Part shown: in pieces, positions 1 through 64,000 of the stretch | How positions within the stretch are numbered: the stretch's first letter is position 1 | Layout: every line of letters starts with the position of its first letter | DNA from: Elioraea rosea | Lineage (GTDB): Bacteria; Pseudomonadota; Alphaproteobacteria; Acetobacterales; Acetobacteraceae | Reading direction: 5' to 3' | Assembly (NCBI RefSeq): GCF_007644105.1 | Contig: NZ_VFAC01000008.1 | Coordinates: 1 to 64,000 of the forward strand | DNA length: 64,000 bases | The notes under the pieces: generated by a model | What the model was told of the DNA's origin: nothing | The model's database searches: none | The model's input: only the letters and a program-made list of their open reading frames with translations | Made by a program: the position numbers and the translations under genes

Positions 1-146
1 TGACGGAGGCGGGCCTCGCCGCCAAGGCTGCCCGGGAGGCCCGCAGCGCGGCCGCGCTGCGCGAGAACCTCCGCCGGCGGAAGGCCCAGGCACGCGCGCG
101 GGCGGGCGCCGACACGCCTCGCGACGGCGGCCAGGGCAGCGGTTGA
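1..146 (+). CDS. 3' end of a small basic alphaproteobacterial protein (partial)
   Basis: An open frame enters from the left edge and stops at the TGA at 144-146. The visible 47 residues are Ala/Arg rich and contain the stretch [14 protein letters not shown]. From memory, similar Arg/Lys-rich tails end small uncharacterised proteins encoded just upstream of dcd/murA in Rhodospirillales. No function can be assigned. The next gene (dcd) starts 65 bp downstream. Confidence 0.6.
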
Positions 147-211
147 GCCGCCCCCCTCGCTCCGCTACACCCTCGGGCCTTCACCCCCGAGACAGCGGAG
201 TCGCCCCGCCC

Positions 212-766
212 ATGGGCATCCTGCCCGACCACTGGATCCGCCGCATGGCGACGGAGCACGGGATGATCTCCCCCTTCGTCGAGAAGCAGACGCGCGAAGG
301 CGTGATCAGCTACGGCCTCTCCTCCTACGGCTACGATGCCCGCGTCGGCCCCGACTTCAAGATCTTCACGAACGTGGAGAGCGCGGTGGTCGACCCGAAG
401 AACTTCTCCCCCGCTTCCTTCGTCGACCGCACGACGGATGTCTGCGTCATCCCGCCGAACTCCTTCGCGCTCGCTCACACGATCGAGTATTTCCGGATCC
501 CGCGCGACGTGCTCGTGATCTGCCTCGGGAAGTCCACCTACGCACGGTGCGGCATCATCGTGAACGTGACGCCGCTCGAGCCGGAATGGGAAGGCCAGGT
601 GACCATCGAGATCAGCAACACCACCCCGCTGCCGGCACGCATCTACGCCAACGAGGGGATCTGCCAGTTCCTGTTCCTCAGGGGCACCGAGGTCTGCGAG
701 ACGAGCTACGCCGACCGCGCGGGCAAGTACATGCGCCAGCGCGGCGTCGCGCTGCCGAAACTCTGA
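212..766 (+). CDS. dcd: dCTP deaminase
   Basis: Deaminates dCTP to dUTP, feeding thymidylate synthesis in the cytoplasm; the family forms homotrimers. From the ATG at 212 the product is 184 residues, close to the usual family length. An in-frame upstream start at 143 would add 23 Pro/Ser-rich residues and overlap the preceding stop, so it was not chosen. The core is unmistakable: [14 protein letters not shown] near residue 35, [20 protein letters not shown] in the middle, then [12 protein letters not shown] and the NEGICQFLF strand of the dUTPase/Dcd fold. murA follows after only 9 bp, so the two genes are probably co-transcribed. Confidence 0.95.
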
Positions 767-775
767 GGGGCAGGG

Positions 776-2038
<1,263 letters not shown>

Positions 2039-2057
2039 GCAGCGCGCGGGGCGGGGC

Positions 2058-3230
2058 ATGCGCGCGCTCGTCCGTACCAACAGGGACCTCCGCGTCGATT
2101 TCTTCCGCGGCTTCGCGCTCTACTGCATCTTCGTCGGCCACATCCCAGACCACGTGCTCTGGGTGCTCACGCTGCAGGTGCTCGGGCCGTCCGACAGCAC
2201 CGAGACCTTCATCTTCCTTGCAGGCTACTCGGCCGCCATCGCCTATGGCCGCTCGTACGACCGCTTCGGCTGGACCTATGCCGCGACGGCGGTGCTGCTC
2301 CGGGTCTGGACGCTCTATGTCGTCCACATCTTCATGTTCGTCGCCTTCGTCGCGCAGGTCTCGTGGTCGGCCACGCGCTTCGCCAACCCGGCCTATATCG
2401 ACGAGATCAACATCGGGGCCTTCCTTGACGAACCGCACATTGCCGTGCTCGACGCGCTCTCCCTGCGCTTCCAGCCGGCGTTCATGGACATCCTGCCGCT
2501 CTACATCGTCGTGCTGCTGGTCTTCGCAGCGATGCTGCCGCTGCTGCGGCGCCCCGCCGTGCTCCTGGCCGTATCGGGCGCGCTCTACCTCTTCGTGCGC
2601 GTGACACGCTTCAACCTGCCGACGGCGAGCGGGGAGTGGTTCTTCAACCCGCTTGCCTGGCAGTTCCTGTTCATGGCGGGCGGGGCCGTGGTGGTCATGC
2701 CGGACCGGACGCACGCCGCGCTCCGCCGGGCGGGGCCGGTGCTTCTGCCGCTTGCCATCGGCTTCGCCCTCGTCGGCCTGTTCATCAGCGCGGTCTGGCG
2801 CATCCCGGCGGTCTATGCGGCGCTGCCGGAGCCCTTCGCGGCGCTCATCTACACGAGCATCGACAAGTCGGGGCTTCACCCGCTCCGGCTGCTGCACTTC
2901 CTGGCGCTCGCCTACCTCGTGGCCCGGATCGTGCCGGAAGGCGCGCGCTGGCTCACCTCCTGGGCGGCACTGCCCTTCACCCTGGCCGGGCAGCACGGGC
3001 TGGTCGTGTTCACGCTCGGCGTCTTCCTCTCCTTCCTGGGCCGCCTCGTGATGCAGGAATGGGACGCCACGCTGCCCACGCAGCTTGCCATCGCCGTACT
3101 TGGCTGGGCCGTGTGCGTTGCCGTCTCGGCATTCCAGGCCTGGTACGACGGCAAGGGCAGGCCGCCGAAGCAGCGCCCCGCATCGCCCCCCTTGGCGGAA
3201 GTGGGCTCTCCTGATAGCGGTGCGTCATGA
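2058..3230 (+). CDS. OpgC-like membrane acyltransferase
   Basis: Predicted 390-residue inner-membrane protein with about ten hydrophobic segments. The opening LRVDFFRGFALYCIFVGHIP and the following FIFLAGYSAAIAYGR match the OpgC/MdoC family, related to acyltransferase-3 proteins. OpgC succinylates periplasmic glucans in enterobacteria, so a role in decorating an envelope glycan is a family-level inference; no opgGH genes are in this window. The C-terminal 30 residues are a cytoplasmic Pro/Lys-rich tail. It overlaps the next gene by 4 bp (ATGA), suggesting translational coupling with a periplasmic SGNH hydrolase-like protein. Confidence 0.8.
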   Translation: MRALVRTNRDLRVDFFRGFALYCIFVGHIPDHVLWVLTLQVLGPSDSTETFIFLAGYSAAIAYGRSYDRFGWTYAATAVLLRVWTLYVVHIFMFVAFVAQVSWSATRFANPAYIDEINIGAFLDEPHIAVLDALSLRFQPAFMDILPLYIVVLLVFAAMLPLLRRPAVLLAVSGALYLFVRVTRFNLPTASGEWFFNPLAWQFLFMAGGAVVVMPDRTHAALRRAGPVLLPLAIGFALVGLFISAVWRIPAVYAALPEPFAALIYTSIDKSGLHPLRLLHFLALAYLVARIVPEGARWLTSWAALPFTLAGQHGLVVFTLGVFLSFLGRLVMQEWDATLPTQLAIAVLGWAVCVAVSAFQAWYDGKGRPPKQRPASPPLAEVGSPDSGAS

Positions 3231-3988
3231 TCGGTTGCCGCAGGCTCATCGCCGCGCTGGCCGCTCTGGCTGGTGTCGTGGCATCGCCCGTCTCCGCGGT
3301 CCCGGCGGCGGCGGACAAGTGCGCCGCACCGGCGGAGTTCTCCGTCGCCTCCGGCGCGCTGCCGAATGCCGCCGCCGCGGTGAAGCAGCGCAAGCGCCTC
3401 GCTGTCCTTGTCCTCGGCACCGGCTCCTCGACGAATGGTGGCACCTCCGACCAGGCCGCCTCCTACCCGCAGCGGCTGGAGAACGACCTCGCGGCTGCCT
3501 TCCCCGGCATCACCGTCACGCTCCAGACCCGCGGCGGACGCGGGCTAACGGCGGCCGACATGCTTCCCCTGCTCGTCGAGGCGCTCGACCAGTTCCGGCC
3601 CGACCTCGTGGTCTGGCAGTCCGGCACCGTCGACGCCGTCCGAGGCCTCGACCCGGACGGGTATGGCGAGACCGTGTCGGAAGGCATCGAGAAGGCTCTC
3701 CAGCGCCGCGCCGATGTCGTGCTGATGGACATGCAGTTCAGCCGCTTCTCCCGCGCCGCGGTGAACTACGGCCCCTTCCGGCAGGCGCTCGACACGGCTG
3801 CCTTGGCGCATGGCGCGCTGAGCTTCCCCCGCTACGAGCTGATGCGCTACTGGGCCGCCGCGGGGCAGATCGACGTCGAGCGGGCGCCGAGGCCGAAATG
3901 GGCGGCCGAGGCCGACGCGCTGCACGCGTGCATCGCCAAGAAGCTCACCGAGCTGATCCGCGACGGCATCCGCCAGGCCGGACCCTGA
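3227..3988 (+). CDS. SGNH/GDSL-like hydrolase, probably periplasmic
   Basis: 253 residues beginning with a Sec-type signal sequence of about 28 residues (small hydrophobic core ending around VSAVPAAA). The mature part carries an SGNH-type block I, VLVLGTGSSTNGG, in place of the classic GDSL serine motif, an oxyanion glycine in RGGRGLTAADM, and a block-III-like VVWQSGTVDAVRG where the usual GxND is degenerate. It is translationally coupled to the OpgC-like gene (ATGA overlap), so it may add or remove acyl groups on the same envelope polymer. That pairing is inference. No clear C-terminal DxxH is seen, so catalysis is uncertain. Confidence 0.65.
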   Translation: MIGCRRLIAALAALAGVVASPVSAVPAAADKCAAPAEFSVASGALPNAAAAVKQRKRLAVLVLGTGSSTNGGTSDQAASYPQRLENDLAAAFPGITVTLQTRGGRGLTAADMLPLLVEALDQFRPDLVVWQSGTVDAVRGLDPDGYGETVSEGIEKALQRRADVVLMDMQFSRFSRAAVNYGPFRQALDTAALAHGALSFPRYELMRYWAAAGQIDVERAPRPKWAAEADALHACIAKKLTELIRDGIRQAGP

Positions 3989-4059
3989 GGCGCGCGCCGG
4001 GCCCGACGCGCGGCCCGCTCGGCTTGTTGCCCCGCCCCCCCGATGCTACCACCCGCGCC

Positions 4060-4770
4060 GTGAACGCGCCGATCCCCGCCTCCCTGTCGCACCCCGCGCT
4101 CGCCCGCCCCGATGCCGGGCCACTCGTCCTCGCCCTGCCCAAGGGGCGCATCCTCTCCGAGCTCGGCCCCGTGCTCGAGCGCGCCGGCATCGCCCCCGAT
4201 CCCGACTACGCGAACGAGGACAGCCGCAAGCTCCGCTTCCGCACCAACGACCCCGGGCTCGACGTCGTCCGCGTGCGGCCGTTCGACGTCGCGACCTTCG
4301 TAGCCTTCGGCGCGGCCGCGATCGGCGTCGTCGGCTCCGACGTGCTCATGGAGTTCGACTACCCCGAGCTCTACGCCCCGCTCGACCTTCGCCTCGGCCT
4401 CTGCCGGCTCTCGATCGCCGCGCCGGCCGCCGTCCTCGCCGCGGAGGACGACCCCGCGCGCTGGAGCCAGATAAGGGTCGCGACCAAGTATCCGCGCATC
4501 GCCCGCCGGCACTTCGCCGCGCGCGGCGTCACCGCCGACGTGGTGGAGCTCTCCGGCGCCATGGAGCTCGCCCCCTCGCTCGGCCTCTCGCGGCTGATCC
4601 TCGACCTCGTCCAGACAGGCTCGACGCTCCGCGCCAACGGGCTCGTGGAGATCGAGCATGTCGCGAATGTCTCGACGCGGCTGATCGTGAACCGCGCCGC
4701 GCTGAAGACGCGGCCCGAGCTTCTCGGCGGCTGGATCGCGCGGTTCCGCGCCGCCGCCGCGGCGTCATGA
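4060..4770 (+). CDS. hisG: ATP phosphoribosyltransferase, short (HisG-S) form
   Basis: Condenses ATP with PRPP in the first step of histidine synthesis. The frame stays open far upstream, but the family begins with the LVLALPKGRI motif. The GTG at 4060 gives 236 residues, the length of the short HisG form that lacks the C-terminal regulatory domain. The PRPP-binding region LILDLVQTGSTLRANGL is present. Short HisG normally needs the HisRS-like subunit HisZ; no hisZ lies in this window. It overlaps hisD by 4 bp (ATGA). Confidence 0.93.
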   Translation: MNAPIPASLSHPALARPDAGPLVLALPKGRILSELGPVLERAGIAPDPDYANEDSRKLRFRTNDPGLDVVRVRPFDVATFVAFGAAAIGVVGSDVLMEFDYPELYAPLDLRLGLCRLSIAAPAAVLAAEDDPARWSQIRVATKYPRIARRHFAARGVTADVVELSGAMELAPSLGLSRLILDLVQTGSTLRANGLVEIEHVANVSTRLIVNRAALKTRPELLGGWIARFRAAAAAS

Positions 4771-6074
4771 GCGGGCCGCGCCGCCTCTCGGCGGGCGAGC
4801 CCGGGTTCGAGGATGCCTTCGCCGCCCTGCTCGCCGACCGCGACGAGGCCAATCTCGACGCGGAAAAGGCCGCCGCCGCGATCATCGCCGAGGTGCGGGC
4901 GCGCGGCGACGCAGCGATCGTCGACTACACCGCGCGGTTCGACAGGCTGACGCTCACGCCGGAACGGTTCCGCGTGACGGAGGAGGAGATCGCCGCGGCC
5001 GATGCCGCCACGCCGCCGACGCTCGCCGGGGCGCTCGACATCGCCGCGGCGCGCATCGCCGCCTTCCACCGCGCGCAGATGCCGTCCGACCTCGCGACAC
5101 GGGATGCCGCGGGGGTGCATCTCGGCATGCGCTGGGGCCCGCTCGACAGCGTCGGCATCTACGTGCCCGGCGGCAAGGCGGCCTACCCGTCCTCGGTGCT
5201 CATGAACGCGATTCCAGCGCGCGTCGCGGGCGTCCCGCGCATCGCCATGGTCGTGCCCTCGCCGGACGGCGTGCTGAACCCTCTCGTGCTCGCCGCCGCG
5301 CGCCGCGCCGGCGTGACGGAGATCTTCCGCATCGGCGGCGCGCAGGCCGTCGCCGCGCTCGCCTACGGCACCGACACCGTCCCGCCGGTCGACCGCATCG
5401 TGGGCCCCGGCAACGCCTATGTCGCGGCCGCCAAGCGGCAGGTGTTCGGCGCCGTCGGCATCGACATGATCGCCGGCCCGTCGGAAGTGGTGGTGGTGGC
5501 AGACGGCGCGAACGACCCGCGCTGGATCGCCGTCGACCTGCTCGCCCAGGCGGAGCATGACGAGGCGGCGCAGGCCATCCTGATCACCGACGATGCCGGC
5601 TTCGGCGACCGGGTGGCTGCCACGGTCGAGGAGGAGCTGGCCGCGAGCCCGCGCGGGGCGATCGCCGGCGCCTCCTGGCGGGCGCATGGGGCGATCATCG
5701 CCGTGCGCGACCTCGAGCAGGCGGCAGCGCTCGTCAACCGCCTCGCGCCGGAGCATCTCGAGCTCGCCGTCGCCGAGCCCGCGAAGCTCTTCTCGCGCAT
5801 CCGCCATGCAGGGGCGGTGTTCCTCGGCCGCCACTGCCCCGAGGCGCTGGGGGACTACGTCGCTGGCCCGAACCATGTGCTGCCGACCTCGCGCACCGCG
5901 CGCTTCGCGTCCGGCCTTTCGGTGTTCGACTTCCTCAAGCGCACCACCTGGGTCTCCGCCGATGCCGCGGCGCTCGCAGCGATCGGCCCGGCCGCCGTGG
6001 CGCTCGCCGAAGCCGAGGGGCTGCCCGCGCATGCGCGCTCGGTCTCGCTCAGGCTTGCCGCAGGGCGCAGCTGA
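4767..6074 (+). CDS. hisD: Histidinol dehydrogenase
   Basis: Zinc- and NAD-dependent enzyme for the last two oxidation steps from L-histidinol to L-histidine. Its 435 residues match the family. Visible signatures are [30 protein letters not shown], the zinc-region [13 protein letters not shown], the catalytic RLAPEHLEL (Glu-His pair) and [14 protein letters not shown]. It is translationally coupled to hisG. hisG-hisD followed by infA is a common alphaproteobacterial order. Confidence 0.97.
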
Positions 6075-6085
6075 CGGCCCTCTGC

Positions 6086-6114
6086 TTGACCGCGCCGGCT
6101 CCGGCGATCATGTT
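6086..6114 (+). promoter_or_regulatory. Candidate housekeeping promoter for infA
   Basis: In the 92-bp gap between hisD and infA there is TTGACC (6086-6091), 17 bp, then CATGTT (6109-6114), a fair match to a sigma-70-type promoter. It would give a leader of about 45 nt before infA. This is pattern matching only. Confidence 0.35.
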
Positions 6115-6166
6115 CCGGCCCCAACATGCGCCCCCGGGGGATGGGGCGCTGAACAACCGAGGTTCG

Positions 6167-6385
6167 ATGCCGAAAGAAGACATGATCGAGTTCGACGGCA
6201 TGGTGACGGAGCTTCTGCCCAACGCCATGTTCCGCGTGAAGCTCGACAACGACCACGTCATCCTCGCCCACACATCGGGCAAGATGCGCAAGAACCGCAT
6301 CCGCGTGCTGGCGGGAGACCGCGTGAAGGTCGAGATGACGCCGTATGACCTGACCAAGGGACGCATCACGTTCCGCTTCAAGTAG
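6167..6385 (+). CDS. infA: Translation initiation factor IF-1
   Basis: 72-residue S1/OB-fold protein that binds the A site of the 30S subunit during initiation. The ATG at 6167 gives [11 protein letters not shown], the normal IF-1 N terminus; the longer upstream reading adds 27 residues unlike the family. Conserved blocks include [30 protein letters not shown] and the terminal KGRITFRFK. It is followed 32 bp later by the Maf-type gene. Confidence 0.97.
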
Positions 6386-6417
6386 ACCGCCCGGCAGGGC
6401 CCGCGCGCCCTCGCCTC

Positions 6418-6999
6418 GTGCTCGCCTCCGCCTCGCCGCGGCGGCTAGAGCTTCTGCGCCAGATCGGCCTCGTTCCCGATGCCGTCGACCCAGCCGAGAT
6501 CGACGAGACGCCGCGCCCGCGCGAGTTGCCTGCCACGCTCGCCGCGCGCCTCTGCCGCGCCAAGGCCGAAGCGGTCGCCGCCCGCCATCCGGATGCCTTC
6601 GTGCTGGCCGCCGACACGGTGGTGGCGCTCGGCCGGCGCGCCCTGCCGAAGGCCGAGACGGAAGAGGAGGCACATCGCTGCCTCGAGGGGCTGTCGGGGC
6701 GCCGGCACCGCGTTCTCGGTGGCATCTGCCTGATCGCGCCGGATGGACGGCGGGCCGAGCGGCTCGCCGCGACCGTCGTGCGCTTCAAGCGGCTCGAGCG
6801 CGCGGAGATCGAGGCCTATCTCGCCTCGGGCGAGTGGCACGGCAAGGCGGGCGGCTACGCCATCCAGGGCCTCGCCGCTGCCTTCATCCCCTTCATCGGC
6901 GGCAGCCATTCCAACGTCGTCGGCCTCGCGCTCGGCGAGACGGCGGCGATGCTCTCGGGCCTCGGTTTCCCCGTGCCATGGCGGACGACCGCCTCCTGA
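6418..6999 (+). CDS. Maf-type nucleoside triphosphate pyrophosphatase
   Basis: 193 residues of the Maf/HAM1-like fold, which hydrolyses non-canonical NTPs and dTTP/UTP to monophosphates. Signatures are LASASPRRLELL at the N terminus, the catalytic AADTVVALG near residue 65, and GKAGGYAIQG with a GSHSNVVGL tail. The GTG at 6418 is used because no ATG, GTG or TTG exists between it and the in-frame stop upstream; the protein therefore starts almost directly at the conserved motif. Its end overlaps the following RNase E/G gene by 22 bp. Confidence 0.92.
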   Translation: MLASASPRRLELLRQIGLVPDAVDPAEIDETPRPRELPATLAARLCRAKAEAVAARHPDAFVLAADTVVALGRRALPKAETEEEAHRCLEGLSGRRHRVLGGICLIAPDGRRAERLAATVVRFKRLERAEIEAYLASGEWHGKAGGYAIQGLAAAFIPFIGGSHSNVVGLALGETAAMLSGLGFPVPWRTTAS

Positions 7000-8162
7000 T
7001 CGCCTCGAGCCCGGGCGAGCACCGGCTCGCCAGGCTCCGGGGACGAAGCCTCGTCGCCTACGCGGTCGAGCGCCCGTCCCAGCCCGAGCGCGTCGGCGCG
7101 CTGGTCCATGCCCGCGTCACCGCGCTCGCACCCGCCCTCGCTGGTGCCTTCCTCGCCATCGGCGGCGGAGAGAGCGCCTTCCTTCCCGCTGCCGAGGCAG
7201 AGCCCGACCGGCCCGACGGCGCCGCGGCGAAGCCGATCGGCGCGCTCGTGCATGTCGGCCAGGCGATCGCGGTGCGCATCACCCGCGCGGCGATGGGCGG
7301 CAAGGGCGCGCGCGCGACCGCCCGCATCCCTGCCGAGGACCGCGCGGCGGCTGCACGCGTGCAGCCCCCCGCGCTCGTCTCGCCCGGCCCCGGGCCCATC
7401 GCCCGTGCCCTGGCCGATCCACCCTCTGGCATGCTGCTCGACGACCCCGACCTCGCACGCCGCCTCCGCGAGGGCTTCCCCGCGCTTGCCGGGCGCATCA
7501 CCGTCCGCCCCGGCACGCCGGCCTTCGATGACGCGCTCGAGGAGGAGATCGAGGGGCTTCTCGACCCCGACGTCCGGCTGCCGCGCGGCGGGCGGCTTCG
7601 CATCGCCATCACGCCTGCGGCAAAGACGATCGACGTCGACACCGGCGGTGCCGGGGGCGGCAGCGCGCGGGCGGAGCGGGACGCAGCGAACCGCGCGGCG
7701 CTGTCGGAAGCCGCGCGCCAGGTGGCGCTGCGCTCCCTCTCCGGAAACATCGTGATCGACCTCGCGGGCCTGCCCGGAGGAAAGGGGGCGCGGGCGGGGT
7801 TGCTCGCCGCGGCCGAGGCCGGCTTCGCGAGCTGGACGCCCGACGCGCGCGTGCTCGGCTTCTCGCGGCTCGGCCTGCTCGAGGTCGTTCGTCCCCGGGT
7901 GTTTCCACCCCTTGCCGAGGTGATGGGCGCGCCGGCAGACGGGGTGGTGCTTTCTCCGCTCAGCCATGCGCTGGCGGCGTTCCGCGCCGCGCTTCGGAAC
8001 CCACGCGCGCCGCGCCTCGTCGCCTCCCCCGCCGTGATCGCCGCCGCCCGCGCGGAGGCAGACGCGCTTGCAGCGCTAGCGGCTAAGCTCGGCCGTCCCC
8101 TCGCGCTTGCCGAGGATGCCGCCTTGCCCGACGCAGCCTGGCGCGTGGAGGATGGAGCATGA
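6978..8162 (+). CDS. Ribonuclease E/G family protein, compact form
   Basis: Predicted endoribonuclease of the RNase E/G family, 394 residues, much shorter than RNase E. The N-terminal part resembles the S1-like domain (VGALVHARVTALAPALAGAF, then VGQAIAVRITRAAMGGKGAR). The catalytic DNase-I-like part has TIDVDTGG and GNIVIDLAGLP, equivalent to the two metal-binding aspartate motifs of RNase E. A compact RNase E/G gene between maf and yacG is a common alphaproteobacterial arrangement, and a full-length rne is usually found elsewhere in such genomes. Start: the ATG at 6978, inside the end of the Maf gene. Confidence 0.88.
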   Translation: MADDRLLIASSPGEHRLARLRGRSLVAYAVERPSQPERVGALVHARVTALAPALAGAFLAIGGGESAFLPAAEAEPDRPDGAAAKPIGALVHVGQAIAVRITRAAMGGKGARATARIPAEDRAAAARVQPPALVSPGPGPIARALADPPSGMLLDDPDLARRLREGFPALAGRITVRPGTPAFDDALEEEIEGLLDPDVRLPRGGRLRIAITPAAKTIDVDTGGAGGGSARAERDAANRAALSEAARQVALRSLSGNIVIDLAGLPGGKGARAGLLAAAEAGFASWTPDARVLGFSRLGLLEVVRPRVFPPLAEVMGAPADGVVLSPLSHALAAFRAALRNPRAPRLVASPAVIAAARAEADALAALAAKLGRPLALAEDAALPDAAWRVEDGA

Positions 8163-8347
8163 AAGCGCCCACCTGCCCGATCTGCCGCCGCCCCTTGCCG
8201 ACCGCGCCGGAGGCTGCACGCTTCCGCCCCTTCTGCAGCCGCCGCTGCGCCGATGTGGACCTGCACCGGTGGCTCACCGGCGCCTACAAGGTCGAGACAG
8301 ATGAGGCGCCTGGTACCGACGCGGCCGACCGCGACGGCGAGCGCTGA
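8159..8347 (+). CDS. yacG: DNA gyrase inhibitor YacG-like zinc protein
   Basis: 62-residue protein with a treble-clef zinc site: CPIC near the N terminus and CSRRC near residue 25, followed by the family motif DVDLHRWLTGAYKV. YacG binds GyrB and inhibits gyrase in E. coli. It overlaps the RNase E/G gene by 4 bp (ATGA), indicating co-translation. The C-terminal 15 residues are acidic and probably disordered. Confidence 0.93.
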   Translation: MKAPTCPICRRPLPTAPEAARFRPFCSRRCADVDLHRWLTGAYKVETDEAPGTDAADRDGER

Positions 8348-8406
8348 CCCAGGCGGGTTATGGACAGAGGCCGCGTCCTCTAGTATCACCCCCGGCCTCT
8401 GCCGGT

Positions 8407-8482
8407 GCCCAGGTAGCTCAGTTGGTAGAGCATGCGACTGAAAATCGCAGTGTCGCTGGTTCGATTCCGGCCCTGGGCACCA
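8407..8482 (+). tRNA. tRNA-Phe (anticodon GAA)
   Basis: A full cloverleaf can be drawn: acceptor stem GCCCAGG/CCTGGGC, D arm with AGTTGGTAGA, anticodon stem TGCGA/TCGCA around the loop CTGAAAA (GAA anticodon), T loop TTCGATTC, discriminator A and an encoded CCA (8480-8482). Length is 76 nt. A GC hairpin (8518-8533, GCGGGC/GCCCGC) lies 36 bp downstream but lacks a T-tract. Confidence 0.97.
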
Positions 8483-8633
8483 CTTCCCTCAGCTGATTCC
8501 TCGGCCTGACCGATCGCGCGGGCGCCTGCCCGCAGCGGGCACACCCTAGACAGCAGCGACGTTGGACAGCTCGGCTCGGGTCCGCGCGCCGTAACCGGCC
8601 CCCCGATCCGCCGAACCCAATCGCGTGAGCGGC

Positions 8634-8658
8634 GGAACGATCACGCCACCCGGTCGTT
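8634..8658 (+). promoter_or_regulatory. EcfG-type general stress promoter for the SDR gene
   Basis: GGAAC (8634-8638), 16 bp, CGTT (8655-8658) is an exact match to the GGAAC-N16/17-CGTT consensus of the alphaproteobacterial extracytoplasmic sigma factor EcfG. It lies 30 bp upstream of the SDR start codon, the expected promoter distance. Assignment to EcfG rests on the motif alone. Confidence 0.65.
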
Positions 8659-8688
8659 CCTCAAGTCTGTGATCAGGGAGGAGCCCGC

Positions 8689-9555
8689 ATGACCGAGGAC
8701 GCTCTCCAACCGCCGCAAACGCAGCCGGTCCAGCCAGGGCTCGAGGGGGAGATGGATCCCCAGCCCCGCTCCTTCACGCGCGACTGGATCGGCAGCGGGA
8801 AGCTTGCCGGCAGAACGGCACTCGTCACCGGCGGGGATTCCGGGATCGGGCGCGCCGTCGCCATCGGCTTTGCCAAGGAAGGCGCCGACGTGGTCATCGC
8901 CTATCGCGACGAGGAGGAGGACGCGCAGGCCACCTGCGCGCATGTCGAGCGCGAGGGTCGACGATGCCTCGCCATCGGCGGCGACATCGCGGATCGCGAT
9001 TTCTGCAACGACCTCGTTGGATCCGCCGCACGGTTCCTCGGAGACCGCATCGACATCCTCGTGAACAATGCCGCCGTGCAGCATCCTGTCGAGGACTTTG
9101 CTGACATCGAGGACGAGCTCATCGAGCGCACCTTCCGTGTCAACATCCTGTCGATGTTCTGGATCACCCGGCCTGCCCTCGCCCACATGCCTAAAGGGTC
9201 GAGCATCATCAATTCGACCTCGGTGACCGCCTATCGCGGCAGCGCGCAGCTCGTCGACTATGCCGCGACGAAAGGGGCGATCGTCGCCTTCACGCGAAGC
9301 CTCTCGCAGAGCCTCTGGCCCGAGCGGCGCATCAGGGTGAACGCCGTCGCGCCCGGCCCGATCTGGACGCCGCTCATTCCCGCCTCGTTCGACGCGGAGC
9401 GTGTCGCGCGCCACGGCAGCTCCGTGCCGATGAACCGTGCAGGACAGCCGGACGAGGTGGCACCAAGCTACATCTTCCTCGCCTCGGATCGTGACGCGAG
9501 CTACGTCACCGGTCAGGTGCTGCACCCGAATGGCGGCTCCGTCGTGAACGGCTGA
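8689..9555 (+). CDS. SDR family oxidoreductase (YghA-like)
   Basis: 288-residue short-chain dehydrogenase/reductase. The cofactor motif TGGDSGIG is at residues 47-54, NNAA follows mid-protein, and the catalytic pair is Tyr191 and Lys195 in YAATK, with a conserved serine in NSTSVTAY. The long N-terminal lead with SFTRDWIGSGKLAGR is typical of the YghA/general-stress subgroup, thought to reduce aldehydes with NADPH. The upstream EcfG-like motif and nearby katE support a stress role. A GGGAGGAG ribosome-binding site precedes the ATG. Confidence 0.9.
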   Translation: MTEDALQPPQTQPVQPGLEGEMDPQPRSFTRDWIGSGKLAGRTALVTGGDSGIGRAVAIGFAKEGADVVIAYRDEEEDAQATCAHVEREGRRCLAIGGDIADRDFCNDLVGSAARFLGDRIDILVNNAAVQHPVEDFADIEDELIERTFRVNILSMFWITRPALAHMPKGSSIINSTSVTAYRGSAQLVDYAATKGAIVAFTRSLSQSLWPERRIRVNAVAPGPIWTPLIPASFDAERVARHGSSVPMNRAGQPDEVAPSYIFLASDRDASYVTGQVLHPNGGSVVNG

Positions 9556-9614
9556 GCGGCGATCCGCCCCGGACAGACGCGCGCGGTCGAGGCGAGGTGA
9601 AGGAGATCCGGACG

Positions 9615-10184
9615 ATGGACGACCCGGCAATCCTGCTGCTTCTCTACGTCGTCCTGCCGCTGTGGCTCGCGGCGGGCTTCGCCGACTGGCTCTGCCACAG
9701 GGCGACCTCGATCGCGACCACCGCAGGGCCGAAGGAATCCCTCATCCATCTGCTGATGCTCGCGCAGGTCGGCGTGCCCGTGCTCGCCGCGCTCTTCCTC
9801 GAGATCAACGCAGGCATCATCGCCTTCATGCTCGTGATGTTCATCGCTCATGAAGCGACATCCTGGTGGGATGTCAGCTACGCCTCCGCGCACCGGGAGA
9901 TCAAACCGGTGGAGCAGCACGTCCACAGCTTCCTCGAGGTGCTGCCCCTCATGGCTCTCCTCGTCGTCGTCTCGCGCCACTGGGACCAGGCCCTCGCCCT
10001 CTTCGGCGCTGGCTCGGAGGCGGCAGAGTTTGCCTTGCGGTGGAAGGAGGAGCCGCTTCCCGTCCTCTACGTCATCTTCCTGATGTCGGCGATCGTCATC
10101 TTCGAGCTGCTTCCCTATCTGGAGGAACTGCTGCGCGGCCTGCGCGCGAGACGGAGAGGCGCCGTCGCCGCCGACGCGAAGTAG
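9615..10184 (+). CDS. Small integral membrane protein, histidine-rich, unknown function
   Basis: About 189 residues with four or five hydrophobic segments. The ATG at 9615 is preceded at ideal distance by AAGGAG (9600-9605), which favours it over the in-frame GTG at 9597. Conserved-looking polar residues sit at the membrane borders: DWLCHRAT after segment 1, ESLIHLLML, HEATSWWDVSYASAHRE and EQHVHSFLE. The clustered His/Glu residues resemble a metal-binding membrane enzyme, but no family is recognised with confidence. It lies 59 bp after the SDR gene on the same strand and probably belongs to the same stress transcript. Confidence 0.75.
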   Translation: MDDPAILLLLYVVLPLWLAAGFADWLCHRATSIATTAGPKESLIHLLMLAQVGVPVLAALFLEINAGIIAFMLVMFIAHEATSWWDVSYASAHREIKPVEQHVHSFLEVLPLMALLVVVSRHWDQALALFGAGSEAAEFALRWKEEPLPVLYVIFLMSAIVIFELLPYLEELLRGLRARRRGAVAADAK

Positions 10185-10531
10185 GCCCGGCCAGTCGCAC
10201 TCTCCGATGACCGTCTGCGAAGTCGACGTCGCCTCGCGATCCGACCAGCCCTTCGCCGCCCTCACCTGCCTGAAGACGCCAGTCAGCCTGTCCGCGGACA
10301 GCGGCGCGGGCGGCCACTGCGCCGGGCTCGGCCAGCAGGTCTGGGCCGGGGCTGTGTTCGGGTGGATCGCCGATACCGTGGGCTGGCGGGAGTGACCGAC
10401 GACCGGACGACCGCCTGAGGCGCGATGGAACTTCTGCCTCGCTCGTTGGTTGTCTCCATGAGCCGCGGTGCATCCCGCGCGCCCATGACGGCTGGCCGGC
10501 GTCGCTCCGGCCGGAACCAGGAGGAGCAGCC
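10185..10531 (+). other. Intergenic region upstream of katE
   Basis: 347 bp with no convincing gene. A 62-codon open frame (10207-10395) has no ribosome-binding site and no recognisable domain. The region contains the katE leader, a GGAAC-N16-GGTT motif at 10427-10451 and an AGGAGGAG ribosome-binding site just before katE. Confidence 0.6.
10427..10451 (+). promoter_or_regulatory. Candidate EcfG-type promoter for katE
   Basis: GGAAC (10427-10431), 16 bp, GGTT (10448-10451). This is one base off the GGAAC-N16/17-CGTT consensus. It lies 80 bp upstream of the katE ATG and parallels the exact motif in front of the SDR gene 1.8 kb upstream. Catalases are often part of the EcfG regulon in alphaproteobacteria. 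Confidence 0.5.
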
Positions 10532-12628
<2,097 letters not shown>

Positions 12629-12632
12629 GGAC

Positions 12633-12665
12633 AGGCCGGCCGGGACGCGTTGCCCCGGCCGGCCT
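12633..12665. terminator. Bidirectional hairpin between katE and the CoA-transferase gene
   Basis: Perfect 12-bp inverted repeat AGGCCGGCCGGG/CCCGGCCGGCCT with a 9-nt loop, sitting between the converging stops of katE (12628) and the CaiB-type gene (12670). There is no long T-tract, so termination efficiency is unknown. Confidence 0.6.
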
Positions 12666-12669
12666 CGCT

Positions 12670-13920
12670 CTATTCGGCCGCCTTCGGCTGCGGTGCCGGG
12701 CGGGCTTCCCGGCGCCGTTCGGTGACGAGAACGTCGGTGCGCTTGAGCGCCTCGATCTCCTCCGCCGAGAAGCCATGCGCCGCGAGCACGCCCTCGCCAT
12801 CCGCGCCGAAGCGCGGCGGTGCGGCCCGCGCCCCACCTGGCGTGCGGCCGAACTTGATCGGCGTGTTCAGCCCCTTGTACCAGCCGATCTCGGCGACCAT
12901 CTCGCGCGCCTTGGTGTGCGGCGCCTCGGCCACCTCGTCGATGAACAGAACCGGCCCGGCCGGCAGGCCGTTCGCGAGCAGCCGCGAGCAGAGCGCGTGG
13001 CCGTCCTCCTCCGCAACGATCGCCTGAACGATCTCGGAGAGCTCCTTGCGGTTGGCCATCCTGTCGGCATTGGTGCGGAAGCGCGCATCGTCCGCGAGCG
13101 CGGGCTGGCCGAGCAGCCCGCACATGCGGCGGAAGGTCGCGTCGTTGCCTGTGCCGATGAAGATCTCGCAGGTGCGCGTGCGGTACTTGTCGTACGGTGC
13201 GAGGTTCGGGTGCGGGTTGCCGGTTGCCGCCGGCCGCTTGCCGGAGAGGAAGAAGTTCGCCGCGTGGGGGTGCAGCAGCGCCATGCCGCAATCGTGCAGC
13301 GTCATGTCGATGTACTGGCCCTTGCCCGAGCCCTGCCGCTCGACCACCGCCATCAGGATCGCGATCGCGCTGAAGAGGCCGGTGCCGATATCGACGACGG
13401 GCGTGGCAAGCCGCGTCGGCCCGCTCGTCTCCGTGCCGTTGATGCTCATGAGCCCGACCATCGCCTGCACGATGGCGTCGTAGCCCGGGAAGCCGCCGAG
13501 CGGGCCCTCCGCGCCGAAGCCGGAGACGCGGCAATGGATCAGGCGCGGGAACCGTTCCGAGAGCGTCGCGTAGCCGAGCCCCCATTTCTCCATCGTGCCA
13601 GGCTTGAAGTTCTCGATGACGACATCGGCGCCATCGAGAAGCCTGAGCAGCACCTCGCGCGCCTCGGGCCGAGCGAGGTCGAGCGCGAGCGACTTCTTGT
13701 TGCGGTTGACGCCGATGAAGTAGCTCGCGTCGCGCCCGCCTTCCTCGTGGTCATGGAACGGGGGGCCCCAGTCGCGCACCTCGTCGCCCTGCGGCGGCTC
13801 GATCTTGATGACCTCCGCGCCATGGTCCGACAGGACCATGGTGCAGTAGGGGCCGCCGAGAACGCGGGTGAGGTCGATCACCTTCAGGCCGGCAAGCGCG
13901 CCCTTGGATGGTCCCGGCAT
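12670..13920 (-). CDS. CaiB/BaiF (family III) CoA-transferase
   Basis: 416 residues. Transfers CoA between acyl-CoA and a carboxylic acid. Family signs are GLKVIDLTRVLGGPYCTMVL at the start, EVIKIEPPQGDEVR, the NRNKKSLALDL strand, and the catalytic aspartate Asp177 in TPVVDIGTGL. The C-terminal portion has the usual small swivelling domain. It is last in a three-gene minus-strand operon after a two-subunit CoA-transferase-like pair, with a 29-bp gap and a good AAGGAGAGGAG site. The substrate is not predictable from sequence. Confidence 0.92.
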   Translation of the reverse strand: MPGPSKGALAGLKVIDLTRVLGGPYCTMVLSDHGAEVIKIEPPQGDEVRDWGPPFHDHEEGGRDASYFIGVNRNKKSLALDLARPEAREVLLRLLDGADVVIENFKPGTMEKWGLGYATLSERFPRLIHCRVSGFGAEGPLGGFPGYDAIVQAMVGLMSINGTETSGPTRLATPVVDIGTGLFSAIAILMAVVERQGSGKGQYIDMTLHDCGMALLHPHAANFFLSGKRPAATGNPHPNLAPYDKYRTRTCEIFIGTGNDATFRRMCGLLGQPALADDARFRTNADRMANRKELSEIVQAIVAEEDGHALCSRLLANGLPAGPVLFIDEVAEAPHTKAREMVAEIGWYKGLNTPIKFGRTPGGARAAPPRFGADGEGVLAAHGFSAEEIEALKRTDVLVTERRREARPAPQPKAAE

Positions 13921-13949
13921 GATGCTCCTCTCCTTTCAGCACGCCGCGC

Positions 13950-14699
13950 TCAGGCGGCCTTCGCGCCGAACACGCGGGCGCAGAAATTGGGGTAGGTGTC
14001 CTCGAGCGCGGCACGGATCGGCCCGCGAAGCGCCGCAAGGTCCTCGGCCGAGGGGCCGCGTGTCTCGCCGAGCTCTGCCGCCTCGTCATACTCGAAACCG
14101 GTTGCCTCGCGAACGCTCTGCCGCGTCTCGCCCGGGTGAAGCGAGGCAAGGGTGAAGCGGGCCGCTTCGGGGTCGAAGGTGAACACGCAGCGGCCCGTCA
14201 CAAGGGCCTGGGCATGGCCGCGGCGGAACGTTCCCCGCGGCGAGACGCCCGGAGCGGACACATAGTCCACCTTCGGCACCAGCACGCGCGGGCTGTGCTC
14301 CTCGCGGAACAGGATCGTGCGCGGAACGGTGAAGTACATGAACGGCGCGCCGAAATTGCCCGGCAGCCGCGCGGCAGAGCCCGGCGGGTCGCCCGTGCCG
14401 AGAAGGTTGATGTTGGCCGCGCCGTCGATCTGGACGCCGCCGAGGAAGAACAGGTCGATCCGGCCTTGGCCGGCGAGGTCGAACAGCTCGCGCGTTCCCT
14501 CGGTGAACGGGTTGCCGACGCGCCGCTGCAGAAGCGACAGGCGGATCTCGGCGCCGCGGTGGCGCGCGAGCATCACCGCATGGGCGGGAATCGGGCTCGC
14601 CGCGCCGACGGCGGCGTGACGGACAGGGTGCGGGTGCGGCGCGGCGATCAGGTCGGCGATCGCCGCGATCAGCCGCTCCTCCTGCGTCGCCATGCTCAT
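13950..14699 (-). CDS. CoA-transferase family I-like protein, beta subunit (IpdB-like)
   Basis: 249 residues with the family I beta-subunit layout: AAVGAASPIPAHAVMLAR, GNPFTEGTRELFDLAGQGRI, FFLGGVQIDGAANINLLG, and a C-terminal HAQALVTGRCVFTFD followed by LHPGETRQSVREATGF. The classic catalytic glutamate motif (SENG) of 3-oxoacid CoA-transferases is not visible. In this it resembles the steroid-catabolic ring hydrolase IpdAB more than a true transferase; that comparison is from memory. It overlaps the alpha-subunit gene by 4 bp. Confidence 0.8.
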   Translation of the reverse strand: MSMATQEERLIAAIADLIAAPHPHPVRHAAVGAASPIPAHAVMLARHRGAEIRLSLLQRRVGNPFTEGTRELFDLAGQGRIDLFFLGGVQIDGAANINLLGTGDPPGSAARLPGNFGAPFMYFTVPRTILFREEHSPRVLVPKVDYVSAPGVSPRGTFRRGHAQALVTGRCVFTFDPEAARFTLASLHPGETRQSVREATGFEYDEAAELGETRGPSAEDLAALRGPIRAALEDTYPNFCARVFGAKAA

Positions 14700-15529
14700 T
14701 CCGCCGCCCGTGCCGCCGGCCCGTACACATGCGCCGAGAGCCAGGCGCGGAAGCCCTCCTCGGTCTTCGCCTCGCGGGCATAGGCGTCGAGCGCCTTCTG
14801 GTCGGCACCGTAGAGGTCGAGCACGCCGAGCGGCCAGGCGCCCCGCTCCGCCACGGCGACGGCCGAGACGTAGAGCGCGCCGATGACGCCTGGCGCCATG
14901 CGCTCATCCTCCGTCAGGTCTCCGTCGACGATGCGCTCGACCGTCACCAGCGTCGTCTTCGCCGCATGCGCGATGGTGGCGAGCTCGCGCCGGCGGCCGA
15001 CCCACACATTGCCCGCGCGATCGGCCGCCACCGCGTGGATCAGCGCGACATCGGGCGAGAGCGCGGGAACGAGGACGATCGGGTCCTTCTCCTCGGAGAA
15101 CGGATTGTCGATCACCCGCCAGTCAGGCCGCGAGGCAAGCAGGTCGGAGCCGAGGATGCCGCGAAGCGGCATGAAGGGAACGCCCTTCTCGGCCGCCTGA
15201 AGTGCCGTGTGCACCGCCGGGCAGGTGGCATCGGTGATCGGCAGCGCGCCCGACTTCATAGCCACGGTGAAGCGCGGGGCGAAGCCCGCCTCGCCGAGCG
15301 TGACGGCTGCGGTGGTGAGCCGCGACACGGCACCCGCCCCGATCAGGAGGTCGGTGGCGAAACCGGAGACGGGCACGCCGATGACATGCAGGTCGCGCAC
15401 GCCGCGCCGGATGAGCGCGCGCACGAGCGAGACGGGACAGAGCGAGTTGTCCGGCGGAAGCGCGACCGTCGCGCCATCGGGCACGCGGGCGGCGAGCGCA
15501 TCGAGCTCGAGCAGGGGCGGCGGTATCAT
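14696..15529 (-). CDS. CoA-transferase family I-like protein, alpha subunit (IpdA-like)
   Basis: 277 residues. Contains the alpha-subunit core VPDGATVALPPDNSLCPVSLVRALIRRGVRD, a Gly-rich CoA-binding region (LIGAGAVSRLTTAAVTLGEAG), VPFMPLRGILGSDLL and a late ALIHAVAADRAGNVWVG. First gene of the operon with the beta subunit (ATGA overlap) and the CaiB-type enzyme, divergent from the gene at 15625. Together they probably act on one acyl-CoA in a catabolic route, substrate unknown. Confidence 0.8.
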   Translation of the reverse strand: MIPPPLLELDALAARVPDGATVALPPDNSLCPVSLVRALIRRGVRDLHVIGVPVSGFATDLLIGAGAVSRLTTAAVTLGEAGFAPRFTVAMKSGALPITDATCPAVHTALQAAEKGVPFMPLRGILGSDLLASRPDWRVIDNPFSEEKDPIVLVPALSPDVALIHAVAADRAGNVWVGRRRELATIAHAAKTTLVTVERIVDGDLTEDERMAPGVIGALYVSAVAVAERGAWPLGVLDLYGADQKALDAYAREAKTEEGFRAWLSAHVYGPAARAAE

Positions 15530-15624
15530 CGGCGAGGTCCTCCCGACGCATCCTGCCCCAGCCGGGCCGGGAGGGCCAGAAGCTGCAACCCACCCGGGGT
15601 CGTTCCGTTAGGGTACGAGGGTCG

Positions 15625-16707
15625 ATGATGGTCAGAGGTGTCGCCTATTGGACCGTGCTGGGGCTGGGGGCGGCAGGCGTCGCCGTCACGCTTCTGCCCC
15701 TTCTCCCATCCGACGATTCCTTCATCCGCGTCTGGGACTATCCGCGCGTCCAGGTGGTGATGCTTCTCGCGGCCGTGCTGCTTGTCTTGCCGCTCGTCCT
15801 GAGGCCGTTCACGCGGGGGCGCGCCTTCTTCGCCGCCGCCGTGGCCGGCGCGCTCGCCTGGCAGGTTGGGCGCATCCTGCCCTACACGCCAATCCATCCG
15901 GTGGAGGCGAGGCAGGACGCCGAGTGCGACGACGCTTCCCGCCTCAGCCTCCTCGTCGCCAACGTTCTCGTGACCAACCGCGAGGCCGGCCCCCTGCTCG
16001 CCCAGATCGATGCGCTGCAGCCCGATCTCGTCCTGCTCGTGGAGAGCGGGGAATGGTGGGACCGCGCGCTCGGGCCGCTGCGCGCCGCCTATCCGTATGA
16101 GGTCCGCCAGCCGCAGGATGACGGCTACGGCATGCATCTGTTCAGCCGGTTGGAGCTCGTCGGACCGGAAGTCCGCTTCCTGTTGCAGAACTACGTCCCG
16201 TCGATCCGGACCGGCCTCCGCCTCCGTTCCGGGGCGACGATCATGCTCTACGGCGTGCACCCCCGCCCGCCGCCGCTCGAGGACACCGAACGGCGCGATG
16301 CGGAGCTGATGCTCGTCGGCCGCGAGGTGGAGAGCGACCCGACGCCGGCCATCGTCGCGGGCGACCTGAACGACGTCGCCTGGTCGAAGACGACGACGCT
16401 GTTCCAGGACGTGAGCGGCCTGCTCGACCCGCGGGTGGGACGCGGCCCCTATCCAACCTTCAACGCGAACTGGCCGCTGTTGCGCTGGCCGATCGACCAC
16501 GTCTTCTTCGAGGCGAGCTTCCGCCTCGTCGACCTGGCCGTGCTGCCGCATGTCGGGTCGGACCATTTCCCCTTCTTCGTCTCGCTCTGCCATGCGCCCG
16601 AGGCGGCGGCCGAACAGCGGAGGCCGGAGCCGAAGCCCGAGGATGCCGCCAAGGCCGAGGAGAAGATCGAAGAGGGGCGCGCGGCGGACGCGCGCGGCGG
16701 GGAATGA
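15625..16707 (+). CDS. Membrane-anchored endonuclease/exonuclease/phosphatase-fold protein
   Basis: 360 residues. Three hydrophobic segments in the first 85 residues are followed by a periplasmic-side EEP domain: LSLLVANVLVTNREAGPLL, QPDLVLLVESGEWW, AIVAGDLNDVAWS (metal-binding Asp/Asn) and the terminal VGSDHFPFFVSL (catalytic Asp-His). This architecture is common in uncharacterised membrane EEP proteins. The last 30 residues are a charged Glu/Lys/Ala tail. Two adjacent ATGs (15625, 15628) could start it. Confidence 0.85.
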   Translation: MMVRGVAYWTVLGLGAAGVAVTLLPLLPSDDSFIRVWDYPRVQVVMLLAAVLLVLPLVLRPFTRGRAFFAAAVAGALAWQVGRILPYTPIHPVEARQDAECDDASRLSLLVANVLVTNREAGPLLAQIDALQPDLVLLVESGEWWDRALGPLRAAYPYEVRQPQDDGYGMHLFSRLELVGPEVRFLLQNYVPSIRTGLRLRSGATIMLYGVHPRPPPLEDTERRDAELMLVGREVESDPTPAIVAGDLNDVAWSKTTTLFQDVSGLLDPRVGRGPYPTFNANWPLLRWPIDHVFFEASFRLVDLAVLPHVGSDHFPFFVSLCHAPEAAAEQRRPEPKPEDAAKAEEKIEEGRAADARGGE

Positions 16708-16776
16708 GCGGCGCGGCAATCGGGATTGGCGCATCCTGCGGCTGACCGGCAGGATCTGGAAAGGAACGGGTGCGGC

Positions 16777-18003
16777 ATGGGCGTGAACGGGCAGGCGACG
16801 TCGCGTCGCGACCTCAGGACGGGCGTGCCGGTCTGGCTCCGGAACGGATACGGCAGGACCCCCGCCCGCCCGCTCACCGAGGACCTCGTGGCCGATGTCG
16901 CGATCATCGGCGGCGGCGTGAGCGGTGCGCTAATCGCCGATGCCATCCTGCAGACGGGCCGCAGCATCGCGGTGTTCGACCGGCGCGGCCTGGTGAAGGG
17001 CTCGACCCCCGCGAGCACCGCGCTCCTCCAGTTCGAGATCGACCAGCCGCTGACGCTCCTCGGCAAACGCATCGGCAAGGCGAAGGCGGCGCGGGCCTGG
17101 TGGCGCTCGGCCTCCGCGGTGAACGTGCTCCGCGGCCGGATCGAGGATCTCGGGCTCCGCTGCGGCTTCTCCGAGCGCAACACCGCCTATCTCCCCGGCA
17201 ATATGCTGAACCTGGCCGACCTCAGGCGCGAGGCGGAGGAGCGCGCGGCCATCGGGCTTCGCTCGCGGTTCATCGGGCGCGACGAGCTCGCGAAGCTGAC
17301 GACGGTCGAGGCGCCCGGCGCGATCTGGTCGTCCGGCTCGGCGGAGCTCGACCCTGCGAAGCTCGTGCGCGGCCTCTGGCGCTCGGCTGCCGAACGGGGG
17401 GCGCGACTTCACGCGCCGGTCGACATCACCGACGTCGACGCCGGGCGGCGCGGCGTGACGCTCGGAACCAGCGAGGGGCGAACGGTGCGCGCCAAGGCGC
17501 TGATCCTCGCGACTGGCTACGAGCTTGCCCCGATGCTCCGCCCGCGCGGCTACTCGATCATCTCGACCTGGGCGATCGCGACGAAGCGGCAGAAGCGGAA
17601 GCTCTGGCCGTCGCGCTGCCTGATCTGGCAGGCCGCAGACCCCTACCTCTACCTCCGCACGACGCCGGACGGGCGCGTGATCGCTGGCGGCGAGGACGAG
17701 GAGTTCGCCGACAGCGACAGGCGCGACGCGCTGATCGGAAGGAAGACCTCCCGCATCGAGAAGAAGCTGGGCACGCTGCTTCCCGGGCTCGACCCGGAGG
17801 CCGAGTTCGCCTGGGCCGGCGCCTTCGGCCAGAGCAGCACGGGGCTGCCGGCGATCGGACCGCTGCCCGGCGCGAAGGGGGTCTATGCCGTGCTGGGATA
17901 CGGCGGCAACGGCATCACCTTCAGCGTGATCGCCGCGCAGATGCTGCAGCGCGCGATCCTGGGCCTGCCCGACCCCGACGCCGAGCTCTTCGCGCTCGAC
18001 TGA
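16777..18003 (+). CDS. FAD-dependent oxidoreductase (DAO family)
   Basis: 408 residues from the ATG at 16777. The dinucleotide-binding motif DVAIIGGGVSGALIADAIL is near residue 40, a second FAD contact is AKALILATGYE, and the C terminus has GVYAVLGYGGNGITFSVIAAQML, typical of the glycine-oxidase/D-amino-acid dehydrogenase group. The amine or amino-acid substrate cannot be read from sequence. It ends 3 bp before the stop of the converging dienelactone hydrolase gene. Confidence 0.87.
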   Translation: MGVNGQATSRRDLRTGVPVWLRNGYGRTPARPLTEDLVADVAIIGGGVSGALIADAILQTGRSIAVFDRRGLVKGSTPASTALLQFEIDQPLTLLGKRIGKAKAARAWWRSASAVNVLRGRIEDLGLRCGFSERNTAYLPGNMLNLADLRREAEERAAIGLRSRFIGRDELAKLTTVEAPGAIWSSGSAELDPAKLVRGLWRSAAERGARLHAPVDITDVDAGRRGVTLGTSEGRTVRAKALILATGYELAPMLRPRGYSIISTWAIATKRQKRKLWPSRCLIWQAADPYLYLRTTPDGRVIAGGEDEEFADSDRRDALIGRKTSRIEKKLGTLLPGLDPEAEFAWAGAFGQSSTGLPAIGPLPGAKGVYAVLGYGGNGITFSVIAAQMLQRAILGLPDPDAELFALD

Positions 18004-18006
18004 GGC

Positions 18007-18708
18007 TCAGCCGAGCCAGCGTGCGAGGAACGATGCCGTGCGCCCGTTTGCGATCGCCGCGGCGCGCCCGTCCCAGTGCTGGCCGTCGACACGGGCGAAG
18101 GCGTGCTCGACGCCCGGATAGACATGCGCCTCGACGACGGGGTTGGGGGCGAGCGCGGCGAGCACGGTGCCCTGCGCGGCCTTCGGAACGAACTTGTCGT
18201 TCTCCGCGATGTGGACGAGGAACGGCTTGGCCACGCCGGAGGAGCCCTCTGCGAACAGGCCCTCGAGGCCGACGCCGTAGTAGGAGACGTTGCAGTCTGC
18301 GTCGGATTTCAGCGCCATCATCGCCGCCATCCTCCCGCCGAGGCAGAACCCCATCGTTCCGGCGCGCCCGTTGCAGCCAGGCAGCTTCCGCGCCGCGGCG
18401 AGCGTCGCCCTCAGGTCGTCGACGCCCTTCTCCTGGTCGAAGGCGTTGAGCAGCGCGAAGGCCTTGTCCCACTCGCCCTGGGTGCGGTCGGTCAGGTTCA
18501 CGCGCGGCTCGAGGCGCCAGAACAGGTCGGGCGCCACGGCGATGAAGCCCTGGTCGGCCACGCCATCGGCGATCGCCTTCAGGGAGTCGCTGACGCCGAA
18601 GATCTCCTGGATCACCACCACCGCGCCGGCAGGCTTCGTCTTCGGCTCGGCGACATAGGCGAAGAAGCCGCCCGAGCCGTCTCTCGCCTTGATCGTGATC
18701 TCTGCCAT
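18007..18708 (-). CDS. Dienelactone hydrolase family protein
   Basis: 233-residue alpha/beta hydrolase. The ATG at 18708 gives MAEITIKARDGSGGFFAY, the usual family N terminus, although the frame continues upstream. The nucleophile is the cysteine in GTMGFCLGGRMA; the aspartate (AENDKFVP) and histidine (YPGVEHAFAR) of the triad follow. It also has VVVIQEIFGV, the conserved glutamate region. It hydrolyses dienelactones or similar esters. No aromatic-degradation genes adjoin it. Confidence 0.92.
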   Translation of the reverse strand: MAEITIKARDGSGGFFAYVAEPKTKPAGAVVVIQEIFGVSDSLKAIADGVADQGFIAVAPDLFWRLEPRVNLTDRTQGEWDKAFALLNAFDQEKGVDDLRATLAAARKLPGCNGRAGTMGFCLGGRMAAMMALKSDADCNVSYYGVGLEGLFAEGSSGVAKPFLVHIAENDKFVPKAAQGTVLAALAPNPVVEAHVYPGVEHAFARVDGQHWDGRAAAIANGRTASFLARWLG

Positions 18709-18779
18709 GGTCGCGCCCCTCCATGCTTGGTGTGCGCGAGACCATACCGGCGCACGGTACGGCAGGCTAGGATGCGGCC

Positions 18780-19499
18780 ATGAAGCGCGCCGTGACGCTC
18801 GCCCTCGTGCTGGCCGCGCTCGCCGCGGGCAAGCCCGCCGCGGCGGGGCTCGACCCCGCGCTCGCGACACAGGGCTGGCGCATGCTCGCCACGCCCGGCG
18901 TGCCGACGCTCTCGGTGGAGCAGGACGGCGAAACCACGATCCGGCTGCGCGGCGCTGCAGGCTTGGCGATCGCCTACCAGGCGATGCGCGTGCCTGTCGG
19001 GCCGAATACCTGCCTCGCCTGGCGCTGGCGCGTCGATTCCGGCCCGCCGGCGACCGACCTCTCCCGCACCGCGTCGGACCGCGCGCTTGCCCTCTGGATC
19101 GGCTTCGAGGCCGACGGCGAGAGGATGACGATGCTGCAGCGCTACCTGCTCGGCATGGCGCGGCTGATGTCAGGCCGAAGGCTGGTGCCGGGCTTCTTCC
19201 TCGTCTACGTCCATGGCGGAACGGGCGAGGAGGAGATCTGGCACCGCGCACCGCAGACGGGGCTGCTCGGCCGCACGCTCGTGCTCGAGCGGGCCGGCAC
19301 CGCGGAGGGCGGATGGATCGAGCACCGTGTGCCGCTCTGGGGCCATTTCCGCGCCGCCTTCGGCATCGCGCCGACCGGCTTCGTCACCGAGGTCGTTGTC
19401 AGCGCCGATGGCGACGACACGGGCGCGGCGATCGATTCCCGCATCAGCGAGCTGCGTTTCGTTCCCTGCCGGAACCCCACCGCTCAGCCTGGGCGGTAG
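18780..19499 (+). CDS. DUF3047-type periplasmic protein
   Basis: 239 residues with a Sec signal peptide (KRAVTLALVLAALAAGKPAAA). The mature part has the TCLAWRWRVD and DRALALWIGFEADG strands and a GGWIEHRVPLWGHFRAAFG block that I associate with DUF3047, a beta-sandwich family of unknown function. Its 3' end overlaps the end of the converging receptor pseudogene by 16 bp. Confidence 0.8.
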   Translation: MKRAVTLALVLAALAAGKPAAAGLDPALATQGWRMLATPGVPTLSVEQDGETTIRLRGAAGLAIAYQAMRVPVGPNTCLAWRWRVDSGPPATDLSRTASDRALALWIGFEADGERMTMLQRYLLGMARLMSGRRLVPGFFLVYVHGGTGEEEIWHRAPQTGLLGRTLVLERAGTAEGGWIEHRVPLWGHFRAAFGIAPTGFVTEVVVSADGDDTGAAIDSRISELRFVPCRNPTAQPGR

Positions 19500-20240
19500 G
19501 CGAGCCGCAATCCGCCCCAGTGGCGGCCGCGCACTGTGACGGGTGCAGAGGAATCCTTCCTCATCACGAACTGGCCGCCGCCCGTCGCGCCGCTAGGTCT
19601 GAAGCGGGTGGGGCTTCGTGTTCCGGCCCGCGGCGAGGCCGGTGCGGTCGTTGAAGATGCGCCGGTTGCGGCAGTGCGCCGCGTTCCAGACCGAGTCGTT
19701 CCCCTGTTTGTGGCGGCATGTTCGGCTATGCGCGCTCGAGCGCAGCCTCGAACAGCGCCGCGATCTCCGCCGTTCCCTGCTGGACGGCGCGGATCATCGG
19801 TGCATCCTCCGTCGCCGCGCCGGCGCCGAGCGCGATGCCCATCGCCTCCTCCGCGGCATCGCGGGGAGACGCTCGAGGCGTTGAGCGTGAGGAGGTTATC
19901 TGGCCGGCAATCACGGCGATGCCGCCGGCAACCCGGCGAACGCGGGAGAGCGCCTCGTCGAGTGCTGCAAGGCTTGCGGTCGTGCCGTCTATGCCTTCGG
20001 CAAGCGTGGCGATCCGGCGTGACACCTCGCGGCCTGCGGCGACGGCGGCCTCGGCGTCATGGCGGGCTGCGGCGCCACCGCGCAGGCGATGTCGGCGACC
20101 TCACACGACAGCCCGTCGACGTGGCCTGCGATCGCCACGACCGTTGCCGTGCCGTCAGTCGCGCAACCACCGGTCGCCATGCTGCCCGCTGCGATACCGT
20201 CGAATGCCATCGCCAGCCCTGTCCGTCGGGTTCGGCCGAG
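19484..20240 (-). pseudogene. Decayed methyl-accepting chemotaxis protein
   Basis: Pieces of a chemotaxis-type receptor are readable on the minus strand in three frames. In order they are: GREVSRRIATLAEGID and VRRVAGGIAVIAGQ (about 20050-19900); then, after a one-base loss near 19899, NLLTLNAS, the conserved signalling-tip segment; then WNAAHCRNRRIFNDR and AAGRNTKPHPLQT; an in-frame TAG (19593-19595); and, after a further 2-nt loss, GGGQFVMRKDSSAPVTVRGR with HWGGLRLAYRPG and a TGA at 19484-19486. Intact relatives in Rhodospirillales carry a similar C-terminal sensor-like motif (recalled, not searched). With at least two frameshifts and a stop it cannot be functional. Its 5' limit is unclear. 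Confidence 0.82.
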
Positions 20241-20290
20241 CCCTCGACCGTCCGTGCGATCGGCTAGCGGCTGGTCAGTGGTCGCCGCCC

Positions 20291-20971
20291 CTACCAGGCG
20301 CACTCGTCGTCGAACACGTGCAGCACGAAGCGGGCATAGCTCTCGGCGTTGTTGAGGGCTTCCTCGGGCGTGAGCCCCTCCTCGACGAACACCCCGTTGT
20401 CGTAGGTGTAGCCGCGCTTGCCGAAATCGGCCGTGCTGGCGAACTTGTGGGAGGCCTCGTGGACGACGGTCTTGGCCGCCAGCTTGACGCCCTGATCGAG
20501 CCGGGCGGCACCGACATGGATGTCGCCACGATACATGACCTTCGTCGTGGCCGAGCCGTCGGAATCGTTCAACGATACGGTTCCTTTCGTCCAGCGGGGC
20601 TTCCGCGCTGTTGGATGAGTCTTCACGTAGCCCGCAGCACCCTTCATCGTCGTGATCTTGATGCTCACGCCCTGCGTCAGCCCATTCTGGATCAGCACGA
20701 GATTAGGACGGATGATGTCGAGCTCCGGCTGGCCGAGGCCGCCGCCGGTGCGGAAGAAGTAGCCGCCATATGTCTGGACCGCCTCGGATTGCTGCGCGCT
20801 GGAGAGCGAGGAGATCTGCGCGGCGACATAGGCGACCATGTAGCGCGCCCGCGTCACCGCTTCCGTGGCCTGTGCCTTCCGCTCGTCGGAGAGCCAGAGT
20901 CCGCTGTACTTGACGTGGATGGCGGGGTCGCCGGAGGGCGCACTGTTCGACTTCGACCGCCAGATGGGCAT
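20291..20971 (-). CDS. M35-like (aspzincin) zinc metallopeptidase
   Basis: 226 residues from the ATG at 20971, preceded by AAGGAGG; the frame has further starts upstream. The zinc motif HEASH is at residues 171-175. It is followed by a STAD segment (Asp182, candidate third ligand) and a TPEEALNNAESYARF tail that matches the aspzincin/M35 lysine-specific endopeptidase pattern of HExxH, GTxD and NADSY. There is no signal peptide (start MPIWRSKSNS), unusual for a family that is mostly secreted. It sits alone beside a pseudogene and away from any operon, and its composition looks less GC-extreme than its neighbours. Confidence 0.72.
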   Translation of the reverse strand: MPIWRSKSNSAPSGDPAIHVKYSGLWLSDERKAQATEAVTRARYMVAYVAAQISSLSSAQQSEAVQTYGGYFFRTGGGLGQPELDIIRPNLVLIQNGLTQGVSIKITTMKGAAGYVKTHPTARKPRWTKGTVSLNDSDGSATTKVMYRGDIHVGAARLDQGVKLAAKTVVHEASHKFASTADFGKRGYTYDNGVFVEEGLTPEEALNNAESYARFVLHVFDDECAW

Positions 20972-21076
20972 GATGCCTCCTTGCAATCGTGCTCTACGAT
21001 ACAGTCGCAACGGTAGCGAATCAGGCGCGGCACGCACAACGGCATGCGGCGCGCCTCGGGCGGAAGCCGGCCGGCC

Positions 21077-22108
21077 TCACGCCGCCAGCCGGCCCTCCTC
21101 GACGGCGTGGCAAGCCACCTGCACGCCCTCGCGCGTCACGAGCGCCGGCGCCTCCGCCTTGCAGCGGTCATTGGCGAAGGGACAGCGCGGGTGGAAGGCG
21201 CAGCCTGAAGGCGGGTTGATCGGCGAAGGCACCTCGCCGCCGACCGGCGTGCGCTGCCGCCCGGTCATCTCGAGGTCGGGAATCGCCTCGAGAAGCAGTC
21301 GCGTGTAAGGGTGCAGCGGCCTCGCGAACAGAGTCTCGCCCGGAGCGAGCTCGACGATCTTGCCGAGATACATCACGCCGATCCGGTCCGACATGTGGCG
21401 GACGACGGCGAGGTTGTGGCTGATGAAGAGATAGGTCAGGCCGAGGCGCTGCTGCAGGTCCTTCATCAGGTTCAGGATCTGCGCCTGCACCGAGACGTCG
21501 AGCGCGGAGGTCGGCTCGTCGCAGACGAGGAACTCGGGGTTCGACGACAGCGCGCGGGCGATCGAGATGCGCTGCCGCTGCCCGCCGGAAAACTCGTGCG
21601 GGAACTTCTCGGAATCCTTCTCCGACAGGCCGACCTGGCGCAGAAGCTGGCCCACCCGCGCCTCGATCTCGCCTCTGTCCCGCATCAGGCCGAAGGCGCG
21701 GATCGGCTCGGCGATGATGTCGCCGACGCGCCAGCGCGGGTTCAGGCTGGCGTACGGATCCTGGAAGATCATCTGCATGCGCCGCCGCACGGGCGCCTGC
21801 GCGGCGCGCGAGGTCAGCGTCGCCATGTCCGTGCCGTCGATGCGGATGGCGCCGCGCGTCGGCGTGTAGAGGCCGACGACGAGGCGGGCGACCGTCGTCT
21901 TGCCGCAGCCGGATTCGCCGACGAGCGAGAGCGTCGTGCCCCTGGGAATGGCGAAGGTGACGCCGGCGACCGCGTGCAGGATGCGCTTCTTCTCACCCTG
22001 CAACAGGCGGAACAGGAGCGGCTTCGAGACGTCGAAGTCGCGCGCGAGGTCCTCGACCTCGAGGAGCGGGCGCGCCTCGGTGGCAGCGGCGGCAGCGTCA
22101 AGCGGCAT
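21077..22108 (-). CDS. Peptide-type ABC transporter ATPase (DppF/OppF), importer 1
   Basis: 343 residues. Walker A GESGCGKTT, Q-loop region [20 protein letters not shown], signature FSGGQRQR, Walker B LVCDEPTSALDV and the C-terminal oligopeptide-transporter domain with GCAFHPRCPFANDRC. These cysteines resemble the Fe-S-binding set reported for some Opp/Dpp ATPases. The ATG at 22108 gives the usual short lead and overlaps the preceding ATPase by 11 bp. Energises uptake with the gene at 22098-23081. Confidence 0.93.
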   Translation of the reverse strand: MPLDAAAAATEARPLLEVEDLARDFDVSKPLLFRLLQGEKKRILHAVAGVTFAIPRGTTLSLVGESGCGKTTVARLVVGLYTPTRGAIRIDGTDMATLTSRAAQAPVRRRMQMIFQDPYASLNPRWRVGDIIAEPIRAFGLMRDRGEIEARVGQLLRQVGLSEKDSEKFPHEFSGGQRQRISIARALSSNPEFLVCDEPTSALDVSVQAQILNLMKDLQQRLGLTYLFISHNLAVVRHMSDRIGVMYLGKIVELAPGETLFARPLHPYTRLLLEAIPDLEMTGRQRTPVGGEVPSPINPPSGCAFHPRCPFANDRCKAEAPALVTREGVQVACHAVEEGRLAA

Positions 22109-23081
22109 CGCGCGCCTCCCCCTTGGCATAGAGCCAGCACGCCGCACGGGTCGGCCCGTCCGTCGCCATCAGATCGGGGCGTTCGATGCGGCAGCGGTCG
22201 AACACCTTGGTGCAGCGCGGGTTGAAGGCGCAGCCGCGCGGTATGTCGGTGAGCCGCGGCATCGAGCCGTCGATCTGCCGGAGCCGCTCGACCCTGTGGG
22301 TGAGTGAGGGGATCGAGCCCATCAGCCCCTCCGTGTAGGGGTGGCGGGCGCCCTTCACCACGTCGCGCACCGGGCCGATCTCGGCGATCCGCCCGGCATA
22401 CATCACGGCCACGCGGTCCGCCGTCTCGGCGATCACGCCCATGTCGTGGGTGACGAGCATCACCGCCGTGCCGTGCTCGCGGCAGAGGCGCTTGAGCAGC
22501 GCGATCACCTGTGCCTGGATCGAGACGTCGAGCGCCGTCGTCGGCTCATCGGCGATGACGAGCTTGGGCTCGGCGCAGAGAGCGAGCGCGATCACCACGC
22601 GCTGGCGCATGCCGCCCGAGAACTGGTGCGGATAGGCGTCGATGCGCTGCGCCGCACCGGGAATGCCGACATCCTCGAGCCACCGGATCGCGCGGGCGCG
22701 GGCATCGCGGTCGGACAGGCCGAGATGCGTCTGCATCGTCTCTGCGAGCTGGCGGCCGATCGAATAGAGCGGGTTCAGCGTCGTCAGCGGGTCCTGGAAG
22801 ATCGCGCCGATCTGCTTGCCGCGCACATGGCGCATCTCCTCCGGCGCGATGTTGTCGATGCGGCGGCCGGCGAGCAGGACCTCGCCGCCGGCGATGCGGC
22901 CCGGCGGCTCGATCAGCCGGATGATGGCCGTGCCTGTGATCGACTTGCCAGCCCCGCTCTCGCCGACGACGCCGAGGACCTCGCCCTCGTCGATCGAGAA
23001 CGACACGTCGTCGACCGCGGTGAGCACGCCGCGGCGGGTGGGGAACTCGACACGGAGATTGCGGACTTCGAGAAGCGGCAT
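22098..23081 (-). CDS. Peptide-type ABC transporter ATPase (DppD/OppD), importer 1
   Basis: 327 residues. Starts MPLLEVRNLRVEF; Walker A GESGAGKS, FQDPLTTLNPLYSIGRQ, signature FSGGMRQR, Walker [15 protein letters not shown]-loop MLVTHDMGVIAE, and a C-terminal CAFNPRCTKVFDRC. Paired with the DppF-type ATPase (11-bp overlap) in a five-gene minus-strand operon that starts at the binding-protein gene near 26.67 kb. Confidence 0.93.
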   Translation of the reverse strand: MPLLEVRNLRVEFPTRRGVLTAVDDVSFSIDEGEVLGVVGESGAGKSITGTAIIRLIEPPGRIAGGEVLLAGRRIDNIAPEEMRHVRGKQIGAIFQDPLTTLNPLYSIGRQLAETMQTHLGLSDRDARARAIRWLEDVGIPGAAQRIDAYPHQFSGGMRQRVVIALALCAEPKLVIADEPTTALDVSIQAQVIALLKRLCREHGTAVMLVTHDMGVIAETADRVAVMYAGRIAEIGPVRDVVKGARHPYTEGLMGSIPSLTHRVERLRQIDGSMPRLTDIPRGCAFNPRCTKVFDRCRIERPDLMATDGPTRAACWLYAKGEARDAA

Positions 23082-23094
23082 GGATCGATCGCCC

Positions 23095-24030
23095 TCAGCG
23101 CAGCCTGGGGTTCAGCGCGTCGCGCAGCCAGTCGCCCAGGAGGTTCACCGACAGCACCATCAGGGCGAGCGTGATGCCGGGGAACACCGTGATCCACCAC
23201 TCGCCCGAGAACAGGAAGTCGTTGCCGATGCGGATCAGCGTGCCGAGCGAAGGCTGGGTGGGCGGCACGCCAACGCCGAGGAACGACAGCGTCGCCTCTG
23301 CAAGGATCGCGAAGCCGAGGTTGAGCGTGGCGATGACGAGAACCGGCCCCATCACGTTCGGCAGAACGTGGCTCGTCATGATGCGTGTGCTGGACAACCC
23401 GATGACGCGGGCGGCCATCACGTATTCCTTGTTCTTCTCGACGAGCGTCGAGCCGCGCACGGTGCGGGCATACTGCACCCAGTTGGAGATGCCGATCGCG
23501 AAGATCACCACCCAGAGCGCGATCCGGTCATGCAGTTCGCGCGGCAGGGCGGCGCGCACGAGGCCGTCGACCAGGAGGGCGACGAGGATGGCGGGGAAGG
23601 TGAGCTTGATGTCGGCGATGCGCATCAGCACCGCATCGGTCGTGCCGCCGACGAAGCCGGCGACGAGGCCGAGCGTGACGCCGAGCACCATCGCGAAGAT
23701 CACCGAGCAGAATCCGACGAACAGCGAAATGCGCGCGCCGTACATGATGGTCGACAGCATGTCCCGGCCCTGGTCGTCCGTGCCGAGAAGGAAGTCCGGG
23801 TTGCCCCCCTCCACCCAGGCCGGGGGGTTGAACGCATCCATCAGGTTCAGCGTGGCGAGGTTGAACGGGTCATGCGGGGCGATGACCGGGGCGAGAACGG
23901 CCGCGCCGATCAGAGCCAATGCAACGATCGCCGAGACGATGGTGAGAGGCGAGTGTGAGAAGCTGAACCAGAGGTCGCTGTCGAGGAACCGGGAGACCGG
24001 GCCCTTCCGGGCGGCGATGCTATCGGCCAT
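23095..24030 (-). CDS. Peptide-type ABC transporter permease (DppC), importer 1
   Basis: 311 residues. N-terminal cytoplasmic segment, a first membrane helix near residue 35, the OppC-type periplasmic loop GTDDQGRDMLSTIMYGAR, then five helices with the EAA-type cytoplasmic loop (MAARVIGLSSTRIMTSHVLPNV). The ATG at 24030 was preferred to the upstream in-frame start because it lies directly after the DppB stop (24032). Confidence 0.92.
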   Translation of the reverse strand: MADSIAARKGPVSRFLDSDLWFSFSHSPLTIVSAIVALALIGAAVLAPVIAPHDPFNLATLNLMDAFNPPAWVEGGNPDFLLGTDDQGRDMLSTIMYGARISLFVGFCSVIFAMVLGVTLGLVAGFVGGTTDAVLMRIADIKLTFPAILVALLVDGLVRAALPRELHDRIALWVVIFAIGISNWVQYARTVRGSTLVEKNKEYVMAARVIGLSSTRIMTSHVLPNVMGPVLVIATLNLGFAILAEATLSFLGVGVPPTQPSLGTLIRIGNDFLFSGEWWITVFPGITLALMVLSVNLLGDWLRDALNPRLR

Positions 24031-24031
24031 C

Positions 24032-25015
24032 TCAGCGCGCGCTCCCGGCGAGCGAGCCGCGAAGCCGTGGATCGACAAGGTAGTACAGGAGATCGACGAC
24101 CAGGTTGATGATGACGAACAGCAGCGCGATCATCATCAGGTAGGCCGCCATGATCGGGATGTCGGCGTTCGACACGGCCTGGATGAACAGAAGCCCCATA
24201 CCGGGCCACTGGAACACCGTCTCCGTCACGATCGCGAAGGCGATGATGGCGCCGAGCTGCAGCCCCGTGATGGTGATCACGGGAACGAGCGTGTTCTTCA
24301 GCGCGTGCCCGAAATGCACCGCCCGGTTCGAGAGGCCGCGCGCGCGGGCGAACTTGATGTAGTCGGTCCGCAGCACCTCGAGCATCTCCGCGCGCACCAG
24401 CCGCATGATCAGCGTCATCTGGAACAGCCCGAGCGTGATCGAGGGAAGGATCAGCGCCTTCAGCCCAGAGGCCGTGAGGAACCCCGTCGTCCACCAGCCG
24501 ATGGCCACCGTGTCGCCGCGCCCGAAGGAGGGCAGCACCCCGAGCATCACGGCAAAGACGAGGATGAGAAGGATGCCGATCAGGAAGGTCGGCAGCGACA
24601 CGCCGATCAGCGATATCGTCAGGAAGAAGCGCGACAGCCAGCTCTCGCGGTAGAGCCCGGTGTAGACGCCCATCGGCACGCCGATGGCGAGCGCGAGGAA
24701 GGCGGCGGTGAAGGAGAGCTCGAGCGTCGCCGGCGCGCGCTCGAGGATGAGGTCGGACACGGGCCGCGCGAGGCGATAGGAGAGGCCGAACTCGCCCTGC
24801 ACCGCGTTCTTCAGGTACTCGAAGAACTGCACGAAGAAGGGCTGGTCGAGCCCGAGGTCGCGGATCAGCGCCTGGCGCTGCGCCTCGGTGTAGTCCTGGC
24901 CGAGCATAATCGCGACCGGGTCGCCGACATAGGCGAACATCGCGAAGCTGATCAGGCTCACCGTGAACATCACGGGCAAGGCCTGGAAGAGGCGGGAGAC
25001 GATGAAGGCGAACAT
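24032..25015 (-). CDS. Peptide-type ABC transporter permease (DppB), importer 1
   Basis: 327 residues, six predicted helices. Characteristic start FIVSRLFQALPVMFTVSLISF, the MLGQDYTEAQRQALIRDLGLD loop, the EAA-type loop YIKFARARGLSNRAVHFGHAL and the conserved end DLLYYLVDPRLR. Forms the membrane channel with the DppC-type permease, whose gene begins 1 bp later. Confidence 0.93.
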   Translation of the reverse strand: MFAFIVSRLFQALPVMFTVSLISFAMFAYVGDPVAIMLGQDYTEAQRQALIRDLGLDQPFFVQFFEYLKNAVQGEFGLSYRLARPVSDLILERAPATLELSFTAAFLALAIGVPMGVYTGLYRESWLSRFFLTISLIGVSLPTFLIGILLILVFAVMLGVLPSFGRGDTVAIGWWTTGFLTASGLKALILPSITLGLFQMTLIMRLVRAEMLEVLRTDYIKFARARGLSNRAVHFGHALKNTLVPVITITGLQLGAIIAFAIVTETVFQWPGMGLLFIQAVSNADIPIMAAYLMMIALLFVIINLVVDLLYYLVDPRLRGSLAGSAR

Positions 25016-25029
25016 GCCAGGCCCTGCTG

Positions 25030-25060
25030 CCCCGCGCGCGGCTCAGCGCCGTGCGCGGGG
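25030..25060 (-). other. Intercistronic stem-loop after the binding-protein gene, importer 1
   Basis: CCCCGCGC (25030-25037) pairs with GCGCGGGG (25053-25060), and CGGC with GCCG inside, giving a near-perfect 13-bp stem with a 5-nt loop. It lies between the stop of the binding protein (25078) and the start of DppB (25015). Such stems often protect the upstream mRNA or cause partial termination. Confidence 0.55.
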
Positions 25061-25077
25061 CTCGAGAGGTTGCGTCG

Positions 25078-26670
25078 TCAGTTCACGCGCACGAAACGGA
25101 ACTGAGGCTGGTTGTTTGCCTGGTGCGGCATGGCGATGTTCGACCGCACGGCCCAGGGCACCATCTGGTGGTGCAGCGGGATGTGCGGAACGTCCTCGCG
25201 GTAGATCTTCAGCGCCTCGCGGATCGCCGCGTTGCGCTTCTCCGGGTCGAGCTCGTTCTTCATGGCGGTGACGAGCTGATCCATCCGCGGGTTCGAGTAC
25301 CGCCCGTAGTTCCAGATGCCGTTGCCCTGGGCGCCATCCCGCGTCGCGAGAAGCGACTGGAAGGAGTAGAGCGCATCCTGCGTCGGCACACCCCAGCCGA
25401 GCAAGTAGATGGAGGTATCGTCGCGTTGGATCTTCGGGAAGAAGTTGGCGAGCGGCATGGCGTTGAGGTTGGTCTTGACGCCGATGCGCGTCCACATCGC
25501 CGCCACTGCCTGGCAGATCGCCTCGTCGTTGATGTAGCGGTTGTTCGGGCAGTCGAGCGTCACCTCGAAGCCCTGCGGGTAGCCCGCCTCGGCGAGGAGC
25601 TGGCGCGCGCGCTCGGCGTTGAAGGGAAGGCGCACGTCCTCCTCCTTCACGTAGCCGTTCACCTGCTCAGGGAAGAACGTTCCCGTGACGATCGCCTGGC
25701 CGCGCATCACGCGGGTGCGGATCGCCTCGATGTCGATCGCATGGTAGAGCGCCTGGCGGACGCGCAGCTCCTTGAACGGGTTCTTGCCCTTCACGCTCGA
25801 GTAGAGAAGCTCGTCGCGGGCGACGTCCATCGCGAAGAAGATGGTGCGGATCTCCGGCCCCTCGAGCACGGAGATGTTCGGCGCGCGCTTCAGGCGCTCG
25901 AGGTCCTGCAGCGGCGGGTCGAGCACGAAATCCACCTCACCCGACAGCAGCGCGGCGATGCGCGTGGCATCGGAGCTGATGGGCCGGTAGACGATCTCGG
26001 TGACGTTGGAGGTGTTCTTCGCCGTGTCGGCCCAGCCCCACCAGGCATCGTTGCGCAGCATCACGGTGCGCACGTCGGGCTCGCGCACCGAGAGGCGGAA
26101 CGGCCCGGTGCCGTTGGTGTTGCGCACCGTGTGCGTCTCCTCGCGCGCGCGGGTGTTCTGCGGCGCGGTGACGTTGTTCTTCTCCGACCACTCCTTGTCC
26201 ATCATGTAGACGGAGGCGATCTTGTTGGGGAGGATCGGGTCGGGGATCTTGGTGACGATGTCGACGGTGTTGTCGTCGACCTTCTCGGCCTTCTCCACGG
26301 TGTCGACGAAGATGCCGTAGTTCGAGGTCGGCGCCAGGGCGCGGGTGATGCTGAACACCACGTCGTCTGCGTTGAAGTCGGCCCCGTCATGGAACTTCAC
26401 GCCGCGGCGCAGTTCGAACCGCCAGCGGTTCGGCTCGACCTGGCGCCAGGCGGTGGCAAGCCCGGGCTCGAGGGCGAGGTCCTTGTCGCGCTTGATCAGC
26501 GGCTCGTAGATCTGCTGCAGGACCATCGTCACGGTACCGAGGTTCTGCGAGTGCGGGTCCATCGTGTTGGGATCGCCGCTCGCAGACCAGCGAACGGTTC
26601 GTGCATCGGCCGCACCAGCGGCAGCGAGCACGCCAACGACCGCCGTGGCGGCCAGAAGGGCAGCGCGCAT
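25078..26670 (-). CDS. Peptide-type ABC transporter solute-binding protein, importer 1
   Basis: 530 residues, SBP_bac_5 family, periplasmic. Sec signal AALLAATAVVGVLAAAGAADA; mature start near RTVRWSASGDPNTMDPHSQ. Contains the family stretch LEPGLATAWRQVEPNRWRFELRRGVKFHDG and WGWADTAK. First gene of the operon; GGGGAGA precedes the ATG. Ligand class (peptide, opine or other) cannot be inferred. Confidence 0.92.
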   Translation of the reverse strand: MRAALLAATAVVGVLAAAGAADARTVRWSASGDPNTMDPHSQNLGTVTMVLQQIYEPLIKRDKDLALEPGLATAWRQVEPNRWRFELRRGVKFHDGADFNADDVVFSITRALAPTSNYGIFVDTVEKAEKVDDNTVDIVTKIPDPILPNKIASVYMMDKEWSEKNNVTAPQNTRAREETHTVRNTNGTGPFRLSVREPDVRTVMLRNDAWWGWADTAKNTSNVTEIVYRPISSDATRIAALLSGEVDFVLDPPLQDLERLKRAPNISVLEGPEIRTIFFAMDVARDELLYSSVKGKNPFKELRVRQALYHAIDIEAIRTRVMRGQAIVTGTFFPEQVNGYVKEEDVRLPFNAERARQLLAEAGYPQGFEVTLDCPNNRYINDEAICQAVAAMWTRIGVKTNLNAMPLANFFPKIQRDDTSIYLLGWGVPTQDALYSFQSLLATRDGAQGNGIWNYGRYSNPRMDQLVTAMKNELDPEKRNAAIREALKIYREDVPHIPLHHQMVPWAVRSNIAMPHQANNQPQFRFVRVN

Positions 26671-26945
26671 CGTGAAATCTCCCCTATGGTTTCCGGGCCG
26701 GTCTTCGCAGCCCGTTCAGCCAGCGTTCTAGCTTAAGCCCGGGCGGCGACCAAGGGGTGCGCCAGCGAGGGGCAGGGCGAAGTCCGGTGCGATCGTGCAA
26801 CCAGAGACTTTGCGGCAAGCGGCGCAACATCGTCTAAAAAATAAACCTTCTTGCGTTATTTGACGTAGAGTGCGACAACCGTCTGACGGCTCAACCCCTG
26901 CATTGCAGGGCCGGAAACGGGGCCAACCTGGGAGCATTGAAGGCC
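26671..26945. promoter_or_regulatory. Divergent upstream region of importer 1 and the PEP-CTERM gene
   Basis: 275 bp between two divergent genes. It contains an unusually AT-rich patch (about 26830-26868, including TAAAAAATAAA) in otherwise GC-rich DNA. It also has a perfect 6-bp inverted repeat CCCTGC-ATT-GCAGGG (26896-26910) 35 bp before the + strand ATG. The patch is the likely promoter zone; no consensus box is clear enough to name. Confidence 0.5.
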
Positions 26946-27620
26946 ATGCGCGCACTCGGATTCGTTGCTGGTTCGATCGCCGCCCTAGCCCTCGCCTCCC
27001 CAGGCGCCAAGGCCTCCCCGGTCATGCACGCGAGCACGGAGGCGTTCGTTTCGATCGCCTACGCGCCTGGCAGCAACAGCACGCTCGGCCAGGTTGCAGC
27101 TGAAAGGCGCGTCATCGGCAACATGTTCGACGGCTCGAATGCCACGCTGCTCTCGCTCGGCCTCGGCGGCAGCATCTCGTTCCTGATCGCGCCGACGGAG
27201 AACACCATCATCGGCTCGACGGTGTTCGAGCTCACCAATCTAGGCTCCGGCCACAAGGAGCGGGCGCGCCTGTTCCTCGGCAACGATCTTGGCGACTGGG
27301 TCGAGATCGGAACGCTGCTAAACCAGGAGTTCGGTTCCCAGGTCATCAACCTCAACCCGCTGGTCGCGAGCCTCGAGGTGGTCGCCTTCGGGCCTGCCAC
27401 GGGCTTCGGGCTCACTGTCCTCGAGGGGTCGTTCAACTCGCTCCGCCTCGTCGATGCCTCGCCCACCACCGGGCGCAACCTCGACGGGTTCGACATCGCA
27501 ACGCTCTCGATCACCTCGCTCTCCCGCCCCGTCGCGATCCCCGAACCGGCCGCGGCGCTCCTGCTGTCTGTTGGCCTTCTCGGGCTAGCGATGGGCGCCC
27601 GGGCGCGCGCCCGGGCCTGA
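26946..27620 (+). CDS. PEP-CTERM sorted extracellular protein
   Basis: 224 residues. An N-terminal signal (ALGFVAGSIAALALASPGAKA) is followed by a beta-rich mature domain of unknown function. The C-terminal tripartite sorting signal is IPEP, a hydrophobic helix (AAALLLSVGLLGLAMGA) and a basic end (RARARA). Such proteins are processed by an exosortase (EpsH family) and usually go to the outer surface or an exopolysaccharide matrix. No exosortase gene is in this window. The ATG at 26946 was preferred to a TTG at 26937 because GGAG at 26931-26934 is better spaced. Confidence 0.85.
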   Translation: MRALGFVAGSIAALALASPGAKASPVMHASTEAFVSIAYAPGSNSTLGQVAAERRVIGNMFDGSNATLLSLGLGGSISFLIAPTENTIIGSTVFELTNLGSGHKERARLFLGNDLGDWVEIGTLLNQEFGSQVINLNPLVASLEVVAFGPATGFGLTVLEGSFNSLRLVDASPTTGRNLDGFDIATLSITSLSRPVAIPEPAAALLLSVGLLGLAMGARARARA

Positions 27621-27768
27621 TCGGCACGCGCCGCCGGGGCCGGGGCGGCAAGTCTCAAGACAATCTCAAGCCCTTCCCAACCCCGCCTGAAAGTCTCGCG
27701 GTTCCGTCTCCCGTAGGGTCCTGCCCGTGGCCGCGCCATCCCGGGCGGCCCTGGGAAAGGACCAAGCC

Positions 27769-29067
27769 ATGAAGACCGCGACCACCCTCCTGCACGCAGG
27801 GCACCGGGCCGATGCCGGAACCAACGCCGTCGCCGTGCCGATCCACATGACGACGTCGTACCAGTTCGACAGCACCGAGCACGCGGCCGACCTGTTCGCG
27901 CTCAAGCAGTTCGGCAACATCTACACGCGGGTGATGAACCCGACGACGGACGTGCTCGAGAAGCGCATCGCCGCCATGGAGGGGGGCGTGGCCGCGCTCG
28001 CCGTGGCCTCCGGCCAGGCAGCGACGATGATGGCGATCCAGAACATTGCCCAGGCGGGCGACAACATCGTCTCCTCGACCGACCTCTATGGCGGGTCGTG
28101 GAACCTCCTCGCCAACACGCTGAAGACGATGGGCATCGAGGTCCGCTTCGTCGACCCGACCGACCCCGAGAACTTCCGCCGCGCGACGGACGCGAGGACC
28201 CGCGCCTACTACGCCGAGACGCTGCCGAACCCGAAGCTGCACGTCTTCCCCATCGGCGAGGTCGCTTCCATCGGCAACGAGCTCGGCGTGCCGCTGATCG
28301 TCGACAACACGGCCGCGCCGTTGATCTGCAAGCCGTTCGCGCACGGCGCCCATATCGTCGTCTACTCGACGACCAAGTACATCGGCGGGCACGGCACGGC
28401 GATCGGCGGCATCATCGTCGACAGTGGAACGTTCGACTGGGAGAAGCATGCCGCCCGCTTCCCCATGCTGAACACGCCCGACCCGTCCTACCACGGCGCG
28501 GTGTGGACCGAGGCGGTGAAGCCGATCGGGCCCGTCGCCTACATCATCAAGGCGCGCGTGACGCTTCTGCGCGACGCAGGCGCGGCGATGAGCCCGTTCA
28601 ACGCCTGGATGTTCCTGCAGGGCCTCGAGACGCTGCCGCTGCGAATGGCAAGGCACAGCGAGAACGCCGCGAAGGTCGCCGCCTGGCTCGATGGGCACCC
28701 GGCCGTCGCGCGCGTCGTCCATCCCGGCCTGTTCGAAGGCATGCAGGCCGCGCGCGCGCAGCGCTACCTCGAGGGCGGCATGGGTGGGCTCGTCGGCTTC
28801 GAGCTGAAGGGCGGCCGCGCGGCTGGGCGGGCCTTCATCGATGCGCTGAAGCTCTTCTACCACGTCGCGAACATCGGCGACGCGCGGAGCCTCGCGATCC
28901 ACCCGGCAACGACAACGCACAGCCAGCTGAGCCCCGAGGCGCAGCTCAAGACGGGCGTGACCGAGGGGTACGTGCGCCTCTCGCTCGGCCTCGAGGACAT
29001 CGAGGACATCATCGACGACCTCGACCAGGCGCTGGCGGCCTCGCAGCCGGCGGCCGTGGCCGCCTGA
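27769..29067 (+). CDS. metY: O-acetylhomoserine aminocarboxypropyltransferase (sulfhydrylase)
   Basis: 432-residue PLP enzyme of the Cys/Met metabolism family, making homocysteine from O-acetylhomoserine and sulfide. The PLP lysine is Lys203 in YSTTKYIGGHGTAIGG. Other blocks are TTSYQFDSTEHAADLF, EGGVAALAVASGQAA and the C-terminal HPATTTHSQL, which is typical of MetY. The ATG at 27769 gives MKTATTLLHAG; a longer frame exists upstream. metA follows 78 bp later, consistent with one pathway. Confidence 0.93.
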   Translation: MKTATTLLHAGHRADAGTNAVAVPIHMTTSYQFDSTEHAADLFALKQFGNIYTRVMNPTTDVLEKRIAAMEGGVAALAVASGQAATMMAIQNIAQAGDNIVSSTDLYGGSWNLLANTLKTMGIEVRFVDPTDPENFRRATDARTRAYYAETLPNPKLHVFPIGEVASIGNELGVPLIVDNTAAPLICKPFAHGAHIVVYSTTKYIGGHGTAIGGIIVDSGTFDWEKHAARFPMLNTPDPSYHGAVWTEAVKPIGPVAYIIKARVTLLRDAGAAMSPFNAWMFLQGLETLPLRMARHSENAAKVAAWLDGHPAVARVVHPGLFEGMQAARAQRYLEGGMGGLVGFELKGGRAAGRAFIDALKLFYHVANIGDARSLAIHPATTTHSQLSPEAQLKTGVTEGYVRLSLGLEDIEDIIDDLDQALAASQPAAVAA

Positions 29068-29080
29068 GGAAGGCGGCCCG

Positions 29081-29105
29081 GGGGGCGGGCCCGGCGCCCG
29101 CCCCC
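29081..29105 (+). terminator. GC hairpin between metY and metA
   Basis: GGGGGCGGG (29081-29089) can pair with CCCGCCCCC (29097-29105) around a 7-nt loop. The downstream sequence GTCTCCCCC is not a clean T-tract, so this may be a weak terminator, an mRNA-stability element, or chance in GC-rich DNA. Confidence 0.35.
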
Positions 29106-29145
29106 GTCTCCCCCGCTCGCCCGCACCGGCAAGAAGGAGGGTGCG

Positions 29146-30333
29146 ATGCCGATCCAGCTTCCCCCCGGGCTTCCCGCCGCCGCCGCGCTGCGCGAGGAGG
29201 GCATCGCAGCTGAGGATGCCGGCACGGCCGCGCAAGGCTCGCTGCGCATCGCTCTCGTCAACCTCATGCCCGACAAGCCGACGACGGAGGTGCAGTTCGC
29301 CCGCCTTCTCGGCGCCGCACCCGGGACCGTTTCGCTCTCCCTCTTCGCCGCAGACGGCGGCGGCGCACGGCGCACCGCCGAGGCGCATCTCGCGCGCTTC
29401 TATACCCCCTTCACCCGGCTGCGCGCCGCCGCGGTCGACGGCATCATCATCACTGGCGCACCGCTCGAGACCATCGCCTTCGATGCCGTGCGCTGGTGGG
29501 GCGACCTCGCGTCCCTGTTCGACGATGCCGCCGCCGAACGCGTTCCGGTGCTCGCCGTGTGCTGGGCGGCGATGGCCGCTGCCTGGCACGGGCACGGCAT
29601 CGACAAGCAGGCACTGCCGCGCAAGGCGTTCGGGCTGTTCGCCCAGACGGTGCGTGACCGTGCCGCACCGCTGATGCAGGGCATCGGCCCGCGCTACGTC
29701 GTTCCGGTCTCGCGTCACGCCGCGCTGCGGCCGGAGGCGTTCGAGGGCGCCGAGGCCTGCGTGCTTGCATCCTCGCCCGCGGCAGGCGTCTCGATCGCAG
29801 ACAACGCAGCGAAGGGCGTGACCATGGTGCTCGACCATCTCGAGTATGACGGCGAGACGCTGATCGGCGAGTTCCTGCGTGACCGCGCAGCAGCCCTCCC
29901 TGTGCTCCCTCCCGCCGGCCTCACGCGCGAGGCACGGGCCGAGCTTCCCTGGCGGCCTGCGGGGCATCTCCTGATGCGGAACTGGCTCGGCCGCGTCACC
30001 TCCGCCGCGGCGCACCGCCGGCCGCAGGACATGATCGGCTGGCTGCTTGCCCCTGCGCGCGAACCAGCGGCGGCGGGCGAGCTCGTGCTCCGCATCGAAT
30101 CGGGAGCGGAGCCTCTTGGGGGCCTCATCGCGCTCGCAGAAGCGTGGGGCATTGGCCTCGCCGCCTTCGCGCGCCATCCCTCCGGCACGCTCCTGACGGT
30201 GACGCTCGCGGTCACGACGGCGCGCGAGGCGGCGGAGGAGCTTGCGGCGCGCACCCTAGGCCTTCCCGGCGTGCGCGAGGCCTACCTGCGCGGGCCCGGG
30301 CATGCCGGAATGGCATTCCGCGCCGCTGCATAG
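29146..30333 (+). CDS. metA: MetA-type homoserine O-acyltransferase with C-terminal ACT-like extension
   Basis: 395 residues; AAGGAGG precedes the ATG. Residues 1 to about 300 are a MetA (HTS) domain: LVNLMPDKPTTEVQFARLL, the nucleophile Cys139 in VCWAAMAAAW, and His231/Glu233 in DHLEYDGETLIGEFLRD. Glu108 in TGAPLE sits where succinyl-specific E. coli MetA has glycine; glutamate there is associated with acetyl-CoA use. The product is therefore predicted to be O-acetylhomoserine, which fits metY next door. The last 90-100 residues (from GELVLRIESGAEPLGG) have a beta-alpha-beta-beta-alpha-beta pattern like an ACT domain, possibly for feedback control. That is inference. Confidence 0.88.
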   Translation: MPIQLPPGLPAAAALREEGIAAEDAGTAAQGSLRIALVNLMPDKPTTEVQFARLLGAAPGTVSLSLFAADGGGARRTAEAHLARFYTPFTRLRAAAVDGIIITGAPLETIAFDAVRWWGDLASLFDDAAAERVPVLAVCWAAMAAAWHGHGIDKQALPRKAFGLFAQTVRDRAAPLMQGIGPRYVVPVSRHAALRPEAFEGAEACVLASSPAAGVSIADNAAKGVTMVLDHLEYDGETLIGEFLRDRAAALPVLPPAGLTREARAELPWRPAGHLLMRNWLGRVTSAAAHRRPQDMIGWLLAPAREPAAAGELVLRIESGAEPLGGLIALAEAWGIGLAAFARHPSGTLLTVTLAVTTAREAAEELAARTLGLPGVREAYLRGPGHAGMAFRAAA

Positions 30334-30339
30334 AGCAGC

Positions 30340-30381
30340 GCCCGACCTGATGGAACCGGCTTCGGTTCCATCAGGTCGGGC
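30340..30381. repeat. Perfect palindromic repeat element A
   Basis: A 19-nt arm (30340-30358, from GCCCGACCTGATGG) and its exact reverse complement (30363-30381) flank a 4-nt loop. A shorter outer pair GCAGC/GCTGC can extend it. It follows the metA stop by 6 bp and lies before the end of the converging regulator gene. Similar CCCGACCTGATGGAACC palindromes are recalled from intergenic spaces of other alphaproteobacteria. Confidence 0.75.
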
Positions 30382-30419
30382 CAAGCTGCGCCAATCATTT
30401 GGGGCTTGAGAGCACGACC

Positions 30420-30449
30420 TTCCGATCGATTGATTCCAATCGATCGGAA
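30420..30449. repeat. Perfect palindromic repeat element B
   Basis: TTCCGATCGATTG (30420-30432) and CAATCGATCGGAA (30437-30449) flank the loop ATTC, with GAGCA/TGCTC pairing further out. It sits 38 bp from element A and 7 bp before the converging stop codon at 30456. It is AT-richer than its surroundings, so it looks like an inserted REP-type unit. Confidence 0.75.
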
Positions 30450-30455
30450 CATGCT

Positions 30456-32030
30456 CTAGCGCTCCGGCACGCCGGCACGTCGAAGGCCTTCGGCGAAGCG
30501 GGCGATGAACGCCTCGTCGGCGCAAAAGAAGAAGTCGTCGCGCGCGCTGGCAATGGTGAAGCCGGGATGGCTGCGCGCAAGCTGCGCCACCGCCTCGCGC
30601 GCCTCCTCGCTCCGCCCGAGCAGCCCGAGCGTGGCGATGAGGTTGACGAGCGGGCGGTGGCTCGCGCTCGGATGCCTGAGCGCCATGCGCAGAAACTGCG
30701 CCGCCGCCTCGAGCTCGCCGAGCATGAGGTGCGCAGTGCCGCGCATCATATGGAACGTCCAGAGATGCGGGTCGCGCGGGCTGAGTTCCGCCGCCCGTTC
30801 CGACAGCGCGATGGATTCCTCGGCGCGGCCGCACCAGGTCAGGGTGAAGCCGAGGGCGAAATAGGCCTGCGCGAAGGAGGGGTTCAGCTCAATCGAGTGC
30901 TCGAGCGCGGCGATCGCCGGCTCGTACTGGCGATAGGCGGTCAGCGCGCGGCCCAGCACGCAGTGGCACATGCAGTCACGCTCGTCGAGCGCGACGGAGC
31001 GCTGCGCCGCGGCAAGTGCAAGGGCAAGCCGCTCCGGCCGCATCTCCGGCTCGCCGGCGAAGGCCTGCTGCAGGTTCACGTAGGACAGAGCCGCGTGCGC
31101 GCGGGCGAGCCCTGGCTCGATCTCTACGGCGCGACGGAAGCACGCCTCCGCTTCCGCAAATCCAGGCGCCGTGAACCCCCAGAGATGGAACAGCCCACGC
31201 TGGTAGCACTCCCACGCATCCAGGCTGCCAGGCGGCTTGCGCGCGGCGAGCTCGCGTTCGACGGCGGCGAGCTCGGGCTCGATCACGGCGGCGATGGCCT
31301 CGGCCATCTCGTCCTGGATGGCGAAGATGTCGTCCAGCCTGTGGTCGAAGCTCTCCGACCAGAGCTGGGTTCCAGTTTCCGCCGAAACGAGATCGGCGGT
31401 GATGCGCACCCTGTCGGCCCGCCTGCGCACCGCGCCTTGGACGAGGTAGCGCACGCCGAGCGCGCGCCCGATCTCCGCCGGCGGCAGGCCCTGGCCGCGG
31501 AACGGAAAGGTGCTGTGGCGGCTGAGCACGGTGAGCCAGCGATACCGCGCGAGCAGGCGGATGATGTCCTCTGTCAAGCCATAGGCGAAATATTCCGTAT
31601 CGGGTGCGCCACCCTCGTTGGCGAAGGGCAGGACGGCGAGCGAGGTTCGGCCCATCGGCGGGAGCGCCGCGCGCGGCGCCGCTTCGGGCGCCGGCCCCGG
31701 TGGCGCGTCGGCCTCGGCCTTCTCCTCCCCTACCTCGGCGACGAAGCGGAACCCCCGCTTGTGCACCGTGCGGATCAGCGCCTGCTCTTCGCCGCTGTCG
31801 CCCACTGCGCGGCGCGCGGCGTTGATCCGGCTCGAGAGCGCTGCCTCGGAGATCGCCCGCCCGCCCCAGATCGTATCGATCAGCTCGTCCTTGGAAACGA
31901 CACGGTCGCGGTTCCGGACGAGATGCGCGAGCAGGTCGAACACCTGCGGCTCGACATGCACAGGCTCGCCCGACCGGCGAAGCTCCTGCCTGTCGAGGTC
32001 GAGCTCGCACGACGCGAATCGAAGGCGCAT
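30456..32030 (-). CDS. Winged-helix transcriptional regulator with TolB-like and TPR domains
   Basis: 524 residues. Residues 1-95 form an OmpR/CadC-type DNA-binding domain (EPQVFDLLAHLVRNRDRVVSKDEL, then LIRTVHKRGFRFVAEVG). A Pro-rich linker leads to a TolB/FlgO-like segment (TSLAVLPFANEGG, GLTEDIIRLLARYRWLTVLSR), then TPR-like repeats to the end (SIELNPSFAQAYFALGFTLTWCGR). No transmembrane helix is seen, so it is probably a soluble regulator. The ATG at 32030 matches the domain start. Its target is unknown. Confidence 0.87.
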   Translation of the reverse strand: MRLRFASCELDLDRQELRRSGEPVHVEPQVFDLLAHLVRNRDRVVSKDELIDTIWGGRAISEAALSSRINAARRAVGDSGEEQALIRTVHKRGFRFVAEVGEEKAEADAPPGPAPEAAPRAALPPMGRTSLAVLPFANEGGAPDTEYFAYGLTEDIIRLLARYRWLTVLSRHSTFPFRGQGLPPAEIGRALGVRYLVQGAVRRRADRVRITADLVSAETGTQLWSESFDHRLDDIFAIQDEMAEAIAAVIEPELAAVERELAARKPPGSLDAWECYQRGLFHLWGFTAPGFAEAEACFRRAVEIEPGLARAHAALSYVNLQQAFAGEPEMRPERLALALAAAQRSVALDERDCMCHCVLGRALTAYRQYEPAIAALEHSIELNPSFAQAYFALGFTLTWCGRAEESIALSERAAELSPRDPHLWTFHMMRGTAHLMLGELEAAAQFLRMALRHPSASHRPLVNLIATLGLLGRSEEAREAVAQLARSHPGFTIASARDDFFFCADEAFIARFAEGLRRAGVPER

Positions 32031-32211
32031 CGAATGCCGTCCTCGCAGTTTCTTGCTTGGGCCAAAGGATACCACGGGCGGGGCGCTGGCAAGTTCTCAC
32101 GGAAATCTCCAGCGGTCGCGAAGCCCTCCTTCAAGCGGCGGCCGGCCACTGGCGGGAAAAAGGGAGCGCCGCGCCACTCCCGGCGCGAGCCGACGCATAG
32201 GAGGTTCCGCC

Positions 32212-32382
32212 ATGTTCGCCACCCGTCTCGCCGATACCGTCGCAGCGCGTCTTGCCCTCTGGCATGAGCGTTCGGTCGGCCGGCATGTCCTCTCGCTGCT
32301 CGAGCCGCGCCTGCTGCGCGACATCGGGCTCGATCGCGCGAGTGCAGCGCAGGAGGCGGCCAAGCCGTTCTGGCGGCCATGA
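32212..32382 (+). CDS. DUF1127 small protein
   Basis: 56 residues with the DUF1127 core: LALWHERSVGRHVLSLLEPRLLRDIGLDRASA and a terminal KPFWRP. Proteobacterial DUF1127 proteins are small, often stress- or phosphate-responsive, and bind RNA in some species. TAGGAGG precedes the ATG. The stop overlaps the following transporter start (ATGA), so both are likely co-translated, which is unusual for a DUF1127 gene. Confidence 0.88.
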   Translation: MFATRLADTVAARLALWHERSVGRHVLSLLEPRLLRDIGLDRASAAQEAAKPFWRP

Positions 32383-33344
32383 CCGCGCAGGCCTCGCCAG
32401 GCGTCGGCATCGCGGCCGCGCTCGCCGCAGCGCTGATCTGGGGCGGCACGCTCGCTGCGGTACGCGCAGGCGTGGCCGGCGCCTCGCCGCTCCCGCCCGT
32501 CGATCTCGCGCTTCTGCGCTTTGTTCCGCCGGCACTTCTCGCTCCGCTTCTGTTGCGTCGGGCAATGTTGCCGCCGCTTCTGCCGGGTCTCGCTCTGGTC
32601 ATCGGCGGCGGGGCACCATTCGTGCTGCTGGTCGCGCTTGGGATGGCGGCCTCGCCGGCCGCGGAAGCGGGCGTGCTTCTTCCCGGGTCATTCCCGCTCT
32701 GGGTCGCGCTTCTCGGCCGCGCGTGCGTGGGTGCGCCTGTCGGTGCGGCGCGATTCGGCGGCCTGGCTCTCGTCGCCGCCGCGCTCGGTAGCATCGCGCT
32801 TCCCTCTGCCGGCGGCGGCGCGCCGATCCTGCTCGGCGCCTCCGCACTCGCGGCGGGCTACACGCTTGCCCTGCGCCAGGCGCGCCTCGCCCCCCTCGCC
32901 GCCGTCGCCTTCGTCTCCTCCATCTCGGTTGCGCTGTTGCTTCCTGCCCTGCTCGCCCCTGGCATGAGCCACCTTGCCGAGGCGAGCGCGGGCACGATCG
33001 CCACCCAGCTGCTGCTGCAGGGCGTGCTCGCCGGGATAGCCGGGCCGGTGCTCTTCGCCACAGCGATCGCCCGGCTCGGCGCGGCGCGCGCAGCGGCCTT
33101 CGGCGGCCTCACGCCGGGCGCGGCGGCGCTGTTCGGCCTCGTGCTTCTCGGCGAGGTGCCGGACGCGCCCGTCGTCATCGCCCTCGCCCTCGCCGGGCTC
33201 GGCGTTGCCATTGCAAGCCTCGCGCGCGCGCCTCAGCCCCGCCCGCGCTCCGGCCGCATCGCCACGATGCCCGCTGCGATCACCACCGCCGCGCCGGTTA
33301 CCGTCGTCACCGAGAGGCTCTCGCCGAAAAGCGCGACGCCGTAG
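32379..33344 (+). CDS. EamA/DMT family transporter
   Basis: 321 residues, about ten hydrophobic helices in two EamA repeats (first LAAALIWGGTLAAVRAG, second beginning around ILLGASALAAGYTLALRQ). Probable exporter of a small metabolite. The last 35 or so residues, after the final helix (IALALAGLGVAIASLARAP), form a hydrophilic tail. Its coding DNA is the complement of the 3' end of the next gene, so the tail may be incidental read-through beyond an original stop. Confidence 0.85.
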   Translation: MTAQASPGVGIAAALAAALIWGGTLAAVRAGVAGASPLPPVDLALLRFVPPALLAPLLLRRAMLPPLLPGLALVIGGGAPFVLLVALGMAASPAAEAGVLLPGSFPLWVALLGRACVGAPVGAARFGGLALVAAALGSIALPSAGGGAPILLGASALAAGYTLALRQARLAPLAAVAFVSSISVALLLPALLAPGMSHLAEASAGTIATQLLLQGVLAGIAGPVLFATAIARLGAARAAAFGGLTPGAAALFGLVLLGEVPDAPVVIALALAGLGVAIASLARAPQPRPRSGRIATMPAAITTAAPVTVVTERLSPKSATP

Positions 33345-34120
33345 ACCGAGGCGAAGACCAGGTGGAGATAGGCCAGCGGCTGCAGCCTGCTCGCCTCTGC
33401 CGCCGCCAAGGCGCGGATGTAGAGGGAATGGCCGAGGGCCGAGATGAGGCAGAGCAGAAGCATCCAGCCCCAGTCGGCCGGAGGGGGCGGGTCCCATGCG
33501 AAGGGCACGACGAGGCTCAGCGCGGCGGCGCCGGCCACGCCGGTATAGAACAGGCTCGTCTCCGGCCTGTCATGCGCCGCGACACGGCGCGTCATCAGTG
33601 CATAGCCCGCGAACATGACGGCTGCGGCGAGCACGAGAAGCGCATCGGCGCTGACCGCTTCGGCTCCCGGACGCAGGATGAGGAGCGCGCCGCCGAGCCC
33701 GGCGAGGATCGCGAGCCAGCGGCGCAGCGTCACGCGTTCGCCGAGCGTCGGCCCCGACAGCGCGACGACGAGAAGCGGTGCTCCGGCGAACAGCGCATGG
33801 GTCGCGACAAGGCCGAGACGCGTGAACCCTTCGATGATCATCGCCACCTGGGCAGCCAGCAGCACGCCTCGGCCGACCTGGACGAACGGATGGCGCGTCC
33901 GCACGGTGCGCGCGAGCCCGCCCGGGCTGCGCGCACCGATCGCGAGGACGAAGAGCACGAAGGCCCAGTAGCGGATCGTCAGAATGGTCAGCACGCTGGC
34001 CTGCTCGGCCAGGTGGCGGGCGAGCGCGTCCTGCGTGGCGAATAGCGCCATCGCCGCCGCCATGTTGGCGAAGCCGCGCCGTGGGTCGGCCGATGCGCCG
34101 TGCAGCGGTGACGACGTCAC
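33233..34120 (-). CDS. EamA/DMT family transporter
   Basis: About 295 residues and ten helices. The first helix, GFANMAAAMALFATQDALARHLA, requires a start upstream of it. The GTG at 34120 lies 14 bp after the preceding gene's stop; an ATG at 34165 would overlap that gene by 32 bp. Ends with the EamA feature SVYGVALFGESLSVTTVTGAAVVIAAGIVAM. Probably co-transcribed with the beta-propeller gene and under the divergent TetR regulator. It overlaps the converging DMT gene by 112 bp. Confidence 0.83.
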   Translation of the reverse strand: MTSSPLHGASADPRRGFANMAAAMALFATQDALARHLAEQASVLTILTIRYWAFVLFVLAIGARSPGGLARTVRTRHPFVQVGRGVLLAAQVAMIIEGFTRLGLVATHALFAGAPLLVVALSGPTLGERVTLRRWLAILAGLGGALLILRPGAEAVSADALLVLAAAVMFAGYALMTRRVAAHDRPETSLFYTGVAGAAALSLVVPFAWDPPPPADWGWMLLLCLISALGHSLYIRALAAAEASRLQPLAYLHLVFASVYGVALFGESLSVTTVTGAAVVIAAGIVAMRPERGRG

Positions 34121-34133
34121 GGCGCGGCGTGCA

Positions 34134-35492
34134 TCAGCGCACGAGAACCATCGAATGGGCGCCACGCGTCACCGGCACCGCGTGGGCCGTCTTGACGAGC
34201 TCGATCCGCGCGGGATCGATCGGATCGCGGGCGACGCGCCAGAAATCGACCGATCCGCCCGCGCGGCGATCGTCGAAATGATCGTAGGTGACGACGGCAA
34301 GGAATCGGCTCGAGGCATCGAAGGCGGCCGCCTCGGGCAGGATGCCGTCATACGCGAAATCGCCGACGCGGCTGAGCGCCCCCGTCTCCGGGTCGAGCCT
34401 CAGCAGAGTGATCGAGGAGAAGAAGGTCTGTCGCGCATCGTCGTAGGGGAGGTAGCTGCGCTCGAGATTGGTCGTGGCGACGAGCGTGCCGTCGGGGCTG
34501 ATCGCGATACCCTCGGGGCTGACGCCGGTCACGGCGCGGGAGACGAGAGCATGGCGGGGGTTGCCATCCGCCGCCGTTCCCGCTGCGAGGCGAACGCTGA
34601 CGACACTGCCGCGCGGCGCTTCGTTCCACGTCCCCTGCACATCCGGGCCCCAGTAGAGCGCATTGGCAATGGCGTGGCGACCATCGGGCGTGAAGCGCAC
34701 CATGTAGGGCGCCTTCTCGATCTGCACGACATTGCCGTGGGCCTCGAGCGAGAGGATGCGTCCGGCACCCGCGATGCGCACGAAGGAGAGTTCGCCCCGC
34801 GTCTCGTTGACCAGCGCCAGCATCGGCTCGCTCGGATGGAACTCCGCATGGATCAGCCGTTCGCCCTCCCGCCAGCGCGGCACCGCTGGCGCCGTCGGCT
34901 CGCCGAGCCGGCCGTCGCGGAACGGGTAGAGAAGAAGCGGCGTGCGCGCGCCGTCGCCTCCCGGGTTCACCGCGATCGCGACGAGCGACCCGTCACCGCT
35001 GATCGAGACCGCGTCCGGGCGTTCCGGTCCGGCTACACGCTGCACGATGCGCGGGGCGGACGGATCGGCGAGGTCGATCACCGTCAGGGTGCGCCCGTGG
35101 CGCAGGTCACGGAACGTGTGGTCCTCGCGCCCGTCATCCGGCCGAGGGGTGAACGTCTCGACGACGATCGCGAAGCGGCCATCGGGCGAAACCGCGAGCG
35201 CGACAGGCGGGCCGGCGACGGAGTTGCTCGCCTCGACGGCATGCGCCCGCAGATCCCGCGCATGCGGGCCGAGAGGAATGACGCTGAGCGTGTCGCGACC
35301 CTCGCGAGGACCGAGCCTGCCATCGACATAGGCCGAGGCGACCATGTCTGCGTCGGAAAGAGCGAGCAGGGCGCGGCCCTGGAACGCGAGCGGTGCGGCG
35401 CCATCGTGCCCGAGGGCCGGCGGTGCCGGCCAGGCGAGCCAAGTGCACAGGGCGAGCCCGAGGGCACGCCCGGAGAGGGGGGATGTCGTCAT
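34134..35492 (-). CDS. Periplasmic beta-propeller protein (YncE/lactonase-like)
   Basis: 452 residues. Signal peptide of about 28 residues ([21 protein letters not shown]). The mature part consists of repeated blades with the PDG(R/T) turn: [27 protein letters not shown] and [14 protein letters not shown]. This is typical of seven-bladed YncE/lactonase-type propellers. There is no assigned catalytic residue; binding or scaffolding is as likely as lactonase activity. GGGAG lies 7 bp before the ATG. A 14-bp palindrome separates it from the divergent tetR. Confidence 0.78.
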
Positions 35493-35508
35493 CGGATGCT
35501 CCCATATA

Positions 35509-35522
35509 GAGTGCGTGCACTC
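35509..35522. promoter_or_regulatory. Palindromic operator candidate between beta-propeller and tetR genes
   Basis: GAGTGC-GT-GCACTC is a perfect inverted repeat in the 91-bp divergent intergenic region, directly beside TATAT (35504-35508). Location and symmetry fit a TetR-family operator controlling both directions. Confidence 0.55.
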
Positions 35523-35583
35523 ACTAAGGGAACGAGCGCATGTTTTACAAGCTAAGTCGCTTCACTTTTTTTGTGGGGCGCGA

Positions 35584-36237
35584 ATGACGTCACGGCCGGC
35601 CCGGGCCCCTGGCGGGCTCGCCGCCTACCAGGCTCGCGTGGTGGCTGAAAAGCGGCGCGCGATCCTCGATGCCGCCGCCGCGGCCTTCCTCCAGTCAGGC
35701 TATGACGGCACGACCCTAGAGGCCGTCGCGCGCCGGGCCGGGGTCTCTACCGGCACGCTGTTCAAGCGCTTCCCGACGAAGGCGGCGCTGTTCGAGGCGA
35801 TCATGGAGCGGATCTGGGAGGCGGGGCCCGACGCGCCGGCTTCGCCGTTGGCCTCGACCCTCCCGGTGCGCGAGGCCCTGCGGGGCATAGGGCGCGACTA
35901 TGCGCGGCTGCTGCGCGCGCCTGGGGTCGAGGGGCTGTTCCGCGTGATCGTCGCGGAGGTCAATCGCTTTCCCGAACTCGGTCGCGCCCTCTACGAACGC
36001 GGCAAGAAGCCCTATCTCGATCGCCTCCACGTCCAGCTCCAGGCCGCCGCGGCCGATGGCGCCGTATCGATCGCGGACATCCCGCTGGCTGCACGGCAGC
36101 TTCTCGGCATGATCAATGACCTGATCTTCTGGCCGCGCCTGCTCGTGAAGGATCTCCCGGTGACGGACGAGGATGTCGCGCGCGTCGTCGACGAGGCGGT
36201 GGAGACGTTCCTTGCTCGATACGGACGTTCAGCCTGA
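35584..36237 (+). CDS. TetR/AcrR family transcriptional regulator
   Basis: 217 residues from the ATG at 35584. N-terminal helix-turn-helix: [39 protein letters not shown] with [10 protein letters not shown] after it. The C-terminal ligand domain resembles the AefR-like group ([22 protein letters not shown]). A longer frame upstream would run into the divergent promoter region. Probably represses the beta-propeller/DMT exporter operon. Its end overlaps the converging SelA-like gene by 9 bp. Confidence 0.92.
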
Positions 36238-37413
36238 GGCGCAGGCCGCGCGGATCGCTGCCGCGAGCGTCGTATCGTCCTCCGGCTGAAGCGACTGGGG
36301 ATCGACCAGGAGCACGCCTTCCGCCACGCGCCGCTCGCCGACATGCACCGGCGGGTCCTGCGAGAGAAGGGCCGCGACGGCTGAGGCCGCACGCGTCGGA
36401 GGCTCGAGCGCAACCACGAGAACCGGCGCGCGCCCGCTGTGCGAGAGCGTGGCGCGCACCGAGTTCAGGCCGTCGAGCCGCGCGGCGATCGCGCGAAGCC
36501 GTGCCTCGAGCGCGGCCGTCTCCGCCGCCTCGTCGGCCGAGGCGAAGCGTTCGAGCGCGACGAGCAGGCCGATGATCTCCTCCTTGCCCGCCTTGAAGCC
36601 GCGGCCGATGCCGTGCGGCGGCGCCGCTCCCTTGATGATCGGCCGAAGCAGCGGCGGCGGCGTCCAGGCCTCGGCGCGGATGTCCATGTCGAGCTGCTGC
36701 GCGAGCGCCGAGCCCACGAGGTCGGCCCGGCCCGCGAGGATGCCGGAGGCCTGCGGACCGCCGATCGCCTTGCCGCCGGAGAAGCACACCAGATCGGCCC
36801 CCATCGCGACGAGGCGGCGGAGGTTCTCGCGCGGCGGAAGCTGCGCTGCCGCGTCGACGATGACCGGCAGGCCGCGCGCCCGGCAATGCGCGGCGATCGC
36901 GGGCAGGGAGGCGATCGTCTCCGGCGTTGCGGTGAAGGCGAAGGCCGCCGTGCGCGGCGTGATCGCGGCGTCGATCTCCCACGGCTCGAGCCCACGTACG
37001 CCCGCCCCCGTGCCGCGATCGTTGTGCCCGAGATCGACCAGCCTTGCACCGGCGGCGGCGAGCGCGTGCGAATACATCGTCCGATGCGTGCGCGGCAGCA
37101 GGATCTCGTTCGGGAACGCGTCGGCGAAGGGCAGCGCCGCCATGCGCGCGAAATCGTCGCCGGCGAGGCAGGCGGCAGCGGCGAGAGTGAGCGCGGCCGC
37201 CGCGCCGGTGGTGACCATTGCCGCCTCGCTTCCGAGCGTCGCGGCGATGCGGTCGCTCGCCACCTGCTGAAGCGAGGCGATGTCGAGCGAGAGCCCGGCG
37301 GCCTCCGCCATCGCCGAGGCGACCTCCGGCGCCATCGGACGGCCGCCGAGGCGCGTGAGCGTACCGGCCGCGTTGATGCGGCGGGTGAGGCCGAAGCGCG
37401 CGAGAACGCTCAT
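36229..37413 (-). CDS. SelA-like PLP-dependent enzyme
   Basis: 394 residues, fold-type I PLP enzyme of the SelA/DgaE group. Lys215 in [15 protein letters not shown] is the Schiff-base lysine, Asp187 ([11 protein letters not shown]) contacts the PLP ring nitrogen, and [12 protein letters not shown] starts the protein as in the family. No selB, selD or tRNA-Sec is in the window. It is coupled (4-bp overlap) to a peptide-type transporter ATPase, so a catabolic lyase acting on the imported compound is more likely than selenocysteine synthesis. Confidence 0.85.
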
Positions 37414-38383
37414 GCCGGCTGGTCGAGCAGGTGGCAGGCCGCACGGCGGCCGGGCGCGATCTCCTTCAGCAGCGGAACCTCTTCGCGGCAACGGCCGAAC
37501 ACGAAGGGGCAGCGCGTGTGGAAGCGGCAGCCGGGGGGCGGGTTCAGCGGGCTCGGCACGTCGCCCTCGATCACGAGCTTCTCCCGTCTGGCCCGCGGGT
37601 CTGGCACAGGCGCGGCAGCGATCAGCGCTTTCGTGTAGGGATGCGCGGGCTCGGCGAGGACATCGTCCTTCGGCCCGATCTCGACGATGTGGCCGAGATA
37701 CATCACCGCGATTCGGTGGCCGATATGTTCCACGACCGCAAGATCATGGCTGACGAATAGGAAGGCGAGGCCGAACTCCTCCTGCAGGTCCATCAGCAGG
37801 TTCAGCACCTGCGCCTGCACCGACACGTCGAGCGCCGAGACCGGCTCGTCGGCGACGATCAGCTCGGGCCGGAGCGCGAGCGCGCGGGCGATGCCGATCC
37901 GCTGGCGCTGGCCGCCCGAGAACTCGAACGGATAGCGGCCGGCCGCCTCGGGGCGGAGGCCCACCTTGGCGAGGATGGCGCCAACGCGCTCGTTCCGCTC
38001 TGCGGTGCCCAGGTTCTCGAAGTTCTCGAGCGGCTCTCCGACGATCTGTCCGACGCGAAGCCGTGGGTTCAGCGAGGCGTAGGGGTCCTGGAACACCATC
38101 TGGACCTTGCGCCGATAGGGCGCCATCTCGCTTTCCGATAGCGTGGTGATGTCGGTTCCGCCGAGGCGGATCGCGCCCGATGTCGGCTCCGTCAGGCGCA
38201 GCACGAGCCGCGCGACGGTGGACTTGCCGCAGCCCGATTCGCCGACGAGGCAGAGCGTCTCGCCCGGTGCGATGTCGAAATCGACGCCGTCGACCGCGCG
38301 CACCCAGGCGACCGCGCGGCGGAGGATGCCCCGCTCGACCGGGAAGTGCTTGGTGAGCCCCTCGACGGAAAGAACCGGCGCCG

Positions 38384-38387
<4 letters not shown>
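37410..38387 (-). CDS. Peptide-type ABC transporter ATPase (DppF), importer 2
   Basis: 325 residues. Walker [30 protein letters not shown], signature FSGGQRQR, Walker [15 protein letters not shown]-loop [13 protein letters not shown], and a C-terminal [15 protein letters not shown]. It overlaps its partner ATPase upstream and the SelA-like gene downstream by 4 bp each, so all are co-translated. Confidence 0.94.
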
Positions 38388-39372
<985 letters not shown>

Positions 39373-39373
<1 letters not shown>

Positions 39374-40269
39374 CACCGCATGCGTCTCGCGAGCCGCGGG
39401 TCGAGCCTGTCGCGCAGACCATCGCCCACGAGGTTGATCGCAAGCACAACGATGGCAAGGCACGCGCCGGGGAAGAATACCGTCCACGGCGCACGGGACA
39501 GGAACAGACGCGACTGCGCGATCATGTTGCCCCAGGTGGGGATCTCGGGCGGCACGCCGGCGCCGAGGAAGGAGAGACCGGCTTCGACGAGGATTGCGGA
39601 CGCGCAAACATAGGTTGCCTGCACGATCAGTGGTGCCAATGTATTGGGCAGGATGTGCCGGAGGATCACCTTCCTCGGTCGCGAACCGACCGAGACTGCG
39701 GCATCGATGAAGGGTCGTTCGCGCACCGTAAGGACGACCGCTCGCACGAGCCGCACAACGCGCGGGATTTCAGGCACGGTGATGGCGAAGATCACCACCG
39801 GCACACCTCCGCGGGTGAGTGCGACGAGCGCGATGGCGAGCAGGATGCCCGGTATCGCCATCAGCGCATCCATCAACCGCATGATGATCGTATCGAGCGC
39901 GCGGTAGTAGCCGGCGGCAAGCCCAACGAAGAGGCCGATCGTGGTGGAGAAGAACGCTACCGCGATGCCGACGAGCAGGGAAACGCGAGCGCCGTAGATG
40001 GTGCGCGCGAACACGTCGCGCCCGAGATTATCGGTGCCGAAACGATCCATCGCGCCGGCGACGAAGAGGTTCGTGAGGTCGGGAGGTTGCAACCGGTTCA
40101 CCGGTGCCACGTGCAGTGGATCGCCGGCGATGAACGGAGCGAGCAGGGCTAGGATCAGCATCACGATGAGCAGCGCACCGCCGATCACGATCGTCGGGTT
40201 GCGGCGGATGAACACGCGCGCCCCGCCAGACCTGGGAGCGGCCGCCGCCTCTGCCGCCACGCCCGCCAT
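39373..40269 (-). CDS. Peptide-type ABC transporter permease (DppC), importer 2
   Basis: 298 residues. First helix IGGALLIVMLILALLAPFIAG, the GTDNLGRDVFARTIYGAR loop, EAA-type loop AAVSVGSRPRKVILRHILPNTL, and the C-terminal NLVGDGLRDRLDPRL. The ATG shares one base with the preceding DppB stop (TGATG arrangement on the minus strand), a sign of coupled translation. Confidence 0.93.
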
Positions 40270-41210
40270 CAGTACCGGACCCTGGGATCGAAGAACGTAT
40301 AGGAGATGTCGACGGCGAGGTTCACAAGCACATAGACGCCCGAGAATACCAGGATCACGCCCTGGATGATCGGGTAGTCGCGCCTGGCGATCGCATCGAC
40401 CACAAGCCGCCCGATGCCGGGAATGTTGAAAACCGTCTCCGTGATCACGACGCCGCCGATCAGCAGCGCCACCCCGATACCGACGATGGTGACGATCGGC
40501 ACGGCGGCGTTCTTCAAGGCATGCTTCAGCAGCATCGGCCGCGTTGCCACGCCCTTGGCCTCTGCCGTGCGGATATAGTCCTCCGCCAGAACCTCCAGCA
40601 TGGTGGTGCGGGTGATGCGCGCGATCAGCGCGACATAGGCGAGCCCGAGCGCGATCGAGGGCAGGATCAGCCGTTCGAACCAGGGCCACAGCCCGTCCGC
40701 GATCGGGCGGTAGCCTTGCACCGGCAGCCAACGCAGCTGGATCGCGAACACGAACACGAGCAGGTAGCCGACCACGAACACCGGCACCGAGAAGCCCGTG
40801 ACGGCAACGCCCATCACTGCGCGATCAAGCCCCGATCCCGCCTTCCAGGCTGCGAGCACGCCGAGGGTGATCGAGATCGTCACCGCCAGGATCAGCGTCG
40901 TGATGGCGAGCGAGATGGTCGGTTCCGCGCGCTGGAGGATCAGCTCCGCCACAGGGCGGTTCCAGAACAGGGAGTGGCCCAGATCGCCCTGAAGCACATG
41001 GCCGATCCAGATCGCGAACTGCTCCCACAGCGGCCGGTTGAGCCCGAGGGCGGCGCGGATCGAGGCGATCTGGTCGGACGTCGCGTTGTCGCCGGCGATC
41101 ACGCTCGCCGGATCGCCGGGTGCCAGATGGACGAGCAGGAAAACGATGACTGCAACGAGCAGCATCACCGGAATGGTCGCGACCAGGCGGCGGATGATGT
41201 AGGCGATCAT
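40269..41210 (-). CDS. Peptide-type ABC transporter permease (DppB), importer 2
   Basis: 313 residues with six helices: IIRRLVATIPVMLLVAVIVFL at the start, APGDPASVIAGDNATSDQI, the EAA-type loop YIRTAEAKGVATRPMLLKHA, and VNLAVDISYTFFDPRVRY at the end. Channel partner of the DppC-type gene that directly follows. Confidence 0.94.
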   Translation of the reverse strand: MIAYIIRRLVATIPVMLLVAVIVFLLVHLAPGDPASVIAGDNATSDQIASIRAALGLNRPLWEQFAIWIGHVLQGDLGHSLFWNRPVAELILQRAEPTISLAITTLILAVTISITLGVLAAWKAGSGLDRAVMGVAVTGFSVPVFVVGYLLVFVFAIQLRWLPVQGYRPIADGLWPWFERLILPSIALGLAYVALIARITRTTMLEVLAEDYIRTAEAKGVATRPMLLKHALKNAAVPIVTIVGIGVALLIGGVVITETVFNIPGIGRLVVDAIARRDYPIIQGVILVFSGVYVLVNLAVDISYTFFDPRVRY

Positions 41211-41235
41211 CCGCCGCGGCCATCACACAGGAAAA

Positions 41236-41263
41236 CCCCTTCCCGCGCACGAACGGGAAGGGG
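41236..41263 (-). terminator. Intercistronic terminator-like hairpin after the binding-protein gene, importer 2
   Basis: CCCCTTCCCG (41236-41245) pairs perfectly with CGGGAAGGGG (41254-41263) around an 8-nt loop. On the minus strand the stem is followed at once by TTTT (41232-41235), the shape of a Rho-independent terminator. It lies inside the operon, between the binding protein and DppB, so it probably causes partial termination. Confidence 0.7.
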
Positions 41264-41283
41264 GCACGACACGGAACAGCGCA

Positions 41284-42879
41284 TCAGGTCTTGCGGACGT
41301 TCCAGAACGGCACGCAGCCCGGTGTCGCGATCCAGCCTGTGACGTTGCGGCGATGCGCCACGGGCTGCTTCCACTGCCCGTAATAGACGGTCGGAACGAA
41401 ATTCCACGCGTTCTCCTGCATCTCGCGCGCGATCCTCTGCCGCGAGGCGAGGTCGGGAGCGGAGACCCAGGCGTTGCGCAACTGCTCGTGCTTCTCGTCG
41501 GACGGCCAGCCGAACCAGCCGCGCTCGCCTGTCGCTGCGTGCGCCGCGGCCCAGATCGGGTTGGACGACGAGAGGCCGTCGGCTGAAGTGATGAAGATGT
41601 TCCACCCGCCCTGGTCGGGGGCGGCCTTCACCGCGCGCCGCTGCACCACGCCTGACCAGTCCATCGGCACGACCTGGATGTTGAAGCCGATGCCGCGGAG
41701 CTCCTGCGCAAGGATCTGGGCGGTGTTGTTCATGTAGACGATGCTGGTCGCCTGCAGCAGCGTCACCGGCTCGCCGTTGTAGCCGCTCTCGCGCAGCAGC
41801 TGGCGTGCCCTTTCAGGGTTTGGCCCGTTCTTGAACCAGTCTGTATTCGCATCGTTCTCCATCGGCGTGCCGCAAGTGAGGTAGGCGCCGCACTTCTGGT
41901 AGAAGCGCGGGTCGACGAACGTCGCCTTCATGTGGTTCTCCTGGTTCACGGCCCAGAGAACCGCCTGCCGCGCCTTCGCGTTGTTGAACGGCGGGTGCAG
42001 GAAGTTGAGCCGGATCCAGCCGACATCGCCGAGGGGGCTGCGGGGCGCGAGCATGATGTCGCGGTCACGCTCGAGTTCGGGCACGCTGTCGAGTGACGGC
42101 GTCTCGACATAGTCGACCTCACCGGCCTGAAGCGCGGCGATCGCCGTCTGCGCATCCGGGACGTTCTGGATGATCACGCGGTCGACATGCGCCACCTTGC
42201 CGCCCGCGATCCAGGATGCGGGCTCGCTGCGGGGGCGGTAGGCGGGATTCTTGTCGTAGACATACTGCGTGCCAGGGCGCGTCTCACGCTCATTCATGAT
42301 GAACGGGCCGGAGCCGACCGTGGTCTCGATCTTCTGCATCGGGTCGGTCAACGCTTCCTTCTCGCGCATCATGAAGCAGAACGGGGTCGAAGTTTTCGCC
42401 ATGGCATCGAGCGCGATGCCATAGGGCTCCTTGAACTTGATGATGATGGTGCGTGCATCGCCGGGCGATACGTCGGCCACGCGCTCCATCATGTGCTGGC
42501 CAGCACCGTCACGCACTGCCCAACGGCGGATGGAGGCGACACAGTCGCGCGACGTGACGTCCGTACCATCGGACCATTTGAGCCCTTCGCGCAGCTCCAT
42601 GGTCAGCGTGAGCTTGTCGTCGGAGAAGCCGTGGCGGCCGATCATCTGGGGCTGCGCCGTCACCTTCTCGTCAATGCCGAAGAGGGTGTCGTAGACGAGT
42701 GCGCCGTGGTTTGCGGCCATGTTGGCCGTCGTCCAGATCGGGTCGAAGGTGGGAATATCGCCGTGCAGGATGGCGCGCACGGTACGGTTGGCCGGCGGCG
42801 CCGGCTGCGCGCGCACGATGGCCGGTGCGGCGGCAACGGCGGCAGCGCCGCCCATCAAGGCCCTGCGTGTCGTCTTCAT
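41284..42879 (-). CDS. Peptide-type ABC transporter solute-binding protein, importer 2
   Basis: 531 residues, SBP_bac_5 family. The N terminus KTTRRALMGGAAAVAAAPAIVRAQ has a twin-arginine and a hydrophobic core, so Tat export is possible. The mature part has MELREGLKWSDGTDVTSRDCVASI and VGSGPFIM. Encoded after the M81 peptidase gene (32-bp gap) and before the permeases. Confidence 0.92.
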   Translation of the reverse strand: MKTTRRALMGGAAAVAAAPAIVRAQPAPPANRTVRAILHGDIPTFDPIWTTANMAANHGALVYDTLFGIDEKVTAQPQMIGRHGFSDDKLTLTMELREGLKWSDGTDVTSRDCVASIRRWAVRDGAGQHMMERVADVSPGDARTIIIKFKEPYGIALDAMAKTSTPFCFMMREKEALTDPMQKIETTVGSGPFIMNERETRPGTQYVYDKNPAYRPRSEPASWIAGGKVAHVDRVIIQNVPDAQTAIAALQAGEVDYVETPSLDSVPELERDRDIMLAPRSPLGDVGWIRLNFLHPPFNNAKARQAVLWAVNQENHMKATFVDPRFYQKCGAYLTCGTPMENDANTDWFKNGPNPERARQLLRESGYNGEPVTLLQATSIVYMNNTAQILAQELRGIGFNIQVVPMDWSGVVQRRAVKAAPDQGGWNIFITSADGLSSSNPIWAAAHAATGERGWFGWPSDEKHEQLRNAWVSAPDLASRQRIAREMQENAWNFVPTVYYGQWKQPVAHRRNVTGWIATPGCVPFWNVRKT

Positions 42880-42911
42880 CGTGCTGTCTCCCTTTCCGGT
42901 TCCTGCGTGGC

Positions 42912-44396
42912 CTAGAGGATGAGGCCCGGTTGCGTCACCTCGTCGAGCGGCCAGATCGGCCGTGCGACCTTGGTGTACGGAAGCTTGCGATAGTCGCGCG
43001 AGAGCGGTCCATCGCTGTCGACGTAGATCACCTTCGACGCGATCGGCCCGAACGCGCCCATGAAATGGTTCGTCGACTTCACGACGATGATCTTCCGCTC
43101 CGTCGGCTCGATGCCGAGATTGCGGAAGATCTCGAGCCCGAGCGCCTGCGTGCGGTTCGTGATCAAGACGACCTCGACGCCGCCGACCTTGATCGCGGCG
43201 CAATCGCCGAGCGGAACCTTGGTCGGCCCGAAGCTCTGCCAGGCATCGCGCACGAGCTTCGTCACCGTCACCGTCGCGTCGATCGGCTGGCCGGAGCTCG
43301 GCGCGATCTTGCCGCCGAAGCGAAGCGGGAAGCTCGCTCCCTCGCCCGCGTCGAAGCAGAGCCGCACCGCGACCGGGTCCCAGATCGGCGCGAGCGCCGC
43401 GCTCTCGGCCTTCGTCTCGATCAGGTGGCGGAGGATCGTCGTGTTGTCGGTCGGCGCGCCGCCACCGGCGTTGTCGGCCGGGTCCGCCACCACCACGGGG
43501 GCGCCGTTATGCGCCCGCGCCGCGGCGATGCCCCCCTCGACCGTCTGGTAGTCGGGGATGGTCTTGCCCCGCATCGAGACGAACTCCTCACCGATCGCTG
43601 TCGCGACCGCATCGGCCTTCGCCTTGTCATTGTCGGTGATGACGAGGATGCGCCCCGTCAGCTCCTCGACATCGGCGTAGGGGAAACAGTGCCCGATCGA
43701 GATCGAGAGGATGCCGTCCTTGCCCTCCATCGCCTTCACCTTGTCGACGAAGGCGCGCATCAGCGGCAGCGTGGTGGGGTAGGAGCTGATCTGCCGGCAG
43801 TCATAGACCGAGGTGACGGGCTTGATCTCGCCGCGCAGCGTGCGCAGCACAAGCGTCAGGACTTCCTCGGCGCGCTCGGCCACGTCGGTGTGCGGGAACT
43901 CCTTGTAGAGAATGGTGATGTCGGCCGCCTTCACGCGCTTCTTCGTCAGGTGGCAGTGCGGATCGAGCTCGACGCCGATGACCACCTGGGGCCCGACGAT
44001 CTCGCGCACGCGCGAGATGATGTCGCCCTCGACGTCATCGTAGCCATGCGCGACCATCGCGCCGTGCAGCCCGAGCAGCACGCCGTCCAACGGCCCGTCG
44101 CCCGACGAATGGGCAGCCGTCAGCTGGCCCAAGATCTCGTCGCGCATCATCTCGTAGTCCGCGCGGTTCGTCGTGCCGGCGGGGCTTGCCGCGAAGCAGC
44201 TTCCCTCGATCAGTGTGAAGCCTTCGGCGGCGGCGCGGCGGCGCGCGACGAACAGAGGGGCGGTGCACATCCGCGGCGCGTCATCGGGGTGCTCGCCGGG
44301 GCGCAGGAACACGCTCTCCTTGTACGCCTCGAGGCTCGTCGGCATGGGCGAGAAGGTGTTCGATTCGGTCGCGAGCGTGGCAGTGAACAGACGCAC
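42912..44396 (-). CDS. M81 family metallopeptidase (MlrC-like)
   Basis: 494 residues from the GTG at 44396, which has GGGAGG at good spacing; the start gives RLFTATLATESNTFSP, the family N terminus. Zinc-region motifs are GLHGAMVAHGYDDVEGD and IGVELDPHCHLT. The C terminus has the MlrC-C segment (VVVKSTNHFMGAFGPIASKVIYVDSDG). MlrC finishes microcystin degradation in Sphingomonas; most homologues act on unknown small peptides or amides. As first gene of the importer 2 operon, it probably cleaves the imported compound in the cytoplasm. Confidence 0.92.
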   Translation of the reverse strand: MRLFTATLATESNTFSPMPTSLEAYKESVFLRPGEHPDDAPRMCTAPLFVARRRAAAEGFTLIEGSCFAASPAGTTNRADYEMMRDEILGQLTAAHSSGDGPLDGVLLGLHGAMVAHGYDDVEGDIISRVREIVGPQVVIGVELDPHCHLTKKRVKAADITILYKEFPHTDVAERAEEVLTLVLRTLRGEIKPVTSVYDCRQISSYPTTLPLMRAFVDKVKAMEGKDGILSISIGHCFPYADVEELTGRILVITDNDKAKADAVATAIGEEFVSMRGKTIPDYQTVEGGIAAARAHNGAPVVVADPADNAGGGAPTDNTTILRHLIETKAESAALAPIWDPVAVRLCFDAGEGASFPLRFGGKIAPSSGQPIDATVTVTKLVRDAWQSFGPTKVPLGDCAAIKVGGVEVVLITNRTQALGLEIFRNLGIEPTERKIIVVKSTNHFMGAFGPIASKVIYVDSDGPLSRDYRKLPYTKVARPIWPLDEVTQPGLIL

Positions 44397-44536
44397 CGTA
44401 TGCTGCCTCCCAGTCGTTTGCGCGATGAAAGCATCTCTCGGCGCGCCCGGCAACGGCGCTCGCGCGCACGACCCACCTTGCCGCACCGTGCCAACCGGCG
44501 GAGGATACGCCACCGAGACAGTTGCGGGGGAAGCGC

Positions 44537-45535
44537 ATGCAAAGCCGGACACGGATCTGGACCGAGGTCGACTACGAGCGCGACGGCAAGCAGGTGGACT
44601 GGCTGCACCTGCCGCATTCCGTCACCCGCTCCGCCTACGGCACGATCGCCATTCCCGTCGCCGTCGTGAAGAACGGCGAGGGGCCGACGGCTCTGTTCAC
44701 CGCCGGCAACCACGGCGACGAGTATGAGGGCCAGGTCGCCATCTGCAACCTGATCCGCGAGCTGCGTGCCGAAACGATCCGTGGCCGTGTCATCATGATC
44801 CCGGCGCTGAACCTGCCGGCCGCGCTCGCCGGCACGCGCGTCTCGCCGATCGATGGCGGCAACCTGAACCGCTCCTTCCCCGGCTCACCCGACGGAACGG
44901 TGACGCAGCAGATCGCCCATTATGTCGACAGCGTGCTGTTCCCGATGGCGGATCTGTTCCACGACTTCCACTCGGGCGGCGGCTCCCTCGCCTACCTCCC
45001 CTTCGCCTCGACGCATGAGGGGCCGGACAAGGAGGTGAATGCCCGCGGAATGGCAGCCCTCAGGAACTTCGCGGCCCCCGTGTCGCTTCACTGGCGCCAG
45101 GGGGCGGACCCGCGCTACTCGCCCGGTGCCGCGATGAAGCGCGGCGTCGCGGCGCTGGGCGGGGAGTTCGGCGGCGGCGGCTCGCTGAACCGCGCTGGCC
45201 TCGCCTTCGCCGAGGAGGGGCTCATCCGACACCTCCGCTTCCTTGGAATCCTGCCTGGCGGGGCGCCGGAGCCGAGGCCGACGCGCATGATGGAGGTGCC
45301 TGACCAGGCCTGCTTCGTCTACGCGCCCGATGCCGGCGTGTTCGAACCGGCGACGGAGATCGGCGACGGGGTTCGCAAGGGGGACCTCTGCGGCCGGGTG
45401 CACTTCGTCGACGATCCCGCGCGCCCGCCCGTGTCGGTGTTCTTCAAGCGGGACGGCATCGTCGTCTGCCAGCGCCACCCGGCGCGCTGCGAGAGGGGCG
45501 ATTGCGTCGCCCATCTCGCGCTCGACGTCGACTGA
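44537..45535 (+). CDS. Succinylglutamate desuccinylase/aspartoacylase family deacylase
   Basis: 332 residues, zinc-dependent M14-like amidohydrolase that removes an acyl group from an N-acyl amino acid. Zinc ligands are expected in AGNHGDEYEGQ (His, Glu) and DLFHDFHSGGG (His). Also NLNRSFPGSPDGT and the C-terminal beta domain (AGVFEPATEIGDGVRKGDLCG). The ATG at 44537 follows GGGGGAAG. It is transcribed divergently from the M81 gene across a 140-bp gap, suggesting shared regulation. Confidence 0.9.
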   Translation: MQSRTRIWTEVDYERDGKQVDWLHLPHSVTRSAYGTIAIPVAVVKNGEGPTALFTAGNHGDEYEGQVAICNLIRELRAETIRGRVIMIPALNLPAALAGTRVSPIDGGNLNRSFPGSPDGTVTQQIAHYVDSVLFPMADLFHDFHSGGGSLAYLPFASTHEGPDKEVNARGMAALRNFAAPVSLHWRQGADPRYSPGAAMKRGVAALGGEFGGGGSLNRAGLAFAEEGLIRHLRFLGILPGGAPEPRPTRMMEVPDQACFVYAPDAGVFEPATEIGDGVRKGDLCGRVHFVDDPARPPVSVFFKRDGIVVCQRHPARCERGDCVAHLALDVD

Positions 45536-45549
45536 GGGAGGCGCTGCGT

Positions 45550-45575
45550 CGCGGGGGTGGCGCTGCCGCCCCGCG
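45550..45575. terminator. Bidirectional hairpin between converging deacylase and importer 3 genes
   Basis: CGCGGGG (45550-45556) pairs with CCCCGCG (45569-45575); the inner GGC/GCC extends the stem with one bulge and a GCT loop. It lies between the stops at 45535 (+) and 45579 (-). Confidence 0.5.
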
Positions 45576-45578
45576 GCG

Positions 45579-47574
<1,996 letters not shown>

Positions 47575-47578
<4 letters not shown>

Positions 47579-48507
47579 AGCACCCTCCTCGGGTCGAGCG
47601 CGTCGCGCAGCCCGTCGCCGACGAAGTTGATGGTCAGCACCGTGAGGAAGATCGCCCCGCCGGGGAACAGCGCCCAGTGCGGCGCGAAGTCGAGATGGTC
47701 GCGCGCATCGAACAACAGCCGCCCCCAGGTCGGGATATCGGGCGGAAAACCGAGGCCGAGAAAAGAGAGGGTGCTCTCGGCGATGATCGCTGCCGCAACG
47801 TCGATCGTGCCGGCGACGATCACCGGGCCGAGCGCGTTGGGCAGGATGTGGCGGATGACAAGCCGCGGCGTCGAAGCGCCAAGAGCGCGCGCGGCTTCGA
47901 CGAACTCCTTCTCGCGGAGCGAGAAGAACTGCGCCCGCACCAGCCGCGCGACAGGCATCCAGCCGAAGCTTCCGATCACCAGCACGATCAGGATGAACAC
48001 GCCCATCTCGGGGCCCACCCATTCGCGCAGCGTGTCGCGGAACAGGTAGATGATCAGCAGAAGCAGCGGCAGTTGCGGCAGCGAGAGGAACAGGTCGGTC
48101 AGCCACATCAGCGCGGCATCGACGCTGCCGCGGGATATGCCTGCCACGGCACCAACGAGTATGCCCACGAACACGGCGACCGCCATGGCCGCGAAGCCGA
48201 CGGCAAGCGAGATCCGCCCGCCATAGAGCATGCGCGCGAGCAGATCCTGCCCGAGATCGTCGGTGCCGAACGGATGCGCCCAGGAGGGGCCCTCCAGCGT
48301 CGCGGAGAAGTCGATCTCGTCGATCGCCACGGTCCAGAAGAGCGGGCCGAACAGGACTGCGAGAACCACGACAGAGAGCACCACGGCGCTCGCCACCGCG
48401 AGCCGGTGCTTGCGAAAGCGCCGCCAGGCCTCGAGCCCGGGCGACACCGGCTTGCGCGCGGGCGCGCCCGCGCTAGCGGTAGGAGATGCGAGGGTCGAGC
48501 CAGCCAT
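47575..48507 (-). CDS. Peptide-type ABC transporter permease (DppC), importer 3
   Basis: 310 residues. Cytoplasmic lead rich in Ala/Pro, first helix ASAVVLSVVVLAVLFGPLF, GTDDLGQDLLARMLYGGR loop, EAA-type loop AARALGASTPRLVIRHILPNAL, and end NFVGDGLRDALDPRRVL. The ATG at 48507 lies 35 bp inside the DppB gene; no closer start fits the first helix better. Confidence 0.92.
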
Positions 48508-49432
48508 AGAGCACGTCGGCCAGGAGGTTGAAGAGGATGACGAGGATCGAGACGACGAAGGTCACGGCCATGATCACGGGCGTGTCGTTGGCGAGGATCG
48601 CGGTGATCAGAAGCGAGCCGATGCCCGGCACGCGGAAGATCTGCTCCGTCACGATCGCGCCGCCGAACACGGCGGGCATCGACAGCGCGACGAGCGTGAC
48701 GACCGGGATGAGCGCGTTCCGCATGACATGCTTGATGGTGATGACGCGCTCGGCAAGCCCCTTCGCGCGGGCTGTCGTGACGTAGTCGAGGCGGATCACG
48801 TCGAGCACGGCCGAGCGCACGAAGCGGGTCCAGGCAGCGCCCTGGAACAGCCCGAGCACGGCGATGGGCATGATCGACTGCTTCACATGCTCCCAGAACC
48901 AAGGGAGGCCGCTGCCGGGAATGTCGGAGCGGTACACGAAGGGAAGCCAGTCGAGATAGATCGAGAAGAACAGGATGAACAGGATGCCCGTGAAGAACGT
49001 CGGCAGCGAGAAGCCGATGAAGGCCAGGGTGTTGGCGATCTGATCGAAGATCGAATAGGGCCGCGTCGCTGCGTAGACACCCACGGGAAGCGCGATCATC
49101 AGCGCAAGGATCTGCGAGGAGCCGATGACGATCAGTGTCGTCGGCAGGCGCTGCAGGATTAGGTCGTCGACATCGATGCGGCTGACGAAGGAATAACCCC
49201 AGTCACCCCGCAACATGGCGAACAGCCAGTTGAAGTAGCGGACGTGCACCGGATCATCGAGGCCGAGCGAGGCGCGCAGCGCGGCGCGCACGTCCGGCGG
49301 CACGGCGGGGTTAGTCGCGAGTTCCTCGAACGGGTCGCCTGGTGCGAGGGCGAGCACCGTGAACAGGATGACGCTGATCCCGAGCAGGCTCGGGATCGCG
49401 ATCAACAGCCGGCGGAGGACGTACTGCGTCAC
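48473..49432 (-). CDS. Peptide-type ABC transporter permease (DppB), importer 3
   Basis: 319 residues, six helices. Starts QYVLRRLLIAIPSLLGISVIL; APGDPFEELATNPAVPPDV loop; EAA-type loop YVTTARAKGLAERVITIKHV; ends LLADVLYGWLDPRISYR. Separated from the binding-protein gene by an 87-bp gap holding a hairpin. Confidence 0.93.
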   Translation of the reverse strand: MTQYVLRRLLIAIPSLLGISVILFTVLALAPGDPFEELATNPAVPPDVRAALRASLGLDDPVHVRYFNWLFAMLRGDWGYSFVSRIDVDDLILQRLPTTLIVIGSSQILALMIALPVGVYAATRPYSIFDQIANTLAFIGFSLPTFFTGILFILFFSIYLDWLPFVYRSDIPGSGLPWFWEHVKQSIMPIAVLGLFQGAAWTRFVRSAVLDVIRLDYVTTARAKGLAERVITIKHVMRNALIPVVTLVALSMPAVFGGAIVTEQIFRVPGIGSLLITAILANDTPVIMAVTFVVSILVILFNLLADVLYGWLDPRISYR

Positions 49433-49476
49433 GGAACGGGATGGGTCATGCGCTGTGCGCTGTCTCCGAACGCAAA

Positions 49477-49502
49477 GGACGCCGGCCCTGCGGCCGACGT
49501 CC
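49477..49502 (-). other. Intercistronic stem-loop after the binding-protein gene, importer 3
   Basis: GGACGCCGGCC (49477-49487) and GGCCGACGTCC (49492-49502) pair at 10 of 11 positions around a CTGC loop. No T-tract follows. Position is the same as in the other importer operons. Confidence 0.55.
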
Positions 49503-49519
49503 CTGCATTGCTTCCTGCC

Positions 49520-51313
49520 TCAGGCGGTACGGTGCCAGTTGTAGAGGAAGGCGATCGTGCTGTCCCAGCCGCTCAGCGGCGAGACGAGGGTGTTCAGGCT
49601 GGCGCTGACGAGCGGGCGGCGCACCACCGGGATGACGACGTGGTTGCCGACCACGAGGTCGTTCATCTTGATGAACAGCGCGGCGCGCTTGACCGGATCG
49701 AGCTCGCCCTCCGCGGCACGGAAGGCCGCGTCATACTCCTCGTTCCGCCAGCGGACGATATTGCGGCCCTGCCACTTGTTCTCCTGGCTCGAGATCTCCC
49801 AGGAGACGTACTGGTTCATGAAGAGCTGCGGGTCGGCCTGCGTCATCGTCGTGGTGTACATCTGGATGTCGGACCAGAACTTGGTATAGGTGTCCGGGTT
49901 CGCGACGTCCGAGGAGAAGAACACCGAAGCGGTGACCGACTTCAGCTCGATGTCGATGCCGCAGCGCGAGGCCGCCTGCTTGATCACCGCCTGCGTCTTC
50001 TGGCGCGGGGCGTTGATCGAGGTCTGGAACACGTAGCGGAGGCGGACATTGCCCTTGGCACGGATGCCGTCACGCCCCCTCGCCCAGCCGGCGCGATCGA
50101 GGATCTCGTTCGCCTTGGCGATGCTGAACTCCCACTTCATGTTCTCGGAGCGGAAGCGCGGCGGGTTGTTGAGGAAGTTCGACGCCGCCGGGCCGCCACG
50201 GCCGTAGATGTGATCCTCGATCGACTTCTTGTCGACGAGGAGCGACAGCGCCTCGCGCACCGCAGGGTCGGTCAGAGACGGGTGGGTCGACTTGATCGAG
50301 GCACGCTCACCCTCGACCTCGTTCCACGGGTCGGTCTGGTTGAGCATGATGAACTCGATGTTGCCGCCCTCGACGACGTTCACACGGCCGCGGTTTGCCG
50401 CCTCGAGGCGCTTGAGGATCTCGTCCTCGACCTGGAGGTTCCAGGCATAGTCGTATTCGCCCGTCTGCAGCACGGCACGCGCGGCCGACACCGCGTCGCC
50501 GCCGCCCTTGATCTCCATGCTGTCGAAGAACGGCCGGTTCGGCATGTAGTAGCTCGTGTTCGCCGTGCCGCGAACGATGTCGCCAGGCGCGAAGCTCTCG
50601 AACCGGTAGGGACCGGTGCCGACGGGGCGCAGGTTCGCAGGCGCGTCGCGCGAGGTGCCGCCCACGTAGTCCTTGAACAGGTGGCGCGGGATGAGCATGC
50701 CGCGCGTGGCGACGAAGGCGTCCGCCCAGAACGGCGTCGGGCGCGCGAACTCGACGCGCACGGTGAAGTCGTCGACCTTGCGCACCTCGATGTCGCGATA
50801 GCTGCCGATCGAGACGGCGGCCGTGGCCGGGTTCCGCGCGTATTCCCAGTTGAACACGACGTCATCGGCGCTGAACTGCTCGCCGTCGTGCCACTTCACG
50901 TCGCGGCGCAGCTTCCAGGTCACCGAACGGCCATCCTCGGCGAGGGTCCGGTTCTCGACCGAGGGAATCTCGGCCGCCAGCAGCGGCACAAGGGTTCCGT
51001 CGGGCGCCCAGTTGGCGAGCGGCTCGTAGAAGATGCGGCTCGCATCCTGGTTCGTCGTGCCGGTCGCGAAATGCGGGTTCAGCAGCGTCGAGGCCTGCCA
51101 GTAGAGGATCTTGAGCTGGCCGCCGCCACGCTGCGTCGGCGTATAGGCGGGAAGCGACTGCGACGCGGCCGGTGCGGCGCCCGCGATGGCGAGAAGCTGC
51201 GTCGCCATCGGCGCCGTTAGGCCGACCGCCGCCATGCGCCGGATGAACCCGCGCCGCGACAGCGCACCACGCTTCACGCGCCCGATAAGCTGGCGAAGAT
51301 CGTCTTCGGTCAT
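49520..51313 (-). CDS. Peptide-type ABC transporter solute-binding protein, importer 3
   Basis: 597 residues, SBP_bac_5 family. The N terminus has a clear twin-arginine signal, SRRGFIRRMAAVGLTAP, preceded by about 18 polar residues, so it is probably exported folded by Tat. The mature part has DGRSVTWKLRRDVKWHDGEQ and VGTGPYRFESFAPGD. A 207-bp gap with a 7-bp hairpin (CGTCTCG/CGAGACG, 51441-51459) separates it from the upstream M20 gene, so it may have its own promoter. Confidence 0.92.
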   Translation of the reverse strand: MTEDDLRQLIGRVKRGALSRRGFIRRMAAVGLTAPMATQLLAIAGAAPAASQSLPAYTPTQRGGGQLKILYWQASTLLNPHFATGTTNQDASRIFYEPLANWAPDGTLVPLLAAEIPSVENRTLAEDGRSVTWKLRRDVKWHDGEQFSADDVVFNWEYARNPATAAVSIGSYRDIEVRKVDDFTVRVEFARPTPFWADAFVATRGMLIPRHLFKDYVGGTSRDAPANLRPVGTGPYRFESFAPGDIVRGTANTSYYMPNRPFFDSMEIKGGGDAVSAARAVLQTGEYDYAWNLQVEDEILKRLEAANRGRVNVVEGGNIEFIMLNQTDPWNEVEGERASIKSTHPSLTDPAVREALSLLVDKKSIEDHIYGRGGPAASNFLNNPPRFRSENMKWEFSIAKANEILDRAGWARGRDGIRAKGNVRLRYVFQTSINAPRQKTQAVIKQAASRCGIDIELKSVTASVFFSSDVANPDTYTKFWSDIQMYTTTMTQADPQLFMNQYVSWEISSQENKWQGRNIVRWRNEEYDAAFRAAEGELDPVKRAALFIKMNDLVVGNHVVIPVVRRPLVSASLNTLVSPLSGWDSTIAFLYNWHRTA

Positions 51314-51520
51314 TGTCGTCTCCCGTTCGAGCCCCCATGGAACCGGCAGGGTGCGCGCATCCCGTGCGCGGCTTCCGAGCCCGTCCCTTTGCGCGGATGC
51401 TACAGCACGATTGCGCCCCGCGGCACTCCCCTTTTGGCGCCGTCTCGCATTTCGAGACGAGCCGGACGATCGGCGCGCGACCCCGTCTCGCGCGCCCCCG
51501 TCGGCCTGAGGCGGTGCCTG

Positions 51521-52720
51521 TCAGTCCTTCTGCAACCCGAGCTCGTGCTCGACGAGCCCAACCCAGTAGGCAACGCCGAGCGGAATGATCTCGTCATTGA
51601 AGTCGAAATGCGGCGTGTGCAGGTTGGCCGAGCTGCCCTCCGGCCCCGTGCCGCCGCCGATGAACATGAAGTTCCCCGGTCGGGCCTCGAGCATCAGCGA
51701 GAAATCCTCCGCCCCCGTCACGGGGGTGAGGTTGAGGTTCACGTTCGCCGCGCCCGCAAGGCCCGTGGCGACGGCGGCGGCGACATCGGTCTGCTCGGCG
51801 TGGTTGACGGTCGCCGGAACGCCGCGGCGGTACTCCACCTCGGCCGTGCAGCCATGCGCGGCGGCGAAGCCCTGCGCGAGCTCGCCGATGCGGCGCTCGA
51901 GAAGGTCGCGGATGCGCGGGCTGTAGCTTCGCGAGGTGCCCGTGATCACGAGCTCTGCCGGCATCACGTTCGGCGACAGGGCCGAGCCGCCGTTGATCGA
52001 GCCGACGCTGAGCACGGCGGAATCGAGCGCAGGAACGTTCCGCCCCACGATCGTCTGCAGCGCCAGAACGAAATGCGCCTGAACGATGGTGATGTCGGTC
52101 GCGAGGTGGGGGGTCGAGCCGCCATGGCCGCCGGTGCCGCGGAACGTCACCGAGAACCGGTCGGCCGCGGCGAGCGTCGGGCCCTTGCGGGTGGCGAAGT
52201 GCCCGGCCGGGATCGTCGGCTTGTTGTGCAGGCCATAGATCGCGTCGCAGGGGAAGCGCTCGAAAAGCCCGTCCTCGAGCATCGCCTTCGCGCCGCCCCT
52301 TCCTTCCTCGGCAGGCTGGAAGATCAGGTGCACGGTGCCTGCGAAGTCGCGGTGCCGGGAGAGCCAGCGCGCGGCGCCGAGCAGCATCGTCGTGTGCCCG
52401 TCATGGCCGCAGGCATGCATCACCCCAGGCGTCGTCGACGCCCAGGGCTTGCCCGTCTGCTCGGCGATCTGCAGCGCGTCCATGTCCGCCCTCAGCCCGA
52501 TAGCGCGCTGCCCAGGCCTCGTTCCCTTGATCGTGCCGACCACGCCGAGCTTGCCCACGCCTTCGGTCACGTCCACGCCCCATTCGCGGAGCTTCGCGGC
52601 CACGAGCGCAGAGGTGCGGTGCTCCTCCATGCCCATCTCCGGGTGGGCATGGATGTCGCGCCGGATGGCGGCAAGTTCGTCGGCAAAGGTGGCGACGCCC
52701 TCGACGACGGGGTTCTGCAT
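51521..52720 (-). CDS. M20 family amidohydrolase
   Basis: 399 residues. Metal-ligand motifs: GLRADMDAL, HACGHDGHTTMLLGAA, IFQPAEEGRGGA and a later GLHNKP. The dimerisation domain (RGTGGHGGSTPH) follows, then VTGAEDFSLML near the end. The group includes hippurate hydrolase, aminoacylases and IAA-amino-acid hydrolases, which cut N-acyl amino acids. No signal peptide, so cytoplasmic. The ATG at 52720 has GGAGA 8 bp before it; an ATG at 52735 lacks one. It heads the importer 3 cluster. Confidence 0.93.
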   Translation of the reverse strand: MQNPVVEGVATFADELAAIRRDIHAHPEMGMEEHRTSALVAAKLREWGVDVTEGVGKLGVVGTIKGTRPGQRAIGLRADMDALQIAEQTGKPWASTTPGVMHACGHDGHTTMLLGAARWLSRHRDFAGTVHLIFQPAEEGRGGAKAMLEDGLFERFPCDAIYGLHNKPTIPAGHFATRKGPTLAAADRFSVTFRGTGGHGGSTPHLATDITIVQAHFVLALQTIVGRNVPALDSAVLSVGSINGGSALSPNVMPAELVITGTSRSYSPRIRDLLERRIGELAQGFAAAHGCTAEVEYRRGVPATVNHAEQTDVAAAVATGLAGAANVNLNLTPVTGAEDFSLMLEARPGNFMFIGGGTGPEGSSANLHTPHFDFNDEIIPLGVAYWVGLVEHELGLQKD

Positions 52721-52851
52721 GCGGTCTGTCTCCATGGGGAAGGATCCGTGACACCACCATGCGACAGAGTGCGGCGCTTGGCGAGGGAGGGCGGGGGCGT
52801 GCAGTGTTGCCGGCGTGCGTTGGCGCACCATTCGAGCCAAGGGGTGACCGC

Positions 52852-53922
52852 ATGATGCTTCGCTGCCTCGTCGCCTGCGCGATCGCGCTCTCCCTCGCCG
52901 ACGCGCGCGGCGCCGGCGCCTCGACCCCAGCCCCCGAACCGAGGATGGGTGCGCATGGGCTCATGCTCCCCGGAACCTTGGCCGGCGACCTGCCCGCCGC
53001 AACCGGGCCGGGTATCCGCCACGAGCTCGATCTCTGGCCCGACCAGCTCTTCCAGCTGCGCCGCACTTGGCTCAGCGCGCGGCGGAGCGAGGACATGCTC
53101 GGCCGCTGGCACCTCGACCCGGACCGAAGGGCGATCATCCTCGAGGGGGGTGCGAGCCCCGCGCCGCAGTTCGAGGTGCTCGGCAATGGCAATCTCCGCC
53201 TGCTCGACCACCAGGGGCAGCGCATCGAAAGCCAGCTTCCCTATACGCTCGAGCGGCAGGACCGGTTTGTGCCCTTCGAGCCCCGCCTGGCCTTACGCGG
53301 GATGTTCCTCTACTTCGCAGATGCGGCGCGCTTCACCGAATGCCGTTCGGGCCGGTCCTGGCCGGTCGCGATGGAGGGTGCGTTCCTCGGCCTCCAGCGC
53401 GCGTATCTCGAGGCACGCCCCGCGCCTCAGGTGCCCGTGCTCGCCGAGATCGAGGCGACGATCGCGCAGCGGCCGCGCATGGAAGGGGGCGGCACCGAGG
53501 CGGCGGTGATCGTCGAACGGCTCGTCCGTCTCGTGCCCGGCGAGGCGTGCGACCGCCCCGCCGCCCGGCCCGGCCTGCGGAACACGGCCTGGCGCATCGC
53601 GAGCCTCGGCGGAGCCGCGATCGGGGCGGACCAGGGCAGGCGCGAACCCTATCTTCTGCTCTCGGGCGCCGCCCCTCGCTTCTCGGCGACGGTCGGCTGC
53701 AACCAGATGATCGGCGGCTTCGAGACGTCCGGCGACACGCTCCGCTTCCGGCCCGGCCCCTCGACGATGATGGCCTGCCCGCCGCCGCTCGATGCGCAGG
53801 AGCGGACGCTCGCGGCCACGCTGACCGACACGGCCTCGTACAGGATCGACGGCACGCGGCTGACGCTACTCGACGCTGACGGGCGGGCGCTCTCGACGCT
53901 CGAGGCCGCCTACCTGCCCTGA
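52852..53922 (+). CDS. NlpE-like/META domain envelope protein
   Basis: 356 residues. Signal peptide LRCLVACAIALSLADARGAGA. The N-terminal domain (LPGTLAGDLPAATGPGIRHELDLWPDQLFQL) resembles the NlpE copper-homeostasis fold but lacks the CxxC motif; a middle part has FTECRSGRSWPVA and RPRMEGGGTEAAV. The C-terminal META domain is clear: NTAWRIASLGG, FSATVGCNQMIGGFE, TMMACPPPLDAQE. Such proteins are envelope stress or heat-shock related in other bacteria. Role here unknown. Confidence 0.8.
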   Translation: MMLRCLVACAIALSLADARGAGASTPAPEPRMGAHGLMLPGTLAGDLPAATGPGIRHELDLWPDQLFQLRRTWLSARRSEDMLGRWHLDPDRRAIILEGGASPAPQFEVLGNGNLRLLDHQGQRIESQLPYTLERQDRFVPFEPRLALRGMFLYFADAARFTECRSGRSWPVAMEGAFLGLQRAYLEARPAPQVPVLAEIEATIAQRPRMEGGGTEAAVIVERLVRLVPGEACDRPAARPGLRNTAWRIASLGGAAIGADQGRREPYLLLSGAAPRFSATVGCNQMIGGFETSGDTLRFRPGPSTMMACPPPLDAQERTLAATLTDTASYRIDGTRLTLLDADGRALSTLEAAYLP

Positions 53923-53932
53923 TCACCGACCG

Positions 53933-55339
53933 TCAGATCGCAGGGCGGCGCGAGCGGCTTCCCGAAGCCTCTTCGACGGCATGGCCGACCGCGAGCACGG
54001 TCGCGTCGCCGAAAGGCGGGCCGATGATCTGCAGCCCGAGCGGCAGCCCGTTCGGCGCGAAGCCGCTGCACACGGACATGGCCGGCCCGCCCGACACGTT
54101 GGCCGGCGCCGAGTAGGTCGGCCGCGACAGACCCTCGTCCAGCGTCTGGTCGGCAAGCCGCGGCGCGGGGCCGGGCGTCGAGGCGGTCACCAGGACATCG
54201 AAGCGGGAGAACAGAGCGTTGAGCTCGGCCGCGAGCGCGCGGCGGTGGCGTTGCGCCTGGATGTAGTCTGCCGCCCGCATCACCCCGCCCGCCATCACGC
54301 GAACGCGGAAGGCGCGGCTGTAGGCTTCGGGCCGCGCGATCAGGTCCGCCTCGTGCAGCGCATAGGCCTCGCCCGAGATGATCAGCCTGTTCGCGGCATT
54401 GAAGCTGATCAGCGGCGGGCAATCGGCGGTCGCCACCGTGCAGCCGAGATCCTTCAGCAGGCGCTCTGCGTCCTCCATCTGCTCGAGGACTTCGGCGGTG
54501 GCGGGAAGGTCGGTCTCGTAGAAGCGACGGATGATGCCGACGCGCAGACCCTTCACGCCCCGCTTCGCCGCCACACCGTAGCCGCCGGGCGGCGGCGTCG
54601 AGGGAACCGAGGCCGGGTCGGCCGGGTCGTGGCCGGCGATCGCATCGAGCAGGAGCGCGCAGTCCTCCGCCGTCCAGGCCATCGGGCCTGCCGTGTCCAG
54701 GCTCGGCGAGAGGGGAATGACGCCTCGGCGGCTGACGAGCCCGGCCGTCGGCTTGATGCCTGCGATACCGCAATAGGCGGCAGGAAAGCGGATCGACCCG
54801 CCTGTGTCGGAGCCGAGGCCGCCGAGCGCGAGCCCCGCAGCGACCGCCGCGCCGGTGCCGGAGGATGAGCCGCCGGTGAAGCGCTCCGTATCCCAGGGGT
54901 TACGGGCGGGCGGCCAGGGCAGGTCGAAGGCTGGGCCGCCGATGGCGAATTCATGGGTGGCGAGCTTGCCGAGCATCACCGCCCCGGCCTCGCCGAGCCG
55001 GCGGACGGTCTCGGCATCCTCCGCCGGGACATTGTTCTCGAGGATGCGGGAATGCGCCGTCGTGCGCACGCCGGCGGTGTCGTAGATGTCCTTGTAGGCG
55101 AGCGGGATGCCGTGCAGCGGCCCCTTCAGCGCCCCCTGCATGGCCGCCTTCTCGGCTGCCCGCGCGGTTGAAATCGCCGTCTGGGCGGTGACGAGGAGAT
55201 AGGCATCGAGGCTCGGGTTCACCCGCTCGATCCGGTCCAGCAGCGCACGGGCGAGATCGACCGGCGAGAGCCGCCGCGCGCGGATCATTCCGGCCGCGTC
55301 GGCGATCGTCAGGTGGTGCAGGACGTCGGCAGACCTCAT
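53933..55339 (-). CDS. Amidase signature family hydrolase
   Basis: 468 residues. The Ser-cisSer-Lys triad is visible: Lys83 in LAYKDIYDTAG, serines 158-160 in GGSSSGTGAAVAAG, and the nucleophile Ser182 in GSDTGGSIR. No signal peptide and no clear GatA context (no gatB/C), so a small-molecule amidase is likely. The gene is coupled (4-bp overlap) to an upstream DUF4089-like protein, a frequent partner of amidases in this order. Confidence 0.9.
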   Translation of the reverse strand: MRSADVLHHLTIADAAGMIRARRLSPVDLARALLDRIERVNPSLDAYLLVTAQTAISTARAAEKAAMQGALKGPLHGIPLAYKDIYDTAGVRTTAHSRILENNVPAEDAETVRRLGEAGAVMLGKLATHEFAIGGPAFDLPWPPARNPWDTERFTGGSSSGTGAAVAAGLALGGLGSDTGGSIRFPAAYCGIAGIKPTAGLVSRRGVIPLSPSLDTAGPMAWTAEDCALLLDAIAGHDPADPASVPSTPPPGGYGVAAKRGVKGLRVGIIRRFYETDLPATAEVLEQMEDAERLLKDLGCTVATADCPPLISFNAANRLIISGEAYALHEADLIARPEAYSRAFRVRVMAGGVMRAADYIQAQRHRRALAAELNALFSRFDVLVTASTPGPAPRLADQTLDEGLSRPTYSAPANVSGGPAMSVCSGFAPNGLPLGLQIIGPPFGDATVLAVGHAVEEASGSRSRRPAI

Positions 55340-55806
55340 CGGCGGCGTGCCTGCCGCGCGGGCGCCTTGGCTGCCTTGGGCCTGGCCTTGCCTGCTGGCT
55401 TCGCTGCGGGCTTCGGTTTGGCCTTGGCCGCGGCGGCTTTCGGCTTGGCCTTGGCCGCCCTGGCGGGGCCTGTGGGGGCGGGCTTGGCGGCCGGGCTGCG
55501 CGGGCTGGGCTTCGCCGGCTCCGGCGAGGCGGGGGACGGCAGAGGGGGGAGGAACACGAAGGCCGGCTCATCGGAGAGCTTCCGTTCGCGCGGCAGCTTG
55601 GCCGCGAGCGTCACGAGATGCTGGAAAGAGACGGCAAGGTCGGCCTTCTGGCCGGCATTGAGGGTCAGCCCCGCGCGGCGGATCATCAGGTCCACCTCGT
55701 CGCGGGTGACCGTCGGCGGAGGGGGGCGAATCGCGGCCTGGGTGGCCGGCGCCTGGTCTGGCGGAGGCGGCTCGCCGCGCGGGGCGGAACGGGCCGGGCG
55801 GCTCAC
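55336..55806 (-). CDS. DUF4089-like amidase partner with Lys/Ala/Pro tail
   Basis: About 156 residues if the GTG at 55806 is used; the start is uncertain because no ATG or strong ribosome-binding site is near. The middle (TRDEVDLMIRRAGLTLNAGQ, then FQHLVTLAAKLP and DEPAFVF) resembles DUF4089, short helical proteins found beside amidases. The final 70 residues are a low-complexity AKPK/AAK tail like histone-H1-type tails, unusual for this family. Overlaps the amidase start by 4 bp. The upstream 185 bp (55807-55991) hold no visible gene. Confidence 0.65.
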   Translation of the reverse strand: MSRPARSAPRGEPPPPDQAPATQAAIRPPPPTVTRDEVDLMIRRAGLTLNAGQKADLAVSFQHLVTLAAKLPRERKLSDEPAFVFLPPLPSPASPEPAKPSPRSPAAKPAPTGPARAAKAKPKAAAAKAKPKPAAKPAGKARPKAAKAPARQARRR

Positions 55807-55991
55807 GGGGCCACCGGCCCTGGCGGGAGAGGCGCGCACCGGGCGCCGAAGGCTGGTTCCGAACCCCTCGATGCCCTCATCCCGTGCTCGCCGCCTCGCG
55901 CCCGCATGCCTCGTGCCAGCAACTGCCTCAACACCCGGGCCGAACGCACATCCCTGCCGGGACTCGCAGCCGGGCGGAACGGCCCGGAGTG

Positions 55992-57122
55992 TTACCGATC
56001 GGCGCCGGCGTTTGCAACGGAGGCCGCGGCGTCCGGCCGGCGGAGCACGGACACGCCATCGGCCCGATGCCCGGTCGCCGCGTCGAACACATGCACGAGC
56101 AGGGGCGGCAGGCCGATCGGCAGGACCGCGCCGGAGAGCGGCGAGGCGCCTGTCATCCGCACCGTGAGCTCCTCGCCCGAGGGCAGCATCCCGTGCACAA
56201 GGCTTTCCGCCCCAAGCGGCTCGACGAGGTCGACGCGGAGATCGACATGCCCCTCCCCGCCCGTCGCGACATGCTCTGGCCGGATGCCGATGGTGAGCTT
56301 CGCTCCCTCGGGCAGCGCCCGCTTGCCATCGATGAAGGGAATGGTTGGGCCGGCCTTGAGGATGGCCGCCTCGCCGCCGGGGGCCAGCGTTGCCTCGAGA
56401 AAGTTCATCGCCGGCGCGCCGATGAAGCCCGCGACGAAGATGTTCGCCGGGCGCGACCACACCTCCATCGGCGAGGCGACCTGCTCGGCCTTCCCCTCGT
56501 GCATCACCACGAGCCTGTCGCCCAGCGTCATCGCCTCGACCTGGTCATGCGTGACGTAGAGCGAGGTGACGCCGAGGCGGCGCTGCAGGCGCTTGATCTC
56601 GGCCCGCATCGCCACGCGAAGCTTGGCGTCGAGATTCGACAGGGGCTCGTCGAACAGGAAGAGCTTGGGCTCGCGCACGATCGCCCGTCCCATCGCCACG
56701 CGCTGGCGCTGCCCGCCCGAGAGCTGCCTTGGCCGCCGCTCGAGCAGGGCCGCGAGGCCGAGCAGGTCGGCCGCCTCCTGAACGCGCCGGGCGATCTCCG
56801 GCTTGGGCAGGCCGCGGATCTTGAGCCCGTAGGCCATGTTGTCGAACACGCTCATGTGCGGATAGAGCGCGTAGTTCTGGAACACCATCGCGATGTCGCG
56901 GTCCTTCGGCTCGAGCCGCGTGACATCTGCGCCGTCGATCAGGATGCGTCCCGCGGTGGCCGTCTCGAGGCCGGCGACGATGCGGAGCAGCGTCGACTTG
57001 CCGCAGCCCGAGGCCCCGACGATGACGATCATCTCGCCCTCGCCCACGGCGAGGTCGATCCCGTGCAGGACCTTCGTCGCCCCGAACTCCTTGCGCACGC
57101 CCTCGATGGTCAGCGTCGCCAT
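55992..57122 (-). CDS. ugpC: Glycerol-3-phosphate-type ABC transporter ATPase
   Basis: 376 residues, CUT1/MalK-UgpC group. Walker A GASGCGKST, Q-loop MVFQNYALYPHMSVFDNMAYGL, signature LSGGQRQR, Walker B LFLFDEPLSNLDAKLR, H-loop YVTHDQVEAM, and a C-terminal MOBE/TOBE domain (IGIRPEHV). Energises the UgpAE-type permease; sn-glycerol-3-phosphate or another sugar-like solute. Lies 10 bp after ugpE. Confidence 0.93.
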   Translation of the reverse strand: MATLTIEGVRKEFGATKVLHGIDLAVGEGEMIVIVGASGCGKSTLLRIVAGLETATAGRILIDGADVTRLEPKDRDIAMVFQNYALYPHMSVFDNMAYGLKIRGLPKPEIARRVQEAADLLGLAALLERRPRQLSGGQRQRVAMGRAIVREPKLFLFDEPLSNLDAKLRVAMRAEIKRLQRRLGVTSLYVTHDQVEAMTLGDRLVVMHEGKAEQVASPMEVWSRPANIFVAGFIGAPAMNFLEATLAPGGEAAILKAGPTIPFIDGKRALPEGAKLTIGIRPEHVATGGEGHVDLRVDLVEPLGAESLVHGMLPSGEELTVRMTGASPLSGAVLPIGLPPLLVHVFDAATGHRADGVSVLRRPDAAASVANAGADR

Positions 57123-57132
57123 CGGCGTCCCC

Positions 57133-58035
57133 CTACTTCTCTGTCTCGACGAGGCCCTTCACGAACCAGCGCTGCATCAGGATGACGACCGCGACGGGCG
57201 GCAAGAGCGCCATCACCGTCGTCGCCATCACGATGTGCCATTCGATGTTGGCCTCGGAATTGATCATCTTCACGATGCCGACAACGATCGTCTCGATCTC
57301 GCCGCCGGTGGTGATCAGCAGTGGCCAGAGATACTGGTTCCAGCCATAGATGAAGAGGATGACGAACAGCGCGGCGATGTTGGTGCGCGACAGCGGCACC
57401 ACGACGTCGACGAAGAACCGCATCGGGCCCGCCCCGTCCATCTTCGCCGCCTCGACGAGCTCGTCGGGGATGGTCATGAAGAACTGGCGGAACAGGAGCG
57501 TCGCGGTGGCCGATGCGATCAGCGGGATGATCAGCCCGGCATAGGTGTTGATCAGTCCGAGATCGGAGACGACCTTGAAGGTCGGGAAGATGCGCACCTC
57601 GACCGGCAGCATCAGGGTGATGAAGATCGCCCAGAAGGCCAGCATCCGGCCGGGGAAGCGGAAGAACACCACCGCATAGGCCGAGAGCAGCGACACGGCG
57701 ATCTTGCCCACCGCGATGGCGAGCGCCATCACGAAGCTGTTCAGCATCATGGTCGAGACGGGCACGGCCATGCTCTTCGCCGCCCCCGTGCCCCAGGCCT
57801 CGGCGTAGTTCGCGAGACCCTGGTTGCCCGGCAGCAGCGGCACCTCGCCGCGGCCGATCGTGCCCGGGTCGTGCGTCGAGCCGGCGATCACGATCCACAC
57901 AGGCAGGAAGAAGAGCAGCACGCCGAGGATCAGGATGGCGTGGGTGATCCAGTCCATCCGCCGCCGCGCGGCATCGGCCGCCTGCGCGGCGGCCTCCGCG
58001 CGGGCGAGATTGGTAGCCGTTACGGGCGCGTGCAT
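57133..58035 (-). CDS. ugpE: Glycerol-3-phosphate-type ABC transporter permease
   Basis: 300 residues, six helices. First helix HAILILGVLLFFLPVWIVIAG followed by STHDPGTIGRGEVPLLPG; EAA loop ELVEAAKMDGAGPMRFFVDVVVPLS; end LMQRWFVKGLVETEK, all UgpE-like. In usual ugp operons it directly follows ugpA. Here the ugpA gene is 3.2 kb away behind an opposite-strand gene, so ugpE needs its own promoter in 58036-58325. Confidence 0.93.
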   Translation of the reverse strand: MHAPVTATNLARAEAAAQAADAARRRMDWITHAILILGVLLFFLPVWIVIAGSTHDPGTIGRGEVPLLPGNQGLANYAEAWGTGAAKSMAVPVSTMMLNSFVMALAIAVGKIAVSLLSAYAVVFFRFPGRMLAFWAIFITLMLPVEVRIFPTFKVVSDLGLINTYAGLIIPLIASATATLLFRQFFMTIPDELVEAAKMDGAGPMRFFVDVVVPLSRTNIAALFVILFIYGWNQYLWPLLITTGGEIETIVVGIVKMINSEANIEWHIVMATTVMALLPPVAVVILMQRWFVKGLVETEK

Positions 58036-58325
58036 GGCGGCCAGCCCCTCCGGTCCCCGACCCAGTCGAACCCGAACCCACGCATTCCGACGTCCTGCCC
58101 CACCCCGTGCCGCCTCGGCCGAGGCGCTTTCCTGCCGTTCCGCCTTGCGCGGCGCAACGGCTTCCCGCCCCGTTCGTGTTGCGGCGCGATGACATTACAC
58201 CGGCGCACCAGCCAGCGTCAGGCCCGAGACCGCCCCTCCGAGTGTGGCCTTCCGACTTGCGAAGGATCAATGCTGCGAGGAGCGGCAGGCGCGACGGTGA
58301 CGCTCCGGAAGAGGGAGCGATCGCC
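58036..58325. promoter_or_regulatory. Divergent region between ugpE and the RTX/FG-GAP gene
   Basis: 290 bp without a gene. It should hold the promoter for ugpE-ugpC on the minus strand and for the large gene on the + strand. The only AT-richer stretch is TGTTGCGGCGCGATGACATTACA near 58180; no consensus promoter is convincing. GAGGGAG (58311-58317) is the ribosome-binding site of the + strand gene. Confidence 0.4.
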
Positions 58326-61229
58326 ATGGCACTGAAGGTCTCGTTCGGGCAGGGCGGCAAGCCAACCCAATGGTACCTGCCAGGCACCACCACGGCGCTG
58401 CTCCCTGCCGGCCCGCCAGGCGGGCAGGCACCGGTCGCGGATGCACTGACCGATGGCCCCCACGCTCCGGGCTGGGACGACACGCCTCTGTTCGGCGGGC
58501 TCGTGGAAGCCGACACGACCGGCGGCACGGCGCACAGCTTCGACGTGGTCGGCGGCTGGAACAGCGTGAAGAACGCCTTCGCGCAGTCCGACCAGGCAGA
58601 GGAGCTCCGCTTCGACGGGTTCGTGCAGGTCGACATCGATGTCGGGCGCGGCGATGCGGAGGGGGCGTCGATCGTTACGGTCGTCGGCGCCAAGCGCGGC
58701 AACATCGTCACCGGCGATGGCAATGACGTCATCCGTGTCGAGATGCTGTCGAACGAGGCGAGCTGGAACAACGAGTTCCGCATCGTCACGGGCGGCGGCG
58801 ACGACGTGGTGGAGCTCACCGGCCTCGACCGCGACGGCGAGCTTGCCGGCGGCGACACGACCTATGCCGAGTTCGCCAACGGCGCGGGCGGACGCTGGGA
58901 CGTCTCCGGCGGGATGACGCGAAGCTTCGTCGACCTCGGCGCGGGGAACGACCGCTTCATCGGCCACGGCAGCGACGACACCGTCACGGGTGGGGAAGGC
59001 GACGACCTCGCCGATGGCGGCGAGGGCGAGGATGTGTGGACGGTCTCGGGCCTGCGCGACGGCTACGGCATCACGCGCGCGAACGGGCGCTACATCGTCA
59101 CGGACGTGGACCATACCGCGAACGGCGATGACGGACGCGACGACATCGGTGGATTCGAGAAGCTCCGGTTCGGCGACGGGAGCGAGTTCTCCCTGGAGAC
59201 GCTCTCGGCGCTTACCCTCTGGAACCGTCTCGGCAACCCAGGGGAAGCGGTGGACAGCGCGCTCGGACCCGACGGCACGCTAGCCGGCGGCACCTTCGTC
59301 CAGGGCGTGTTCGGCGGCGCCTGGCGCGTGGCGGCAGAAGATGCGACGACCTATTGGAATGATCCCATCATTCTCAGGACGCTGGCGTTTCCATCCTCGG
59401 TGATCAATGCCGCGGCGGGCACGATCGAGTTCTGGGTGCGCCTTGATCGCTTCAGCGGGCCGATCGGCCTTGGCGCGGCACCGGCGCTGTTGGCACAGGT
59501 TCCTTTCCCGCCGGCCGACGCTGAGCCGCGCGGCGCCTGGGTTCTCAGCTTCAACGCGAATGACGGCGGCGGCGGTGGCGGGCTGACCGGCGCAGTCGGA
59601 AACGCCAACGAGACCGGGACCGTGCCGTCCAACACCTTCCAGACCTACGAGGATGTCCTCGGCGGCACGCCGGGCGATTGGCACCACATCGCGATGAGTT
59701 GGAGCAGGAACGGCTTCGGACAGCTGGGCCAGCCGGACCGTGAGGTGATGCTCTTCATCGATGGCGTTGCGTCGTCCACGCATTGGGAGGAGCGCGTGCT
59801 CCTCGGCTTCGACGGCAACTGGAACCCGATCTGGGGAACCGGCAACCTCGATCCGCCCTACGTCCCGACCTTCATCCTGGCGCTCGACGGTCCGTCCTGG
59901 CCAGCGGGATCGGCGGTGGAGTTCGACAACCTCAAGGTCTGGAGCGTCGCGAAGACCGATTTCAGCGATCGGTTCGACGAGGATGCCGGGGCCGCGCCTC
60001 CGGCCGACACCGCGAGCCTCACCTTCGCCGACATCGGCAACGGCGTCGGCGGCTTCCGCATTCTCGGAGACCCCGCGACGATGCCCGGGGGGCTCGATGG
60101 CACGCCGATCGGCGACCTAAACGGTGACGGCATCGGCGAGGTGCTGATCACCGGCACGTTCCCTTCCGGCGCGAGCCTCGTCGTCTGGGGCAAGAATGAC
60201 GGAATCCCCGTCAGCGCCACGGATATCGCCGCTGGCATCGGTGGGTTCGCGATCCTGGTCGGCGGGTCGATCGCTGCCATCGACGATCGGAACGGTGACG
60301 GTCTCGACGACATCCTGATCGGGGATCCGGGCTGGAACCTGGCCTACCTCGTCTGGGGCAAGGGCGATGGCGCGCCCGTGACGCGCGAGGACATCCTGAG
60401 CGCCGACGGCGGCTTGCCTGTGTTCGGCGGCCAGCCGCTCGACTTTGCGGGCGTTGCCGTCGGCGCCATCGCCGACCTTGGCGGTGACGGGATGGAGGAG
60501 CTGATCATCAGCGCCTGGCCGAACCTCGAGTCCTTCCCGACGCCTGGGCTCGTCTACATCGAGGGCGATGGCGGCTTCCGCATCGTCGGCTCGAACATCG
60601 GCGATGGCATCATCTACGAGGCCACGCTCGGCGACACGAACGGCGACGGGCGCGCCGACCTCCTCCTCACAGGCAACCACGGCGCCTATGTCGTCTGGGG
60701 ACGATCGGACGGCGCCGATGTCGGGACGAACGACCTCGCCGCCGGGACGGGCGGCTTCCTCGTGCCCGACGCCAACGGCAGCGGCGGCAGCGGCGACCTC
60801 AACGGGGACGGGGTCGCGGAGGTCCTCGTCACGGACGAGGCAAACGCCTACGTCATCTGGGGCAAGCCGGATGGCGCCGCCGTCGCGCTGGACGACATCG
60901 CAGCAGGGCTCGGCGGCTTCATGGTGGCAGGCGCCAACGCGCTCGCCACGCTCGGCGCCGACCTGAACGGCGATGGGCTCGACGAGCTGCTCGCCCACGA
61001 CGAGTCCGCGAGCTACGTGATCTACGGCAAGGGCGACACCGCGGCGGTCAGCCTCGAGGATATCGATGCCGGGATTGGCGGGTTCAGGGTTTTCGGAGAG
61101 GGCGCCGCGTTCGTTCCGACAGGCGACATGAACGGGGATGGACTGCCCGAGCTGTTGGCAACGCCCCCGGAGGACGCACTCGCGCCGTCTGCCTATGTCG
61201 TCTTCTCGACCCCGGCCTGGCTCGCGTGA
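58326..61229 (+). CDS. Large extracellular RTX/LamG/FG-GAP repeat protein
   Basis: 967 residues from the ATG at 58326 with GAGGGAG 8 bp upstream. No Sec signal (starts ALKVSFGQGGKPTQW). Residues about 120-290 carry RTX-type calcium-binding turns (GDGNDVIRV, GGGDDVVEL, LGAGNDRFIGHGSDDTVTGG, EGDDLADGGEGED) and a typical IGGFEKLRFGDG element. Residues about 345-555 look like a LamG/concanavalin sandwich (GTIEFWVRLDRF, WHHIAMSWSR, VMLFIDGV). From about 575 to the end are six or seven FG-GAP/integrin-alpha-like repeats with calcium loops (DLNGDGIGEVLI, DTNGDGRADLLL) alternating with a VWGKxDG strand. Secretion by a type I system is likely, although RTX repeats lie at the N rather than the C terminus. 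Confidence 0.85.
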   Translation: MALKVSFGQGGKPTQWYLPGTTTALLPAGPPGGQAPVADALTDGPHAPGWDDTPLFGGLVEADTTGGTAHSFDVVGGWNSVKNAFAQSDQAEELRFDGFVQVDIDVGRGDAEGASIVTVVGAKRGNIVTGDGNDVIRVEMLSNEASWNNEFRIVTGGGDDVVELTGLDRDGELAGGDTTYAEFANGAGGRWDVSGGMTRSFVDLGAGNDRFIGHGSDDTVTGGEGDDLADGGEGEDVWTVSGLRDGYGITRANGRYIVTDVDHTANGDDGRDDIGGFEKLRFGDGSEFSLETLSALTLWNRLGNPGEAVDSALGPDGTLAGGTFVQGVFGGAWRVAAEDATTYWNDPIILRTLAFPSSVINAAAGTIEFWVRLDRFSGPIGLGAAPALLAQVPFPPADAEPRGAWVLSFNANDGGGGGGLTGAVGNANETGTVPSNTFQTYEDVLGGTPGDWHHIAMSWSRNGFGQLGQPDREVMLFIDGVASSTHWEERVLLGFDGNWNPIWGTGNLDPPYVPTFILALDGPSWPAGSAVEFDNLKVWSVAKTDFSDRFDEDAGAAPPADTASLTFADIGNGVGGFRILGDPATMPGGLDGTPIGDLNGDGIGEVLITGTFPSGASLVVWGKNDGIPVSATDIAAGIGGFAILVGGSIAAIDDRNGDGLDDILIGDPGWNLAYLVWGKGDGAPVTREDILSADGGLPVFGGQPLDFAGVAVGAIADLGGDGMEELIISAWPNLESFPTPGLVYIEGDGGFRIVGSNIGDGIIYEATLGDTNGDGRADLLLTGNHGAYVVWGRSDGADVGTNDLAAGTGGFLVPDANGSGGSGDLNGDGVAEVLVTDEANAYVIWGKPDGAAVALDDIAAGLGGFMVAGANALATLGADLNGDGLDELLAHDESASYVIYGKGDTAAVSLEDIDAGIGGFRVFGEGAAFVPTGDMNGDGLPELLATPPEDALAPSAYVVFSTPAWLA

Positions 61230-61251
61230 CGGTGTGCCGGGGTGAGCGCGC

Positions 61252-62133
61252 TCAGTAGTGCACCCGCCGCTCGATGTAGCGGAACTGGATCACGGTCAGC
61301 GCGATCACCACGACCATGAGCACGACCGACTGCGCGGCGGAGGAGCCGATGTCGAGGTTCACGCGGCCATCGATGTAGGCGCGGTAGATCAGCGTCTCCG
61401 TCGCCTTGCCGGGCCCGCCCTTGGTCAGCGCATCGATCACGCCGAACGTGTCGAAGAAGGCGTAGACGAGGTTGACGACGAGCAGGAAGAACGTCGTCGG
61501 CGAGAGGAGCGGGAAGATGATCGTCCAGAACCGCCGCGACGAGCCCGCGCCGTCGATCGCCGCAGCCTCGAGAACGCTCTTCGGAATGGCCTGGAGGCCG
61601 GCGAGGAAGAACAGGAAATTGTACGACACCTGCTTCCAGGCGGAGGCAAGGATGACGAGGACGAGCGCCTGGCCGCCGTTCAGCTTCCAGTCGAAATCGA
61701 TGCCTAGGCCTGCGATCAGCCGCGCGAACAGCCCGAAGGACGGGTGGAACAGGAACAGCCACAGCATCCCCGCAACGGCCGGGGCCACCGCATAAGGCCA
61801 GATCAGGAGCGTGCGGTAGACCTGCGCGCCCTTGATCTGCCGGTCGGCCATCACGGCGAGAAGCAGGGCGACGCCCATCGCAAGCACCGTCACCCAAAAG
61901 CAGAACACCACCGTCGTCCAGGCCGTGGCGCGGTAGAGCGGGTCGGCGAAGAGGTCTGAGAAGTTCTCGAAGCCGACGAAGATGGTGCGGATGCCGAACG
62001 CATCCTGCCGAAGCACCGATTGCCAGATCGCCTGGCCTGCCGGCAGGAAGAAGAACACGGCGGTGATGACGAGCTGCGGCAGCAGAAGCGCGTAGGGAAG
62101 CGCCTTGTCCTTGAAGATCACCCGCCGCTGCAT
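61252..62133 (-). CDS. ugpA: Glycerol-3-phosphate-type ABC transporter permease
   Basis: 293 residues. Starts [20 protein letters not shown] as in UgpA; EAA loop [52 protein letters not shown] and end [12 protein letters not shown]. Follows ugpB with a 72-bp gap that holds a stem-loop. The expected next gene, ugpE, is displaced. Confidence 0.94.
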
Positions 62134-62155
62134 CGTCCGCGCCCCTAGCTGGTCG

Positions 62156-62188
62156 GGGCCGCCGGCGCATCGCGCATGCCGGCGGCCC
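62156..62188 (-). other. Intercistronic stem-loop between ugpB and ugpA
   Basis: GGGCCGCCGGC (62156-62166) and GCCGGCGGCCC (62178-62188) form a perfect 11-bp stem with an 11-nt loop. It has the same position, just after the binding-protein gene, as the hairpins in the three peptide-type importer operons. Confidence 0.6.
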
Positions 62189-62205
62189 TTCCCTTTCCTA
62201 CATGA

Positions 62206-63534
62206 TCACGAGCGGTTGGCGCGCTCGAAGTTGCGCAGCACCGCGTTGCCGCGCCGGTTGGCGTTCTCCAGGGCCTGTTGCGCGTTCTGCTGTCCCTGGA
62301 ACGCCTTCTCGAGCTCCTCCTGGATGATGTTGCGGATCTCCACGAAGCCGCCGAGGCGGAAGCCCTGGCTCGCCGGCGTCGGCGAGGCGCGGTTGAGCTG
62401 GATGATCGCTGCGTCGGCGCCGGGGTTCTGCGTGTAGAACCCTTCCGCCTTGGACTTCTCGTAGGCAGCGACGGTGATGGGCACGTAGCCCGTCACCTGG
62501 TGCCACCACTGGTCCTGCTCGGGCCGGCTGATGAAGCGGAAGAACTCCGCCACCCCCTGATACTCCGCCGGGGTGCGGTTGCGCGCCGTCAGCGTCCAGA
62601 GGCTCGCACCGCCGATCACGCCGTTGCGCGGGCTCTCGGTCACGTCGTGATGGTAGGGAAGCGGCACGGAGGCCCACTTGAACTTCGCGTCCGCCACGAT
62701 GCGCGCGCGGCCGGCCGAGGAGTTGAAGCTGATCGCGCACTCGCCGTTCGGGAACAGCGGATCTGCGGCGTTGTCGCGCCCGGCGTAGCGGAACAGCCCT
62801 TCCTTCTGCATGTCGAGCAGGAAGTTCACGTGCTTGACGAAGAACGGGTCGGTCAGGTTCAGCGTCGCGTCCATGCCTTCGAAGCCGTTCGCCTTGGTGG
62901 CGAAAGCGACGTTGTGGATCGAGGACATCTGCTCGAACATCACCCAGGTCGGCCAAGCGGTGGTCATCGCACAGGCCTGCGGGTTCTGCGCGCGGATCTT
63001 GCGGGCGGCCTCGCGCACCTCGGCCCATGTCTTCGGCGGCTCGGTCACGCCGGCCCGCTCGAGCATGTCAAGGTTGAGCCACATCACCGCGGAGGAGGAG
63101 TTGTGCGGCATCGCGACGAGCCGGCCCTGCGTGTCGCTGTAGTAGCCGCGCACGCCCGCGAGATACTGCGCGGGGTCGATCGCCACGCCGGTCTCCGAGG
63201 AGAGCTGGTGCACCGGCTTGATGGCAGGGCCGGCCGCCATCATCGTCGCGGTGCCGACCTCGAACACCTGCGCGATGTGCGGCGGGTTGCCCGCGCGCCA
63301 GCCGGCGATCGCGCCGGTCATCGTCTCGACGTAGCTGCCCTTGAAGGTCGCCACCACCGTGAAGCGGTCCTGGCTCTCGTTGAAGCGGCGCACCTGCTCC
63401 TGCACCCGCTCCCCGAGCTGGCCGCCGAGGCCGTACCAGAACTGGATCTCGGTGCGCTGCTGCGCGCTGGCCGGTGCGGCGCTGAGCGATGCGGCGACCA
63501 GGCACGCACCCGTCAGCAATGTCCTGCGAAGCAT
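62206..63534 (-). CDS. ugpB: Glycerol-3-phosphate-type ABC transporter solute-binding protein
   Basis: 442 residues, periplasmic, extracellular solute-binding family 1. The ATG at 63534 has GGGGAGA at ideal spacing and starts a Sec signal, LRRTLLTGACLVAASLSAAPASA. The mature part has IQFWYGLGGQLGERVQEQVRRFN, VVATFKGSYVETMTGAIAGWR and SSAVMWLNLDML, all UgpB-like. First gene of the split ugp operon. Confidence 0.92.
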   Translation of the reverse strand: MLRRTLLTGACLVAASLSAAPASAQQRTEIQFWYGLGGQLGERVQEQVRRFNESQDRFTVVATFKGSYVETMTGAIAGWRAGNPPHIAQVFEVGTATMMAAGPAIKPVHQLSSETGVAIDPAQYLAGVRGYYSDTQGRLVAMPHNSSSAVMWLNLDMLERAGVTEPPKTWAEVREAARKIRAQNPQACAMTTAWPTWVMFEQMSSIHNVAFATKANGFEGMDATLNLTDPFFVKHVNFLLDMQKEGLFRYAGRDNAADPLFPNGECAISFNSSAGRARIVADAKFKWASVPLPYHHDVTESPRNGVIGGASLWTLTARNRTPAEYQGVAEFFRFISRPEQDQWWHQVTGYVPITVAAYEKSKAEGFYTQNPGADAAIIQLNRASPTPASQGFRLGGFVEIRNIIQEELEKAFQGQQNAQQALENANRRGNAVLRNFERANRS

Positions 63535-63651
63535 GATGGCTCTCCCCATGGGTGGATCTTGGCTAGGCCCTGTGGCTTGGGGCGTGTAGCGGGCGCATGT
63601 TACGCGACGGTGACGGAACGGTGAAGGTTCCGGGTCACGCCTTCCGCCCGG

Positions 63652-63846
63652 TCAGGTCCTGCCGTCCTGCACCCAGCGGATCAGCCGCGCCGCAGGCCAG
63701 GTCCAGACGATGCCGGCGACCGCGAAGCACATGAGATCGAGCGCCCAGTGATGCCCGGTGACATGGTCTGCGAGCTCAAGAACGCCCACAAGGTAGGCCA
63801 GCAAGGCCACGCCACCGCCGATGGCGGCGACCGCTCCGCGCCCCAT
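63652..63846 (-). CDS. DUF2842-like small membrane protein
   Basis: 64 residues with two hydrophobic segments (AIGGGVALLAYLVGVLEL and LDLMCFAVAGIVWTWPAARLI) and a basic end RWVQDGRT. The AGIVWTWPAARLIRW ending resembles DUF2842, small alphaproteobacterial inner-membrane proteins of unknown function. Starts 3 bp after the stop of the upstream partial gene, so probably the same transcript. Confidence 0.7.
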   Translation of the reverse strand: MGRGAVAAIGGGVALLAYLVGVLELADHVTGHHWALDLMCFAVAGIVWTWPAARLIRWVQDGRT

Positions 63847-63849
63847 GGC

Positions 63850-64000
63850 TCAGCGTGCCCGGGGAACGAGGGTGGTGCGGAGCGAGGCCAGCTGGGCCTC
63901 GACCGAGACGGCAACCGCGGAGGGCACCACGAGCGCCTCGTCCTCGAGCGCGTCGCAGCCGGGGAAGCGCCTGGCATGGGCGTCGATCGCCTCGTCACGC
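63850..64000 (-). CDS. 3' end of an unidentified gene (partial)
   Basis: A minus-strand frame enters from the right edge and stops at 63850-63852. The 49 visible residues (for example DAHARRFPGCDALEDEALVV and a terminal LRTTLVPRAR) match no family I recognise. The tight spacing to the DUF2842-like gene supports it being real. Confidence 0.45.
   Translation of the reverse strand, partial: RDEAIDAHARRFPGCDALEDEALVVPSAVAVSVEAQLASLRTTLVPRAR

Follow-up and report, generated by a model that had tools for sequence, protein, structure and literature searches.

The 395-residue protein encoded at 29146..30333 (+) of the window, by which we mean the whole stretch of 64,000 nucleotides of Elioraea rosea analysed here, is in our judgement probably an acetyl-CoA homoserine acyltransferase (MetA) with a C-terminal ACT-like domain that modulates the enzyme by way of a small ligand. 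MetA would acetylate homoserine with acetyl-CoA as donor, and the product, O-acetylhomoserine, would serve as substrate for MetY, whose gene lies immediately upstream; metY and metA are presumably transcribed jointly. The ACT-like tail would modulate MetA upon binding of the ligand, which may be amino-acid-like, for example methionine, SAM or some other aspartate-family compound.

The metA gene is an open reading frame with an ATG start and a match to PF04204, and it has a full-length relative in SJ55, the protein of which is 47% identical to the window MetA across residues 1-393. The ATG at 29146 is taken as the start because a GGAGG, by sequence reading a likely ribosome-binding site (29136..29140, +), lies 5 bases ahead of it. 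The catalytic domain occupies residues 1-282 (29146..29991, +). The PF04204 match covers residues 2-282 at 229.5 bits against a Pfam cut-off of 27, which places the protein in the MetA/HTS family, and of the 43 columns that are invariant among 27 non-extended MetAs the window protein keeps 42, the exception being W127D; the catalytic domain therefore looks intact at the level of sequence. The predicted catalytic cysteine, Cys139 (29560..29562, +), and the predicted remainder of the catalytic triad, His231-x-Glu233 (29836..29844, +), fall in invariant columns. We take Cys139 to be Cys142 in E. coli numbering, and His231 and Glu233 to be His235 and Glu237, presumably with the same role in the triad.

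Five MetA sequences were matched in the PDB, with 2ghr and 2vdj from B. cereus ranked first. They are 301-312 residues long and cover query residues 1-282 or 1-284. Since the matches stop there, the window protein runs about 95 residues beyond the normal MetA end, close to the figure of about 90 given in the first-pass annotation. It has the whole catalytic domain, with its Cys-His-Glu triad, in common with the MetAs of B. cereus (2vdj) and E. coli (7cbe), which also belong to PF04204, but differs from them in the extra residues with their ACT-like predicted fold and in the loss of the YQTTPF tail; the segment near residue 29 is also shorter than in known MetA. A reading-frame error, or translation past an ordinary stop codon, can be ruled out: the tail continues the MetA frame and is found again in SJ55 and in two genomes, G682 and G557, that belong to other families within the class.

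The tail begins with a linker of residues 288-301 (start of RRPxDxxxWLLA; 30007..30048, +), which takes the position of YQTTPF in ordinary MetA, continues with the ACT-like domain of residues 310-383 (30073..30294, +), and closes with residues 383-395 (GPGHAGMAFRAAA; 30292..30330, +), which are nearly identical in a sister species of Elioraea (G125). No Pfam or NCBIfam family is recognised in residues 288-395. In an AlphaFold2 model of the window protein built from ten sequences, the tail has the order beta-alpha-beta-beta-alpha-beta, with strands at 311-318, 338-343, 349-356 and 376-382 and helices at 321-333 and 360-371. Averaged over ten-residue blocks, pLDDT lies at 64-77 across residues 311-380, at 61 across 381-390 and at 50-58 across 291-310, within a model whose overall mean pLDDT is 82.4 and pTM 0.76. 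The SJ55 model, for which the window sequence was left out of the alignment, has the same order of elements at 310-384 and block means of 67-81 for 311-380, and the two tails are identical at 37% of positions (40 of 108). The tail is thus predicted, with moderate confidence, to be an ACT-like domain by its fold; the outcome that would have spoken against the original proposal, a disordered or non-ACT extension, is not what either model gives. Foldseek and VIA-align with the whole window model returned MetA and class I glutamine amidotransferases among the best 50 of 1623 Foldseek matches at E up to 10; the catalytic domain dominates these comparisons and the tail is barely probed by them. Against the MetA structure 2h2w the model has a Z of 35.5 over 282 aligned residues at 2.2 A.

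The fusion is sparsely distributed in our searches. At E 0.001 a match is found in 33 of 200 family genomes. At E 1e-60 it is found in 3 of 397 (the window's, G125 and G050) and, across the order, in one of 395, the window's own. A contig scan gave ten relatives, of which one has the tail; this is SJ55, and its contig is identical with that of G050. At E 1e-50, 38 of 385 class genomes have a match, at 40 places, and at three of these places, in the window, G682 and G557, the frame stays open beyond residue 380. We inspected the C-terminus at 20 of the 40 places (19 class loci and the window), so diverged tails could have escaped among the others. Two further places reach residues 380-381 only across a TGA, and their proteins are ordinary ones of 313 residues. 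The G682 protein has 436 residues and the G557 protein 429. Among plasmid records, 46 have a match and none has one place that spans 80% of the query. An alignment with MetA homologues had been suggested as a way of finding how widespread the extension is, and in the genomes covered here intact tails are found on three alphaproteobacterial branches, and a shortened one in the sister Elioraea.

For the phylogenetic analysis we aligned 32 catalytic domains, from the window, G125, SJ55, 14 of the 19 class proteins, nine of the 12 ordinary family MetAs (the rows ending at residues 303-306 at most) and six contig-scan loci (L032-L036 and L038). Five class proteins that resemble kept rows (L114, L115, L117, L119 and L123) were removed by hand. 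Also left out were the family MetAs L011, L012 and L015, the contig-scan loci L037, L039 and L040, and 15 divergent MetA-like proteins (L016-L030). The last form a divergent MetA-like family of Acetobacteraceae with TG-x-EP for TGAPxE and mostly SCLAAHA at the cysteine, and a MetY-like gene with 44-51% identity to the window metY adjoins them in 13 of 15 loci. In the tree the extended proteins occupy three early-diverging branches, one with the window, G125 and SJ55 (support 100/99), one with G682 and one with G557. Three changes of the tail are required, two of which are forced by well-supported branches. This fits one old fusion followed by losses, with several gains as the alternative. Three other proteins, L111, L033 and L034, join the window's group, with metY upstream in each; the node joining the three has weak support (83/51). 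The non-extended proteins L033 and L034, from Rhodospirillaceae M30B52 and Thalassobaculum fulvum, have short linker-like ends, RDQPASALDLLI and RDRPLGMLELLL, to be compared with RRPQDMIGWLLA, and judging from their sequence these ends are possibly the remnant of a lost ACT-like domain.

Ordinary MetAs end in YQTTPF or a similar sequence after NWL or NWI. This end was found by pattern in 21 of the 32 rows, the pattern having also accepted TSF (L128) and TTQF (L127), and it is present too in L006, which scored as motif-less only since its row was cut and which has YRTTPF in its full sequence. The YQTTPF-type end is absent from all five extended proteins. It is also absent from five early-branching non-extended MetAs (L111, L112, L032, L033 and L034), which have neither the motif nor the domain, so that loss of the motif is possible without an ACT-like domain. 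The available part of PMC10265765 gives I296S and P298L, used together and with R27C, as feedback-resistance changes of E. coli MetA. By numbering, these two positions lie just past NWLNYY (last residue 292) and within the YQTTPF end, and the window tail therefore sits in a region that in E. coli is linked with feedback control. Because the tail stands in place of this end, feedback control has perhaps been altered or taken over, and we infer that the ACT-like domain may be what took it over. The putative methionine site of E. coli MetA, Thr242 (available part of PMC10265765), aligns with Thr238 of the window protein; as this threonine is kept, methionine could also inhibit the enzyme without the tail.

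A tail that is ACT-like in fold might also bind no ligand at all and contribute instead to dimerisation or to stability, in a lineage that is partly thermophilic, which we regard as a doubtful reading, if one with several points in its favour. ACT domains often act by pairing. The DxPG loop found between strand 1 and helix 1 of most collected ACT domains is absent from all four tails (window, SJ55, G682 and G557). E. coli MetA is described as extremely sensitive to thermal stress in the available part of PMC10265765, and Elioraea are moderate thermophiles, a description to which E. rosea itself is the exception (PMC8781829). The presence of tails in other families, as in G682 and G557, argues against a role peculiar to this lineage, and we continue to prefer modulation of MetA by a small ligand.

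The gene could also be redundant and on its way out, which we think unlikely. A MetX-like gene is present in all four genomes considered (the window's, G125, Elioraea tepida and G050) at 448-457 bits, under a model cut-off of 500 bits that none of 14 control genomes passes either, and in the window's genome it is followed by metW (TIGR02081, 245.2 bits, cut-off 189.5). MetA is therefore not the sole route to acyl-homoserine and may be dispensable. This second route fits with the state of metA in sister species, three Elioraea genomes having been covered: in E. tepida (G045) no match to metA is found, and in G125 (L002/L042) the ACT-like domain is short by about 40 residues, four of the 43 invariant positions are changed and Pfam recognises PF04204 only. 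From its sequence the G125 metA may be decaying, and MetA and its tail would then be in the course of loss in Elioraea. The window protein, however, departs from the invariant positions at W127D alone and its frame is unbroken, and the SJ55 tail is still full length at 37% identity. We thus keep to a functional MetA with a modulating tail.

The resemblance of the tail to known ACT domains was measured with hhalign. Our ACT profile was made from 28 of 30 loci fetched from relatives (L065 and L077, near contig ends, were left out) and comprises aspartokinase, homoserine dehydrogenase, IlvH and SerA types, labelled by eye; the HMA profile was made from 20 of 24 fetched loci and the NIL profile from three sequences only. 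A profile of two tails scores 23.8 against the 28 ACT sequences and 24.4 against the homoserine dehydrogenase set, and in neither case does any of 150 column shuffles score as high (largest 17.0 and 18.7). The other ACT types are weak in this comparison (IlvH 7 of 150 and SerA 18 of 150 shuffles as high, aspartokinase at a probability of 0.1%), and in the controls 13 (NIL) and 24 (HMA) of 150 shuffles are as high. With four tails the score against ACT is 30.7, at a probability of 71% over ACT positions 1-80 of 82, and none of 100 shuffles reaches it (largest 16.1). The same holds for the homoserine dehydrogenase (26.2), IlvH (19.7) and SerA (19.9) sets taken singly, and against aspartokinase 5 of 100 shuffles are as high. 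ACT subfamilies compared with one another in the same setting give 2.4% to 94.7%. HMA, which has a similar topology, scores 22.3 with four tails, at 16% and over just 36 columns, again with no shuffle of 100 as high; NIL has no similarity beyond composition, with 65 of 100 shuffles as high. Taken singly against all ACT, the tails give 0.2% (window), 1.5% (G682, out of register), 19.2% (SJ55) and 22.9% (G557), and that of G557 gives 23.3% against HMA over 16 columns. The ACT signal therefore depends on the combined profile and the models and not on the window sequence alone.

Family libraries are silent on this likeness. Pfam gives no ACT (PF01842) match to the four single tails at E up to 10, in a search where the HMMER filters discard most weak matches, and NCBIfam gives no match to the tail. 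The weak Pfam matches that do occur in single tails (Met_gamma_lyase 0.04, Big_11 0.072, BON 0.12, PapR 1.9) were taken as chance. No ACT protein is found among PDB sequences with three- or four-tail profiles at E up to 10; the three-tail profile finds a thymidylate kinase (E 0.021) and the four-tail profile other weak matches. No second copy of the tail occurs in the window's genome at E up to 10. These missing matches, the partial match to HMA, the low single scores of the window and of G682 (out of register for the latter) and the pLDDT of 64-77 would all be understandable if the tail were a ferredoxin-like domain unrelated to ACT, or had no one stable fold, and the match reflected composition and shared topology. 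We hold this to be quite unlikely, given that the window and SJ55 models agree and that the match to ACT spans nearly the whole domain and stands above those of HMA and NIL. As to the ACT-like pattern that the first-pass annotation had seen, the two models and the two- and four-tail profiles uphold it, but Pfam, NCBIfam and the PDB profile searches do not extend it to membership of a named ACT family. By sequence profile and predicted structure we would call the tail ACT-like, and we do not assign it to PF01842.

With the PF01842 domain of homoserine dehydrogenase, aspartokinase, SerA and IlvH the tail shares the predicted order of strands and helices and a nearly full-length profile match, which is best with the homoserine dehydrogenase set among these four subfamilies. 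It differs in that it is not seen by Pfam, has lost the DxPG loop and is fused to an acyltransferase. The NIL domain (PF09383), the methionine-binding domain of MetN, has an ACT-like fold and a place in methionine metabolism in common with the tail, but shows no profile similarity beyond that of shuffles; with no NIL in the window's genome either, a NIL-type methionine domain is unsupported, and neither this comparison nor the missing DxPG loop lends weight to the methionine or SAM sensor proposed in the first-pass annotation. In some archaea MetX is fused to CBS domains, which likewise joins a homoserine acetyltransferase to a C-terminal ligand-sensing domain, although catalytic fold and sensor domain are both unrelated to those described here.

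Zubieta and others reportedly described, in 2008, a single residue that switches the acyl-CoA specificity of MetA. In our alignment Glu108 (codon 29467..29469, +) falls on Glu111 of the acetyl-type B. cereus MetA (2vdj), and E. coli MetA (7cbe, succinyl-type, and 6mtg) has Gly at this place, so that the residue had been correctly located in the first-pass annotation. Glu is, however, present at this position in all 32 aligned MetAs; Glu108 therefore does not single out the window protein, and we reject it as a special mark. The protein scores 222.1 bits on the NCBIfam model MetA_acetyl (NF047918, cut-off 460.5) and 202.3 bits on MetA_succinyl (TIGR01001, cut-off 495), and is by sequence divergent from both. 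The metY gene (27769..29067, +; TIGR01326) ends 78 bases upstream of metA and scores 620.7 bits on the OAH_OAS_sulfhy model TIGR01326 (cut-off 495.1) and 345.7 bits on TIGR01325, O-succinylhomoserine sulfhydrylase (cut-off 510.05), as befits the O-acetylhomoserine type that had been claimed for it. Because of Glu108 and this neighbouring gene, acetyl-CoA specificity is likely for the window MetA, and would be ordinary among the MetAs aligned; the earlier claim is consistent with Glu108, the higher MetA_acetyl score and metY. That the enzyme takes succinyl-CoA despite Glu108 is very unlikely, for although both NCBIfam scores are far below their cut-offs, which leaves some room for it, the residue, the order of the two scores and the O-acetylhomoserine-type metY all speak for acetyl-CoA.

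The metY gene adjoins metA in G125, SJ55 and G682 as well, the G682 copy being upstream and 75% identical to the window metY; in G557 metY is absent within 1.5 kb of metA. Gene order around metA is retained in G125. Directly upstream of the window metY, positions 26937-27620 encode a small protein with a PEP-CTERM-like C-terminus; NCBIfam PEP-CTERM models match it below their cut-offs (best E 4.9e-05) and Pfam gives nothing, and a similar open reading frame also precedes metY in G125. A search of the window and ten loci with Rfam at the gathering score gave one match, a tRNA, and thus no known SAM riboswitch ahead of metY at that score; according to the available part of PMC4239095, SAM_alpha is reported only in Rhizobiales and Rhodobacterales. 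Just 3' of the metA stop is a perfect 19-bp hairpin with a 4-base loop (30340..30381, +; -41.3 kcal/mol, z -9.7). It has no U tract and does not match the terminator pattern; from its sequence and position it is perhaps the end of a metY-metA transcript. Together with a second inverted repeat at 30405-30462 (perfect stems of 19 and 13 bp) it separates metA from a convergent gene, and each repeat occurs once in the window with up to 3 mismatches allowed. The convergent gene (30456-32075, -) encodes a regulator with a Trans_reg_C DNA-binding domain (PF00486) and TPR, both over Pfam cut-offs, and a similar open reading frame lies downstream of metA in G125 and SJ55.

The fusion appears, from sequence and models, to be a variant of the known MetA family, and its tail indicates a domain still unlabelled in current family libraries. 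In a literature search of titles and the starts of abstracts, with most subscription journals outside its scope, no MetA-ACT fusion was found, and the available part of PMC10464499 names ACT domains for other enzymes only. MetA catalyses a committed step to methionine that is under feedback control, and the solved MetA structures considered here show no separate regulatory domain. A MetA-ACT-like fusion would show how such a step gains modular control and would explain the loss of a conserved tail, and the ACT-like tail is a candidate domain to graft or delete in methionine-producing laboratory strains. Tentatively, and as a possibility that we rate clearly below the modulated enzyme itself, the early-branching and mostly metY-linked alphaproteobacterial MetAs may form an undescribed allosteric class, in which an ACT-like sensor replaced the feedback-sensitive tail in an old fusion that was then lost several times. 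If so, homoserine acetylation in these bacteria would be under ACT-based control, as aspartokinase and homoserine dehydrogenase are at earlier steps of the pathway.
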